Below, one piece after another: positions 1 through 64,000 of a stretch of 64,000 nt of DNA (the stretch's first letter is position 1; every line of letters starts with the position of its first letter). The stretch comes from Sipunculus nudus (lineage: Eukaryota; Annelida; Sipuncula; Golfingiida; Sipunculidae). The notes under the pieces are model-generated. The model was given only the letters and a program-made list of their open reading frames with translations, did no database searches and was not told the DNA's origin. The translations under genes were made by a program, and so were the position numbers. Location of the stretch: positions 93,003,624 to 93,067,623 of the forward strand of contig CM049308.1 of assembly GCA_026874595.1 (NCBI GenBank), written 5' to 3'.

Positions 1-783
1 GCAGCAATTCCGCTAAGCGAGGTGGGTTTAATTTATATTTATGATTATCATAATTACAAACTTATTTACCATGCATTTTTTAAAGAATATACAATACGTT
101 ACATGTTGGTCGCTTCCTTGAGTATTATTTAGACCTCATGCTCTGCAAACAAAGGCAACAGTTGAATGCATATGAGTGCACAAAATTTAACAGACTTGCA
201 AAATCGTATTTTTGTTGTTATCGGAAGCTCAAAGTAATTGTACAAGAAGTTACAAGATAAAAATGAGAACACACACTTCCATGCACCCGGTCTAAGATTA
301 CAGGTAAAACAGTTCTGAGAACTGGATCCTCGGCTTTGTGCTGGTACAATCCCATAATCAATAGTATCTAATTTAACAATGCGCCAACACATTCAGTGTG
401 ATGCATTGGTTAAATCTGATCCCAAAAAAAGTGTAAATATTCATTATACAATTTACAGTTCGGTAATGAGTATATTTAAAGACTATAATATTGAACAGGA
501 GTCTATATAAAGAATCATGATAGAAGGTGATACAGCCCCGCATGTGAACAGTTATAAAATGGGACCATAATGTGCCCTCTGTCCGTTACCGTTAGTGTTA
601 TTACATCGTTAAATTAAATGCATGTTGGCTTTATTATTTCTTGTTAGTAAACGGTAATATTACCTGCTAAAATGGCGCGACGATGGTTTGTATAGGACGG
701 TACGTATAAAGAACAGACACGGTTCAGGGATATATCGGTTTCAGTTAATGCTAATTTGCCCCTACGCAAATGATCCCCACCTT

Positions 784-784
<1 letters not shown>
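1..784. other. AT-rich DNA, no supported gene
   Basis: Reading all frames shows only short open stretches without recognisable protein motifs. No splice-flanked GC-rich segment or tRNA-like box pair was seen. It is probably intergenic or intronic. It ends at a (TA)n microsatellite. Confidence 0.5.

Positions 785-843
<59 letters not shown>
785..843. repeat. (TA)n microsatellite
   Basis: About 29 uninterrupted TA dinucleotides. Runs of Tyr-Ile codons read from either strand here come from the repeat and are not a protein. Confidence 0.97.
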
Positions 844-846
<3 letters not shown>

Positions 847-1795
847 AACATAGACACACATATCTATTTTCATTTATACATATTTATATGTATATATATG
901 TATACAAGTTAATACAAATTATGGGAGGGGAGATCAGTTACATTGGTGTTCTGTGGCGGAAATGGACTCTATTTAATTTACCCATTAAAGGAAAGTTAAA
1001 AATCATATCTTTTTATATTGTTTAATTGTTAGTCGGGTCAGGTAAAGTTTATTGTATAGGAGTGAGTCAAAGTCAAGATCCAATGAAAATAAATTTTACA
1101 ATTTGTGCGTCAATAACCATTTGTTATAAAGTGACTATCCTTGATTAAGCCTGTCCCAGAGCCATCCTATATGTGCATGGTGTTAAAAACCAGGTTTATC
1201 TTCAGGCGGGATGGTCGTTTAGCACATTGTTACCGTAATTTACGATTAATACGGCCCTTCAAAGCCTATAACTCTGATTACCGGTGGTATTACGTTCATA
1301 AGCTCATGTACAACACGGTACTTAAGAACACTCCTCACAAAGTCGTCACGTAAAAAGTTGGTACGTTCGTTTGATCTCTGCCCGACATTGAGGCATGCGT
1401 TTTGGGGGTTGGTGTGTTCATTTCTATAATCATATGTTGATCTTTTTTTTGTGTAAAGGGGAGAGGAGGGGGTCGGGGTTGGCTTTTTTAAGTCTTCCGG
1501 AGTGAAAACCCATATTTTCGTTTCCTGTCTCTGTTTGCGCTGGATCGCCAATACAGTTTGTTTTCAAAAACTGGTCTGTATCAGAGTAATAATTACAGGT
1601 TAGAGATTTACATCTGATAATTGATCACCACCGGTGGAGGTATTTTTGATTTTATTTTTGGACAGTGTTAGTTATGTGAAGACGCCTTGCCGTCACGTGA
1701 CCAGGTGGGAGACATGGACTATTTGGGTATACTTTGGTTAGCATTTTGTTTGCGACGGATTTTACATTAAGGCGCCTCCTCTATACAGGTGAACG
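844..1795. other. Unique AT-rich DNA, no supported gene
   Basis: There is no recognisable product on either strand. The open stretches around 1141-1551 overlap on opposite strands and match no family I know. An XhoI/LTR-like end, splice-bounded exon or RNA gene was looked for and not found. Confidence 0.45.
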
Positions 1796-1925
1796 CAGGG
1801 GTGATCCAAGATTTAGGAAAAGGAAGGATCAAACTCGGGAAGACTTATGATGAAAACCAAAAAAAAAAAAAAAAAGTCCCCGTGACGGAAAGGGGGCGGG
1901 GGTACAGGGCGCAAAATTTGCTGTG
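1796..1925 (+). mobile_element. Degenerate relic of the CAGGGGCGGATCC element
   Basis: The segment starts CAGGGGTGATCCAAGATTT, which resembles the start of the clearer copy at 24137 (CAGGGGCGGATCCAGGATTT). It later contains a G-rich run followed by GGCGCAAAATTT, which parallels GGCCGCAAAATATAATTT in that copy. An A-rich run lies between them. The right terminus was not recognised, so this is called a decayed or truncated non-autonomous element. The family assignment rests only on these internal similarities. Confidence 0.4.
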
Positions 1926-1927
1926 GT

Positions 1928-2425
1928 ATTGAGCTTTTTGTGGCGTCATCTGCTTAGACTTACTGTTTTAATAGAAAAAGCTAGAAAACCTTTGAAAATC
2001 TTTTTCCGCGAAAACATCCAAACAGGTTACCTAATATTTCACAGGAATGATCCCAGAGACGAGCTCTCTCAAGTTTGTGCGAATGGTTGGGGTTCGGTGA
2101 ATTTTTTAGGTACAGGAATTTGAACTTTTCATTCGGCCAAGAAAGCATACTAACATAACAGTCTCAGAAACGGCAGGAGCTAGCTTCACCAATTTTTCAT
2201 GCAAATGTTGATCTTATGACTCACATTGAAAATTGAAGTTCTTGTGGCGCCATCGGCATCAATGTGTTTTTTTTGGGGAGTAACCATTTATTTTAGCCCT
2301 ACTTTAAAAAAGCTTTTCTGATGAAACTGTCAAGCTGAAATGTTTAATATATCACAAGGATTATCCTAGGGAGAGGTTTTCAATTGTATAGAAATTCTTA
2401 AGTGGCTTTTGTACAAGTTAATTTA
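1928..2425. repeat. Two diverged copies of a ~305-bp repeat
   Basis: TTGTGGCGTCATCTGC near 1937 and TTGTGGCGCCATCGGC near 2243 mark two related halves. Later in each half come an AAAAGCT-type segment, then ATATTTCACAGGAATGATCC near 2034 and ATATATCACAAGGATTATCC near 2347, each followed by AGAGACGAG- or GGGAGAGG-type sequence. The two copies are strongly diverged. This resembles old dispersed repeats common in bivalve DNA, but the family is not identified. Confidence 0.4.
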
Positions 2426-2512
2426 ATGATTTTAAGTTGAATCATTGGACCATTAACAATGAAAGGACTGTAAGATACTTTGGTAAATAAAGCTAGTAGA
2501 TGTTTGCAGTAA

Positions 2513-2967
2513 AGCCTCGGTCACAACCCGCAGCGGCCACCGCACACCGTAGATCACCGCTCGGTTTATGAAACCGAAGGAAAACTTATGCGGCTGCCGT
2601 GCGGGAACGGCAAGGTGTCTTCCTCATTCTCACGGCCTTCGCACGGTAAAGTAAGCTAACCCTGAGGTCGCCGCAAGCTTATCTTGAGGAAGCCGCAAAG
2701 ACCCCTTACGGCAGCCGCAGGTACACCGTACGTCTCTCGGGTAGCCGAGTAGGCATTAAAAATCGCACGGGAAACCCGGGGAGCCCGTAGGTGGTTGCCT
2801 GACGCACGGCCGCCGCATCAACTTATAAGCGCTTGCGCAAATGTCAGTTACGGTTGTTGCGGAGTCACTGCGGCCTTGGAAAAACGCACGGCTGCCGTGC
2901 ATCAACCGCACGGAATAGCCCAAATCACTCGCCGTACTGCGACCGTATCCCGGTTGTGACCGTGGCT
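2513..2967. mobile_element. GC-rich MITE, Harbinger-like (TAA target duplication)
   Basis: A 455-bp GC- and CpG-rich island in AT-rich DNA. The left end reads AGCCTCGGTCACAACCCG and the reverse complement of the right end reads AGCCACGGTCACAACCGG, which agree at 16 of 18 positions. The element is flanked directly by TAA at 2510-2512 and TAA at 2968-2970. A 3-bp TWA target duplication is typical of PIF/Harbinger transposons. The interior is rich in CGCACGG/CCGTGCG words in both orientations, so much of it could fold. No transposase is encoded, so it would be non-autonomous. Assignment to Harbinger is inference from the duplication only. Confidence 0.65.
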
Positions 2968-2988
2968 TAACGGAGTGCGAGCCCTGGG

Positions 2989-3725
2989 TGCCTCTAAAAT
3001 GTCTTGCAGTGGCCTGTTGAATGCCTACAACGACTTGCATTTGTTCCAAGAGTGCCTCTGTCTTGCAGTTGCCTGTTGAATGACTACAACGACTTGCATT
3101 TGTTTCAAGAGTGCCTCTAATGTCTTGCAGTGGCCTGTTGAATGCCTACAATGACTTGCATTTGTTTCAAGAGTGCCTCTGTCTTGCAGTTGCCTGTTGA
3201 ATGACTACAACGACTTGCATTTGTTTCAAGAGTGCCTCTAATGTCTTGCAGTGGCCTGTTGAATGCCTACAATGACTTGCATTTGTTTCAAGAGTGCCTA
3301 TGTCTTGCAGTTGCCTGTTGAATGACTACAACGACTTGCATTTGTTTCAAGAGTGCCTCTAATGTCTTGCAGTGGCCTGTTGAATGCTTACAATGACTGG
3401 TATTTGTTTCAAGATTGCCTCTAATATCTTGCGGTGGCCTGTTGTATGCCTACAATGACTGGTATTTGTTTCAAGAGTGCTGATAATGTAGTTGCCTGTT
3501 GAATGCCTACAACGACTAGCATTTGTTTCAAGAGTGCCTCTAATGTCTTGCAGTTGCCAGTTGAATGCCTACAATGACTCGCCCATAATGTCTAACAAGT
3601 TTAGGTGTGTCAAATGCCTCTTAAAGTCTCAAATGTTGAATGCACCTTAAGTCTTGTATGAACTTTTTCTATGCCTCCATAATATGATGCAGATTGTATG
3701 CCTCCCCCCTAATGTTCCGCAGTTC
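2989..3725. repeat. 60/62-bp minisatellite with dimeric higher-order repeat
   Basis: Units begin GTGCCTCT and contain TGTCTTGCAGT, GCCTGTTGAATG and GACTTGCATTTGTTTCAAGA. Two variants alternate. One is longer, carries an extra AATG and reads CAGTGGCC and AATGCCTAC. The other reads CAGTTGCC and AATGACTAC. Starts at 2989, 3051, 3111, 3173 and 3232 give a dimer of about 121-122 bp. The clean array runs to about 3580 and then decays to about 3725. It starts about 20 bp after the right end of the adjacent MITE. Confidence 0.93.
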
Positions 3726-4239
3726 CTACACGGAAAGAGACCTTTGTGATTGTGGATTTCAGAGTTGGTTATGTCTTCCTGTGGTCACATTTATGTGACC
3801 TAAGTCATGTGACCTTGACTTTAGCTATTATATGTGTTTAAGAAATCGAGTAGTTCTGCTCCCCATCGAAGATGCAATAAATGCGGTTACCCAAAATGCA
3901 GTAAAAATCTGAAAAGCAGTCACATGTAAAATTATGTCTTTTTAAAAAATAATTTTAATGGAGTAAACGAAGAATGTACACCCTAAGACACACTTGTTTG
4001 TAAGTGAAACACAGCCGTGGGGCACGGCCTATACACGTTAAGCCTGCAAAGCGCTAGTCGTGAAAAATCTTACCGCTGCTCGCTGAAATTCGATCTCGGG
4101 ATCTCCCTATCTGAGTCGTGTACTCCCTCCCTGGACCAGTCGGTATATTATGTATGTTTTCTATTTATTATATACAAAGGTATATATGAATTTTTTGTAC
4201 ATAATAGTGCTGCATGAGACCTGCCCCCTCGCTCTCGCT

Positions 4240-4241
<2 letters not shown>
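3726..4241. other. Unique DNA, no supported gene
   Basis: Contains TGTGACC/AGGTCACA-type words near 3784-3825 and otherwise nothing recognised. The open stretch at 4017-4217 matches no family. Confidence 0.4.

Positions 4242-4301
<60 letters not shown>
4242..4301. repeat. (TA)n microsatellite
   Basis: About 30 AT/TA dinucleotides, preceded by a short GCTCTCGCTC pyrimidine-rich flank. Confidence 0.97.
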
Positions 4302-4304
<3 letters not shown>

Positions 4305-4594
4305 GATGAAATCCCTGGCAAGGAAAGGACTTGGCAATTACCTTTACAAATCAACATGACAATAGAAACTTTTTAACTGTGGCTTACTTTGTGTACCAAA
4401 TTATATAATTGTATGAATATTTTTTTATATCCTGTGTGAAAATAACTATTATTTAGTCAGTTTTTTTAAAACTTAAGGATAATCCATGTGGGGAGAGAGG
4501 TTTACCCCTTGTTGTTATAGATCAATCAGTACATGGTCATGCACAGCTGTTCACAATGTTATGTATATAGCTCAAGTCCCGTTGTCTGGTCCAT

Positions 4595-4860
4595 GCACTA
4601 GCATCTCCCGATAACGATAGGTTTGTAAATAATCAAAGAGGGAAGCCGAGAAACGTGTGTGTGTATGTTTGTTAGTATGTGTGCGTGCACTAGTAGCTCC
4701 CGATAACGATAGGTTTCTAGATAATTGTAGTAAGGGGGAAAATTAAGAAACGTGTGTGTTTGTGTGTGTGTTGCGAGCACTAGAATCTCCCGATAACGAT
4801 AGGTTTCTAGATTATCAAGGTAAGCGGGTATCCAAGAATTATGTTTGTTTTTGTGTGCGT
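4595..4860 (+). repeat. Three-copy tandem repeat, ~91 bp
   Basis: The core GCACTAG..CTCCCGATAACGATAGGTTT starts at 4595, 4687 and 4777 (spacing 92 and 90). Each copy is followed by an AT-rich stretch, then GAAACGTGTGTGT and a TG-rich run. The shared core is nearly identical and the TG-rich spacers vary. Confidence 0.9.
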
Positions 4861-7195
4861 CCGTGCTTCGGTTGGGGTTACTTAATTAGGCGTTTGAAAA
4901 TGGTATACAAATACATCCAAAATAAAGATAAATCGGTGAAACACTCACACCAACGGATCCCATTTGCTAATTCTATAAGCAGAAGAATTCAGTGTCCTCC
5001 AGAAAATTCAGGTCACACCTAAAAGCAAACGGTATGTCAATCATATGACGTCAGATTGTATTGTTTATATATTGCGTGTACGCTTTTATTTTTGTTTTGA
5101 ACATGATATTTGATAGCTGGCTGTAGGCCAAGCAAGTTTAGAAAAGAAAGTATGCTTTTTGTCATGCGTGGGGTGTTCAGGTTATGTTTAATATATAAAA
5201 AATAGGGCTTTTCGTAGACATTTCATAGAAAAAAAAAAGATTGTAGTCAGATACCACAAACTCGCCCGAATCCAAATCAAACTTTGCTACATAAAATATA
5301 TGTCCCGGTTGTCCAGCAACATGCATGGTTGTATCACAGGTCAGTTGTATAGAACAGAGGCTGCCCCTAAAACCAATGAACGGCTCTGGTCCTTGGTCTA
5401 TGACAAAGGTCACGAAACTTGTAAATTAAATCACAAATATTACGGTGACCAAGATTACCTACCAACATTTAATGGGTTGTTCTTTGGTTGTTACCCTCAA
5501 CAAACGTCCTTCAAAATATCTTTATATCTTTATTAGAAAGTCGTTAACAGACAAACCATGCAAGTAGCTTGTGCTTTAGATGGATCAGGCTCAGTGTGTG
5601 ATGGAATGTCCACCTGAAAAAATTCCTGCCATTATATCCAGTGAGCACCCAAAAATTTGGACGGGCCACATTCAGTGGATGGAGCCAGAGTAGGCCAGAG
5701 CGCAGCCACGGTTAAGTCATATCGCTTATTCTGCCAATTATGATCAAAGACCTAACGATACTAGACATTCTTGAACTTTTTTTGCTGAGCTGTATAGAAC
5801 TGCGTTGAGACTTGCTTAGTGAGATATGACTCGTGACTCTCTGCCTTACCTAAAGAAAATAGGAGTGACTGAGAGGATCCTAATTACCAGGGCTTGCCAT
5901 GGTATCTGTCGTGAAGACACCTAAGGTTGTCTTGGTCAGCATCACATACCTAAACATTTAAAATTATAATAAAAAGTATTAATTAAAAAGTAACACTTTT
6001 GTTGTGAAACTAAAGTTGGGTGTTTGTTCTTCTTATCAATGAAGAAAGGTGTTTCTTAGATAAAATATTTGAAAATTAATTTATAGAAAAAATTATGGTT
6101 TATTTCTCGAAAAGTAAATTTCATATGTTTGGTTAAAAATTATGCATATATGTTACTTACATGATGAACTTCCTAAGTGTTCTTCAGATGTTTTATTTGA
6201 GTTGAACAGATGAAAATTGTTATCATTTGGGAAAGACTGATTCATTAATAGAAACTTTACGTGAAAAATAAACGATATCCTAAAATCTTCAGAAATATTT
6301 CATTTGACGGCCTTGATGTTCATGTTTTATAGAAAAAATTAAATTTAAAATTATGTCTAACATATACATTGTAAAGAACAGACAATATAAACATTTTTAA
6401 TATTAATTTAAAAACGTTTTATTCAACAAACTCCTTTTTGAAAAAAATATTCCTTCTTATTTGATTCGGAAGAACAAACACCAAACTTATTCTTGAAATA
6501 AAGATTTTACCTTTTAATTTCCATTGTAAATTATTATAATACAATGTATAAAAAATGTTTAAGTTTATCATGTTATCCTAGACATACTTAATTTCGACAG
6601 GCGCCCCCCCCCCCCACCTGGATTTTGTTTCGTGTCTGTTGTCACAAGGATGTAAGTAAAATACAGATGCATTATGAAGATACTTATATAACAATGGTGC
6701 TCGGGCCATTTTGACTTCGAAATTAAATGGTCTAGGATGGAATTCGAGCCTCAAATTTATATTGAGACAAAGCAGTTTATAGAAACTAACATTTTGCACA
6801 AAGACCTCACCAACATCAAATAGCCATACATCGGACGTTTTCGAGTCAAGAACGGACAGAAATTCAAATATATTTAAGTTTTTTTTTAGTTCTGAAATAT
6901 AAAGTTTTTTAATACATTTTATTGCTGAAAAAATCATGCAATACACATGTCACACATTATTGTACACAATCACATCAAATACTATATATACAAAGCTTAT
7001 TGCCTGGATATTATTCCAACTATACTTCAAATTTTCAGTCCTTGTAATTTCTACATGCAGTATTACATATATTCTAGTGGTCTTTGAAGAATACATTTAC
7101 CCCTTGCTTTTTCTTTCACTACTAAAACTACAATGCTACTGTATGTAAAAAATGTTTTCTAATTTTCCCATTTTTCTAAATGTGCACCTGATTTA
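4861..7195. other. AT-rich DNA, no supported gene
   Basis: The overlapping open stretches near 5177-5536 on both strands have moderate codon-like composition but no recognisable domain or convincing splice pair. The 122-residue minus-strand stretch at 6578-6946 lies downstream of the LINE fragment and could be a decayed LINE tail, but no motif supports that. A C-run is present at 6604-6616. Confidence 0.4.
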
Positions 7196-7603
7196 TTAAA
7201 GGTTATCCTTAATTGGAAAAAGTCCATACAATACTGTGTTCAAGGTTAATTGTGGCATTATCACTCCATTTGAATTCATCCACTCCACAATTCTAAAATA
7301 CAGATTATTTGTTAAAAAATATTCATAACAAATGTGTTCCTTGGTCTCTAATTCTACGAAGCAATAAGAACATCGGTAACTGTCAACTAACTTCCATTTG
7401 TTAAGTAAACTATTGGTTGGAAGATAGTTATGGAGTATTTTAAATAAGAATTCCCTAGAATACATATCCAATGAGATTTTTTGAATGGCTCCAAAGTAGC
7501 TCTCACAGCTGATATTTTCACCTGTATGTCTTAACTTGACCAATGATGAAGGTGCAGTTGATTTTTGTTCCACCAATATATTATAAACATATTTAGAAGA
7601 CAA
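7196..7603 (-). pseudogene. LINE C-terminal fragment (L1/Tx1-like, zf-RVT region)
   Basis: Seen: an open stretch of about 135 residues with the order SKYVYNILV, then FKILHNYLPTNSLLNKWKLV, then a C-x2-C...H-x3-C knuckle (residues about 79-98), an aromatic-rich FRIVEWMNS segment and VLYGLFP near the end. Known: this layout (FQyrilHriLpTN..L, CxxC, E..HxxxxC, W) is the zf-RVT-like region after the reverse transcriptase in L1/Tx1-clade non-LTR retrotransposons, where it is thought to act in RNA/DNA binding. Inferred: a truncated, dead copy. The frame meets a stop a few codons upstream (TAA in KGITNIQ context), no RT core is found 5' of it, and it stops at 7196 earlier than intact relatives would. 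Confidence 0.7.
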
Positions 7604-8160
7604 TGATTGTATATTTGTAATACCCTTTTAGAATTTTAGCAAATATATTTAAGTTAATACGTACACAGTCATATGTTACTCATACACGATACCGTTGACC
7701 AAGGGTAGCACCCCCCATGTGTAAATACAGGAAAGCTTCTGGTAATATTCGATTTTCAATAGCACATGCAGTTTTAAATTTTTGAAAGATTTCACAAAGA
7801 ATCATGTTGTACTTTTATTAAATATACAACAACATATGAAATCAACAGAAATTAGAAAAATCAATCCTGTCTTTGTTCCATAAACGTGAATTGTATGAGA
7901 GATATACAATAACACTGGTGCCATCAAAGGAGAGTTGTGTTTATTCTCTGTTGTTTGACAGTGTATACATAATTGACATAACAATACATAATAAAGTGTA
8001 CAAAAATATATGCGTAAAGTGTTCTTCATATTGGTCTGTAAAATTCTTATATTCAGTATACATCTACAATGTTGTTTAATACCTGGTATAACGGATCTCA
8101 CGCGGCAAAGGATATGTTTATATAATGTGTACGATCGTCAAATGATGAAATTTTTTGGCC
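7604..8160. other. AT-rich DNA, no supported gene
   Basis: No continuation of the LINE reverse transcriptase could be found upstream on the minus strand in any frame. Overlapping short open stretches near 7802-8195 lie on both strands and look random. Confidence 0.45.
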
Positions 8161-8920
8161 TATTTCCTCACAGACACACATGTCGTCAAATGTAGAAATT
8201 TCTGTAAGAACTTCCTCTTAAACATACATAACGTCAAATCTTGAAATTCTTTTGAGAATTTCTCATACACAAACATATCGTGAAATGTTGAAATTTCTGT
8301 ATTTCCTCACACACAAACATATTGTCAAATGTTGAAATTTCTGTATTTCCTCACACACATACATATTGTCAACTGTTCAAATTTCTGTGAGTATTTCCTC
8401 ACACACATTAATATCGTCAAATATTGAAATTTCTGTATTTCCACACATACATAAATATCGTCAAATGTGAAATTTCTGTATTTCCTCACACACATACATA
8501 TCGTAACATGTTGACATATCTGTGAGTGTTTCCACACACAAACATTTCGTCAAATGTTGAAATTACTTTGAGTATTTCCTCAGACACAAACGTATCGTCA
8601 AATGTTGAAATTTCTGTAATTCCACATACAAACATTTCGTCAAATGTTGAAATTTCTTTGAGTATTTTCTCACACACATACATATCATCGATTGTTGAAA
8701 TATCTTTGAGTATTTTTTCACACAAATACATTTCGTCAAACGTTGAAAGTTCTGTGAGTATTTCCTAACATACATATCGTCATATGTTGAAATTTCTTTG
8801 AATATTTCCTCACACACTTACATATCGTCAAATGATAAAATTTCTGTATTTCCCTCACATACATACATATCGAGTAATGTTGAAATTTCTTTGAGTATTC
8901 CTTTCACACATATACGTATC
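8161..8920. repeat. 44-52 bp minisatellite array
   Basis: Units share CACACACATACATATCGTCA, then AATGTTGAAATTTCT. Two length classes are mixed: about 44 bp when the last block runs straight into GTATTTCCTCA, and about 48-52 bp when TTGAGTATT is inserted. Point variation between units is high, which suggests an old array. Peptides rich in MYVCEKYSKFQ on the minus strand are repeat translations. Confidence 0.9.
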
Positions 8921-9112
8921 TTTTTATTAATTTATTAACAAAATCCGTTTATATATAGTTGATTGACTTGTTTTATGACCCTACGATAGCTTAAGGTAGA
9001 TTAACTGTTATGTCCATGACATGTAGATCATTTATCCATTTCTCGGCTTCTTTACATATTGGTTTTACAAAGCAGCAGTCCCAGAATAACTGTATTGCTC
9101 TTCAATGGCCAC

Positions 9113-9535
9113 CAGCGGTGTAGTGATGAGCCCATACCATCCAATTCCGAGTGCAGGTCCGATTCAAGGCCACTCAAGTTCGAGCCCAGGCAACTCGAGT
9201 CCAAGTCCACCATCTTCGAGTCCAAGTACGAGTCTTAGTACAATACAAATCTTCTTATTAAAATAATTAAGATATTTAAGATAATCTTGCAAATTTTATG
9301 TAAGTTGATATTTTATATACTTTGTGGCAGAGTTTTCTTTTCTACTGGACTCGAGATAGATTCTGCCTGATTTCTCAAGTCCTTATATCCGAGTTAAAGT
9401 CCGAGTCCCGGATCCTCGAGTCCAAGTCAGACTCCCGGACCCTCGAGTCAAAGTCAGAGTCCGAGTCCTTAAAAAAGGGGACTGGAGTCCGGACTCCAAT
9501 CCAAGTTGGGACCCGAGTCTTACATCGCATAAGAT
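9113..9535. mobile_element. GAGTCC-rich dispersed element, copy 1
   Basis: It begins CAGCGGTGTAGTGATGAGCC and contains two clusters of degenerate GAGTCCAAGTCC hexamers (9165-9235 and 9345-9525). Between them lies an AT-rich middle with AATACAAATCTT, GCAAATTTTATGTAAGTT and TTCTACTGGACTCGAG. The same block order occurs at 43527 and 61476. The CAG..GTG start recalls hAT-type ends, but no matching 8-bp target duplication was found, so the class is open. Confidence 0.6.
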
Positions 9536-9744
9536 CACCAGGGACATGTTTCCAGTTCACACTGGTATGAATGATAACGTAATGGAACTTGAAATGATAA
9601 AGTCTGCATAGGAATGGAAATAATCCAGACGTCAGAGGAAATTTAAAGAAAATATAGCTGTCCTTGTGACCAGATTAACTGTTTATAGTGTAAGTCCTTT
9701 GGTTGTATCTAATGTATGTTGATAAAGGTGACCATATATTAAGA

Positions 9745-10515
9745 ATGAATTGAATTTTGTATTAAGCCTGCTTGATTTAAGAATGATTTTATTAAGCCTG
9801 CTTTAGTTAAGATCTATTTTTATTAACCCTGCTTTATTTAAGGTAAATTTTATTAATCCTGCTTTAGTTAAGATTTATTTTTATTAAGCCTGCTTTATTA
9901 AAGGTAAATTTTATTAAACCTGCTTTAGTTAAGATTTATTGTTATTGAGCCTGCTTTATTTAAGATAAATTTTATTAAACCTGCTTGATTTAAGATCGGT
10001 TTTATTAAGCCTGCTTGATTTAAGATTTATGTTATTTAGCTGGTTAGATTAAAAATTGATTTTATTAAGCCTGCTTGATTTAAGATCGGTTTTTATTAAG
10101 CCTGCTTGATTTAAGATTTATGTTATTTAGCTCGTTAGATTAAAAATTGATTTTATTAAGCCTGCTTGATTTAAGATCGGTTTTATTAAGCCTGCTTAAC
10201 TTAAGATGATTTTATTAGGCCTTTTTAATTAAAGGTGGATTTTTTTAAGCCTGCTTGATTTAAGATTGATTTAAATTTGACTGCTCGATATAAGATCGGT
10301 TTTATTAAGCCTGCCGGATTAAAGATTGATTTTATTTAGCTGCTGGATTAAAGATTGATTTTATTAATCCTGCTTGGTTTAAGATTGATTTTATTGAGCC
10401 TGCTTGGTTTAAGATTGATTTTGTTAAGCCTGCTTTATTTAAGATTTATTTAATTAAGACAGTTGGATTTAAAATCGGTTTTATTAAGCCTGCTAGATTT
10501 AAGATTTAAAAGATT
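9745..10515. repeat. ~31-bp minisatellite array
   Basis: About 25 units of the type TTTTATTAAGCCTGCTTGAT plus TTAAGATTGA, length 30-33 bp. Variants alternate between CTTGATTTAAGATCGG and CTTTAGTTAAGATTTA. The block around 10021-10140 repeats with an unusual GTTATTTAGCTGGTTAGATT unit, so a multi-unit block has been duplicated locally. Confidence 0.92.
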
Positions 10516-11772
10516 CATAAGATTTTCACTTGCACGGGATAAGAACAAACTAGACTCCATAACCTGTCGTGAAGACACCAGGAACATATCACTGAGGTTC
10601 TACAGCGTAGTCGTCGTTTTGTCTGCGAGAGGGTGTTAAACAAGGGACCTTTAGATCAGGAAATCCTCCTTGGCCCTGGCAGTCAACGTTTAGGAACATA
10701 TACATTGTGCTCACTAAACATAAGTGCAGGTAAATGGTGGTGGTTTCATTCAGGACGAATGTATTTACCGCCATTATCCACAAACAAAACCATACGACTA
10801 GTTAACCTTTTAAAAGTGCCCTGACAGTCACTTGGCGTGAGTGTGTGTCCTGTATTTCTTGAAAGAAGGATGGTCTATTTACCTCTTTACAAGTTCATAC
10901 GGAACACCTGCTGAGAAAATAAGTCCCAACAAGAGCCTGTCTCAAAATGAGCCGCCACTCTATATTTATGCCGCCCTGGGGCATAAGAATAAATGTGATA
11001 CCGCACGTGTCCTAGTACGCCAAGCGTCAGTATGCATAACAGTAAAACTTGAATACGTGACAAACCGGCCACAAGCTGCGAAAAGCGTCACCATCCGTTC
11101 ACAGGTGCACTGTAAATTGCCTAAATTACCTCAGAGCATGCATAAAAAGAAGAATACAAATGTTGACCTTGTTTATATTGATTGGATTCTTATCCAATCC
11201 AATTTCTTAATCTCTGAAACCGCAGCTTTTTTTCTTTTGAACTAATATGAATAGCTAATAGGAAATATATGATAAACGGAATTGTATTTTAGCTATGTAA
11301 TCTAGGCTAATTACTAATAAGACTGCATAAACGTTTATGTTTTAAATCGGATTTCAATATTTCGTTTTGTATAAAAAAATTAAGGTGTAAGTATTCCTTC
11401 TTTTGCATGGGTTAGACAGGTTTTTCTTGCGATAATTTGTGATATTAAGAAAAACTTTGTCTCGAGAAATTTTTAAAAATGCATTTTGACTCCGAAGATT
11501 CACGGGACAGAGAAGTACGGAGCTGATGGTGATTTATGAGTGCTACCAGAACATCATGGACTAATTTACATCTTTTTTTTTACCGTAGGACTTCCCTGTC
11601 CGTGTACGTCTGTATGCAGTGATATAATGTCTTTGTCATTAGTAAAAACACTTAACGTATATAACAATAATACTGTGTTCCAGTGAGCACACACAAAGAC
11701 GCGAATCACTGACAAAGCAGAACGACCCACTGGCAAACACAAAGCCTAGATGTGCATTATGACTTTGTCCCG

Positions 11773-11774
<2 letters not shown>
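10516..11774. other. Unique DNA, no supported gene
   Basis: Holds the second copy of the GTCGTGAAGACACC word (10566-10579). The 134-residue plus-strand open stretch at 10841-11245 has no recognisable domain, is opposed by another open frame, and has no convincing splice or start context. Confidence 0.4.

Positions 11775-11812
<38 letters not shown>
11775..11812. repeat. (TA)n microsatellite
   Basis: About 18 TA dinucleotides. Confidence 0.95.
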
Positions 11813-11815
<3 letters not shown>

Positions 11816-12301
11816 TACACTAGACGACCAATTAATGTTTCAATACTTGTTGTAAAGAGACGCTGTCATAGCAAGGTAAGAATTTGCATTATCTGTATCA
11901 ACAGCTAAGCGGTACATTTGATCAAGCTCTTGTTATCATTTATATCATAACGATGCAAAATATGATAATTAACTTGATAGCAGCTTAATGTTAAGCATGT
12001 GTAACTTTGTCAAGGCGCTAGAGTTGCAGCAAAGTGCCGTAGTTTTGATAACCAAGGTTTCTACCACAGAATTGAACCCCTTTCCCAAGGGTTAGATTGC
12101 ACACTGTTAGGGATTGGTTGGATAAATCGGACAATTGAATTTGTAGCTCCTGAGTTGGTTGCAAAGGTGTGATATTCCAGGCTAAAATAACAAGTTGTCT
12201 TACGGATTCTTGGGCCAAAAATACGAAGCGATCAGGCGATTATTTCCCCTTTTCATTTATCGAAGGAGACAAAACACGTGGATTCTGCTCATCAGGCAGA
12301 A

Positions 12302-12302
<1 letters not shown>

Positions 12303-12357
<55 letters not shown>
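12303..12357. repeat. (TA)n microsatellite
   Basis: About 27 TA dinucleotides. Confidence 0.96.
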
Positions 12358-12359
<2 letters not shown>

Positions 12360-12539
12360 TGTATATCTAAACCTCTATTAAATTCATCTTTGATATTTCT
12401 TTGATAATGCCAAAACACTGACACACACGCACACTTCAATCAACGACACGGTTTTATCTCGCATAAATCATGGCATATTTGTGAACTTATTCTCTTGCGT
12501 GTCGTCTTCTCATGGTCACTGCGCAGACAATAAACGTGT

Positions 12540-12990
12540 GACGGAGTACCTGTATAATCCTGAGCGCTGGAGCTCACGTGAGAGCTTACCGTGACAATAC
12601 GTCCACGTCAGCGCGTCAGGTTAATGCGGCGGTGCAGGATAACAAACTTTCTAAAAGAAACCGTAAAGCTTTTATATCTGTAGGATTAGGCTGCCGCGAT
12701 CTAAAGATAGGGATTCTATATCGACCTAGTGATGCCATAAAACTGCTTCGTTGCCAACGGGGTTCCAGTAAAATGGCCTCCGGTAATGGGTCAAACCGGG
12801 GACTTATAGAGATTTACGATGGACACAGAGGTCGGGTTTTGTTTATGGAGTTCCTGTGTCCTTTTGCCTCATTAGGGCCTCAAACCATAACAGTTCACGT
12901 GCCATACACATGTAATATGTATATAACGCTATAACGGCGTTTTCAATATGGACAGTAAAACTTGTAAGCTGAGAGGGAATTTGTCCCCCC
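12540..12990. other. CpG-richer unique segment, no assigned gene
   Basis: GC and CpG rise here relative to the flanks. A 118-residue open stretch (12578-12934, +) begins MRAYRDNTSTSARQVNAAVQ. It has no family I recognise. A GGTAAGCTC donor-like site is present on the minus strand near 12590, but every frame of the stretch leading to it has stops. It could be an undetected regulatory or exonic segment. Confidence 0.25.
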
Positions 12991-12994
12991 CTCT

Positions 12995-12997
12995 CTA

Positions 12998-13091
<94 letters not shown>
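12995..13091. repeat. Compound (CT)n-(TA)n microsatellite
   Basis: About 25 CT units run directly into about 20 TA units. Confidence 0.97.
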
Positions 13092-13095
<4 letters not shown>

Positions 13096-14936
13096 GAATT
13101 ATTTTCACATCTTAATTCTCTCTCTTCTTGAACGGTGAAACATTTTCAATTAAAAAAGGCATAGTATTTGTATAAAGGATAACTTCTTCTAAACGGCAAC
13201 ACCCTGGAGTCCTCATTAACTATTAGGAGTGAGATGTCCGGGACCCCCAACAAGAAAATTTCTTTACTTCAAAAAGTACTATTGGTAGGAGGTGTTACAG
13301 CAATAGCTGTCAGCTTCGAGTCTATTAAAGCAGGTGTCTTTTTTCTATCAAACTTTTCCGGAGAGCTTTAAAACACAAAAAACTAAAGATTTTGGCGTCA
13401 AATGCGGAAATGCGTAGGCCGCAGTAACATAAAACTAACCAACGAGCCGTGGGCTGCTCGCGTCATCCCGAGTATATCAGGAAATTTAAATCACCTTATT
13501 TGCTCTGATATTAGTCAGGGAGATCTATGATTAAACCCCGACTGTCTTCTTCCGGGGCCCTAAATAGTCCCTGATCAGGTCCGTGTTGCCTTCTGATTTA
13601 TTTGGTTGCTGGTTACGAGAGCCAGCTCTGGGAATTACATGATGATTTGATTGTTCTTGTATGTCATTATTTTCGATTAAAGATGACAAATACCAAGGAA
13701 ACTTGTATTTCATATTATAAATTGTTTGTTAAGATAAGCAGGCTACCTGGTAAGGGTTATAATTTCAGGATGTCATCGTAAATTTAAGCTCTTTTGGCTT
13801 CAAGGAAATTCCTAATATGTTAATATTTATTCATTACTGTGTGAGTGGATTTGTGAAGAATGGAAGCGTACATTACACTTACATCTACCTGCTTTACGCT
13901 GGTTGTTTAAAATGTTCTTGACGTTTCTGGGTTCTGGTTGATTTTTTTAGATCCCTTTTCTTCTGGTTGGGCGTGTCCGGTTTCTGATGTTGATTTCTTA
14001 GATTCCTTTTCTTCTAGTGGGGTGTGTTCGTTGTTTACCCAACCCTAGAAATTAAACGTAAACATATAAAACTATATTGGTTGCATTTGCATTCACATAG
14101 CATGGTTCTTTTGTTTATTTCTGCAATAGAGGTCATACAAACCATTTAAATCTTATGCTTAAGTCATGAATTCATTCATACCAGAAACAAATGCACACTT
14201 ATTTTATGTGAGTGAAATTAGAAAACAGTGTACGGTTTTCGGTAAACACATGTTACGTAGAAAGTGCAATTTAAATTATATCATATGTGGCCAATACTTT
14301 CAGTTTTCCTTTTCTTATGAAACCCTCCGAGTGTTTGACTTGTTTTAGAAGTGCCAGGGGTGCCTGGTTTTCTCCGCTTACTATCCGATTTTTCGGAGAA
14401 CATAATATTATATGGGCTCATGAAAAATATATATGGAAAGTGAAGCTGTGTCCTTATTTAATACTGAGGCAAACACAGATTGAAAGCAGCTCAGATAATA
14501 ATTTTATCATTTTCATGAAGCAGGTATCATCAAGTGTAAAATTCTGATTTATTTTACTGGTTTACAGTAAGAATATCGTAGTGTATGTTTCGACTGCAGT
14601 GCCCTGGGAGAGAAAGTAAAGCCGTTTTCTGTCAAAGCATCATTTTCAAATTCTCATTGTAGGAAACCATAGAAAAAACTGGAGTAAGCCATAGTTTTAT
14701 AACAGGACACTCGCTCCGTCGTGAAGACACCTGCTCCACTGAGCCAACTTGTTTGCCATTTCAAGAATAAAATAAATATGATGATATTTAAGGTCTGAGT
14801 ATCGTCTAATAATCTTATAATGTATCCATTTTTTCACAAAAAAAGTTTTAACTACTAGGTCCTTGTTATGAATACCTTGCCACAAAAATGTCTTACTGAC
14901 AATCTGGATTATTATTGAGAAAAAGTTATTCCTAAC
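13092..14936. other. AT-rich DNA, no supported gene
   Basis: Only short open stretches. It contains two similar segments, TTCTGGTTGATTTTTTTAGAT near 13934 and TGTTGATTTCTTAGATTCC near 13987, each followed by CCTTTTCTTCT (a small imperfect duplication). It also holds the third GTCGTGAAGACACC word at 14718-14731. Confidence 0.4.
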
Positions 14937-17900
14937 CTGTCAATCTCATGTGGGATGTATACAAAATCAAATGTTTTCCCTGAGAGAACAAACACAATCA
15001 CTGATTGTCAATCACTGAGCTGTCAATCTCATGTCGGATGTATACAAAATCAAATGTTTTCCCTGAGAGAACAAATACAATTACTGATTGTCAATCACTG
15101 AGCTGTCAATCTCATGTGGGATGTATACAAAATCAAATGTTTTCCCTGAGAGAACAAACACAATCACTGATTGTCAATCACTGAGCTGTCGATCTCATGT
15201 GGGATGTATACAAAATCAATTGTTTCCCCTGAGAGATCAAACACAATCACTGATTGTCAATCACTGAGCTGTCAATCTCATGTGGGATGTATACAAAATC
15301 AATTGTTTTCCCTGAGAGATCAAACACAATCACTGATTGTCAATCACTGAGCTGTCAATCTCATGTGGGATCACTGGGATGTATACAAAATCAAATGTTT
15401 CCCTGAGAGATCAAACACAATCACTGATTGTCAATCACTGAGCTGTCAATCTCATGTGGGATGTATACAAAATCAAATGTTTTCCCTGAGAGATCAAACA
15501 CAATCACTGATTGTCAATCACTGAGCTGTCAATCTCATGTGGGATGTATACAAAACAATTGTTTTCCCTGAAAGATCAAACACAATTACTGATTGTCAAT
15601 CACTGAGCCGTCAGTCTCATGTGGGATCACTGGGATGTATACAAAATCAAATGTTTTCCCTGAGAGATCAAACACAATCACTGATTGTCAATCACTGAGC
15701 TGTCAATCTCATGTGGGATGTATACAAAATCAATTGTTTTCCCTGAGAGATCAAACACAATCACTGATTGTCAATCACTGAGCTGTCAATCTCATGTGGG
15801 ATCACTGGGATGTATACAAAATCAAATGTTTTCCCTGAGAGAACAAACACAATCACTGATTGTCAATCACTGAGCTGTCAATCTCATGTGGATGTATACA
15901 AAATCAAATGTTTTCCCTGAGAGATCAAGCACAATCACTGATTGTCAATCACTGAGCTGTCAAACTCATGTGGGATGTATACAAAATCAAATGTTTTCCG
16001 TGAGAGAACAAACACAATCACTGATTGCCAGTCACTGAGCTGTCAATCTCATGTGGGATGTATACAAAATCGAATGTTTTCCCTGAGAGAACAAACACAA
16101 TCACTGATTGTCAGTCACTGAGGTGTTAAACTCATGTGGGATGTATACAAAATCAAATGTTTTCCCTTTAGAGAACAAACACAATCACTGATTGTCAGTC
16201 ACTGAGCTGTCAATTTCATGTGGGATGTATACAAAATCAAATGTTTTCCGTGAGAGAACAAACACAATCACTGATTGCCAGTCACTGAGCTGTCAATCTC
16301 ATGTGGGATGTATACAAAATCGAATGTTTTCCCTGAGAGAACAAACACAATCACTGATTGTCAGTCACTGAGGTGTTAAACTCATGTGGGATGTATACAA
16401 AATCAAATGTTTTCCCTTTAGAGAACAAACACAATCACTGATTGTCAGTCACTGAGCTGTCAATCTCATGTGGGATGTATACAAAATCAAATGTTTTCCC
16501 TGAGAGAACAAACACAATCACTGATTGTCAATCACTGAGCTGTCAATCTCTTGTGGGATGTATACAAAATCAAATGTTATCCCTGAGAGAACAAACACAA
16601 TCACTGATTGTCAATCCCTGAGCTGTCAATCTGATGTGGGATGTATACAAATTCAAATGTTTTCCCTGAGAGATCAAACACAATCACTGATTGTCAATCC
16701 CTGAGCTGTCAATCTCATGTGGGATGTATACAAAATCAAATGTTTTCCATGAGAGATCAAACACAATCACTGACTGTCAGTCACTGAGCTGTCAATCTCA
16801 TGTGGGATGTATACAAAATCAAATGTTTTCCCTGAGAGAACAAACACAATCACTGATTGTCAATTACTGAGCTGTCAATCTCATGTGGGATGTATACAAA
16901 ATCAAATGTTTTCCCTGAGAGAACAAACACAATCACTGATTGTCAATCCCTGAGCTGTCAATCTCATGTGGGATGTATACAAAATCAAATGTTTTCCCTG
17001 AGAGAACAAACACAATCACTGATTGTCAATCCCTGAGCTGTCAATCTCATGTGGGATGTATACAAAATCAAATGTTTTCCCTGAGAAAACAAACACAATC
17101 ACTGATTGTCAATCCCTGAGCTGTCAATCTCATGTGGGATGTATACAAAATCAAATGTTTTCCCTGAGAGATCAAACACAATCACTGATTGTCAATCCCT
17201 GAGCTGTCAATCTCATGTGGGATGTATACAAAATCAAATGTTTTCCCTGAGAGATCAAACACAATCACTGATTGTCAATTACTGAGCTGTCAATCTCATG
17301 TGGGGTGTATACAAAATCAAATGTTTTCCCTGAGAGATCAAACACAATCACTGATTGTCAATTACTGAGCTGTCAATCTCATGTGGGATGTATACAAAAT
17401 CAAATGTTTTCCCTGAGAGAACAAACACAATCACTGATTGACAATCACTGAGCTGTCAATCTCATGTGGGATGTATACAAAATCAAATGTTTTCCCTGAG
17501 AGAACAAACACAATCACTGATTGTCAATCATTGAGCTTTCAATCTCATGTGGGATGTATACAAAATCAAATGTTTTCCCTGAGAGAACAAACACAATCAC
17601 TGATTGTCAATAACTGAGCTGTCAATCTCATGTGGGATGTATACAAAATCAAATGTTTTCCCTGAGAGATCAAACACAATCACTGATTGTCAATCACTGA
17701 GCTGTCAATCTCATGTGGGATGCACAAAAACAAATGTTTTCCCTGAGAGAACAAACACAATCACTAATTGTTAATCACTGAGCTGTCAATCTCATGTGGG
17801 ATGTATACAAAATCAAATGTTTTCCCTGAGAGATCAAACACAATCACTGATTGTCAATTACTGAGCTGTCAATCTCATGTGGGATGTATACAAAATCAAA

Positions 17901-18189
17901 TGTTTTCCCTGAGAGAACAAACACAATCACTGATTGTCAATCACTCAGCTGTCAATCTCATGTGGGATGTATACAAAATTAATTGTTTTCCCTGAGAGAT
18001 CAAACACAATCACTGATTGTCAATCACTGAGCTGTCAATCTCATGTGGGATCACTGGGATGTATACAAAATCAAATGTTTTCCCTGAGAGATCAAATACA
18101 ATCACTGATTGTCAATCACTGAGCTGTCAATCTCATGTGGGATGTATACAAAAGAAATGTTTTCCCTGAGAGAACAAACACAATCACTC
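14937..18189. repeat. 83-bp satellite array, ~39 copies
   Basis: The unit runs CTGTCAATCTCATGTGGGAT, GTATACAAAATCAAATGTTT, TCCCTGAGAGAACAAACACA, then ATCACTGATTGTCAATCACTGAG (83 bp by direct count). Common variants are AGAACAAAC or AGATCAAAC, and TCAAATG or TCAATTG. Four units carry a 9-bp duplication TCACTGGGA (15371, 15626, 15802, 18051). A three-unit block of 250 bp is repeated almost exactly, marked by TTTTCCGTGAG at 15998 and 16248. Single-copy sequence resumes at about 18190. Peptides such as SITELSISCGMYTKS are translations of the repeat. Confidence 0.97.
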
Positions 18190-19768
18190 ATGGTCGCTCA
18201 AACGGAGCTATGGCTAGATTGCTATTTGGGCATGTGACCTGCAGTAGCCCTCTTCAGCGATGGAGCACTGCTTATCTTGATAATCTGGGCCCTGTTAATT
18301 AACTCTAAATGAGTACAATGATGCAAATGCTTTCTGCATACTTACCACAAGATGTTGTTGTAAAAATGATTTTTTTATTTAAATGTTAAGATCAGACCAT
18401 TATCAAAACTGTATGTATATACAGCAGATCTTACAGAGGACATTTCGTGTATTTTACTTTTTCAATGCTTCGCGAGGGTTCCATTTTCGCGATCTCACCA
18501 AACTTTTTACAGAATATAACTATCATCATATGAATTGATTATATCAAGTACTATTGGGGCATAATCTTATTAACAAAAATATGGTTCGACAGACAAACAG
18601 AAAGATCTGATATCATTTAAAGTATCAGTCTTTGATATACACGACTTACGAATCTTTTGCGTTCAAGTTTGTCTACGACACAGGGACCTCGCAAGGAAAC
18701 CGCAGTATATCATATGGGATAATTAATTATTTTAATATATATTCTAAAGCTAAACTGATCTAAGGTAACCTGACCATACTTGAGACCTTAAAGATCTAAA
18801 GACTCATCGAGAATCTGACCAGTTAAATAAAGGTTTGTTAAGCTAACCAAATTCCGGTGCATGTGTTATTGATCATAGGGCGGATGAAGAGTTTTGACAA
18901 CCGTGTGCTGTTCATTGTGTATTGTGTACTTTATTTAACAAGTGACCAGCTGAAGCAATGATAATTGTAGCACATGACAGCGTAGTAGGTTCATGTTAGT
19001 GCTTCATATACGCGTGGCGTAACTAGTGTGGTTTGGAGAAAGATGGCTTCTGCAATCTGATTATGTTATATGCAAGTGACTGTTTTATGGTATGTGTGTA
19101 GCCTTGCCTGTCAATATGGGTTTAATTTTACGCTCTCTTTCTCTTTAAGTCATTAACTCCATTATAACATTTAGGATTAGGAAGTTGAAATAATTAAATG
19201 TGTTTTTTGTTCCATCTACAATAACGGACTTTAAAAGACAGCTAGGAAGAAGGATAGATAAAGTGGGATCGGGACGGGGAGCTAATTACCCAACAAAACA
19301 AATTTTTAAAGTCAAAAGGAAACCTTTGGACGGGGAGCTAATTACCAAACACGCACAAAAGTCAGAAGGAAACCTTTGGAATGAACTCTGGCATTAAGGT
19401 ATATAATGAACAGTGTTTTCATAGTTTAGGATCTAAAGCGCTGTCCTCAGTGTGTTAAAAATTAAATTTGCATATAAATTCAGGCACTACTAACATACGG
19501 AATGTGTTACAAAACTAAAGAGAGAACCAAACTACCACTGTCCCATATTTCTAGGAAAACATTAAATGTATAATATATATATCATAAAATCTTACCTAAA
19601 GGTGTCACTGTGACTGGTGCAAATCTATTAGAAGTCAATTCAAGCGTATTTTGTGCGTGTAAAGAAAGTTCCCACGATTTAAAATTAATGATATCTCCCC
19701 ATCTCTTTAAATATATTTCCATTCCAAGAGAAAGCGTGACAAAATATCAATGTAATAATAATTTTCTG

Positions 19769-19770
<2 letters not shown>
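18190..19770. other. Unique DNA, no supported gene
   Basis: No recognisable product. A short direct repeat lies near 19264-19385: GGACGGGGAGCTAATTACC occurs twice about 58 bp apart, followed by AAA-rich sequence and AGGAAACCTTTGGA. Confidence 0.4.

Positions 19771-19828
<58 letters not shown>
19771..19828. repeat. (TA)n microsatellite
   Basis: About 29 TA dinucleotides, followed by a short TTAG-type run (TAGTTAGTTAGTTA). Confidence 0.96.
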
Positions 19829-19832
<4 letters not shown>

Positions 19833-22118
19833 TTTAGTTAGTTAGTTATACAAATATAGAGGAATGGGATACAGGAAACTATTAAATTGGGAGGGATACT
19901 GGGTAAAAACACCAACATAAGACCTATACTTCCAAAGTGCTCTAACATACGATCTGTCTACGCCATACGGTTACCTGTGGGATGTCCGTAGACGAGCATT
20001 AACCGTCTCAGAATGAGGCTGAACACTCGTCGAGATAATGCATATAAGGATTACCGTTTGTCCCTTATTTGTCACGTTCCGAAGGAATATTTTTTTTCAG
20101 TCTGACTGCCTCAAACGGTAATTGGTAACGCGACACTTAATTTGTTTATTTTCTCCGCACACGGCTTGGCTCGATATGTTATTTCCTGTGCGGGTTATAC
20201 CGGAGCACACCTGCACGCGTGTAAGTACCTCGTGTTGCCTTCGCTGCCAACGATAAAACAACAGGATCGTTCAATATAATCTAAAGCTAAATACTGGATT
20301 TATTTTTTTTTTCAGTTTTATTCTGGCCACAAGTAACAATCACAGATTAGTGTATACATGATTATATAAGTATGCATATATGAGTTCTTGATTATTGATT
20401 AAATAAGCTTAATTAACGCCAGTTTCGCTCGAAGTAAAAGGGATTTCTGAATTTGCTAAACAAGGCATACCATAGGGTTTATACTGCCTTATAATACAAT
20501 GTAAACATGAGTCAAAATTATAGCCACATATGGTACTTCTTAGGACAGTTATTTCCCTCAGCTTTTGCAGCACATGGTCAAAAAATCCGTAAAAAATAAT
20601 GTATTGCGCATATGTCAATGAAATTTCTAATATATTACAAAACAAGCGAAAACTGTCGCTCCAGCTCCGCTTGATTAATATACATGTTTGAAACGTGATT
20701 ACTGATTGTTTATATCAAGAGTGAATGTCTAGATAAGTGCAGTATATAAAAGGAAGTCGTTTTTTCAACTTAAATTATCGAAGTTAGGGCTTTTACGGTA
20801 CATAAATACGACATCAGTCATAACACTAACACACACAAACTAAATTGCGTGAAAGTCACTTTGTCACGAACAGCATCATTTCATAAAAAACTGCTGTTTT
20901 CAGATAATTTCCTAAACAGAGACAGGGAATAGCTTTATATTTTTTGCTGTTTCAAATTATGTTTTAAATATTTAATAATACCTTAGATTTATTTTCTTCT
21001 TACATATCTATATTTTATTTGGATACATATCTGTATGTATTATATTCTTCTATACTATATCATATACTATCGTGTTGTATTCTATTGTAATGTTGTATAA
21101 TATCATAGGAAGGGGTAGAGCTGTGACCTGTTTTAGGTCTGTAAGTATTAGAAAGTCAACAGTTTTGCTTTTCTCTAGTGAGAAGAGGGTCACTTGAAAC
21201 AACTTGGTCTCGACAATTTCAGTGTGAATAATAATATTATTACCAATCAAATAATTCAATAAATTAGAAATATCCAACATAAATGGGAAACCGTAGTACG
21301 TAACTATACAGACTATTAATGTGGTCGGGGATGTCAGTGATGTCTCCGTTTTGGTTGGGTACATATTTTATTTTACTTGCTGCATAAGGAAAAAAAGTTA
21401 TGAAATATAAACAATACCACGTCTGGCTTGATATACCGAATGATGGTAGAGGACAAAAATGACTAGTGATGCCTCTAACAAGAATCAATACGATTATCGA
21501 TGGCTTTGACAAGTTTCGATCTAAAATTTGAAATAACCCATGCACTCACACGGGCCCTGATATTGACGCTTTTCGATGTGGAGGCCCCCTTAACGAAGAA
21601 AAAGATTTCAGATTATTCAGCATCAAGGACAGTAATTTCTTACGAAACAGATGTACAAAAAGACTTAATCCACATGACGACATAGACCTCAAATTATACA
21701 AATTTAGAAATCTTGAGAGCCTTCGCCATGTGGGATTCTGCCAATCCGTGCTTGCATTCTCTTATTCGACCCATATTTACATGTTTATTCATGCATACGT
21801 GACTCTACATTTGTGGACAATTTGTCTTCAAGGGTGAGGGGATGACGCACAACTTTTTCCAAACACACACACACTATATATATACCTTTTTCATTGTCTG
21901 TGTGAAACATTTAAATATATTACAACTAAGTATAAGGTTTTAGAAAATAAGGTATTCTGTTTTTCAGTATATGTTAATTTTAAATCAGGTTTAAATATAA
22001 TATATTTCATATTAAACTCATAAATAGAAAAAAAGTGCATAATTTTAATTATGATATATTTCATTTCCAATATATAAATATTATACTCTGAATTTCAGGG
22101 GGGATATATACCCCCATC
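19829..22118. other. AT-rich DNA, no supported gene
   Basis: Open stretches at 20409-20645, 21050-21364 and 21264-21545 (minus) carry no motif I recognise. A GC-richer patch at 20150-20260 ends at GTAAGTACC, a donor-like site, but no acceptor or open frame supports an exon. Confidence 0.4.
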
Positions 22119-22283
22119 CCCCTATATTGACGCCCCTGTTCCCTATATTGACGCCCCTGTTCCCTATATTGACGCCCCTGTTCCCTATATTGACGCCCCT
22201 GTTCCCTATATTGACGCCCCTGTTCCCTATATTGACGCCCCTGTTCCCTATATTGACGCCCCTGTTCCCTATATTGACGCCCT
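22119..22283. repeat. 21-bp minisatellite, 8 copies
   Basis: Eight near-perfect copies of TTGACGCCCCTGTTCCCTATA; the last has lost one C. Because 21 is a multiple of three, the minus strand reads as repeated GVNIGNR heptads within an open stretch of 131 codons (22081-22476). Near-identity of the copies suggests recent expansion. Whether any of it is translated is unknown; the flanking part of the open stretch matches no family. Confidence 0.93.
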
Positions 22284-22621
22284 GTTTGTGAATATTCGCT
22301 GACGATGTCCCTGAATCCCGATGATCCCTCAGATCCACTAGAAAGTCAAATTGATTCTTCAGTTGATTTTTCATTTCCGAAATACCCTGAAAATTCCATG
22401 AGATTCTGTTCATGAGTGGGTGATTCATGTAGTGAACTAACACACGAAATCCACACGCAAACGAAGATGAGGGCATACCCTCCTACCGGAGGCAATAAAA
22501 AAGCAAACAGACAGAAGGACCGACAGACAGTCGTGTGAAAATATAACCGTGTGTAAGGTGTCTCATGAAAAAAAGATGCCACGAAATCGAACCGAGTTAG
22601 CTAGTAAAACAAATGTTCTAG

Positions 22622-22622
22622 C

Positions 22623-22662
<40 letters not shown>
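22622..22662. repeat. (TA)n-(TG)n microsatellite
   Basis: A TA run changes to a TG run, the usual pattern of a compound microsatellite. Confidence 0.92.
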
Positions 22663-22869
22663 TGGTGTGTGTACCGGTATAGTGTAACAGGTTCACATTA
22701 TAATACCAGGTATTTGGTTACCTTACCATGAAATAATGAACCTTGTTGAACGACTGTCGTGTGCATGGACAAAGTAAATGAAACATACGGCAAAGCCACG
22801 TTGATTTTATTTTATTCATCCAGCTACCCTCACCCCCCCCCCCCCTGTACAAAACATCTGGGTAAGCTA

Positions 22870-23127
22870 CTAATTTAAAGCATAATCTGAGAATAGCCAA
22901 ACACAGATCAATACCATCAACGATCTAACACAGAAGTCTTCTACAGGCCTGAACAGCGACCAGGTAAGACAAAGCGGACTGCCAAGCGCCGGTGCTTCCC
23001 CCGTACACAGCAGACAGACACGTGCTGTAGAGCCACTACAGCATTGATCCATTGCCGTAATGGCATATCGGAAGACAGTATTGAGGGGCTCTCCAGGCTG
23101 CGGATAGCGGCCCGCAGTCACACACAC
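22870..23127. other. Higher-GC segment with possible exon
   Basis: The plus strand has an open stretch from about 22888 to 23047 that includes IND-LTQKSSTGLNSDQ followed exactly by CAG|GTAAGA (donor-like, near 22952). The preceding AG (CCAAACACAG) has a poor pyrimidine tract. The minus strand is also open for 85 codons across the same bases, so strand and function are undecided. No domain was recognised. It could be a small exon, a regulatory element or chance. Confidence 0.2.
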
Positions 23128-23304
23128 TGGATGTCAGGCACGGAAATACAGCCGGGAACACCGTGATATGTGAGTACTCTCAAATAATCAGCTCATTCTG
23201 ATCTATCAGTCAGGTAAATAGGTAGACTTTTTAAAGTGCACTTCAAGCCTGTAATTAAGAGTTTGAGGACCTATCCATACACTTTTTTCACTTGACCGTC
23301 TAAA

Positions 23305-23307
<3 letters not shown>

Positions 23308-23360
<53 letters not shown>
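23308..23360. repeat. (TA)n microsatellite
   Basis: About 26 TA dinucleotides. Confidence 0.96.
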
Positions 23361-23362
<2 letters not shown>

Positions 23363-24136
23363 TTTAACAAATACTGACCTCCCTAGAATTTAATCTGAAG
23401 ACGCTTATATACATGCTAAAATTGCTTAAACAGTGTAAAATCGCAAATCTGATCTATTGAAAATGTGTATTTATAGCACAGATTGACGTGAACCAGATGA
23501 AACACCTAGATATTTATATCTCCAAAATCTAGCTCTACCGTTTTGTACAGAACAATTAGGTAACTATCTCAATATTACCAGATACAGGACTCATTTCCAT
23601 GATTATAAAACCATTGTCAATGGAAGATTATAACTGTGAACTGCTGCTATGGCAACCTGCTGTGACACGTATATTTACTCTGTACTTTAGAATTGTTCAT
23701 ATATTTGCAATTCAGAAGAATGACACAGCTATTCAATAACAAGTCAGGTTTTTTAAAACAGCCTTCAACCAGGTTAAACCCTGGATATTCATATTCTTCT
23801 CCATAGAATCAGTTATTATCCCTCACGTGTAATTTACTCTTCATCTCTGTTTTGTTTTTACTGCTGTCACTCCAGCGAGGTAACTTAAATCATGCCCCAT
23901 GTAATTAATGTTAATTTCTGCATTTCCCGTTAATTAGCTGGAGATGCTTGCGGAGGTCTAGGTAAAAAACAAATTGCCAGGGGTTCTTAACAAAACTTTG
24001 AAAAAATTTCCGATCGGGGCTGGAGGACATGTATTCGCCCCCCGTTTTTAATGGACTCGATCCTGTTACGTGTTTGTGGAGATTGAGTTTGTAACAATAG
24101 TGTAAAAGCATCCAGACGAGGAGACGGGGTATATTA
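23361..24136. other. AT-rich DNA, no supported gene
   Basis: Nothing recognised on either strand. The minus-strand open stretch at 23911-24174 runs into the neighbouring mobile element. Confidence 0.45.
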
Positions 24137-24340
24137 CAGGGGCGGATCCAGGATTTGGAGAGGGGAGGGTCCATCCCAGAAACATTAATGGATAAAAGAT
24201 TTAAAAAAAGGTCCTCTAGTCCAAAAACAGGGGAGGGGTCCGGGCCGCAAAATATAATTTAAACCTTCAGGAAAGATTTTGCGGCACAAAAGAGCTAGGC
24301 GGGTCTAGACCCCCTGGACCCCCGAGTAGGTCCGCCTCTG
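24137..24340. mobile_element. CAGGGGCGGATCC-ended non-autonomous element
   Basis: The left end reads CAGGGGCGGATCCAGGAT. The right end, reverse-complemented, reads CAGAGGCGGACC. The first 12 bases therefore match at 10 positions as short inverted repeats. The interior has opposed GGGGAGGGGTCC and GGACCCCC tracts. Elements with these ends are widespread in marine invertebrates and fish as I recall them, and CAG..G ends are compatible with hAT. No clear 8-bp duplication was seen at the flanks (GTATATTA against TATGATAC). Length is 204 bp and there is no coding capacity. Confidence 0.65.
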
Positions 24341-24499
24341 TATGATACCTACGCCGGGAAGGTATTATGTTTCCCTTTGGTTCCTTGGTTTGTCTGTTAG
24401 CAATTTAAGGCAAAGGTCATGAACGGATTTTGATGAACTGCGTTACACAAGGAACAGGCGGGATCTGGAGAATCATAATATATTTTAATTACAAGGATT

Positions 24500-25060
24500 A
24501 TGTACAGTGGTAACACAGGGTGATCCCTTTGTCCACGGTAAGACCGCTCCATTCATATCTGTGAGGGCCAGCATTTGTTACTGTCAGGTGAACATGACCA
24601 GGTCAACCCGTGTTGCTAAAGCCCGACATTGTCCAAGAATACGGAAAGTTGATACGCCGGAGCCTGGCGGGGTATCAGGTAGTACGACTAAACATACACA
24701 CCTAGTTTGCTGGTTTGTCTGTCGTGTTATCTGTTTTTCTTCTGTGTAAAATAAATATGAAAATATCATTTAATAACTATTTTCGTTTAAATTTTGGCTA
24801 GACGCGGTCCTTTAACGCCTTAGAATACTTAAGACATTCTCCGCAGCTTGAAAGTCTGCAGGCCTGAATCCATACACCTTCAGCCATGGGTGCTTGGGAT
24901 ATTCCCTTTCTGGATGCTTTATTATTTTACGTTTACTGAATATCCTTTCAAATGAGGGAACCAAGGCATATGGACTGTCTCTCCTCATTGTGCTGCCGGT
25001 GCAGTTGGTGCAGGGTAAGACCACGTTGACGTGTGCACAGGGTATTTCACGCATATATGC
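24500..25060. other. Higher-GC segment, exon-like pieces, undecided
   Basis: On the plus strand, TACTGTCAG|GTGAACATG opens a frame (VNMTRSTRVAKARHCPRI...) that reaches GTATCAG|GTAGTA, an AG/GT-bounded piece of about 100 bp. On the minus strand at 24812-25054 an open stretch ends SFERIFSKRKIIKH...ILRR-stop. Both look more codon-like than the surroundings, but no family is recognised and they lie on opposite strands, so neither is called as a gene. Confidence 0.2.
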
Positions 25061-25362
25061 GGGGAATCTTTATACGAGTTTTTAACTGGGCAAAACACGT
25101 TTCGACAACATAAATGTATATGTGCTCAATATTAAACTGCGTATATTCGTGAAAAACGGGGATGATTTGTATACACAGGGCGTGCGCGTCGTAATGACGT
25201 CAGTTCAGCGTCCTTTGTCCGACATTGATCTCCGATGTCGGAGGCGCAAAGTTGCTGCTACGTTTCTTCCTCTTGGTATTGCATAAGGATGGGTCTCTTT
25301 CAACACGTCTTCTGGATATGATTTTCCTACATTTTACCATTCATATTAAAAATATTATATTA

Positions 25363-25698
25363 GGCCAAAAAAAATTTAAGGTATGGTTCTCAGGCACCTC
25401 CCGCATCAATTTTAAACCCCCGCATCAACACTTTTTATTTTGATTTTCAATATAAATTTTCCAATAATGAGCTGCTGCCGCTCCGAAATTTCTTTCAAGA
25501 AGATAAAACCATACAATTTCCTTTGCTTTGTAGTGCTTTTACTTATTTAGCAAAATAAAACTGTTATTTTATTGCTTTACCCTTATCATTTGACATTTTT
25601 ATCGAAACATACCAAAAAATTTAAAATAAAAAAAGCGCCCGCCCGCATTGATTTCTGAAAAAAGTGCCTGAGAACCATACCTTTTTTTTATTTTGGCC
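25363..25698. mobile_element. GGCCAAAA-ended MITE, copy 1 (TTA target duplication)
   Basis: A 336-bp element starting GGCCAAAAAAAATTTAAGGT and ending with the inverse (TTTTTTATTTTGGCC). After the A/T spacer both ends carry GGTATGGTTCTCAGGCAC as an inverted repeat, so the terminal repeats extend about 37 bp. It is flanked by TTA at 25360-25362 and TTA at 25699-25701. The 3-bp TTA duplication and GG start fit the PIF/Harbinger superfamily, but no transposase is present. A second copy in the opposite orientation lies at 61617-61954. Confidence 0.75.
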
Positions 25699-25701
25699 TT
25701 A

Positions 25702-27810
25702 TTATAATATTTTAATAGATATAATAACGCACAAGGAAATCTGCATAAGTTACATAATTTTATGTCAAAAGCATGATAATATAGAGTGAAATAAGCATGA
25801 TTCAATGGTGATATTTTCAGTTATGTCTTTTTTAAATGCATGATTTAGATTAACTGCTGCATAATGATGGTCTCGACACCAAGTAACTTAGGTGTAGAAG
25901 TGTAGCGCATTTTCGGCCGACTTTACTGGTATGTTTACTGTTTTCAGAATGATTTCGAAGTATTTCCTTATTCGGCTTTTATTTTAACTTATTTGCATTT
26001 TATGCCCAGTTATTAGTAGAAAACAGTTGATATCACATTTTGTTATTTAAAAAAAAAAAGACAGCGGGGTTTAAGCTAAGTAATTACTGGTAAAGGTTTA
26101 TGAGTTTGTCCCAAAAATATCACAACTGAACGTACAGAAAACAAAAGTGTGATTAAAAGATATAATATCAAAAGATATTAATGTACTTGATAAAGTTTTG
26201 CAGAGATAACAACAGTACGGATAATAAGGAGAAGTCTCGCTAGGTAAGAAAGAACAATCATTCACTAGACTGGTCCTCTGCTCAGCTGTTATTACTCGCT
26301 GAACTCACTGAGCTCGGCCAATGTAACACACGGAAGCAGAGCAGGGATATATCTCAGAATTTAATCTGAAAGAACCGGGAACTGAACAACATTATGGTCT
26401 CTGTTGAACGACTCCATGGTAACAGGGCCAAGTAGTTACAGGAGTACAGGCACTGGAGTGTATACATTTTCAAGGGACTACAATTTGGTGTAAGCGTTTG
26501 TGATCTTAGACAAGACTTCATTGTATGTCTACAGTCACGACAAAAGATTTCTGTGGATGTTTTCATTCACGGCAAAAAAATTAGAGTTAAGTGGTCGAAT
26601 CCGTGGTCACGGGACTAGGTTCCAGTGTGTGGCTGTTAATGGTCATAGAACAGGTTCAGGTTTTGGTCTGTTTATGTATGGCCACCGGGCAAGTCCTGGT
26701 ATGTCGGTTTATGGCCACGGACCGGTTAAGAAGGATAACTGTGTTTATGGCACATTGTTGAGGTAGGTCTGTGTTCAACGGGCCTGGATCTGGTGGTTGA
26801 CCTGATGGACATGTTTTCATGACCTAGATATCTGAACACTTGCGGAATCCACAGTTGTGGGAATGACCTGTTCATTTAGGCCGTGTAATGGTGAAATGAC
26901 AGAAGGTACAAAACTATAAAAATGCTAAGTAATCACACCAAAATACATCCATTCGTGTCTTTGGAATTTTATGAGCCTTTCTGGCAACATTCACATGTTC
27001 ATACCATAATATCTAAATAAAAAATCCTAACGACCAGTGTAAACCGGCCGTGGTTTAAACATAACAAAATTAATTAACTTATTTTTAGCGGACATGGATA
27101 CCTTTTTAAAGTAGGATCCCCTATTAACGCCCTCTTTGTCTATATCCAACAGCGAAAGGGTGGGAATCGCAGGAAGTGGTGGGGCATTTCACATACTCAT
27201 GTAAACTTAAGGGCTCTTGGTAAAATTGTGGATGTGTAGGACAATTGAGCATTATATTGGTGCTACAACCATCTGGGAGTTTCATTAAACATACAAAGAT
27301 AACTACAAGGTAATTATCTTTTGTTGGCATCTGAAAAAAAGACCGGTCATAGGATTCCAAAGGGTTTTTCTTTTTGGAACCTTACACGGCCTTTCAGAAG
27401 GGGCCCTCTCAAGACGTAAATTCAGAAAAGCTGAGCGAATCAGAATAAAGTGTGTTGGGACAAGACACACCTGAATCCATGATTTCACAGTGCAAATGTC
27501 AGGAAGCTGGTTGCTCTGTCGATCGCCTGTGGGGCCTCTGTTTGCGTTCTCATAGCAACGATGTACTTCACATAAAGCATAAGGTCCTGAAATGCAAATG
27601 GGAGTTAATCGTCAGGTCCTCAGAAAGCCTTGTGACACCCAAATATGCAAATACAGGGCTTTATATCAGTAATAAGAGCTGGCACTGAGTTACGTCTATC
27701 GGTAAATGGAATCAAGTTTTATTTTACGCATGTTAGAAGCAAACATAAATATTAAAGCCCTGGCTTGGCTACAGTTGGATACATTGAGTCTGTTGCGGTG
27801 TAGCTCTTTG
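25702..27810. other. Unique DNA, no supported gene
   Basis: A patch at 26580-26770 has loosely repeated words (GGTTCCAGTGTGTGG, TATGGCCACCGGG, TATGGCCACGGACC). On the plus strand it reads as a Gly/His-rich peptide. It shares vocabulary with the 36-bp array that starts 1 kb downstream and may be a decayed relative. Otherwise nothing was recognised. Confidence 0.35.
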
Positions 27811-28800
27811 TTCCAGTGTGTGACTCTATGGCCTAGTAACTGTTGATTACACTGGGTGACTCTATGGCCTAGTAACTGTTGGTTCCAGTGGATGACTCTA
27901 TGGCCAAGTAACCCTTGGTCCCAGTAGGTGACTCTATGGCCTAGTAACTGTTGGTTCCAGTGGGTGACTCTATGGCCTTGTAACTCTTGGTTCCAGTGGG
28001 TGACTCTATGGCCTAGTAACTGTTGATTACACTGGATGACTCTATGGCCAAGTAACCCTTGGTCCCAGTAGGTGACTCTATGGCCTAGTAACTGTTGGTT
28101 CCAGTGGGTGACTCTATGGCCTTGTAACTCTTGGTTCCAGTGGGTGACTCTATGGCCTAGTAACTGTTGATTACACTGGGTGACTCTATGGCCAAGTAAC
28201 CCTTGGTCCCAGTAGGTGACTCTATGGCCTAGTAACTGTTGGTTCCAGTGGGTGACTCTGTGGCCTTGTAACTCTTGGTCCCAGTAGGTGACTCTATGGC
28301 CTAGTAACTGTTGGTTCCAGTGGGTGACTCTATGGCCTTGTAACTCTTGGTTCCAGTGGGTGACTCTATGGCCTAGTAACTGTTGATTACACTGGGTGAC
28401 TCTATGGCCAAGTAACCCTTGGTCCCAGTTGGTGACTCTATGGCCTAGTAACTGTTGGTTCCAGTGGGTGACTCTGTGGCCTTGTAACTCTTGGTCCCAG
28501 TAGGTGACTCTATGGCCTAGTAACTGTTGGTTCCAGTGGGTGACTCTATGGCCTTGTAACTCTTGGTTCCAGTGGGTGACTCTATGGCATAGTAACTGTT
28601 GATTACACTGGGTGACTCTATGGCCAAGTAACCATTGGTTCCAGTGGGTGACTCTGTGGCCTTGTAACCCTTGGTCCCAGTAGGTGACTCTATGGCCTAG
28701 TAACTGTTCGTTCCAGTGGGTGACTATGGCCGTGTAACTCTTGGTTCCAGTGGGTTACTCCGTGGCCTTGTAACTCTTGGTTCCAGTGGGCGACTCTGTG
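27811..28800. repeat. 36-bp minisatellite with irregular higher-order repeat
   Basis: About 27 units of the form GGTGACTCTATGGCCTAGTA plus ACTGTTGGTTCCAGTG (36 bp by count). At least four variants recur: CTAGTAACTGTTGATTACACTG, CAAGTAACCCTTGGTCCCAGTA, CTAGTAACTGTTGGTTCCAGTG and CTTGTAACTCTTGGTTCCAGTG. The GATTACACTG variant recurs at 27831, 28011, 28155, 28371 and 28587, so the spacing is 5, 4, 6 and 6 units. Degenerate relatives continue to about 28950. Confidence 0.95.
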
Positions 28801-28950
28801 TTGTTGCATTGACCTGCAGGACAAGGTTCTCTTGGTTAACGGTAGCGAGGACGGTTAGTTACGGTGGTAGACTTGTTGCCCCTGACTAGGCTTCGTCCAA
28901 GATCAGGTTCTAGTGGGTCACCCTGTGGTCTACTGACTCGGTTGTTATGG

Positions 28951-30298
28951 TCACGGCAAAAGGGCTTCGCTTGGGAATCCTGTAGTAACTGGGATAGGTT
29001 GCCGTGTGTCACCTAGTATGTTATTCTGAGGCCATATGTTCCTGTAACTGAGAGAACTTTCATGATGTTTTATTGTATTATTTAGCTAACAAGCAAGCAC
29101 TTAGGATATCTTAATCTTGATATGCTCTTTTTTTTCTCTCTATATCAATAATATATCTTAATTTCCAAAATTATTCTCTGCGTAACCTCTAGATTAACTT
29201 GGGGAATATTAAGCAGACTATAACTTCTAAACATGGGAGTAATAAGGATCATCACCCGCAGTGATAGTTAAACAGCCAGATTAGATGTGGTGAAGGGGAG
29301 GGAGAGGACTGTCAATCCTGTAATGGCGTGTAGATAACCTCGGGCAGAGCAGGGATAAACGTGCTTCTTGAAAGGCCCGCTAAATCCTGGTTAACAACGG
29401 AGAGAGTATCATTGATTTTGCCCTGTTTGTTAATCCTTCACATCCCGACTGTTACCCGGCTATGTAGCGTTATGTACTTCCTCGGTCCCCGGGGTGCCAT
29501 CGACTCTCAGACCGCTGAAAGAAAATTCCCTCTTAAGTGCCATTTGACCAGGAACTCTTGAGCTTTTAGATTTGCATTAACAGTCTACCATATTGAAAAC
29601 CTAGCCGTGATCGTGACACGTTCTCATGTCACAGAAGACTGCTCTTCCGTCCGATTTTTGCTGACGGCCCTGCGATGTATTACTGTTATCCGCACGAGGT
29701 ATTACTGTGACATGTGCTTTCCCTCTTCAGTTTACATCGCCAGATACAGCATATATATAAGCTTAAAGAACTGTATGAATCTTCTTAGTTCATGTCTTTC
29801 AGAAATAAAAAAAAATTCACGCGTTTCAGCCAGTGAGCTGCGTTTATTAATGATTGAATCTAGCAATGTCACCCACCTGAACAAACAGTCCGATAGATAG
29901 AGCTGCATTGGCTCCCTTGCATAATATGTCAAATTTTAAATTTGATTGGGAACTATTGGGAATTAAGGCCCTTGGGACACACTTTGCATCGTTCCCGGCA
30001 GTACAAGACCAAAAGAGGAGTTGCGTGACAAGAGTCAAATGCTACCACCATCAATTATATTATAGATACTTAGGTAGATCAGAGTGATGGATAATGGATT
30101 AAATCATGCACGATTATCTAAAATACGAGAGTATTCATTTTTGGATACGAATTTGATTAAATTCCTTTTCATGAGTAGCAATGATTCCCAGAAATGCGTA
30201 ATTCGTCTTTGGCATGTAACTGTAATATAAAACATGCCATAAAGCCTGAAGAACTTACTTGTAAGTATAATACATATATAAATATAAACATCTATCTA
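28951..30298. other. Unique DNA, no supported gene
   Basis: Short overlapping open stretches on both strands (29361-30038), none recognisable. Confidence 0.4.

Positions 30299-30353
<55 letters not shown>
30299..30353. repeat. (TA)n microsatellite
   Basis: About 27 TA dinucleotides, preceded by a TCTA run. Confidence 0.96.
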
Positions 30354-30355
<2 letters not shown>

Positions 30356-30625
30356 CTCAAAAGAAAAACAACACTGTAAATTCACAACAGTCTGTTTCAC
30401 GGGATGCGACCCGATCATCAGGTGAATGTGGTTAGAATGAAGCTCAAGGCGTGGTTTGAAAAGCCGAGACTTCACGAGATTACGAGATTATGCTTTGTGC
30501 GATTCGGGGGGGGGGGGGGGGGCATGTGAAAGACTGACACTGATCCTATTGTCCTCGGGGGCACAATAGGATTAGTCGGGGTACACGTGCGATACTGGAA
30601 CTTAACAGGGCAAAGAGTTTTTTGT
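30354..30625. mobile_element. Possible mobile-element relic next to (TA)n
   Basis: Directly after the TA run comes a GC-richer segment with TGTTTCACGGGATGCGACCC and then CGATCATCAGG. A similarly placed segment after another TA run at 51641-51740 has GGGTTTCATGCCG and GGGCGATCATCAGATAA. Penelope-like elements often carry such a ..GATCATCAG.. tail beside TA repeats in marine animals; that is recollection, not a search result. A pure G run lies at 30507-30522, and a perfect 10-bp hairpin (ATCCTATTGT, 10-nt loop, ACAATAGGAT) lies at 30543-30572. Confidence 0.35.
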
Positions 30626-30638
30626 TGTTTTAATGTTT

Positions 30639-30742
30639 ATATATAATACAAAGATATTTTACCAGGATGCTCAATTACCATAGTAAACTGACAAGCAATA
30701 GGGTCCTGGAAACAGTGTATATATATATGTGTATATATATGA

Positions 30743-30793
<51 letters not shown>

Positions 30794-30969
30794 ATAAATG
30801 AAACATCGAGGATTGGCGAAAATTGTGTCTATGATTTCAGAACACTCAATAATTGGAGTAGAATATATATAATACAAAGATATTTTACCAGGATGCTCAA
30901 TTACCATAGTAAACTGACAAGCAATAGGGTCCTGGAAACAGTGTATATATATATATGTGTATATATATG

Positions 30970-31001
<32 letters not shown>

Positions 31002-31090
31002 AATATATATATATATATCATAAATGAAACATCGAGGATTGGCGAAAATTGTGTCTATGATTTCAGAACACTCAATAATTTGAGTAGAAT
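30639..31090. repeat. 226-bp tandem duplication containing (TA)n
   Basis: TTTTACCAGGATGCTCAATT begins one copy (ACCAGG at 30661) and recurs with ACCAGG at 30887, so the period is 226 bp. Each copy contains GGGTCCTGGAAACAGTGTAT, a TA-rich tract of about 70 bp, and AATGAAACATCGAGGATTGG followed by CACTCAATAATT. The non-TA parts are nearly identical (for example AATTGGAG against AATTTGAG), so the duplication is recent. Confidence 0.93.
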
Positions 31091-32822
31091 GTATGATTCA
31101 TAAACTCATTCATCAACACTTTTTGAGCCTTTCATTTCAAATTATAACTTCTTAAGGGTCTAAAGGATCCATATATATATCTACAGTTTATTTGAAATAA
31201 AAAATTACAACATTCTTTCATGTTTTGAACTTTGGCATGCATAATTGGGAGGATTGTTAGTGGGGGTGTCAGTGATAAATATATAATCATTGTATCAATA
31301 TTAATATTAAATAGTAATTTCAAAATATATGATTCTGGAAATACATATATGTGTAAAGAATATATGAGTACCATATAAAATTATAAAACAGGCGTGTTTT
31401 CTTTTTATCATATGTAATGGAATGGCTTTCTCTTTCCTTTTTGCAAAGTGACACTACCTTTTTTATTTTAGACATCCATGGAACCCGTAAACAAGATCAT
31501 GCAAGATACAGTGTCGTTACCACAGAGACATTTGTGTGTCAGTGATGATTTTAACTTTAAAAATCTTCGTAAAATAAGGAAAACAGTTTTTGAACAGGAA
31601 AAAAGTATGCATACAGGGTGCAGGGTTGAGATCTCCATAGAGGGAAATATGAGAAATCTGAATAACTGTCAAACGGTTTAAAGGTTTATTAAGGGACACT
31701 GGAGTTGGCATTTTCACGTACGTGATTTGCCTTGTGGTCTGGCAGTTGCTGTTGGATTTTGTGTTATTAGTTTATTTTCACCAGACAGTGATGGTGTATA
31801 TTCTAGGAACACCTTTGACACCATATTTCTGAAAATATTTTTTTCACGTTGTCTTTCGTTCATCTTTGTTTTTGTTCCAAATGCAGGTCATCTAAGCTGT
31901 CCCTGTCACATTAACATTGTGGAATTTGTCACTATTTCGTGCTTTCACTTTGCTCCATTTTCTGTCATCTAAAAATGTATAACGTTTGAGGGTTTTCAGG
32001 TCGCAACACTTACAGACGCTTTACTCCTTGCCCGGTCTTCATTCGCCACCTGGGTGCTCGCACAGGACCAAGAATGTACGGCTCTTCCACAAAGCCATCA
32101 TCGTATAAGTAAACAAAATTCAGACAAACATTAAAAAAGCATTCCATGGCATTACTTTAAACAAAGTAGAAATATATATGGAAAATATCTCATACTAAAT
32201 ATATATTTTATATTGCTAGCTCCTGTATTATTAGTATGATTTTTTAATGAATTTAGAATGGTGGTCCATTCAGTCGTTATATGTATGAACCATTAGGCGT
32301 TCTTAAACATATATGCCAATCTATATAATATGTTGAGAATAACTTTCCAGTTTATAGTAACATTAAAGAAATACATGTTCAGCATATACTTACGTTAAAG
32401 GAAGTAACGCAGATTTATAAATGTTATGGTATCAGAGCATATTATTTAAGATCTTTTTTTAATTTGTCAAAATTACCTATCCTCCGTAAAGCTTCTCTAA
32501 CAAATTTCCCAATTTAAGTCCCTGATAGATAACATAATTTGCATTGGTTCAGTTTTAATTAGAGGTAGCTAGACTTGACAAGAATATATCGCATGATGAG
32601 AACGTAAATAAAAAGTGGTAAAAAATTCAGATGGTCCCATTCGGGCACTTAAACATAATCATATTAGAAAGTTTAATTACCCGTTGAGTGATGTTTCGCC
32701 ATTTCAAGTCTGCTATTCATGTTAAAATAGATGTGCTCATTATTTAATTAACAGAAAATAACCTTATTTTGGTATTTCTGGGCAATGTTTAAGATAGTTT
32801 GGCTTTCTGACGCTCCCAGCGA
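31091..32822. other. AT-rich DNA, no supported gene
   Basis: Open stretches at 31478-31972 carry no recognisable motif. The part near 32300-32560 could be the 3' flank of the minus-strand LINE relic that starts at 32823, but no motif confirms it. Confidence 0.4.
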
Positions 32823-33398
32823 TTAAACGTAAATCCATATAGGGTCGTATGGTGGACAAATGTGTGAACAAGTACCTGAGAAGGTAAAAACTGTACAAAT
32901 ACGAGAAGGAGCGCCTAGTTTAGGTTTGATATGATGGTGTAGTTTTAGATAATATTGGCTACTTCTAAGAATTATTAGGTTAATAGGCATTCTCTTGTAA
33001 CCATTCATATTCCTATTAATATCAACTTTAATTTTCTGTGCGACTGATTCATTATTAGGACCAGATAAATATAAGCTGGTATCATCCGCAAACAAGCTAA
33101 TGATATTAAATGTTGGTATATTACAAACATCGTCGAAATACATTAAGAATAAAAGTGGACAGAACCTTTATGAACCATTATTAAAATCTGCGAAAAAAAA
33201 TCTATTTAATTAAGTAGACTTTGTTCGCGAGTTTTGAGTTGGATAAACCACTCTTAATTCCCGATCAGGTATTTCATATGCAAATTTCTTGGTAAGGTGA
33301 CATATTTAATTGAAATCTAGAAAGCAAACTGTTATATCTCCTTTATGACACGCTTCAACCAATGAAGTCATGATGGAATGTTTTATGAATGCTGATCG
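32823..33398 (-). pseudogene. Decayed LINE reverse transcriptase with FADD box
   Basis: Seen on the minus strand from high to low coordinate: AFIKHSIMTSLVEACHK, then GDITVCFLDFN followed by a stop (RT motif A region), a broken WF-Q-L-TR-Q piece, KGSV/CPLLFLMYFDDV with a frameshift or small deletion where intact RTs read QGSVLGPLLF, and ISLFADDTSLYLSGPN (motif C, FADD). Known: this order is diagnostic of non-LTR retrotransposon reverse transcriptases of the CR1/Jockey/L2-like group. Inferred: a dead copy with at least two stops and a frameshift. The last open part spans 32823-33143 plus about 20 codons upstream in the same frame. Clade not determined. Confidence 0.8.
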
Positions 33399-33990
33399 TG
33401 ATGGACAAAATTAGTCATCATCTTGGTCACAAGCTTTCAGTTACGCGATATCCTGTTTTATAATGATCTCAAATTTGATTTCAAAATAAAATTTAAGGAT
33501 TATGCATTTGCTGTTTCATAAATATAGTCAAATTTAGTGGCATTGAAAGGAAAGGTGTGGCTATATTAATTTTTAGTTGTGTAAATGATTTGCTGTGTAT
33601 GGGCTGTTGTATTTACATTAACAGACATAAATACCATTGTTACGGTTGCTTCGTCACCAACATTACCTCAGTAAATCGTAAATGTCTCTGACTTTTGGCC
33701 TAAAACCGATTTAATTCACTTTATTGAAAAAACTTTATTGCAGCAGACCCATGTTCTCAAAATATCGAGGCGTTATATATGCTCAGGAATGAGGTGTAGT
33801 TGTCAGGATGACGTATTTATTGTGTATCACATATTTTGTAAAGGCAATTATTTATTATGTTGGTAAGACAGCTGTGGTTCCATAATAATGTAGGCCAGGT
33901 AAAGTTTTTTTTTCACTTTTGAGGGTATTGCTTGTTAATAGTAGGCAACCATGCTAGGTCAATCAGTCATAGAGTGAAGAAAAAAGTATG
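33399..33990. other. AT-rich DNA, no supported gene
   Basis: May hold the 5' part of the LINE copy, but a stop interrupts the frame about six codons upstream of RSAFIKH and no further RT or endonuclease motif was found. Confidence 0.4.
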
Positions 33991-33994
33991 GGTG

Positions 33995-34135
33995 GATGCA
34001 ACCTTAAATTTTGACTTTCAAGGTCATTTCAAAGGTCAAACTGAAAAACGGGCCATCCTAAGGTCGATTTTTCAATTTTGTAGACACCACTTTCAAGGTC
34101 ATTTTCAATGCCATTTTCAAGGTCAAACCGACCTG
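33995..34135 (+). repeat. Clustered TTTCAAGGTCA words
   Basis: TTTCAAGGTCATTTCAAAGG (34015-), CTTTCAAGGTCATTTTCAAT (34090-) and TTTTCAAGGTCAAACC form a loose tandem repeat. A related TTTTCAAGGTCAAACGC lies near 36130. TCAAGGTCA is also the monomer site of NR5A/ERR-type nuclear receptors, but the tandem arrangement and recurrence elsewhere make a simple repeat the more economical reading. Confidence 0.5.
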
Positions 34136-34904
34136 AACGGGTACAGTGTTTCCCCATTGATAAAACCAAGGTATATTCCGTAACCTTAGGCTCTAGAGTT
34201 ATGTTTTTGTCAAGTGACACGTACATAAGCCATGTTATAATCATGTCCATAATTTCTTAGACTAAAATAAATAAAAATACAACTTAAAATTGAATTTTTA
34301 ACGCATTAATGTTTTCACTTCTCTGAATAAGGAAATATAGAAATGGAGTGAAGGAGTGCTTTTTGTGTGTCCCAAAAGTGTCTATAACACATTTTGAATA
34401 ATAACAGAATAAAAAATGGCTGCATTTTGTAAAATGCAGGATAAAATCTCGATGAATAACGGACATTTTTTTTATAATAAAACCGTTTTGGGAGAGAATT
34501 GTGGTTATCAGAAGACCCTAGATGGACGTTTTAAATTTAAAGGTAATAGGCGTACTTAAACATTTAAAACGACTGTAATGATAGCTGCCACAATGAAGAA
34601 AAAGGTAATTGCTATCGTTACATAGTAGTCATCATAAATGCTTTAATGGACCATTGTGTGTTTTAAGTTCAAATACGGTCATTCCGTGGCATTTATGGCC
34701 AACACATGACACGGTGGGGGTTTATAGTATGACATTACCGACGATGTCAGTCATAGACGACTTTCACACTTTGCCTTCTGGTCTTCCGGGCCTGTTCATT
34801 TTTCTAGCTTTAATTGGCTCCCTGGGAGCATTAACCCAAGCTGCCATAACAGGCGCTAAAAGGTTATTTGTTAAGCATATGCGTGCTGTCCATTACCAAT
34901 ACCC
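34136..34904. other. AT-rich DNA, no supported gene
   Basis: A 147-codon open stretch on the plus strand (34609-35052) runs into the SINE-like element and has no recognised domain, so it is not called. Confidence 0.4.
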
Positions 34905-35155
34905 ATTCACTCCTGGGTCGAGGGAGCGCACAAGTGAAATGGGGGAGGGGGTCCAGGTCCCTCCCCCCTTTTTCAGCCACTGCAAACCTTTTAGTAAGGG
35001 TTTCAGACAAATTTTACCGGCCCGGACCCCCTTATCCGAACCTAGGGTATAGACTTTGGCCAGGAGTTTTAGCGCAGACCGCGGTCTGAACGGGATGCGA
35101 ACCCACAATATTGCGGGCACAAGTCCAGCGCCCTAACCATCTTGCCACCACGCTA
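34905..35155 (-). mobile_element. tRNA-derived SINE-like element
   Basis: Read on the minus strand, the head (35155 down to about 35084) has an A-box-like TGGCAAGATGGTTAGGGCGC and, 30-40 bases on, a B-box-like GGTTCGCATCC, the two internal RNA polymerase III promoter boxes of a tRNA. The predicted acceptor and anticodon arms do not pair as a working tRNA should. The body downstream has GGGTCCGGGCC and GGGACCTGGACCCCC tracts. The 3' end and target duplication were not defined. Called a SINE rather than a tRNA gene because of the long body and poor cloverleaf. Confidence 0.65.
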
Positions 35156-36338
35156 GACAGAGCTCTTCAGGCACCCACAAAAGTATGATCCATATAGTTT
35201 AGGGAATATGTCAATAAGATCAAGACACAAAAAAAATCCGCCATGCCACTATCCGGAAATCGACGAAACCAACTTTTCAGGGTTCCCTTAATTGTCATTT
35301 AATAAAGTTTGGACGCCAAAATAATTTGAAAAATAATTGTTGCCTTGTTAATTCCGAGATGGTAACCAATATGCCCACTATATGTGGTAAAGCAGACTCT
35401 TTCATTATATCTGATGGTTACAGATACCTGATTTTTATAGATGCTCTTTTTAGGTTTCATCGTCAATGTTCTTATTTCTTTTAAAGAAAATTGTGTTAGA
35501 TGGAACCACCTCCATTTTCGTAATTCAACTTTTGTATCCTTAATAAGGGGTGGGGGGGTGCCTGCCAGGTTCCTGTCAGATCTGCAGATTGCTCAAGATA
35601 ATTAGATAAATAAACAGGAGAGACTTTCACCAGATTTGACGCTTTATGCACGACACGTGTCGATGTGTTTTGGGCTTAAAAGTATAATGGTGAAATCTTA
35701 GTGTTAAAAGAGATACTTTATGTCAGAATCATCTACCACTTGGAAATTGATTGAGCTTCACTTGTAAAACTAACAAGCTGATGCAGATTAATTTAACACA
35801 TTTGCTATGGATGGTTTTAATGTAATTATACAGTTCGACAGCTAACTCATAAAAATCATTTATGATAAATCTGTAAAATTACTTGGGTTATCTTTTGACA
35901 ATATTTTCAGTTTAAATACACACTGCGGAAATGTGCTCAAAAGCAGGTACACAGTCAAATGTGCATCAGCTTATTAGTAATTAATCATTTGGACCAAGAT
36001 AGTCGTGTTGGTATCTGTAGAGCCTTTAGCTTTTGTATACCGATTTTACAAGTGCCCTTTATTCAAAATACGTGTTTTTGATGATGAACACTTATATTAG
36101 AGAAGAGTCCAAGTAACTTTCTCACTGTCATTTTCAAGGTCAAACGCAACAAAATTGGACGGGAATGGTAACATGTCATTTATTGAACACTACTTATGAT
36201 CAAACGGTTACACATTCCAGCTGAACATCAAAGTTACCTCTTTTGGTTGCAAAAATACCAAACACTGAAATTTAATGTAGGAGGCAACATATATATACCG
36301 TATATGACTATATAACTTCTATTGGTAACTAGTTGATA
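35156..36338. other. AT-rich DNA, no supported gene
   Basis: No open stretch of interest and no recognised motif apart from a TTTTCAAGGTCAAACGC word near 36131. Confidence 0.45.
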
Positions 36339-36587
36339 CTAGGACAAGTTTGTTTTATTTTGCGGGATAATGCCCTATTAAGCTGAATAATTAATAATTT
36401 CAATATTTCCGCATTACGTGCCCCTATTTCTTTTGTGCTGCAAGGTCCTCTGCGCCTGTGACGCTTTGTCAAGAGGCGCCTCGGGGATTTTCACTGGAAT
36501 GTGAAGACCATGGCCAGCGCGCAAGTCTTGCCCAAAAGGTATTTCCATGCAATACGCGGTCACGCGGGTCCACGTTAATCCCCATTG
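36339..36587 (+). repeat. Segmental duplication, copy 1
   Basis: A 249-bp block starting CTAGGACAAGTTTGTTTTAT and ending GTTAATCCCCATTG. It is repeated at 37179-37426 in the same orientation with about five differences by eye, one a single-base deletion. The interior is GC-rich (GCGCCTCGGGG, GGCCAGCGCGCAAGTC). The strong identity of a non-tandem pair 840 bp apart suggests a recent event. Confidence 0.92.
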
Positions 36588-37178
36588 GTAATTAATTAAT
36601 GCCCAATTTTCATAATGCAACTTTTGTATCCTTATCCCTATATTTTGTATCCTATCGCATATCATCAACAGGCACCTTGTATGTGGATGTTACGTTCATT
36701 AGATGTTAATTGATTTCAGCTCCAAACAGCATCAAGGTTTGTATATCAAGATTTTAACAGCTTATATCAGGGTCTTTTAACTCAAATAAACACGGTATCT
36801 TGCATAAACAACATTCAGGTCGACTAATAATCAAGGTAAAAAGGGTGCATGGTATATCACCAGACCTACTAGATGGTATATTTGAACTAAATAATAAAAG
36901 GTATAGCTTTAGAGGACAATATCGGTCAAATTACCAAATTAATATTATTTTTATTTGTAATTATAATTGTCATATATACTTGCATATGACTAAATTGTTT
37001 TCATACACTTGGGACTTCCATTCACGTTATTATAATATATAAACCCTGCAAGCAACCGATTAATCAGTCATATCAATATAATTAATACGGAGTTGGTTTT
37101 TTTACTAGACCACGGTTTACCTGCTTCCCTTCTGATTTGACTCTCCAAATTCGGCACACGTATCGGTGGTGTGCTCTT
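36588..37178. other. Spacer between duplicated blocks
   Basis: AT-rich sequence without a recognised gene. The segment around 36800-37040 is open on the plus strand for 80 codons but matches no family. Confidence 0.45.
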
Positions 37179-37426
37179 CTAGGACAAGTTTGTTTTATTT
37201 TGCGGGATAATGCCCTATTAAGCTGAATAATTAATAATTTTAATATTTCCCCATTACGTGCCCCTATTTCTTTTGTGCTGCAAGGTCCTCTGCGCCTGTG
37301 ACGCTTTGTCAAGAGGCGCCTCGGGGATTTTCACTGGCATGTGAAGACCATGGCCAGCGCGCAAGTCTTGCCCAAAAGGTATTTCCATGCAATACGCGGT
37401 CACGCGGTCCATGTTAATCCCCATTG
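37179..37426 (+). repeat. Segmental duplication, copy 2
   Basis: Second copy of the 36339-36587 block. Differences include C/T near the AATAATTT run, G/C in ATTTCCCCATT, A/C in CACTGGCATG, loss of one G in CACGCGGTCC, and C/T in CCATGTTAATC. No short target duplication was obvious at the edges. Confidence 0.92.
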
Positions 37427-37596
37427 ATCCCCCATATCCATTGTAACGCCTCTAAATCAATTTTCTCTCTCAAAGAAATTTTTTAATCCAAAGACCACAT
37501 GACTCGGCTTTCAATGCGAGGGCTTTTCAGTTTGGTCAACACTTTGCACTGGGTTCAGTGATGTGACCACCGTTTGACAATTTTTTTAGGGGTTAC

Positions 37597-38525
37597 AGGT
37601 ATGTTGATTTTTATACATTCAAAAATATCTTTCCATTATAACCATGGTTTCAAAGGTTCGGCCAAGTCATGTGTTTTATGAAGGTTTTTTTCCAAAAAGA
37701 GCCCCACAACTTAATTATCATTCAGATTTGGTGGGAGAAGGGTTCACATATATTTGTTCACCTTGCGAGTGGCAGAACAAATAAATACAAATGTGTTGCT
37801 CCACACGGGGACAAAGTAATGGTCCTTTGTCATAATGGTTTATAAGAAAATATATATTGTTGTGATTCTTATTACCTCCAAAATGAAATGGACCATTGAT
37901 ATGTCTTTACCCTAACCCTCTACTGGACATCATTAACATTATATCGAATGTTATGGAATTATACTCTGTTAAATGGAAGTGAAGATTTTGAATTCAAGCA
38001 AACACGAACACATGTCCACATGAATCATTAAAATGGGGAGCCCTTTTCCATTGAGTAAACACATTCAGCTGAGACCCTTTACACGATCACCGTTTTAAAG
38101 GTTTACAGGTATGTTGATTTTTATACATTCAGGAGTATCTTTCCATGATAACCACGGTCTTAATTGTTCGGCCGATTTATGGGTTGTTTGAAAAAAGTTT
38201 TTTTACAAAAGGAAGCCCGGGAGGGTTGGCGGCGGATAGCACACACTTCTTAGGGTCCTCAATCTTTTTGGGACTTTGAAACCCCCGCCAGAATCTGCTG
38301 ATCAGTTGTTCATTCATACGTACATGGTTTAAATACAAGGGTTCACCAGGCGAGTGGCAGAACAACTGCATACGAATTGCATACTCGGGGACAAAGGAAT
38401 GGGCCCTTATTATTATTCCTTTGTGGAATTGTGATGATGGCACTTAAGAAAAATATATTATGGTGATTCCGATTACCTCCAAAAATGTAATGGATTACGG
38501 ATGCAGTTTTACACTACCCCTCTAC
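37597..38525 (+). repeat. Older diverged tandem duplication (~510-600 bp)
   Basis: The pair starts at GGTATGTTGATTTTTATACA (37597 and 38107). Three further matches follow in the same order: GTTCGGCC..TAT/TTT.., GCGAGTGGCAGAACAA (37766 and 38352), and GATTACCTCCAAAA or ATTACCTCCAAAATG (37871 and 38470) with a closing CCCTCTAC. The growing offset shows indels. Identity is far lower than in the 36339/37179 pair. Confidence 0.75.
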
Positions 38526-39630
38526 AAAATTTCAACAAAATCTGTAAATTACATTTTGCGTTAATTTGCTGAAAGACAATGCAAGGAACCAAGGCTGAAG
38601 TGGTTTCTTTGCTAAATGCTTTCATCTAAATAGATCAACCTGCTTTCTTTTTATCTAGGAGAGTTGTCAATTTTGCATCAGACCTGCCTATTCCATCACA
38701 ATTTACAGTACTTAAACTAAAAATTTAATACTCTTGAAATATATTCTTGGGCCTATCTTTTTCACATTGGAAGCTATACGTTTCGCGTACAAGAGACTTT
38801 AACGACAGGTGTATGTGTATACAAATAACGCATGTTTCTGTTAACATGCCTTAGACTATACCCTCAACTGACTACACTGAATAAACATCGTGTTTCACGA
38901 TGTCGCCTGAGCTTCAAATAATACAAAGCATCTTACATATAATTTCACGGTAGAATGCTTCTTTATACAATCATTACACCTACGATATTTTCCAAGCAAT
39001 GAAGCTGTCGGACCTTTGTTGTTTATCTGGAAAAAAACTTCTCAATTAAAAATTCGTACACATCTCTTTCAACAATTTTTTTTGGACGAGATTTCTGGAA
39101 TAGAATAATTTTTCTTTCTATGTTGATATTTTGGGGAAGGGTGTTCCTGGAGAATTCGTAGGAATAATTATTATTTACAAACATTATGTCATTATATTCT
39201 ATCATATTATTATTCTTAACACAACAGTCGGCATAGCATCATGTACATGCTAGTGTTTTTGAGATCTTCTCTTAAAAACATTATAAAGATGATTATACAC
39301 TAATAAGCACTATCACACATTAAAAAAAATCAGAATGCGTACATTTGAGAAGTATTCTGCTTCATGGCAATAAGAAAGAAAAAAAATAACTTTATTTCAC
39401 GACTATGGAAGGAGTTTAACAACTTAATATTGTTCAAGAAGCTGAGTTCAAGTTGTCCATACATGTTAAGACTGAGGACAAACTGACATAAAAGCAAAAC
39501 AAAGAGTAGCCGTCTCATAGTCATCAGCGCCTCCTGGTGGCCACAGTCGTATAGAAAACAATACGGTTCTAATGTGGCCCAAGCATGATAAATGACCAAG
39601 TCTGAAAACCGTGCATTCAGACATCTCAGA
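38526..39630. other. AT-rich DNA with one weak signal-peptide-like ORF
   Basis: On the minus strand near 39530, GCGCTGATGACTATGAGACGG starts MTMRRLLFVLLLCQFVLSLN, a hydrophobic stretch like a signal peptide. No good splice donor follows, and the open stretch runs back through the adjacent satellite, so it is not called as a gene. Confidence 0.3.
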
Positions 39631-42600
39631 GAAGAGTGAGAGACAATCACGAACCCACAGACAGGACGTTCAAGAGTGAGGGACAAACACAAATCCACAG
39701 ACAGGACGATCAATAGTGAGAGACAATCACAAACCCACAGAGAGGACGATCAAGAGTGAGAGACAAACACAAACCACAGACAGGACGATCAAGAGTGAGA
39801 GACATTCACAAACCCACAGACAGGACGATCAATGGTGAAAGATAATCACAAACCCACAGACAGGACGATCAAGAGTGAAAGACAATCACAAACCCACAGA
39901 CAGGACGATCAAGAGTGAGAGACAAACACAAACCACAGACAGGACGATCAGGAGTGAGAGACAATCACAAACCCACAGACAGGACGATCAAGAGTGAGAG
40001 ACAATCACAAACCCACAGACAGGACGATCAAGAGTGAAAGATAATCACAAACCCACAGACAGGACGATCAAGAGTGAAAGACAATCACAAAACCACAGAC
40101 AGGACGATCAAGAGTGAGAGACAAACACAAACCACAGACAGGACGATCAAGAGTGAGAGACAATCACAAACCCACAGACAGGACGTTAAAGAGTGAGAGA
40201 CAATCACAAACCCACAGACAGGACGATCAAGAGTGAGAGACAAACACAAACCACAGACAGGACGTTCAAGAGTGAGGGACAAACACAACCCACAGACAGG
40301 ACGATCAAGAGTGAAAGACAATCACAAACCCACAGACAGGACGATCAAGAGTGAGAGACAAACACAAACCACAAACAGGACGATCAAGAGTGAGAGACAA
40401 TCACAAACCCACAGACAGGACGTTCAAGAGAGAGAGACAATCACAAACCCACAGACAGGACGATCAAGAGTGAGAGACAAACACAAACCACAGACGGGAC
40501 GATCAAGAGTGAGAGACAATCACAATCCCACAGACAGGACGATCAAGAGTGAAAGATAATAACAAACCCACAGACAGGACGATCAAGAGTGAAAGACAAT
40601 CACAAACCCACAGACAGGACGATCAAGAGTGAGAGACAAACACAAACCAAAGACAGGACGATCAAGAGTGAGAGATAATCACAAACCAACAGACAGGACG
40701 ATCAAGAGTGAGAGACAAACAGAAACCACAGACAGGACGTTCAAGAGTGAGAGACAAACACAAACCCACAGACAGGACGTTCAAGAGTGAGAGACAAACA
40801 CAAACCCACAGACAGGACGATCAAGAGTGAGAGACAAACACAAACCCACAGACAGGACGATCAAGAGTGAGAGACAAACACAAACCCACAGACAGGACGA
40901 TCAAGAGTGAGAGACAAACACAAACCCACAGACGGGACGATCAAGAGTGAAAGACAATCATAAACCCACATACAGGACGATCAAGAATGAAAGACAATCA
41001 CAAACCCACAGACAGGACGATCAAGAGTGAGAGACAAACACAAACCACAGACAGGACGATCAAGAGTGAGAGACAATCACAAACCCACAGACAGGACGAT
41101 CAACAGTGAGAGACAAACACAAACCCACAGACAGGACGATCAAGAGTGAGAGACAAACACAAACCACAGACAGGACGATCAAGAGTGAGAGACAATCACA
41201 AACCCACAGACAGGACGATCAAGAGTGAGAGACAAACACAAACCACAGACAGGACGATCAAGAGTGAGAGACAATCACAATCCCACAGACAGGACGATCA
41301 AGAGTGAAAGATAATCACAAACCCACAGACAGGACGATCAAGAGTGAAAGATAATCACAAACCCACAGACAGGACGATCAAGAGTGAAAGACAATCACAA
41401 ATCCACAGACAGGACGATCAAGAGTAAGAGACAATCACAAACCACAGACAGGACGATCAAGAGTGAGAGACAATCACAAACCCACAGACAGGACGATCAA
41501 GAGTGAGAGACAAACACAAACCCACAGACAGGACGATCAAGAGTGAGAGACAAACACAAACCACAGACAGAACGATCAAGAGTAAGAGACAATCACAAAC
41601 CCACAGACAGGACGATCAAGAGTGAGAGACAATCACAAACCCACAGACAGGACGTTCAAGAGTGAGAGACAAACACAAACCCACAAACAGGACGATCAAG
41701 AGTGAGAGACAATCACAAACCACAGACAGGACGATCAAGAGTGAGAGAGAAACACAAACCCACAAACAGGACGATCAAGAGTGAAAGATAATCACAAACC
41801 CACAGACAGGACGATTAAGAGTGAGAGACAAACACAAACCACAGACAGGACGATCAAGAGTGAGAGACAATCACAAACCCACAGACAGGACGTTCAAGAG
41901 TGAGGGACAAACACAACCCACAGACAGGACGATCAAGAGTGAAAGACAATCACAAACCCACAGACAGGACGATCAAGAGTGAGAGACAAACACAAACCAC
42001 AGACAGGACGATCAAGAGTGAGAGACAATCACAAACCCACAGACAGGACGATCAAGAGTGAGAGACAAACACAAACCACAGACAGGACGATCAAGAGTGA
42101 GAGACAATCACAATCCCACAGACAGGACGATCAAGAGTGAAAGATAATCACAAACACACAGACAAGACGATCAAGAGTGAAAGACAATCATATCCCACAG
42201 ACAGGACGATCAAGAGTGAGAGACAAACACAAGCCCACAGACAGGACGATCAAGAGTGAGAGACAAACACAAACCCACAGACAGGACGATCAAGAGTGAG
42301 AGACAAACACAAACCACAGACAGGACGATCAAGAGTGAGAGACAATCACAAACCCACAGACAGAACGATCAAGAGTGAGAGACAAACACAAACCACAGAC
42401 AGGACGTTCAAGAGTGAGAGACAAACACAAACCAACAGACAGGACGATCAAGAATGAGAGACAATCACAAACCACAGACAGGACGATCAAGAATGAGAGA
42501 CAATCACAAACCCACAGACAGGACGATCAAGAGTGAGAGACAATCACAAACCCACAGACAGGACGATCAAGAGTGAGAGACAATCAGAAACTCACAGACA

Positions 42601-42770
42601 GGACGATCAAGAGTAAGAGACAATCACAAACCCACATACAGGACGATCAAGAGTGAGAGACAAACACAAACCCACAGACAGGACGATCAAGAGTGAGAGA
42701 CAAACACAAACCCACAGACAGGACGATCAAGAGTGAGAGACAATCATAAAACCCACAGACAGGACGATCA
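39631..42770. repeat. 39/40-bp satellite array, ~79 copies
   Basis: The unit is CAGACAGGACGATCAAGAGT plus GAGAGACAATCACAAACCCA (40 bp by count). A 39-bp variant reads GAGAGACAAACACAAACCA. Other variants have GAAAGATAATC, GACGTTCAAG or AGGGACAAACAC. The mixture of 39- and 40-bp units breaks any reading frame, so the DRPVCGFVIVSHS-type peptides are by-products. Units of the two types occur in runs and alternations, for example alternating at 41041-41290 and five similar 40-bp units at 40740-40940. Confidence 0.97.
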
Positions 42771-43526
42771 GACTATGGACAGTGCAGGGTGACACATTCA
42801 GTGAAATCAAAGCCCTTTGTAGTAAGTTATCTATATTTTTTATTCATTGTAAGTTTATCAGTTTACAGTAATCATTTTTCATTTGCAATCAACAAATTAA
42901 ATAAATATCACGGACATATTAAATGGAAAAACGTGGCCTATTACACCAAACAAAGAAAACCACGAAATGATATACAGTGTGACCTTGAGGACCTTAAAAT
43001 GACCTTCACATTCAAAATTTGCAATGACATAAACCCACATCTTTTTAACCACCCAACACTGGACAGATCCCACATGGATGCCCTCTATTACCATGCGATG
43101 ACGTAAAAATGATTCTAGAGGACTTTTCAGAATTTGGCTGGTCTACTTTTACGCTCTATTGTATTCTATCAATTATATTGGTTGTTACGTCAAATAACAG
43201 ATCTTTATTTATATTACAAGTACACTGTCAGGCTTCACGTATAATGTTTACCTATTTGTGCAGAGTTAGGCAGTTATATGGAGTGAAATTTACTTAACTG
43301 GAACCGTTTGACTTTGTCATGTATGGAAAAAATGTAAATATTTGTTTAGAAATCGATTTCAGATGCCGAAGAAGAACGAGAATGTCACATGAATGGTTTA
43401 GGCAATATAGTAAAACACACAATGTGCCGGTAGTAATGAGCCATATCGGAGTATAAACTCGAGTAGTTGCACGTTATCTTGTGAAGGTCCAGTTTTTATT
43501 TTCATGGGTTTTGGTTGGCCATAGGG
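42771..43526. other. Unique DNA, no supported gene
   Basis: A 105-codon plus-strand open stretch (42789-43106) lies just after the satellite and matches no family. No splice-bounded exon was seen. Confidence 0.4.
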
Positions 43527-44112
43527 CAGTGATGTAGTCAAGTCCACATCATCCGAGTCCAAGTGCAAGTCCGAGTCCTTGAGGTTCAGGTACAAGTACA
43601 CCTTCTTAGAGTCCGAGTTATTTTTGGTCTGAGTCCTAATCAAATACAAATCTTATAAAAAAACTAAATAGGATATTTGCGATAATCATGCAAATTTTAT
43701 GTGAGTTTACAAGCGCCCTTTATTTGAATGTTTAATTAAGTTTAGCCTCTGATGCAGTGCTAAACCTTGGTTTTTATAGTCTTATCTTAATATTCTGTTG
43801 GTAGTTCACCCATGTGCACAGTTTTTATATTATTTGTGACAGATGTTCTACTGGACTCGAAATGGACTTCTCGAGCTGGACTTCTCTGATTTCTCGAGTC
43901 CAAGTCAAAGTCCAGGGACCTCGAGTCCAAGTCCTTAAAAAATCAACATTTTGAAGGATTATTAAGGCCCTGATTTGACAAAGAAGAACTTGCACAGTAA
44001 ATACACTTCGACATAAGAGGAAGGGGTTGTAGGGGAGTGCCGTTGGTTCAGTATTGATCGAAGGTTTGAACATTATATTCTCCCCAGGGCACAACGTATG
44101 TCGACGTCACTG
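43527..44112. mobile_element. GAGTCC-rich dispersed element, copy 2
   Basis: Starts CAGTGATGTAGTCAAGTCCA and carries GAGTCC-type clusters at 43555-43640 and 43850-43940. Between them are AATACAAATCTTATAAAA, GCAAATTTTATGTGAGTT and TTCTACTGGACTCGAAATGG, the same order as copy 1. A candidate right end is GTCGACGTCACTG at 44100-44112, whose reverse complement CAGTGACGTCGAC matches the left end at 9 of 13 positions (CAGTGATGTAGTC). The flanking octamers do not match, so the right boundary is uncertain. Confidence 0.6.
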
Positions 44113-44939
44113 GCTTTTGTGTTAATTTACCAAAAGTAACTTGAAGGAATATTTTAGTATTTAACTACGGAAAGACCGAATCCGGAATATGTGTAATTGT
44201 GAGACTTTGTTATACATTACAGAGCAAAAGTATAAATCGTTTTTATATAACCCGTTATAGGCATTTAAATCACAAATCGTGACAATCAGTTTGTGGAATG
44301 AGTTATTTTAACTCATATGTAAATATTTTTCATGTGAAAATAGATACTCCAAATGTTTTTAATGCGGCACGGGTTATTGCACGTTTACACGAAGGAGAGA
44401 GCTTTCTTCCTCAACTAGCTCTGTTGAAAGAGTAATTATCTGTTCAGGCAGCAGTAAGCACGTGGGAGGAAGAAACTATGCAGACTAAATGAGGCCGGAA
44501 TAAAAGGAACATAACCACATGGTTATCAATACAGTACTTTGCTCACAATGACAAGATAGAAAAAAGAAGATATAAAAAGACCGTAAAGAGCTCTACCAGA
44601 TGATGGTCCCTTTGGCAAATCTAAATTATAATTTTTTAAAGGAAGAAATAAGCCAAACTCGGACTGATTAAAAGTGTCACCCGGTCTAGTCCTCCTTGCC
44701 CCTCGGTCCCCCGTTCTGAGTTTAATGTAAACATATTTTCAGTCGATGGATTTCCCGCACTGAGGAATGTATACGATAGGTTGGGACCTATTTAATCTGA
44801 GAATTCACATTAATGTATCCTGATTCAGATTTTGATTCCTGACTGAGTGACACTTTGCTTTAAGAGACATATCATAGATTTGGGCTATATGTCTTGCTGA
44901 TATTTTGTTTAACTTGTTGGAAGATTTGTACCTTCTTAC
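44113..44939. other. AT-rich DNA, no supported gene
   Basis: Nothing recognised on either strand. Confidence 0.45.
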
Positions 44940-45016
44940 ATCCTGCACTCCCGGAGCCGTCCCTGTCATCGCTTTTGGGTCACAAGATGCATTCCACGAG
45001 GAGGATGTGCCATTAC
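44940..45016 (-). CDS. Candidate micro-exon, function unknown
   Basis: A 77-bp GC-richer segment. On the minus strand it is preceded by TGCTTACTGCTCTCAG, a good acceptor, and followed by GAT|GTAAGA, a good donor. With the reading frame starting at the third base it gives NGTSSSWNASC and on to PGVQD, with two N-x-S/T sites. No family is recognised. The phase needed here (one base supplied by the previous exon) does not fit the consensus donor of the nearby candidate at 45172-45209, which weakens both. It may be chance. Confidence 0.2.
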
Positions 45017-45171
45017 CTGAGAGCAGTAAGCACAAATTACGACCATGGCACATTTCTTTACCTTGCGGCGTGGATGACGGGTGCCGGGGGAAGATATTGA
45101 CAAAGCTTTTACAGTCTTACCCATTTTACACCGTTTGACACACTCCAGGGTACTCCGTGCCATTTACTTAC

Positions 45172-45209
45172 ACCGCGTATCGGTTTGTCAGGAGAGCTCA
45201 CAGTCAGCC
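45172..45209 (-). CDS. Candidate micro-exon, function unknown
   Basis: A 38-bp segment on the minus strand bounded by TACATACCTCTTCAG and GGT|GTAAGT, a full consensus donor. The open frame reads LTVSSPDKPIRG. It is too short to identify. It sits 155 bp upstream of the candidate at 44940-45016 on the same strand, but the phases agree only if a non-consensus donor two bases earlier is used. Confidence 0.15.
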
Positions 45210-46084
45210 CTGAAGAGGTATGTAAACCTAATATCCGTGGATTCCTGACACCAACCACTGGCCGCCGCCCAGTTCCCAGGCGATTTACATGAAAAATCCC
45301 ATAGTAAATCGAATGAATATTAAAGGGCTCCAGAGCCACCAAAGGTTAGGCAAGGCTCCTCGCTCACAGTAATTTAATATGTTCATGCTGGGTACAAATG
45401 TCTCCATACAAAATGATTTTATATGGGGCATACACTTTCTAAAGGATAAAGCGCCGATGATAAATCCGTCTGTCCCTCGGGAGTATACCAAGTCTGAACT
45501 ATGTGAACGTTGCTATAGCTGTCAGACGTCTGTGATATAGATATATAAATTACAGTAGCTCTGGAATATCCTGATATTCATAAATTACATTTACATTTTA
45601 ATTGAAAATATGCAGGTGCTTTCCACAATGGGTCCTAAATAAATATGGATGTTGAATTTGTAAGAAAAAACCTAACGGTCCCGTGTATGTGTAAATTCAT
45701 TGTGATATTGGTGACATGATTATGGGAAACTTAAGTAAAAACCGGGGTATACATACATTTGAATGGAGGAACGTGCACAAAAAGATACATTAAATCCTCA
45801 TCGTTTGTTTTCATTATTTACCAGGCTTAAAGGCAGAGAGACAGAAAAAAACATACTCTTACGCAACGAGAAAAACCTTGATAGAATTTATATCAGATCC
45901 CAAGTGTGCATGAATATTTAGTCATTAAGAGTAGGCACTAAGGCAAGTCAGTAAAGTGTGGTAACTTGACAATTGTTTACAGGTATGTGCTGGTAGGTTC
46001 ATACATATATCAATACTGAGCGTATGGGGTCTCTTTGGTCAAGAAGGGGGGGGGGGAGGAGTTTATTTTCCGATATCTTACAAA
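45210..46084. other. AT-rich DNA, no supported gene
   Basis: Short opposed open stretches with no recognised motif; a G-run at 46046-46058 precedes the SINE. Confidence 0.4.
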
Positions 46085-46290
46085 TATAGAGAACACCAGT
46101 TAGAGGTGTAAACCTGGACGACCCGAGTTTGATCCCCGGCGTGGCTGTGAAAGCTGTAGTTGCCCGTCCAAGGTTTTCTCCGGGTCTTCTGGTTTCCTCC
46201 AACTCCAATGCCTACCGAACGCCAACATCCGAGCCACCATTTCTCGTATAAGTTATCATAACTCATTGTACAATACATGTAAAATTAAAA
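46085..46290 (+). mobile_element. tRNA-related SINE with conserved central core
   Basis: The head has an A-box-like CACCAGTTAGAGGTGT (46094-46109) and a B-box-like GAGTTTGATCCCC (46125-46137). The body carries AAGGTTTTCTCCGGG and TTCTGGTTTCCTCC (46170-46200). A doubled CTCCGG-type core of this kind is a hallmark of widespread SINE families in marine invertebrates. The tail has ACTCATTGTACAATACATGT before an A-rich end. Structure and order support a SINE on the plus strand. The head is partial, so the copy may be 5'-truncated or degraded. Confidence 0.68.
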
Positions 46291-46850
46291 AAAAATTATT
46301 ATTGTTTAAAGTAACGAAAGTCTTTATATCAAACGATTTCAAATGTAGCAACCCAGAAAATGATCGGAAATACTTAAAGTGCGGTGTATATTAATGTAGA
46401 AGTAAATGACAACATACTCGTCACGTTTTACCAGGAGAAGGCTTACTGCACATTATTTTATATGACATTGTCCGATTCCTCAAAACCGAACCAAAATGAC
46501 AGTTGGTCTTGGAGAAATACGAGTTGTTGGTTAATTCGTTTGCACCTGATAGTAGTTCAAGAAGGATATTTATTAAGAATTTCAGATGGCTCTTTGCCGA
46601 CATTCAATTTTCTATGAATGTTAATTTCTAAATCTTTTTTCGTCGTTATCCGACGTTTTCCTTGTCTTGTCAACGTTTTTCCCTCTGTACTGCCTGAAAT
46701 ATAGAAGGTAGTTACCCCTGTCCAGGCTGTCCCTCTGCTTAATACTTTATAAACCTTTATAAACTGCACAGCCATATAAGGTTTTTTTGTCAATGGGAAA
46801 CTTTGATGCCAGCACCACTGGCGCCCCTGGTGGTGGCCACCAATACTGGT
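46291..46850. other. Unique DNA, no supported gene
   Basis: Short open stretches on both strands (46384-46793) with no recognised motif. No AATAAA polyadenylation signal was found just downstream of the candidate terminal exon that ends at 46851 on the minus strand. Confidence 0.4.
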
Positions 46851-47063
46851 TTACGGACTAATCACCGTGACAGCAGCCCCCCTCCTCAGCATCATTGCTG
46901 CTCCAGCCACTGATCGATCTGCCGCCGCTACATTCATGTCGTACAGCCCGGGTCTGCAGCCATCAGGGACTGTCGCTAGCTCTGGTCGGGTGTTTTGTCG
47001 CACAACCTCTACCGTGAAATAACCTTGCTGGACACCTGAATCTGTGGCGGACACAGCGTCGCC
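46851..47063 (-). CDS. Candidate terminal coding exon, function unknown
   Basis: On the minus strand TTTTTCTTAAACCATTGACT and then CCTTGTCCTGGATAG form a possible pyrimidine-tract acceptor. The exon then reads 70 codons in phase 0 (GDAVSATDSGVQQGYFTVEV at the start) to a TAA at 46851. Composition is GC-rich (ending AAMMLRRGAAVTVISP) and unlike the AT-rich flanks, which is the main support. There is no signal peptide, zinc motif or family I recognise. Upstream exons are not located. It could be a last exon, a processed relic or chance. Confidence 0.3.
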   Translation of the reverse strand, partial: GDAVSATDSGVQQGYFTVEVVRQNTRPELATVPDGCRPGLYDMNVAAADRSVAGAAMMLRRGAAVTVISP

Positions 47064-48477
47064 CTATCCAGGACAAGGAGTCAATGGTTTAAGAAAAAGC
47101 CCCTTTATATCAGCGGGTTCGGATCACTTTACCTTTTCTGAAGTTGATAACTGCGTGTGAAGGTACGTGGACGTAAAGTGATTAGGTCTGGACTTGTGCT
47201 TTTAAACCTTTGGCACTTAGAAACTAAAGTTTATGTATTCATTTTCAGAAAACGACACACCTTTCTATTCCGGTAGGAAGATTAATTAAGACTAATTAAA
47301 GAGGACATTTTGCGTATTTGTATAGTTACTTGTATAACCTCAAGTTGGGTTGTAACATGTATATATATATACACTTCGGCAGGATTCATGTTAATGAAAG
47401 TTTCTTTAAGCCACGTCTGTCTGCGCCTTCCATCTAATTTGACGGGATCGTCTATCATCTCCCGCGATTTCTCATTAAATATATATATATATATATTTAT
47501 TTATTTATATATATCCAGTGTGAGTTACCTGTATTACCTTTATAACATATTTACTGAATAAGCACATTTGTGTTACTTGAGGATCAAAGCAGGAAAGAAC
47601 AGCAATCAGTGTAACAGACTGGACGAGATACAGACTGTCATTGATATAGCAGAGTACGTCACCTGCTCAGGCAGTGTGCGCAGGTATCCCTCAAAAACAC
47701 AGGCAGAACATGAGACCGGTGGGTCCTGTACAAAGCCTACTGACGGAGCAAGCTCGGGGCTCCGTGGTTGATAATAACGTTCTGATGACAGCCAGACGAA
47801 TGAATGACCGTATAAAGGGGACCCTTTTGATAACAGCCTTCAAAGTGTCCATTCGGCAAGTACTGGAACTAGCAATAATAAAGAGAGTGATTTCATATGG
47901 CGAAAAAATAAGACTCCACGTTATGTGACCTGGGTGGTCGTCACTGCCAGCACAGCGTCCTGTCACTGACCCTGTTTTTTCCTGTCTCAGCAGTTTTCAT
48001 TGTAAATTCGCACCTTTTTTTACAGTTACGGCTTAAACTTTCTTGCCATACTGTTGTATATGCATATATATTCATTTATATGTTAATGCATATCAACTAC
48101 TAAAAAACAGTAATACTGTTTCGTCCACGGATGTGTATAGAGACACGTATTTCTCACTTTAGCGCCATCATACCTTGAAAGTTCTATATATTCTCTGTTG
48201 TGAGTGAAATTGTTGCAATAGCATTAATACAGGTGTATAAAAGCATTGATACAGCTGTACAAAAGCATTAATACAGATGAACAAGAGCGTTATTAGTTTG
48301 GTCATGGACTTATGTTTTTATCTTTATTTCTCCTTGTATTTTGAAATGTTTTGTTACGATCAGAAGGAATGATTTGAATTTCTAACTACATGTATTCCTG
48401 AAGTCAATCAGTGCGTACTAATTTTTAAAAACAAAATATGCCCTTAATTGTCTCTACAGTATATCTAGATCCAATTG
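47064..48477. other. Mixed unique DNA, no firm gene
   Basis: A TA tract lies at 47479-47515. At 47600-47690 the plus strand has CAAAGCAG|GAAAG opening a frame (KNSNQCNRLDEIQTVIDIAE) that reaches GTGCGCAG|GTATCC, an AG/GT-bounded piece of about 90 bp with codon-like content. The opposite strand is open as well at 47691-47966, so no call is made. Confidence 0.25.
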
Positions 48478-48509
48478 GAGCTCGATTAACATTGATGTAA
48501 ATCGAGCTC
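48478..48509. repeat. 10-bp perfect inverted repeat (hairpin)
   Basis: GAGCTCGATT at 48478-48487, a 12-base spacer, then AATCGAGCTC at 48500-48509. The arms themselves contain the palindrome GAGCTC. No neighbouring gene gives it a role. Confidence 0.85.
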
Positions 48510-51305
48510 ACATTGTATCTTCATCCACACCTACTAGCGAGTAGACTTGTGATATCTCTGCTCTCTCATTAGATCAGATCACTGTGGACTATCACGTCCG
48601 GCAGGATCGTTGAATGTATATATTTAAAATAGTTATGAGATGTAAGGTTCTGTACAAATGAATGTTGAGCCACCTTCAAAAATGTTTATAACTCATGATC
48701 CTACTAAATCCAGTTTTTCTTAATATGTTGTTTTTCTAGGCCCTACCTATTAATCGATTTGTTTTTTAATTTATTGGGCGGATGATGTATTTTTTATTGG
48801 ATTTTATATACAACCCATGTTAACAAGCAAGTATTGCCCAAGTTGAATCACAGTTGTTGCTTTCTAATATACATGTTCATCAAGGAGTTACGGTAAATTA
48901 AAACCAATTTCAAGGGAACGACGCGGGACAACAAATTTGTTATATGATGATCACAATCAGTAATTTTCGCCATTTTAACTTAACACGAATCGTTTTCCTA
49001 AGGCCTATGTTGCAAATGAACGATAGCGTCTTTAACAAACGGAAGTACCGGAACCCTTCAAGTAAGCCATTTTTGAAAACAAGAATGCGTGAGGAAGGTC
49101 ATAGGGCCGTCTTGTACGGGAGATAATTGTGTATCGTGTACACTGCAGTCTTTCAAAGAAGGCATAGATCCGGTTATTGCCGGGAATACCTTGTTTTCAA
49201 GTAAATGAGGCAGTGATATACGAGATTCTGTTTTATATATTAGATATATCTTTTCTAATATGCTGTGGTCGGTCAATTTAACCAGCACCGCGGGTGTTGC
49301 CTGTCGTTAACATATACAGTACATGAAATATGATCCGTTAGGAGCCTCAGTGTTTAAGACAAATTAGGATTTTACATTTTTCATTTGAAATGAAGCAAAT
49401 AATGATACTCATTATCTATGCAATGTGCCCGAATACTTAGTTTAAATACTCAAAGACAGGTGACACTAGTGTGGTTGTATATTTAACATGCCGTTTCTGT
49501 CACATTCTGTTTTCTTTTTACATTTTACTAATGTCTATACCTCTTTTTATTACGCCTGCCTTCGCGGATTATTAGAGTATAGCACTCTCGTGTTACACTG
49601 TCTTTTTTTAAGATTAACATTTTTCCGGTTCTCTACCGGCTCAGATGCCGACTTGGATTATCAACAAATAGAGTTACTTGTATATATAAGAAAAAGAAAA
49701 AAAAATGTAAAATTCATTGATTAAGTGATACGTCTGGCAGCGGTTTAGTAATAATAGAATAAATGTCGCATTGTCTTGTTGCAATAATCTGTTATGAACA
49801 TGTTGTAAGGTCACCAGTCAAGTCAGCTTTTATCTTAAATTGTATCGCATGGACCACATAAATAATTCAGAATATTTCTTTTTAATTCCTAAGGTGATAA
49901 GCGATATTAGCCAGGTATCCCACTAGACAAAACAGGTATCCTTAATGTTTAAAGTTGCGGATGCGACAGATAAACATAAATTAGACGTTTGTTCAGTCCG
50001 ATGTTGTTTAACAGATGTTCTTGTACCCATTGTCAGGCTGATTTGTATCAGAGCCGTCAATACATTTGGGTACACACATCAGTCGATATATCTATATATC
50101 AATATGTTAATTCAAATGGCATCCTGTTATTACAGGGAAAATAAATAGTTCTTCTTGTAACCATAGCCTTTTATTGTTGAAACACTATCAATGTTACCTG
50201 AACTAGCTGGTCATAAGGGGATGCGTGAAAAAAGGAAGTAATTTTCGTGAAATGAATTGCTTGCAACCTCAAACGAATTTCCTATTGTGTTTCACTTCAT
50301 TTTCAGTTTGTGTTCCGCGTATATAGCCAGTTCTTGATAAAGCACTGTCCGTGGGAAGTGGTTTAGCGTAGACTTTGGGGACGAGCTTGTTTCCAATAAA
50401 ATGTTGATGTGTTTTCGCCGATAAAAACCAGAAAAATTCCTGGTCTTTGAACCTGGATATTTCTAATCATGGTTTCCGGAGGAGAAATACTAATAATGAA
50501 CGTAGAAAACGTAATCAGCACACCTACAAGGCACACACACAATTTCCTCCCACACTCGTCTTGGATCAAGCGCCATTTTGGTTTCGTTACAACCAGATTT
50601 GCAAGCAAAGGCAGTCAAAAGCTAGTTAATACAACATGTGTTAACGGCAAAATATCACTGAATAAAACAGAATCATGAGCTCATACCCTGCTGAGCGTAC
50701 GACTTTCAGGCAGAGAGAGAAGAGGCCAGATCCTTGCTAATAGGAAGATGCATTTGATAAAATTCGTGTGAAGCAACGGGCATATGTAGGGCTAGTCTAT
50801 CAGTGTATGCCCAAAATCATGACACAAATATCGAATATATTACAGGTGGTGTTCCAACTACATTTCCTATAATTTTTTCTATATAATGTGTATAATATCT
50901 CATACCATGAGGCATTTATGTCCAAATCTCCTGTATTTTGCCTTTTTTTTCACTGCACAATAGTTTTTCTGATATACCAGTGCTACTACTGAAAACATTC
51001 AAATCTTTTTTCATGCAAATGTGCATGTAGAAGGCAAGTTAAATGGCAGAGGTTTGATAGGATGGTAGGATGCATCTTTCTTTGCTGAAAGGCATTTTTT
51101 TATGCGGAAAGGCAACCCTGTATCAATGCCTTTCCTTTGGAAAGGTGAAAATTTAAATGTATTACAATCCCTATTAGAGATTGGTCTTTCGGCAAGGAGG
51201 CGATAATTAATTCTTATTTTTAATGTAACAGGAGTTTCCCCCGACGTAGATCTAATCTGCTAACACATCTGTCATGAACAGACACTGCAATATCGGTTCA
51301 AGTGA
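48510..51305. other. AT-rich DNA, no supported gene
   Basis: Open stretches at 48944-49288, 49488-49724, 49945-50148 and 50363-50678 are short, often opposed on the two strands, and match no family. No RNA gene, MITE ends or tandem array was seen. Confidence 0.4.
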
Positions 51306-51585
51306 GGGATTATCTAGGGAGAAGGAGAAATTTCCTAGATCGTGCTTAGGAACAATTATCTAGCTGCTGCTGGGGAGGGATTATCTAGGTCGTACTGAGG
51401 ATGGATTATCTAGGTTGTACTAAGAAGGGATTTTTTAGGTCGTACTGAAAAAAAAATATCTAGGTCCTACTGAGGAGGGATTATCTAAGTCGCACTGAGG
51501 ATGGATTATCTAGGTTGAATTGAGGAAGAATTCTTTATATCGTACTGTATATAAGGATTATCGAGATCGTGCATAGGAGGAGCTA
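51306..51585. repeat. ~31-bp minisatellite, ~9 copies
   Basis: Degenerate units of GGAGGGATTATCTAGGTCGT plus ACTGAGGAT. Spacing is 30-31 bp and identity between units is low to moderate. Confidence 0.88.
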
Positions 51586-51599
51586 CATGAAAATAGGTG

Positions 51600-51640
<41 letters not shown>
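51600..51640. repeat. (TA)n microsatellite
   Basis: About 20 TA dinucleotides. Confidence 0.95.
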
Positions 51641-51643
<3 letters not shown>

Positions 51644-51845
51644 CTAAACGTTCAGCATGTTGGAGTATCGAGTTATAACTCCGGGTTTCATGCCGTTGCC
51701 GGTCTCGGCACCCGGGCGATCATCAGATAACTGACGCTTGTGGGGGACCCAGTTGTTGCTGCTAATTAGCTGCATCGAGCACTATGCTGCAAGCGCTGAA
51801 ACCTACTTAGAATTATATATATATATATTTATATATTTATATTAT
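51641..51845. mobile_element. Possible Penelope-like relic between TA tracts
   Basis: After the TA run: CGGGTTTCATGCCGTTGCCG, a CGGCACCCGGGCGATCATCAG segment, and later GCAAGCGCTGAAACCTACTT before a second TA-rich tract at 51815-51835. A shorter related motif set follows the TA run at 30353. The GATCATCAG and GCTGAAAC words beside TA tracts resemble the tails of Penelope-like elements as I remember them; no reverse transcriptase or GIY-YIG coding is present. Confidence 0.35.
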
Positions 51846-52946
51846 CCATGCAGGTACACCCTGTATTCTGTCGTTCTCTTCATTGTATTATGGTTTGCCG
51901 ATCATACGTTTATGAACGATTATTGAAAGGATTACTATAGTTAAAGTCAGATAAAAAATTCCATGATGTTGTTGATATATGTGATTCTCTGAGAGCTGTG
52001 AGTTACATATTATATCAACCTCGAGTTATTGAATTGAAAAAGAAACAAACTAATCTTATTATTGTTATAGAGGATGCTGACATATCTTAATCAAAATTTG
52101 CATTAATACCAGTATAAAATGTGTTTCCAGGAAAAATGAAAAAAAACTCAAGTAAATATATTTGCTATGATATCCTGAAATATAGTTCTTTTATAATGTC
52201 ATGTCACTTATTTGTTAGGCAGTATCTCCGACGCACTTGTGGTGGGTTGAATTGGCCTGCTTCACTTGATTAAAACCTTCTTGGAGTTGCACCATTGGCA
52301 GTATCATTACTGATTGTTTCAAACTGACAACGCATGAAAAAAGGGGGTGGTCCTTTTTACTGAAAATGTGCCTATATAATATTACTGATTGATTTTAATA
52401 TTTAAGAATTTAATAACATGCCACGCTTCTTGGTTTCATTAATTCAAGGCTTGATTTTCAGGTACCTTTTCACCTGCTACTGATAATTTTTCTAGACTCG
52501 TATACCTACTGACTTCTGTAAATTACTTTTCACACAGCTGTCACTATAGAAGTAGAGTCCATATGTCAAACTGATCCGGAAGCCAAAAGATAAATGTTGA
52601 CAGACCTGAAAAATAGACTCTTCTAATTCATTCTCTCACATGGGAGACTATGGATTTACCTAGGGGCGCATCCACAATCTTCAGAATTCAGGGTTTCGCC
52701 GTTTTAGCCGAGGAACTAATATTCTAAGACATCTCAACGAAGAGGGTGCAGGTACCCTTCGTGATTCTTGGAACACCTTCCTCTCTGGATACCCCTCTGA
52801 AAAATATTCTAACTTTACCTCTTGTTCAAACTTTTGAGGTATTGTACAATACAATCTTAGACTGGAGTAGTTTACATGCGCTGTTTAAATTAGTGGTATT
52901 TATAAAAGTACCGTAACGCTAAAACCATGGATTTTTTAACGTTTCT
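51846..52946. other. AT-rich DNA, no supported gene
   Basis: No open stretch of interest; single-copy flank of the polypyrimidine array. Confidence 0.45.
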
Positions 52947-55900
52947 TTGCATTACTTTTCTGTGTCTTTCCCTCTCACTTCCTCTCTGTGTCTTTCTCTG
53001 TCCCCATCTCTAGCTCTGTGTCTTTCTCTGTCATCTTCTCTCTGTTTCTTTCCCTGTCACCTTCTCTCTTTGTCTTTCTCTGTCACCTTCTCTCTTTGTC
53101 TTTCTCTGTCACCTTCTGTCTCAGCTTTCTCTCTCAAATTCTCTCCTTGTCTTTTTCTCTCTCCTTCTGTCTGTCTTTCTCTCTCACCTTCTCTCTTTGT
53201 CTTTCACTGTCACCTTCTCTCCTTGTCTTTCTTTGTCACCTTCTATCCTTGTCTTTCTCTGTCACCTTCTGTCTGTGTCTTTCTCTCTCTCCTTCTCTCT
53301 TTGTCTTTCCCTGTCACCTTCTCTTCTTGTCTTTCTCTGTCACCTCCTGTCTGTCTTTCTCTCTCTCCTTCTCTCCTTGTCTTTCTCTGTCACCTTCTGT
53401 CTAGGTCTTTCTCTGTCACCTCCTGTCTGTGTCTTTCACTCTCAACTTCTCTTCTTGTCTTTCTCTGTCACTTTCTCTCCTTGTCTTTCTCTGTCACCTT
53501 CTGTCTAGGTCTTTCTCTGTCACCTTCTGTCTGTCTTTCTCTGTCATCTTTTCTCCTTGTATTTCTCTGTCACCTTCTGTCTGTCTTTCTCTCTCTCCTT
53601 CTCTCCTTGTCTTTCTCTGTCACCTTCTGTCTAGGTCTTTCTCTGTCACCTCCTGTCTGTGTCTTTCACTCTCAACTTCTCTTCTTGTCTTTCTCTGTCA
53701 CTTTCTCTCCTTGTCTTTCTCTGTCACCTTCTGTCTAGGTCTTTCTCTGTCACCTTCTGTCTGTCTTTCTCTGTCAACTTCTCTCCTTGTCTTTCTCTGT
53801 CACCTTCTGTCTGTCTTTCTCTCTCTCCTTCTCTCTTTGTCTTTCCCTGTCACCTTCTCTTCTTGTCTTTCTCTGTCACCTCCTGTCTGTCTTTCTCTCT
53901 CTCCTTCTCTCCTTGTCTTTCTCTGTCACCTTCTGTCTAGGTCTTTCTCTGTCACCTCCTGTCTGTGTCTTTCACTCTCAACTTCTCTTCTTGTCTTTCT
54001 CTGTCACTTTCTCTCCTTGTCTTTCTCTGTCACCTTCTGTCTAGGTCTTTCTCTGTCACCTTCTGTCTGTCTTTCTCTGTCATCTTTTCTCCTTGTATTT
54101 CTCTGTCACCTTCTGTCTGTCTTTCTCTCTCTCCTTCTCTGTGTCTTTCTCTGTCACCTTCTCTCTGTGTATTTCTCTCTCAACTTGTCTCTGTGTCTTT
54201 CTCTGTCACCTTCTTTCTGTGTCTTTCTCTCTCACCTTCCCTCTGTGTCTTTCCCTGTCACCTTCCCTCTGTGTCTTTCTCTCTTACCCTTTTCTGTGTC
54301 TTTCTCTCTTACCCTTTTCTGTGTCTTTCTCTCTCACCTTCTGTCCGTGTCTTTCTTTGTCACCTTCTCTCTGTGTCTTTCTCTCTCACCTTCTGTCCGT
54401 GTCTTTCCCTGTCACCTTCTCTTCTTGTCTTTCTCTGTCACCTCCTGTCTGTCTTTCTCTCTCTCCTTCTCTCCTTGTCTTTCTCTGTCACCTTCTGTCT
54501 AGGTCTTTCTCTGTCACTTTCTGTCTGTGTCTTTTTCTCTCAACTTCTCTCCTTGTCTTTCTCTGTCTCCTTCTCTCCTGGTCTTTCTCTGTCACCTTCC
54601 GTCTAGGTCTTTCTCTGTCACCTTCTGTCTGTATTTCTCTGTCACCTTCTCTCTTTGTCTTTCTCTGTCACCTTCTGTCTGTCTTTCTCTCTCTCCTTCT
54701 CTGCGTCTTTCTCTGTCACCTCTCTGTGTATTTCTCTCTCAACTTGTCTCTGTGTCTTTCTCTGTCACCTTCCCTCTGTGTCTTTTTCTCTCCTTCTTTC
54801 TGTGTCTTTCTCTGTCACCTTTTCTCTGTGTCTTTCTCTGTCACCTTCTCTCTGTGTTTTTCCCTGTCACCTTCTCTTTCTCTGTCATCTTCTATCCTTG
54901 TCTTTCTCTGTCACCTTCTGTCTGTGTCTTTCTCTCTCAACTTCTCTCCTTGTCTTTCTCTATCATCTTCTCTCCTTTGCTTTCTCTCTCAACTTCTCTC
55001 CTTGTCTTTCTCTGTAACCTTTTGTCTGTCTTTCTCTCTCTCCTTCTCTCCGTGTCTTTCTCTCTCACCTTCTCTCCTTGTCTTTCCCTGTCACCTTCTC
55101 TTCTTGTCTTTCTCTGTCACCTTCTATCCTTGTCTTTCTCTGTCACCTTCTGTCTAGGTTTTTCTCTGTCACCTTCTGTCTGTCTTTCTCTGTCACCTTC
55201 TCTCTTTGTCTTTCTCTGTCACCTTATGTCTGTCTTTCTCTCTCTCCTTCTCTGCGTCTTTCTCTCACCTTCTCTCTGTGTATTTCTCTCTCAACTTGTC
55301 TCTGTGTCTTTCTCTGTCACCTTCTCTCTGTGTCTTTCTCTCTCCTTCTTTCTGTGTCTTTCTCTCTCACCTTCCCTCTGTGCATTTCTCAGTCACCTTC
55401 TCTCTGTGTGTTTCCCTGTCACCTTCTCTCCTTGTCTTTCTCTGTCACCTTCTCTCTTTGTCTTTCTCTGTCACCTTCTGTCTGTGTCTTTCTCTCTCAA
55501 CTTCTCTCCTTGTCTTTCTCTGTCACCTCCTCTTTTTGTCTTTCTCTATCACCTTCTCTCCTTGTCTTTCTCTGTCACTTTCTCTCCTTGTCTTTCTCTG
55601 TCATCTTCTGTCTAGGTCTTTCTCTGTCACCTTCTGTCTGTCTTTCTCTATCATCTTCTCTCCTTGTATTTCTCTGTCACCTTCTCTCTGTCTTTCTCTC
55701 TCTCCTTCTCTGCGTCTTTCTCTGTCACCTTCTCTCTGTGTATTTCTCTCTCAACTTCTTTCTGTGTCTTTCTCTCTCACTTTCTCTCTGTGTCTTTCTC
55801 TCTCACTTTCCCTCTGTGTCTTTCTCTGTCACCTTCTCTCTGTGTCTTTCTCTCTCACCTTCTCTCTGTGTCTTTCTCTCTCACCTTCTGTCCGTGTCTT

Positions 55901-56428
55901 TCTCTGTCATCTTCGCTCTGTGTCTTTCTCTCTCACCTTCTCTCTGTGTCTTTCTCTCTCACCTTCTGTCCGTGTCTTTCTCTGTCACCTTCGCTCTGTG
56001 TCTTTTTCTGCCACCTTCTGTCTGTGTCTTTCTCTGTCATCTTCTCTCTGTGTCTTTCTCTTTCACCTTCTGTCCGTGTCTTTCTCTGTCACCTTCGCTC
56101 TGTGTCTTTTTCTGCCACCTTCTGTCTGTGTCTTTCTCTGTCATTTTCTATCTGTGTCTTTCTCTCTCACCTTCTCTCTGTGTCTTTCTCTGTCACCTTT
56201 CTTCTGTGTCTTTCTCTCTCACTTTATGTCTGTGTCTTTCTCTCTCTCCTTCTCTCTGTGTCTTTACCTTTCACCTTCTCTCTGTGTCTTTCTCTGTCAC
56301 CTTCGCTCTGTGTCTTTCTCTGCCACCTTCTGTCCCTGTCTTTCTCTGTCACCTTCTTCCTTTGTCTTTCCCTGTTGCCTTCTATCTGTGTCTCTCATCT
56401 GTCACCTTCTCTCTGTCTTTCCTTTGCG
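52947..56428. repeat. 26-bp polypyrimidine minisatellite, ~3.5 kb
   Basis: The unit is about TTCTCTCCTTGTCTTTCTCT plus GTCACC (26 bp), with 24-bp and other variants (CTGTCTGTC, CTAGGTC, CTCAACTTC). One strand is nearly pure pyrimidine, so stops are almost absent and all three plus frames stay open for hundreds of codons (up to 471). Because 26 is not a multiple of three, each frame cycles through SFSVTFSP, CLSLSPSL and LVFLCHLL types every 78 bp. Larger blocks are also duplicated: the CTTTCACTCTCAACTTCTCT mark recurs at about 53431, 53661 and 53966. Not a protein-coding gene. Confidence 0.96.
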
Positions 56429-56433
56429 CACAC

Positions 56434-56465
<32 letters not shown>
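56429..56465. repeat. (CA)n microsatellite
   Basis: About 18 CA units with two G interruptions, directly attached to the end of the polypyrimidine array. Confidence 0.95.
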
Positions 56466-57431
56466 TGTCTTTCTCTGTCTATACACACATTGACATTCCC
56501 GATCCGACAGGCATGAACAGATACAATTTATAGGCATACAATCCAAAATGCATTGTTTCCCCTGTTGTCGGTGATTGACTGGTATACCCAGTTCCTATTT
56601 AAAGAATATTTGCTTTGTAATACTTTCAAATTTAAGAGCGAACATTGATGCTTGTCGCTCAATTATACATTAACGATTTTCAAGATGTTTTGAAAACAAG
56701 TATTGAAAATCTGTTAAATTTCATTCACATCACTCAACTGCTTTTCATAGACACATTTCCTTTTGAGACCTTCTTTGATGAGCTGAATTAATCTCTTAAT
56801 GTACCCTGAGCTACGACACAGCAGATATTCAGATCAAATAGTTGTCTCAAACAAGGTACCTCATGTTGCCATCTTTAAAATTGCCCTTAAATGTCTTCCA
56901 AACAAAACCTCGTCCCTCAAATGGTTCCCGGGTCCCGTCGGCGGGTTGAGCAGACGAAATATTCACGGTGTCGTCTGCTCTCAAGTGGCGCCTTCCGCCC
57001 TGCCGAGTATTTGCCCTTTATTAATCAATCAACAACATTTGTACTACTCCTGATTGGGCCGTGGATACCCGGGGCCTTCCGCGTAGGTATGGCGACAGCA
57101 TCTCACTTCGCTTTTTTATGGAGACACAAAGACATGTTGATTCAAACATTCAGTTTCCTCAAAATGCTCCCAGCGGTCTCTATGTGCTAGCCGCTCCATA
57201 TGACTTCGCAAATCTTTTCTCTCTCCTTACTTTTTTTTATCTCTCTCTTTCTACGGCAATTTCACCGAACATTCCGTCCCCCTTAAGAACATCATAATGG
57301 TTTTCACTCCTGCCGAACACACACAAACACACATTTTTGTGCCCAAATATATATGTGCCTCTGCTCTGTTTTTCAACATATATTGTAATATTTATGACGA
57401 ATCAATGAGTCATTTCAAGCTTACAAGTCCA
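56466..57431. other. Unique DNA with GC-richer patch, no assigned gene
   Basis: A GC-richer patch (56900-57190) is open in two plus frames (up to 99 codons) without a recognisable domain. Frames overlap and neither has a good splice pair. Confidence 0.3.
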
Positions 57432-58850
57432 TCTATTAACTGTCGTGTTTGTGGGCATACATGTTCCCAGTCCACCTGACTTATTGTCATGTTTGTAGGT
57501 ATACATATCCCAAAGTCCACCTGATTTATTGTATTGTTTGTTGGTATACATGTCCCCCAGTCCACCTAATTATTTTATATTTGTGGGTATACATGTTCCC
57601 CAGTCAACCTGATTTATTGTCATGTTTGTAGGTATACATGTCCCCAGGTCACCTGATTTATTGTAATGTTTGTAGATATACATGTCCCCCAGTCCACCTG
57701 ATTTATTGTCATGTTTGTAGGAGTACATGTTCCCCAGTCCACCTGATTTATTGTCATGTTTGTGGGCATAATTGACCCCGATACCAACTGATATGTTGTC
57801 ATGTTTGTGGGTATACATGTCCCCCAGTCCACCTGATTTATTGTCATGTTTGTAGGTGTACATGTCCCCAGTCCACCTGATTTATTGTCATGTTTGTGGG
57901 TATACATGTCCCCGAGTCCACTTGATTTTTTGTCATGTTTGTGGGCATAATTGACCCCGATACCAACTGATTTATTGTCATGTTTGTGGGTATACATGTC
58001 CCCCAGTCCACCTGATTTATTGTCATGTTTGTAGGTGTACATGTCCCCCAGTCCACCTGATTTATTTTCATGTTTGTAGGAGTACATGTCCCCCAGTCCA
58101 CCTGATTTATTGTCATGTTTGTGGGTATACATGTCCCCGAGTCCTCCTGATTATTGTCAAGTTTGTAGGTATACATGTCCCCCAGTCCACCTGATTTATT
58201 TTCATGTTTGTAGGAGTACATGTCCCCCAGTCCACCTGATTTATTGTCATGTTTGTGGGTATACATGTTCCCGAGTCAACCTGATTTATTGTCATGTTTG
58301 TGGGCATAATTGACCCCGATACCAACTGATTGATTGTAATGTTTGTGGGTATACATGTCCCCCAGTCCACCTGATTTATTGTCATGTTTGTAGGTGTTCA
58401 TGCCCCCCAGTCCACCTGATTTATTGTCATGTTTGTGGGTATACATGTCCCCCAGTCCACCTGATTTATTGTCATGTTTGTGGGCATAATTGACCCCGAT
58501 ATCTACTGATTTATTGTCATGTTTGTGGGTATACATGTCCCCCAGTCCACCTGATTTATTGTCATGTTTGTAGGTGTACATGTCCCAAAGTCCACCTGAT
58601 ATATTTACATGTTTGTGGGTATACATGTCCCCCAGTCCACCTGATTTATTGTCATGTTTGTAGGTATACATGTCCCCCAGTCCACCTGATTATTGTCATG
58701 TTTGTAGGTATACATGTCCCCCAGTCCACCTGATTATTGTCATGTTTGTAGGTATACATGTCCCCCAGTCCACCTGATTATTGTCATGTTTGTAGGTATA
58801 CATGTCCCCCAGTCCACCTGATTATTGTCATGTTTGTGGGTATACATGGC
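57432..58850. repeat. 45-bp minisatellite with 180-bp higher-order repeat
   Basis: The unit is TTTATTGTCATGTTTGTGGG plus TATACATGTCCCCCAGTCCACCTGA (45 bp), with a few 44-bp units that lost one T (58690-58820). A divergent unit containing GGGCATAATTGACCCCGATA recurs at 57763, 57943, 58302 and 58482, so the spacing is 180, 359 and 180 bp, four or eight units. As 45 is a multiple of three, the minus strand is open in two frames, reading MYTHKHDNKSGGLGD or CIPTNMTINQVDWGT repeats for up to 170 codons. Array decay to 44-bp units breaks the frames. Confidence 0.96.
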
Positions 58851-59098
58851 ACATCGTGGTTCATCATGTATCCGTTAATTTCAAGTAACTGAATTTGAAT
58901 CAGAAAATCGGTGCATTTACCATACGAATCACATAATTCAATGAAAACGTGTCTGCTGTTACATGTGTCAGTTGATGTGCAGTTGGGTAGCGTATTAAGG
59001 TGTGACCAAAATAGAGAACCATTGCACGGAGGTATCTCCGGGCGTATATACGGAGTATCTCCAGGGGCCTCATGTGGTAAACGCGTAGCCACGTTAGG
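58851..59098 (-). CDS. Candidate cysteine-rich exon or exon relic
   Basis: An open minus-strand stretch of about 82 codons in non-repetitive DNA reads LPNVATRLPHEAPGDTPYIR at its start, with cysteines spaced C-x14-C-x5-C-x9-C-x5-C and two N-x-S/T sites (NGS, NCT). Charged, aromatic and cysteine residues are mixed as in an extracellular domain. No family is recognised. A possible donor (TATG|GTAAAT) lies inside it near 58922; acceptors upstream (CACATGAG|GCC) are weak, and no ATG starts it. At 58850 the frame runs straight into the 45-bp array. It may be a real exon next to the array, or a decayed copy. Confidence 0.35.
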
Positions 59099-60310
59099 CA
59101 AAAGCTAGCGCGCTTTATCTCACCATATTTGGCTTGTCGTAAAACTCAAAGTTAATGGGATTTGGGAAATGTATAGGCAGGAACTGCAGTGAATAATGTT
59201 TGATACTGGTTGCAGTTAGGATCTTAAAATTGTTTACTTTGAAAAATAAATGAACTGATAAACCTTTTCTTAAAACATTGTGGAACTTACCACAATCGTG
59301 CATAAGTAACTTTTTCCATGGTTTTATGTATGTGGACTTATCATAAACTCTATCAGTCTGAGTATACTTGCATAATTTTGCGAAATAGTTTCCAGAATGT
59401 GAAATACCATTTTAGCGAAGCTGTAAGTATGACTGCCTTTAACCGCTCTAAGAAGGCATTGTATTCAGATTTTAAAGACAAAAACTAGATTATCGCTCAC
59501 ATTTATCTGACACCGGTTTTGCGTTCATTCACCAGAATATAGCAGGCGAGGATTACATGCAATACGCGTGTCTTCGGAAAAGGTGTCCACATGCTTTAAC
59601 AGTCATCACCTCAGGGGTAGTTATATTTGACATTTTTCCATATCTCTTTTGTTCTACTGTTATCAATTGCTGGGTATGCATAAATTTATACTTTTTGTTT
59701 CACAATAGGAATATCATGAAAAATACATATACAATATGTGGTTTCCATGTAGTAATTGCAAGAAAAACCGACGTATATAGTACTTTGAACACATTGATGG
59801 GGGAAAAGAGATACCTTCACTATGACATAGATTTCATGTTTCCGGTTAACGGGATAGAAAAATAATGCAGAAGCTTTATAGCCAGAAACTTAAGATACTA
59901 GAATGGACCTCTGTAAGAAATCGTGGACCTTCAACTCCAATGGTCAATGCACTCACAATAAAAGGTTACGTTAAAGGTTGCTTCTTTTCCAAGAGTGGCT
60001 GTGTGCGGTGACGTGGATAATAAATGTTCAAACAGTTGTTATGGTGGAATTAATTATGGGAAGGCCATAACCTGGGAATAGTTATTTCGCCAGTGAACGC
60101 AAAACACAAGTGGTTCTTGTGTAAGTAGTGTAAGCCGAGCATACAACAAGCAATGGAAAGATGAAATTACCCCAGCGCCAAATTGGAATAAACGCGGGTC
60201 CCTCGCTTACGGCATATTATTTATCAAAGAAATGATCCTTTTTAGTTTTCTTTTCAGCCTATGGTTTCCATGAATACTGTGACGCATTTGAACTTCATTT
60301 CTGTTTCCAG
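59099..60310. other. AT-rich DNA upstream of the candidate secreted-protein exon
   Basis: A 102-codon plus-strand open stretch (59557-59865, MQYACLRKRCPHALTVITSG at its start) has no recognised domain and no evident splice context. The region may contain the promoter or a 5'UTR exon of the gene at 60386, but no clear TATA-type element was identified. Confidence 0.35.
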
Positions 60311-60385
60311 ACATAAAATGCTGGTATAGCGTGCCATGACTGAGGAAGCTGTACGTGTTACTGGTCCTGTCAGAATATTCCAGAC
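60311..60385 (+). promoter_or_regulatory. 5'UTR portion of candidate exon, with upstream ORFs
   Basis: TTCATTTCTGTTTCCAG ends at 60310, a strong acceptor, so the coding exon probably begins at 60311 with untranslated sequence. Two upstream ATGs lie before the main start. ATGCTGGTATAG (60318-60329) is a minimal three-codon ORF. ATGACTGAG at 60336, in good context (GCCATGA), opens a 24-codon ORF that ends at 60410, overlapping the main start in another frame. In frame with the main ATG there is a TGA just upstream. Such overlapping upstream ORFs usually lower translation of the main frame. Confidence 0.45.
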
Positions 60386-60511
60386 ATGTCCGCCCCGCTA
60401 CAGGTTTTAGTCCTCCGCACTCTGCTCCTGGTGGCTGTCCGCTGTCTGACCGTCACCTCCGCAGCTCCCTCTACCGCCAGCAGGGCTTGCGCACAAAACT
60501 GCTTCAATGTT
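60386..60511 (+). CDS. First coding exon of a secreted protein (signal peptide), partial
   Basis: ATG at 60386 opens 42 codons that end exactly at GTT|GTAAGT, a full-consensus splice donor in phase 0. Residues 1-18 read MSAPLQVLVLRTLLLVAV, followed by RCLTVTSA, which together make a classic signal peptide with likely cleavage near residues 25-27. The mature start is Ser/Thr/Ala-rich and then has RACAQNCFNV (Cys35, Cys39), suggesting a cysteine-containing extracellular domain continues in the next exon. The exon is clearly GC-richer than its flanks. An in-frame TGA upstream makes this ATG the first usable one. Read through the donor, the frame meets a stop after about 17 more codons. No downstream exon was found before the 53-bp satellite, so the rest should lie beyond the window. 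Protein family not identified. Confidence 0.6.
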
Positions 60512-61475
60512 GTAAGTAAACAGAAGTCATTTTTCTATTTTGCGATAATTTGTACTATATAGAAATACAGGACATATTCCAGAAATATTTAGAACGGCAC
60601 AAACCTGTTATTAAGTAGTCAGCACAAGACGAAGCCAATACGGCGCAAATATACACCAGCTGAAGGATAAGGGACCAGGGTTATCAGAGACACAGGCCTT
60701 TTAATTTGAAGGTTTAACCATTACGGGTTGTCACATAGTTTGTGGCGTCAGCATTCAATCCATCAAGCAGATTAGATGACCAGACCCTTGCAGATGATGG
60801 AAAGAAGATATTCAGTTTGTTATCACAGTTCTACACGATATCATTCTTAAATTGATTTTATGTTTAGTATGGTTCGAAGTCACTTATCCCAGAAAATTAG
60901 TCTAGTTTGTTAATTCATAACTGAATGAGCTTGACGGTATGGTAGTCTGTACTTGTGTACTCTTTCATACACAATTTTAAAATCTATAATAAAATCGATT
61001 TCTCTCATTTTCTCATCGATAATATTAACTTGATATGAATTTTATCATTGAATTATGAATGAAAATAAGACAAATTGAATATAATCATTACAGAAGTGTG
61101 GGTATACTTTCACAAAGGCACTTTTTTGGTAGTTATCCTTGATCATTGAGCGATAAAATTCCTTTATTTTTCATGGGCATAGAAGTGGTCTATAGCTAGA
61201 AGGAATGTTAATATTTTTTAGATATACTATAATCCAAAAACTACAAGTGCACATGTTCCATTTACAACTGAAAAAAAAAACAGATGCCAATATTGAAAAT
61301 AGCCCGTAGAAATGTAAGGAGCCTGGGCAAGGACCGACATAAATAAAATAACTTTTTTTTTTATTTTTCGTGTCCATGTGTCCCGGGTCTCAGTCCATCT
61401 CTCGCCTGTCGTTCATGGTCGCCATATTTTGACAGTGACTCACACATACATCATCTACTACGTTCAAGTGGCAGT
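60512..61475. other. Putative first intron, AT-rich
   Basis: Follows the GTAAGT donor at 60512. AT-rich, with no further exon recognised on the plus strand. The intron would continue through the mobile elements and the satellite to the window edge. Confidence 0.4.
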
Positions 61476-62125
61476 CAGTGATGTAGTCGAGTCCACAACA
61501 TTCGAATCACTTAGGACCCGAGTACAGGTCCGAGCCAATACACATCTCTTGGGAAATTTTTAATGGATATTTTACATTATCATATGTACTTTAACGTTAG
61601 TTTATACATGATCTTAAGCCACATGAAAATAAAATTCGGTTCTCAGGCATTTTTTACATAAATCAATATGGGCTGGCGGTTTTTCTTTATTTTTTATTTT
61701 TTTGTATGTTTCGATAAAAATGTCAAATGATAAGGGAAAAAGCATGATAATAACATATTTATTTTGCTACACAAGTAAAAGCACTACAAAGTAAAAGAAA
61801 TGTGATCCAAATTGTATGATATTATCTTCTTGAAAGAAATGTCCGAGCGGCGTGAACTTAAAACTGGTAAGTTTCTGTTGAAAATCAAAATAAAAATTTA
61901 TTTTTGATGCGGAGGTTTAAATTGACGCGAGCAGTGCCTTTTATTTTTTTGGCCTTATTCGTAAATGTTAAATTTCTTGTAACTCTGGGTGTAGAACTAA
62001 AGTTTGGTAAATCTAGTCCAACTTTTTTTTACAACTAATATTTGAATACCTGATGGTAGTGTGCATATGCATATAAGTTCTTACAGTATGTAACAGAGCT
62101 TTTTTTTATACTGGAATCTAGATGG
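61476..62125. mobile_element. GAGTCC-rich dispersed element, copy 3 (interrupted)
   Basis: Starts CAGTGATGTAGTCGAGTCCA and has CCCGAGTACAGGTCCGAG and AATACACATCTC, as in copies 1 and 2. The sequence is then split by the MITE at 61617-61954. Homology resumes after it with AGAACTAAAGTTTGGTAAAT (compare GTGCTAAACCTTGG in copy 2) and ATACTGGAATCTAGATGGAC near 62108 (compare CTACTGGACTCGAAATGGAC). The second GAGTCC cluster is mostly lost. The right end is not defined. Confidence 0.55.
61617..61954. mobile_element. GGCCAAAA-ended MITE, copy 2 (inverted, nested)
   Basis: A 338-bp copy of the 25363-25698 element in the opposite orientation. It shares ATTTTTATCGAAACATAC, GCTTTGTAGTGCTTTTACTT, CAAGAAGATAA and CTCAGGCA words (reverse-complemented where needed). 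The right end is TTTTTTTGGCC and the left end is degenerate (AGCCACATGAAAATAAAATT). It is flanked by TTA at 61614-61616 and 61955-61957. It interrupts a GAGTCC-rich element, so it inserted after that element. Confidence 0.72.
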
Positions 62126-62552
62126 ACTTTGTTCGGACAACCGGTGTACAACCAGTGTATTAGATGATATATTATTTATAAAAAAGGGTATTAATATCAT
62201 GCCCTCATGCCCCTGTGGGATTCTAATTCTCATTCAAATTATAAACATGTAAACATTTTAGTGGTGCGGTTATTTAATAATAAAAATTAAAGTAAAATAA
62301 TAATTATCGAAAAGGTTTCTTTTTATATTATATACAACCTCATTTAAAAAAATCTAACGCCTTGTTTTAAATGATCAAGTAACAATCGGAAAGTTTATAT
62401 TTGGTAACCGAGTTTTACCGAGTTGGGCTAAAACTAATAAACAAATAAATATAAATATAAAAGTAAAGACCAAAAATGTAGTTAGATTCGAATGATATTC
62501 GATTTTTTAACTGCGATATGACCTCTTTATCCTAACGAGATACATACATGAT
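62126..62552. other. AT-rich DNA, no supported gene
   Basis: Single-copy AT-rich flank between the nested elements and the 53-bp satellite; nothing recognised. Confidence 0.45.
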
Positions 62553-64000
62553 ACATGTATGCCGGTTTCATATGTGTAAAGGTTTCTTTGTCATATCTCG
62601 GCAGGTCATGTTTGCCGGTTTTATATGTGTTAATGTTCCTTTGACATATCTCGGCAGGTCATGTATGCCGGTTTTATATGTGTTAAGGTTCCTTTGACAT
62701 ATCTCGGCAGGTCATGTATGCCGGTTTTATATGTGTTATGGTTCCTTTGACATATCTCGGCAGGTCATGTTTGCCGGTTTTATATGTCTTAAGGTTCCTT
62801 TGACATATCTCGGCAGGTCATGTTTGCCGGTTTTATATGTGTTAAGGTTCCTTTGACATATCTCGGCAGGTCATGTATGCCGGTTTTATATGTGTTAAGG
62901 TTCCTTTGACATATCTCGGCAGGTCATGTATGCCGGTTTTATATGTGTTAAGGTTCCTTTGACATATCTCGGCAGGTCATGTATGCCGGTTTTATATGTG
63001 TTAAGGTTCCTTTTACATATCTCGGCAGGTCATGTATGCCGGTTTTATATGTGTTAAGGTTCCTATGACATATCTCGGCAGGTCATGTATGCCGGTTTTA
63101 TATGTGTTAAGGTTCCTTTGACATATCTCGGCAGGTCATGTATGCCGGTTTTATATGTGTTAAGGTTCCTTTGACATATCTCGGCAGGTCATGTATGCCG
63201 GTTTTATATGTGTTAAGGTTCCTTTGACATATCTCGGCAGGTCATGTATGCCGGTTTTATATGTGTTAAGGTTCCTTTGACATATCTCGGCAGGTCATGT
63301 ATGCCGGTTTTATATGTGTTAAGGTTCCTTTGACATATCTCGGCAGGTCATGTATGCCGGTTTTATATGTGTTAAGGTTCCTTTGACATATCTCGGCAGG
63401 TCATGTATGCCGGTTTTATATGTGTTAAGGTTCCTTTGACATATCTCGGCAGGTCATGTATGCCGGTTTTATATGTGTTAAGGTTCCTTTGACATATCTC
63501 GGCAGGTCATGTATGCCGGTTTTATATGTGTTAAGGTTCCTTTGACATATCTCGGCAGGTCATGTATGCCGGTTTTATATGTGTTAAGGTTCCTTTGACA
63601 TATCTCGGCAGGTCATGTATGCCGGTTTTATATGTGTTAAGGTTCCTTTGACATATCTCGGCAGGTCATGTATGCCGGTTTTATATGTGTTATGGTTCCT
63701 TTGACATATCTCGGCAGGTCATGTATGCCGGTTTTATATGTGTTAAGGTTCCTTTGACATATCTCGGCAGGTCATGTATGCCGGTTTTATATGTGTTAAG
63801 GTTCCTTTGACATATCTCGGCAGGTCATGTATGCCGGTTTTATATGTGTTAAGGTTCCTTTGACATATCTCGGCAGGTCATGTATGCCGGTTTTATATGT
63901 GTTAAGGTTCCTTTGACATATCTCGGCAGGTCATGTATGCCGGTTTTATATGTGTTAAGGTTCCTTTGACATATCTCGGCAGGTCATGTATGCCGGTTTT
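62553..64000. repeat. 53-bp satellite array, continues past window
   Basis: The unit is TCGGCAGGTCATGTATGCCG plus GTTTTATATGTGTTAAGGTT and CCTTTGACATATC (53 bp by count). About 27 copies are present and the array is cut by the window end. The first units (62553-62640) are diverged (GGTTTCATATGTGTAAAGG, TTGTCATATC). Units from about 62860 onwards are nearly identical, with rare TTATGG, CCTATG or CTTTTAC changes, which is the pattern expected when an array is homogenised internally and decays at its edge. Confidence 0.97.

Follow-up and report, generated by a model that had tools for sequence, protein, structure and literature searches.

Does a short open reading frame in a repeat-rich stretch of Sipunculus nudus DNA mark the start of a gene for a small secreted protein? 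The window, by which we mean the whole stretch of 64,000 nucleotides that was analysed, carries on its forward strand a 42-codon reading frame (60386–60511) that translates from its ATG as MSAPLQVLVLRTLLLVAVRCLTVTSAAPSTASRACAQNCFNV. The initial annotation described this frame as the coding part of a short first exon, with a signal peptide, two cysteines and a phase-0 donor, behind a strong acceptor. The ATG at 60386, the 42 codons up to 60511 and the GTAAGT beginning at 60512, in phase 0, match the sequence letter for letter. We consider that 60258–60511 (or 60311–60511) probably represents the first coding exon of an ordinary animal gene with introns that encodes a small secreted protein, and we prefer this reading because of a break in base composition, the strongest acceptor sequence of the window and the rarity with which signals this strong are combined. 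Two parts of the original description, the choice of acceptor and the suggestion of translational control, fare less well.

The composition of the DNA changes sharply at the end of the proposed exon, as the G+C content is 60.3% in the coding part and 25.5% in the next 51 nt. Within 59900–60900, the maximum-likelihood single G+C-rich segment is 60390–60492, which nearly coincides with the coding part; it begins 4 nt past the A of the ATG and ends 19 nt short of the donor. The segment limits that lie within 2 log units are 60319–60415 for the start and 60484–60505 for the end, so that the start range is wide and the fit to the ATG loose, and the exon end at 60511 falls 6 nt beyond the end range. 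Outside the listed tandem arrays the window contains three clusters that reach 60.3% G+C over 126 nt, the candidate among them. This composition break favors a coding exon, and does so independently of the splice-site scores.

The same break bears on whether the frame is interrupted at 60511 at all. Past the donor, 16 more codons remain open and the stop follows after 60559, and an AATAAA is found at 60988, so a short gene unspliced at 60511 could encode a peptide of 58 residues. Against this stand the fall in G+C directly past the donor and the nature of the additional residues, VSKQKSFFYFAIICTI, which are typical of A+T-rich DNA; moreover, AATAAA or ATTAAA occurs eight times in 60512–62553, so that a single one is no evidence. 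We therefore regard an unspliced gene as improbable.

Where would a spliced exon begin? Donors and acceptors were scored with metazoan consensus matrices, and the rank of a site within the window deserves more trust than its value in bits. The acceptor that was originally taken to precede the exon is present as an AG at 60309–60310 behind a pyrimidine-rich tract, and at 10.6 bits it ranks 19th of 3,351 on the forward strand of the window. However, the acceptor CTTTTTAGTTTTCTTTTCAG, which ends at 60257, scores higher, at 15.0 bits, and ranks first among the 7,228 AG sites on both strands of the whole window; it lies 53 nt upstream of the other site and 128 nt upstream of the ATG. Because it outranks all others in the window, 60258 appears likelier than 60311 as the exon start, if the exon is real, and splicing probably does not use the acceptor picked at first. 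The preferred version of the candidate 5′ exon (60258–60511, forward strand), which follows from acceptor rank, would thus consist of a 128-nt leader and 42 codons, and the version drawn in the initial annotation (60311–60511, same strand) of a 75-nt leader and the same 42 codons. Three forward-strand donors of at least 5.5 bits are found between 58849 and 60280 (at 58885, 59000 and 59423; 5.6–7.7 bits), any of which could form the end of a putative 5′UTR exon.

The donor at the other end of the candidate (GTAAGT, 60512–60517, forward strand, phase 0) had been called full-consensus, which is correct for its intron side but not for its exon side, GTT. Because of this departure from the consensus, many GT sites match its score of 6.4 bits: 266 of the 7,748 in the window score at least as high (98 of 4,054 on the forward strand and 168 of 3,694 on the reverse strand), and the two strands together contain 25 copies of GTAAGT itself. 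The candidate donor is good but common.

Could chance explain these elements, as a signal-like ORF, a common donor and pyrimidine-rich AGs that coincide in a non-coding G+C-rich patch? For our strict null, in which arginine is barred from the hydrophobic core, a fourth-order Markov model of the 46,189 non-tandem bases of the window was run 1,500 times, with both strands considered. Its thresholds are the observed values, set post hoc, so that the resulting frequencies are not clean probabilities: a signal-like ORF (uncharged core plus cleavage site) with a phase-0 donor arises in 274 of 1,500 simulated windows. If the donor may be in any phase but an acceptor that scores 10.6 bits or more must lie within 150 nt, the ORF with its two sites arises in 33 of 1,500. 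Raising the acceptor to at least 14.9 bits leaves 2 of 1,500 simulated windows, and adding a G+C content of at least 50% leaves none of 1,500. Earlier nulls, of 60 and 1,000 simulations, let arginine into the hydrophobic core and are superseded by the strict one; in these, the ORF, a donor in any phase and an acceptor scoring 10.6 bits or more came together in 23 of 1,000 simulations and in none of the 60 of the smaller set.

Relaxed thresholds give a different picture. With a core of 2.2, a donor of 5.5 and an acceptor of 8, the ORF, donor and acceptor occur together in 286 of 1,000 simulations, and the real window holds one such combination; at the loosest thresholds (core 2.0, donor 5.0, acceptor 8), 60 simulations contain on average 0.78 such combinations each, compared with one observed. 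Because the loose thresholds are satisfied so often in simulated sequence, it is only the strength of the signals that is unusual, and not their presence. This finding and the 274 windows with a phase-0 ORF and donor speak for a chance origin, as does the fact that the feature was picked by eye, after the fact. On the other side, the best acceptor of the window lies just upstream, the composition breaks at the ATG and close to the donor, and random DNA of the composition of the exon yields a signal-like ORF with donor at only 0.21 per 100 kb of one strand, where 7,895 bases of the window outside arrays belong to 126-nt stretches with 50% G+C or more. We consider a chance origin unlikely, if far from negligible.

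How convincing is the signal peptide? The N-terminus is hydrophobic and a signal peptide is plausible, but not a clean one, as R11 and R19 cut the core. These two arginines bound an uncharged hydrophobic core of seven residues, TLLLVAV (mean hydropathy 2.99), and owing to them the best uncharged 8-mer reaches 2.06, the best 9-mer 1.74, and no uncharged 10-mer exists. According to our script, which applies a signal-peptide rule and not a trained predictor, the first permitted cleavage site is after C20, or after T24 if arginine is tolerated in the core; cleavage after A26, a site chosen by eye, is plausible. The initial annotation counted two cysteines, but there are three: C20, inside the putative signal peptide, and C35 and C39, which form a CxxxC at residues 35–39 and are the only ones C-terminal to the possible cleavage site within the 42 residues. 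The broken core is a further point on the side of chance.

So is the lack of relatives in the collections searched. The candidate peptide matched no family in a Pfam profile search, its sole match among PDB chains has an E-value of 5.2 and is not meaningful, and neither the viral and prokaryote loci nor, by tblastn, the phage records yielded a match; the words of the peptide were not found in literature text either. This absence says little, because such collections are hardly expected to hold an animal peptide this small and may lack entries from the genome to which the window belongs.

If the candidate is indeed the first coding exon of a gene for a secreted protein, we infer the following course of events. 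A 5′UTR exon farther upstream would be spliced to 60258, and translation would begin at 60386. The first ~26 residues would direct the chain to the secretory pathway and would then be removed, and the rest, APSTASRACAQNCFNV, may start a short propeptide or a disulfide-bonded domain, in which C35 and C39 could take part in cysteine pairing. The chain would continue in a phase-0 exon past the satellite that lies downstream, outside the window.

In its general layout, the candidate resembles the first coding exons of animal genes for secreted proteins, as it is short, encodes a hydrophobic N-terminus and would be followed by an intron soon past the predicted cleavage site. However, phase-1 introns are described as being in excess close to the cleavage site of secreted animal proteins, at about position 20 in vertebrates and arthropods (PMC1626468), whereas the candidate intron is in phase 0 and follows codon 42, so that it departs from this tendency. 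A phase-0 first intron is reported for the I2 superfamily of conotoxin-type venom peptide genes, as the exception among the superfamilies studied, with an example in which the intron lies within the signal sequence, after 66 bp (PMC3862624). Compared by gene layout and not by sequence, the candidate shares with the I2 genes a small signal-sequence exon and the phase of the first intron. Its intron, in contrast, would come after 126 coding bp, ~16 codons beyond the possible cleavage site, and any cysteines of a mature peptide other than C35 and C39 would be encoded outside the window. We rejected an assignment to the I2 type, since the phase agrees but the position of the intron (126 versus 66 bp) does not.

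What follows the donor? The would-be intron had been thought to span mobile elements and a satellite of at least 1.4 kb. The satellite is there, as a 53-bp repeat that extends from 62554 to the window end at 64000 and runs off it (27.3 copies, 98% matches). As for mobile elements, the claim is borne out by one interspersed repeat at 61638–61939 (forward strand), of which an inverted copy is located at 25392–25676 (79.5% identity over 303 aligned columns); besides this, a 33-bp stretch at 61476–61508, also in the would-be intron, is shared with 43527–43559. A 33-mer of the satellite had no match in viral contigs.

We searched 60560–64000 for a downstream exon in phase 0 and found no credible one in the window. 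In this region 29 acceptor-like sites score 6 bits or more, three outside the satellite and 26 inside. For the three outside, the in-phase continuation stops after 8, 12 and 13 codons. The 26 in the satellite score 7–10 bits; 23 of these open exactly 30 codons, and of the others one opens 44 codons and two stay open to the window end, for 23 and 6 codons. Nearly every 53-bp monomer thus bears an acceptor-like AG, most of them followed in the frame of the donor by 30 codons without a stop. It is conceivable, at the faintest level of likelihood, that the locus encodes a lineage-specific small cysteine-containing secreted peptide from a gene assembled across satellite DNA, of which the extreme form would be a splice into the acceptor-like site of a satellite monomer. 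The first of these, at 62605, scores 10.0 bits and opens 30 codons in phase 0 with two more cysteines, and if the exon were spliced into it, the C-terminal half of the secreted peptide would come from the satellite. A lineage-specific peptide of this kind would matter only after its mature part is known.

Is the exon still part of a working gene? It might instead be decayed or orphaned, as the remnant of a secreted-protein gene that repeat insertions have cut off from its other exons. The surroundings are repeat-rich, as 24 tandem-array intervals cover 27.8% of the window, and the window offers no credible exon to which the candidate could be joined. Yet the frame and the splice signals are intact, and long introns full of repeats are normal in large animal genomes. 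We hold an orphaned exon to be highly improbable. As the first exon of an ordinary gene, the candidate would represent a gene start, set among repeats, that escapes length-based callers, which is useful for annotation and ordinary in kind.

The leader of the candidate exon contains upstream ORFs, and one of these was originally taken as a hint of translational control. The 24-codon ORF that overlaps the start codon is present at 60336–60410 (forward strand), out of frame with the ATG. We compared it with two kinds of control leader, each placed before the ATG at 60386: dinucleotide shuffles of the leader that starts at 60311, and random 75-mers of the window. An overlapping out-of-frame upstream ORF of at least 15 codons is found in 44% of 5,000 leader shuffles and in 30% of 5,000 window 75-mers. 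Upstream ORFs are said to occur in 30–50% of eukaryotic mRNAs (PMC9122824), and the candidate resembles such mRNAs in that its upstream ORF overlaps the start codon, but differs in that this ORF shows nothing beyond chance. Because an overlapping upstream ORF is no commoner here than by chance, and because upstream ORFs are this frequent in eukaryotic mRNAs, we see no grounds for invoking translational control. A 3-codon upstream ORF at 60318–60329 (forward strand) is absent from the initial annotation; it becomes the tail of a 22-codon upstream ORF from 60261 if the exon starts at 60258. Counted from 60311 there are two upstream ATGs (60318 and 60336), and counted from 60258 there are four.

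Finally, how empty of genes is the remainder of the window? Tandem arrays with periods of 2 to 226 bp make up ~28% of it, and three of them exceed 3 kb (14937–18195, 39632–42770 and 52959–56416). For the Pfam scan we took 119 of the 835 stop-to-stop ORFs of at least 30 aa, mostly outside arrays, namely 50 near the candidate and the 70 longest others, minus one microsatellite ORF (19574–19834) that was dropped. Nine families matched at E ≤ 0.05, WhiA_N and DUF6478 among them, and all seven for which scores were examined fall under their curated cut-offs. These include, with scores and cut-offs in bits, NCU-G1 (16.6, 27), Nuf2 (14.9, 25), DUF6625 (14.8, 27) and SDE2 (14.3, 26.6); Epiglycanin_C (E 0.064) and BNYVV_p31 (E 0.055), which match at a looser limit, were taken as noise. 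Ten further ORFs gave no Pfam match, and an Rfam scan of the window gave nothing at the gathering score; a bacterial promoter scan is uninformative for DNA of this kind. The Pfam scan, which short exons would escape, does not contradict the earlier view that the window is nearly free of genes.

Three of the sub-cut-off matches concern individual ORFs. A weak DAN-domain match at 58784–59104 on the reverse strand (E 0.0056; 17.1 bits, cut-off 22) was considered as a neighboring cystine-knot exon and rejected, as ~0.7 such matches are expected in 119 scans. An ORF at 7199–7627, also on the reverse strand, resembles zf-RVT, the zinc-binding end of LINE reverse transcriptases (E 1.5e-5; 26.0 bits, just under the cut-off of 27.5); it is the best of the seven scored matches and appears to be a LINE-type remnant; it had no relatives in viral contigs. 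The third, a weak match to the N-terminal lobe domain of PqqF at 10841–11242 on the forward strand (E 0.00016; 22.1 bits, cut-off 27), has the best E-value among the matches that are not transposon-like, and is not accounted for by the number of ORFs scanned.
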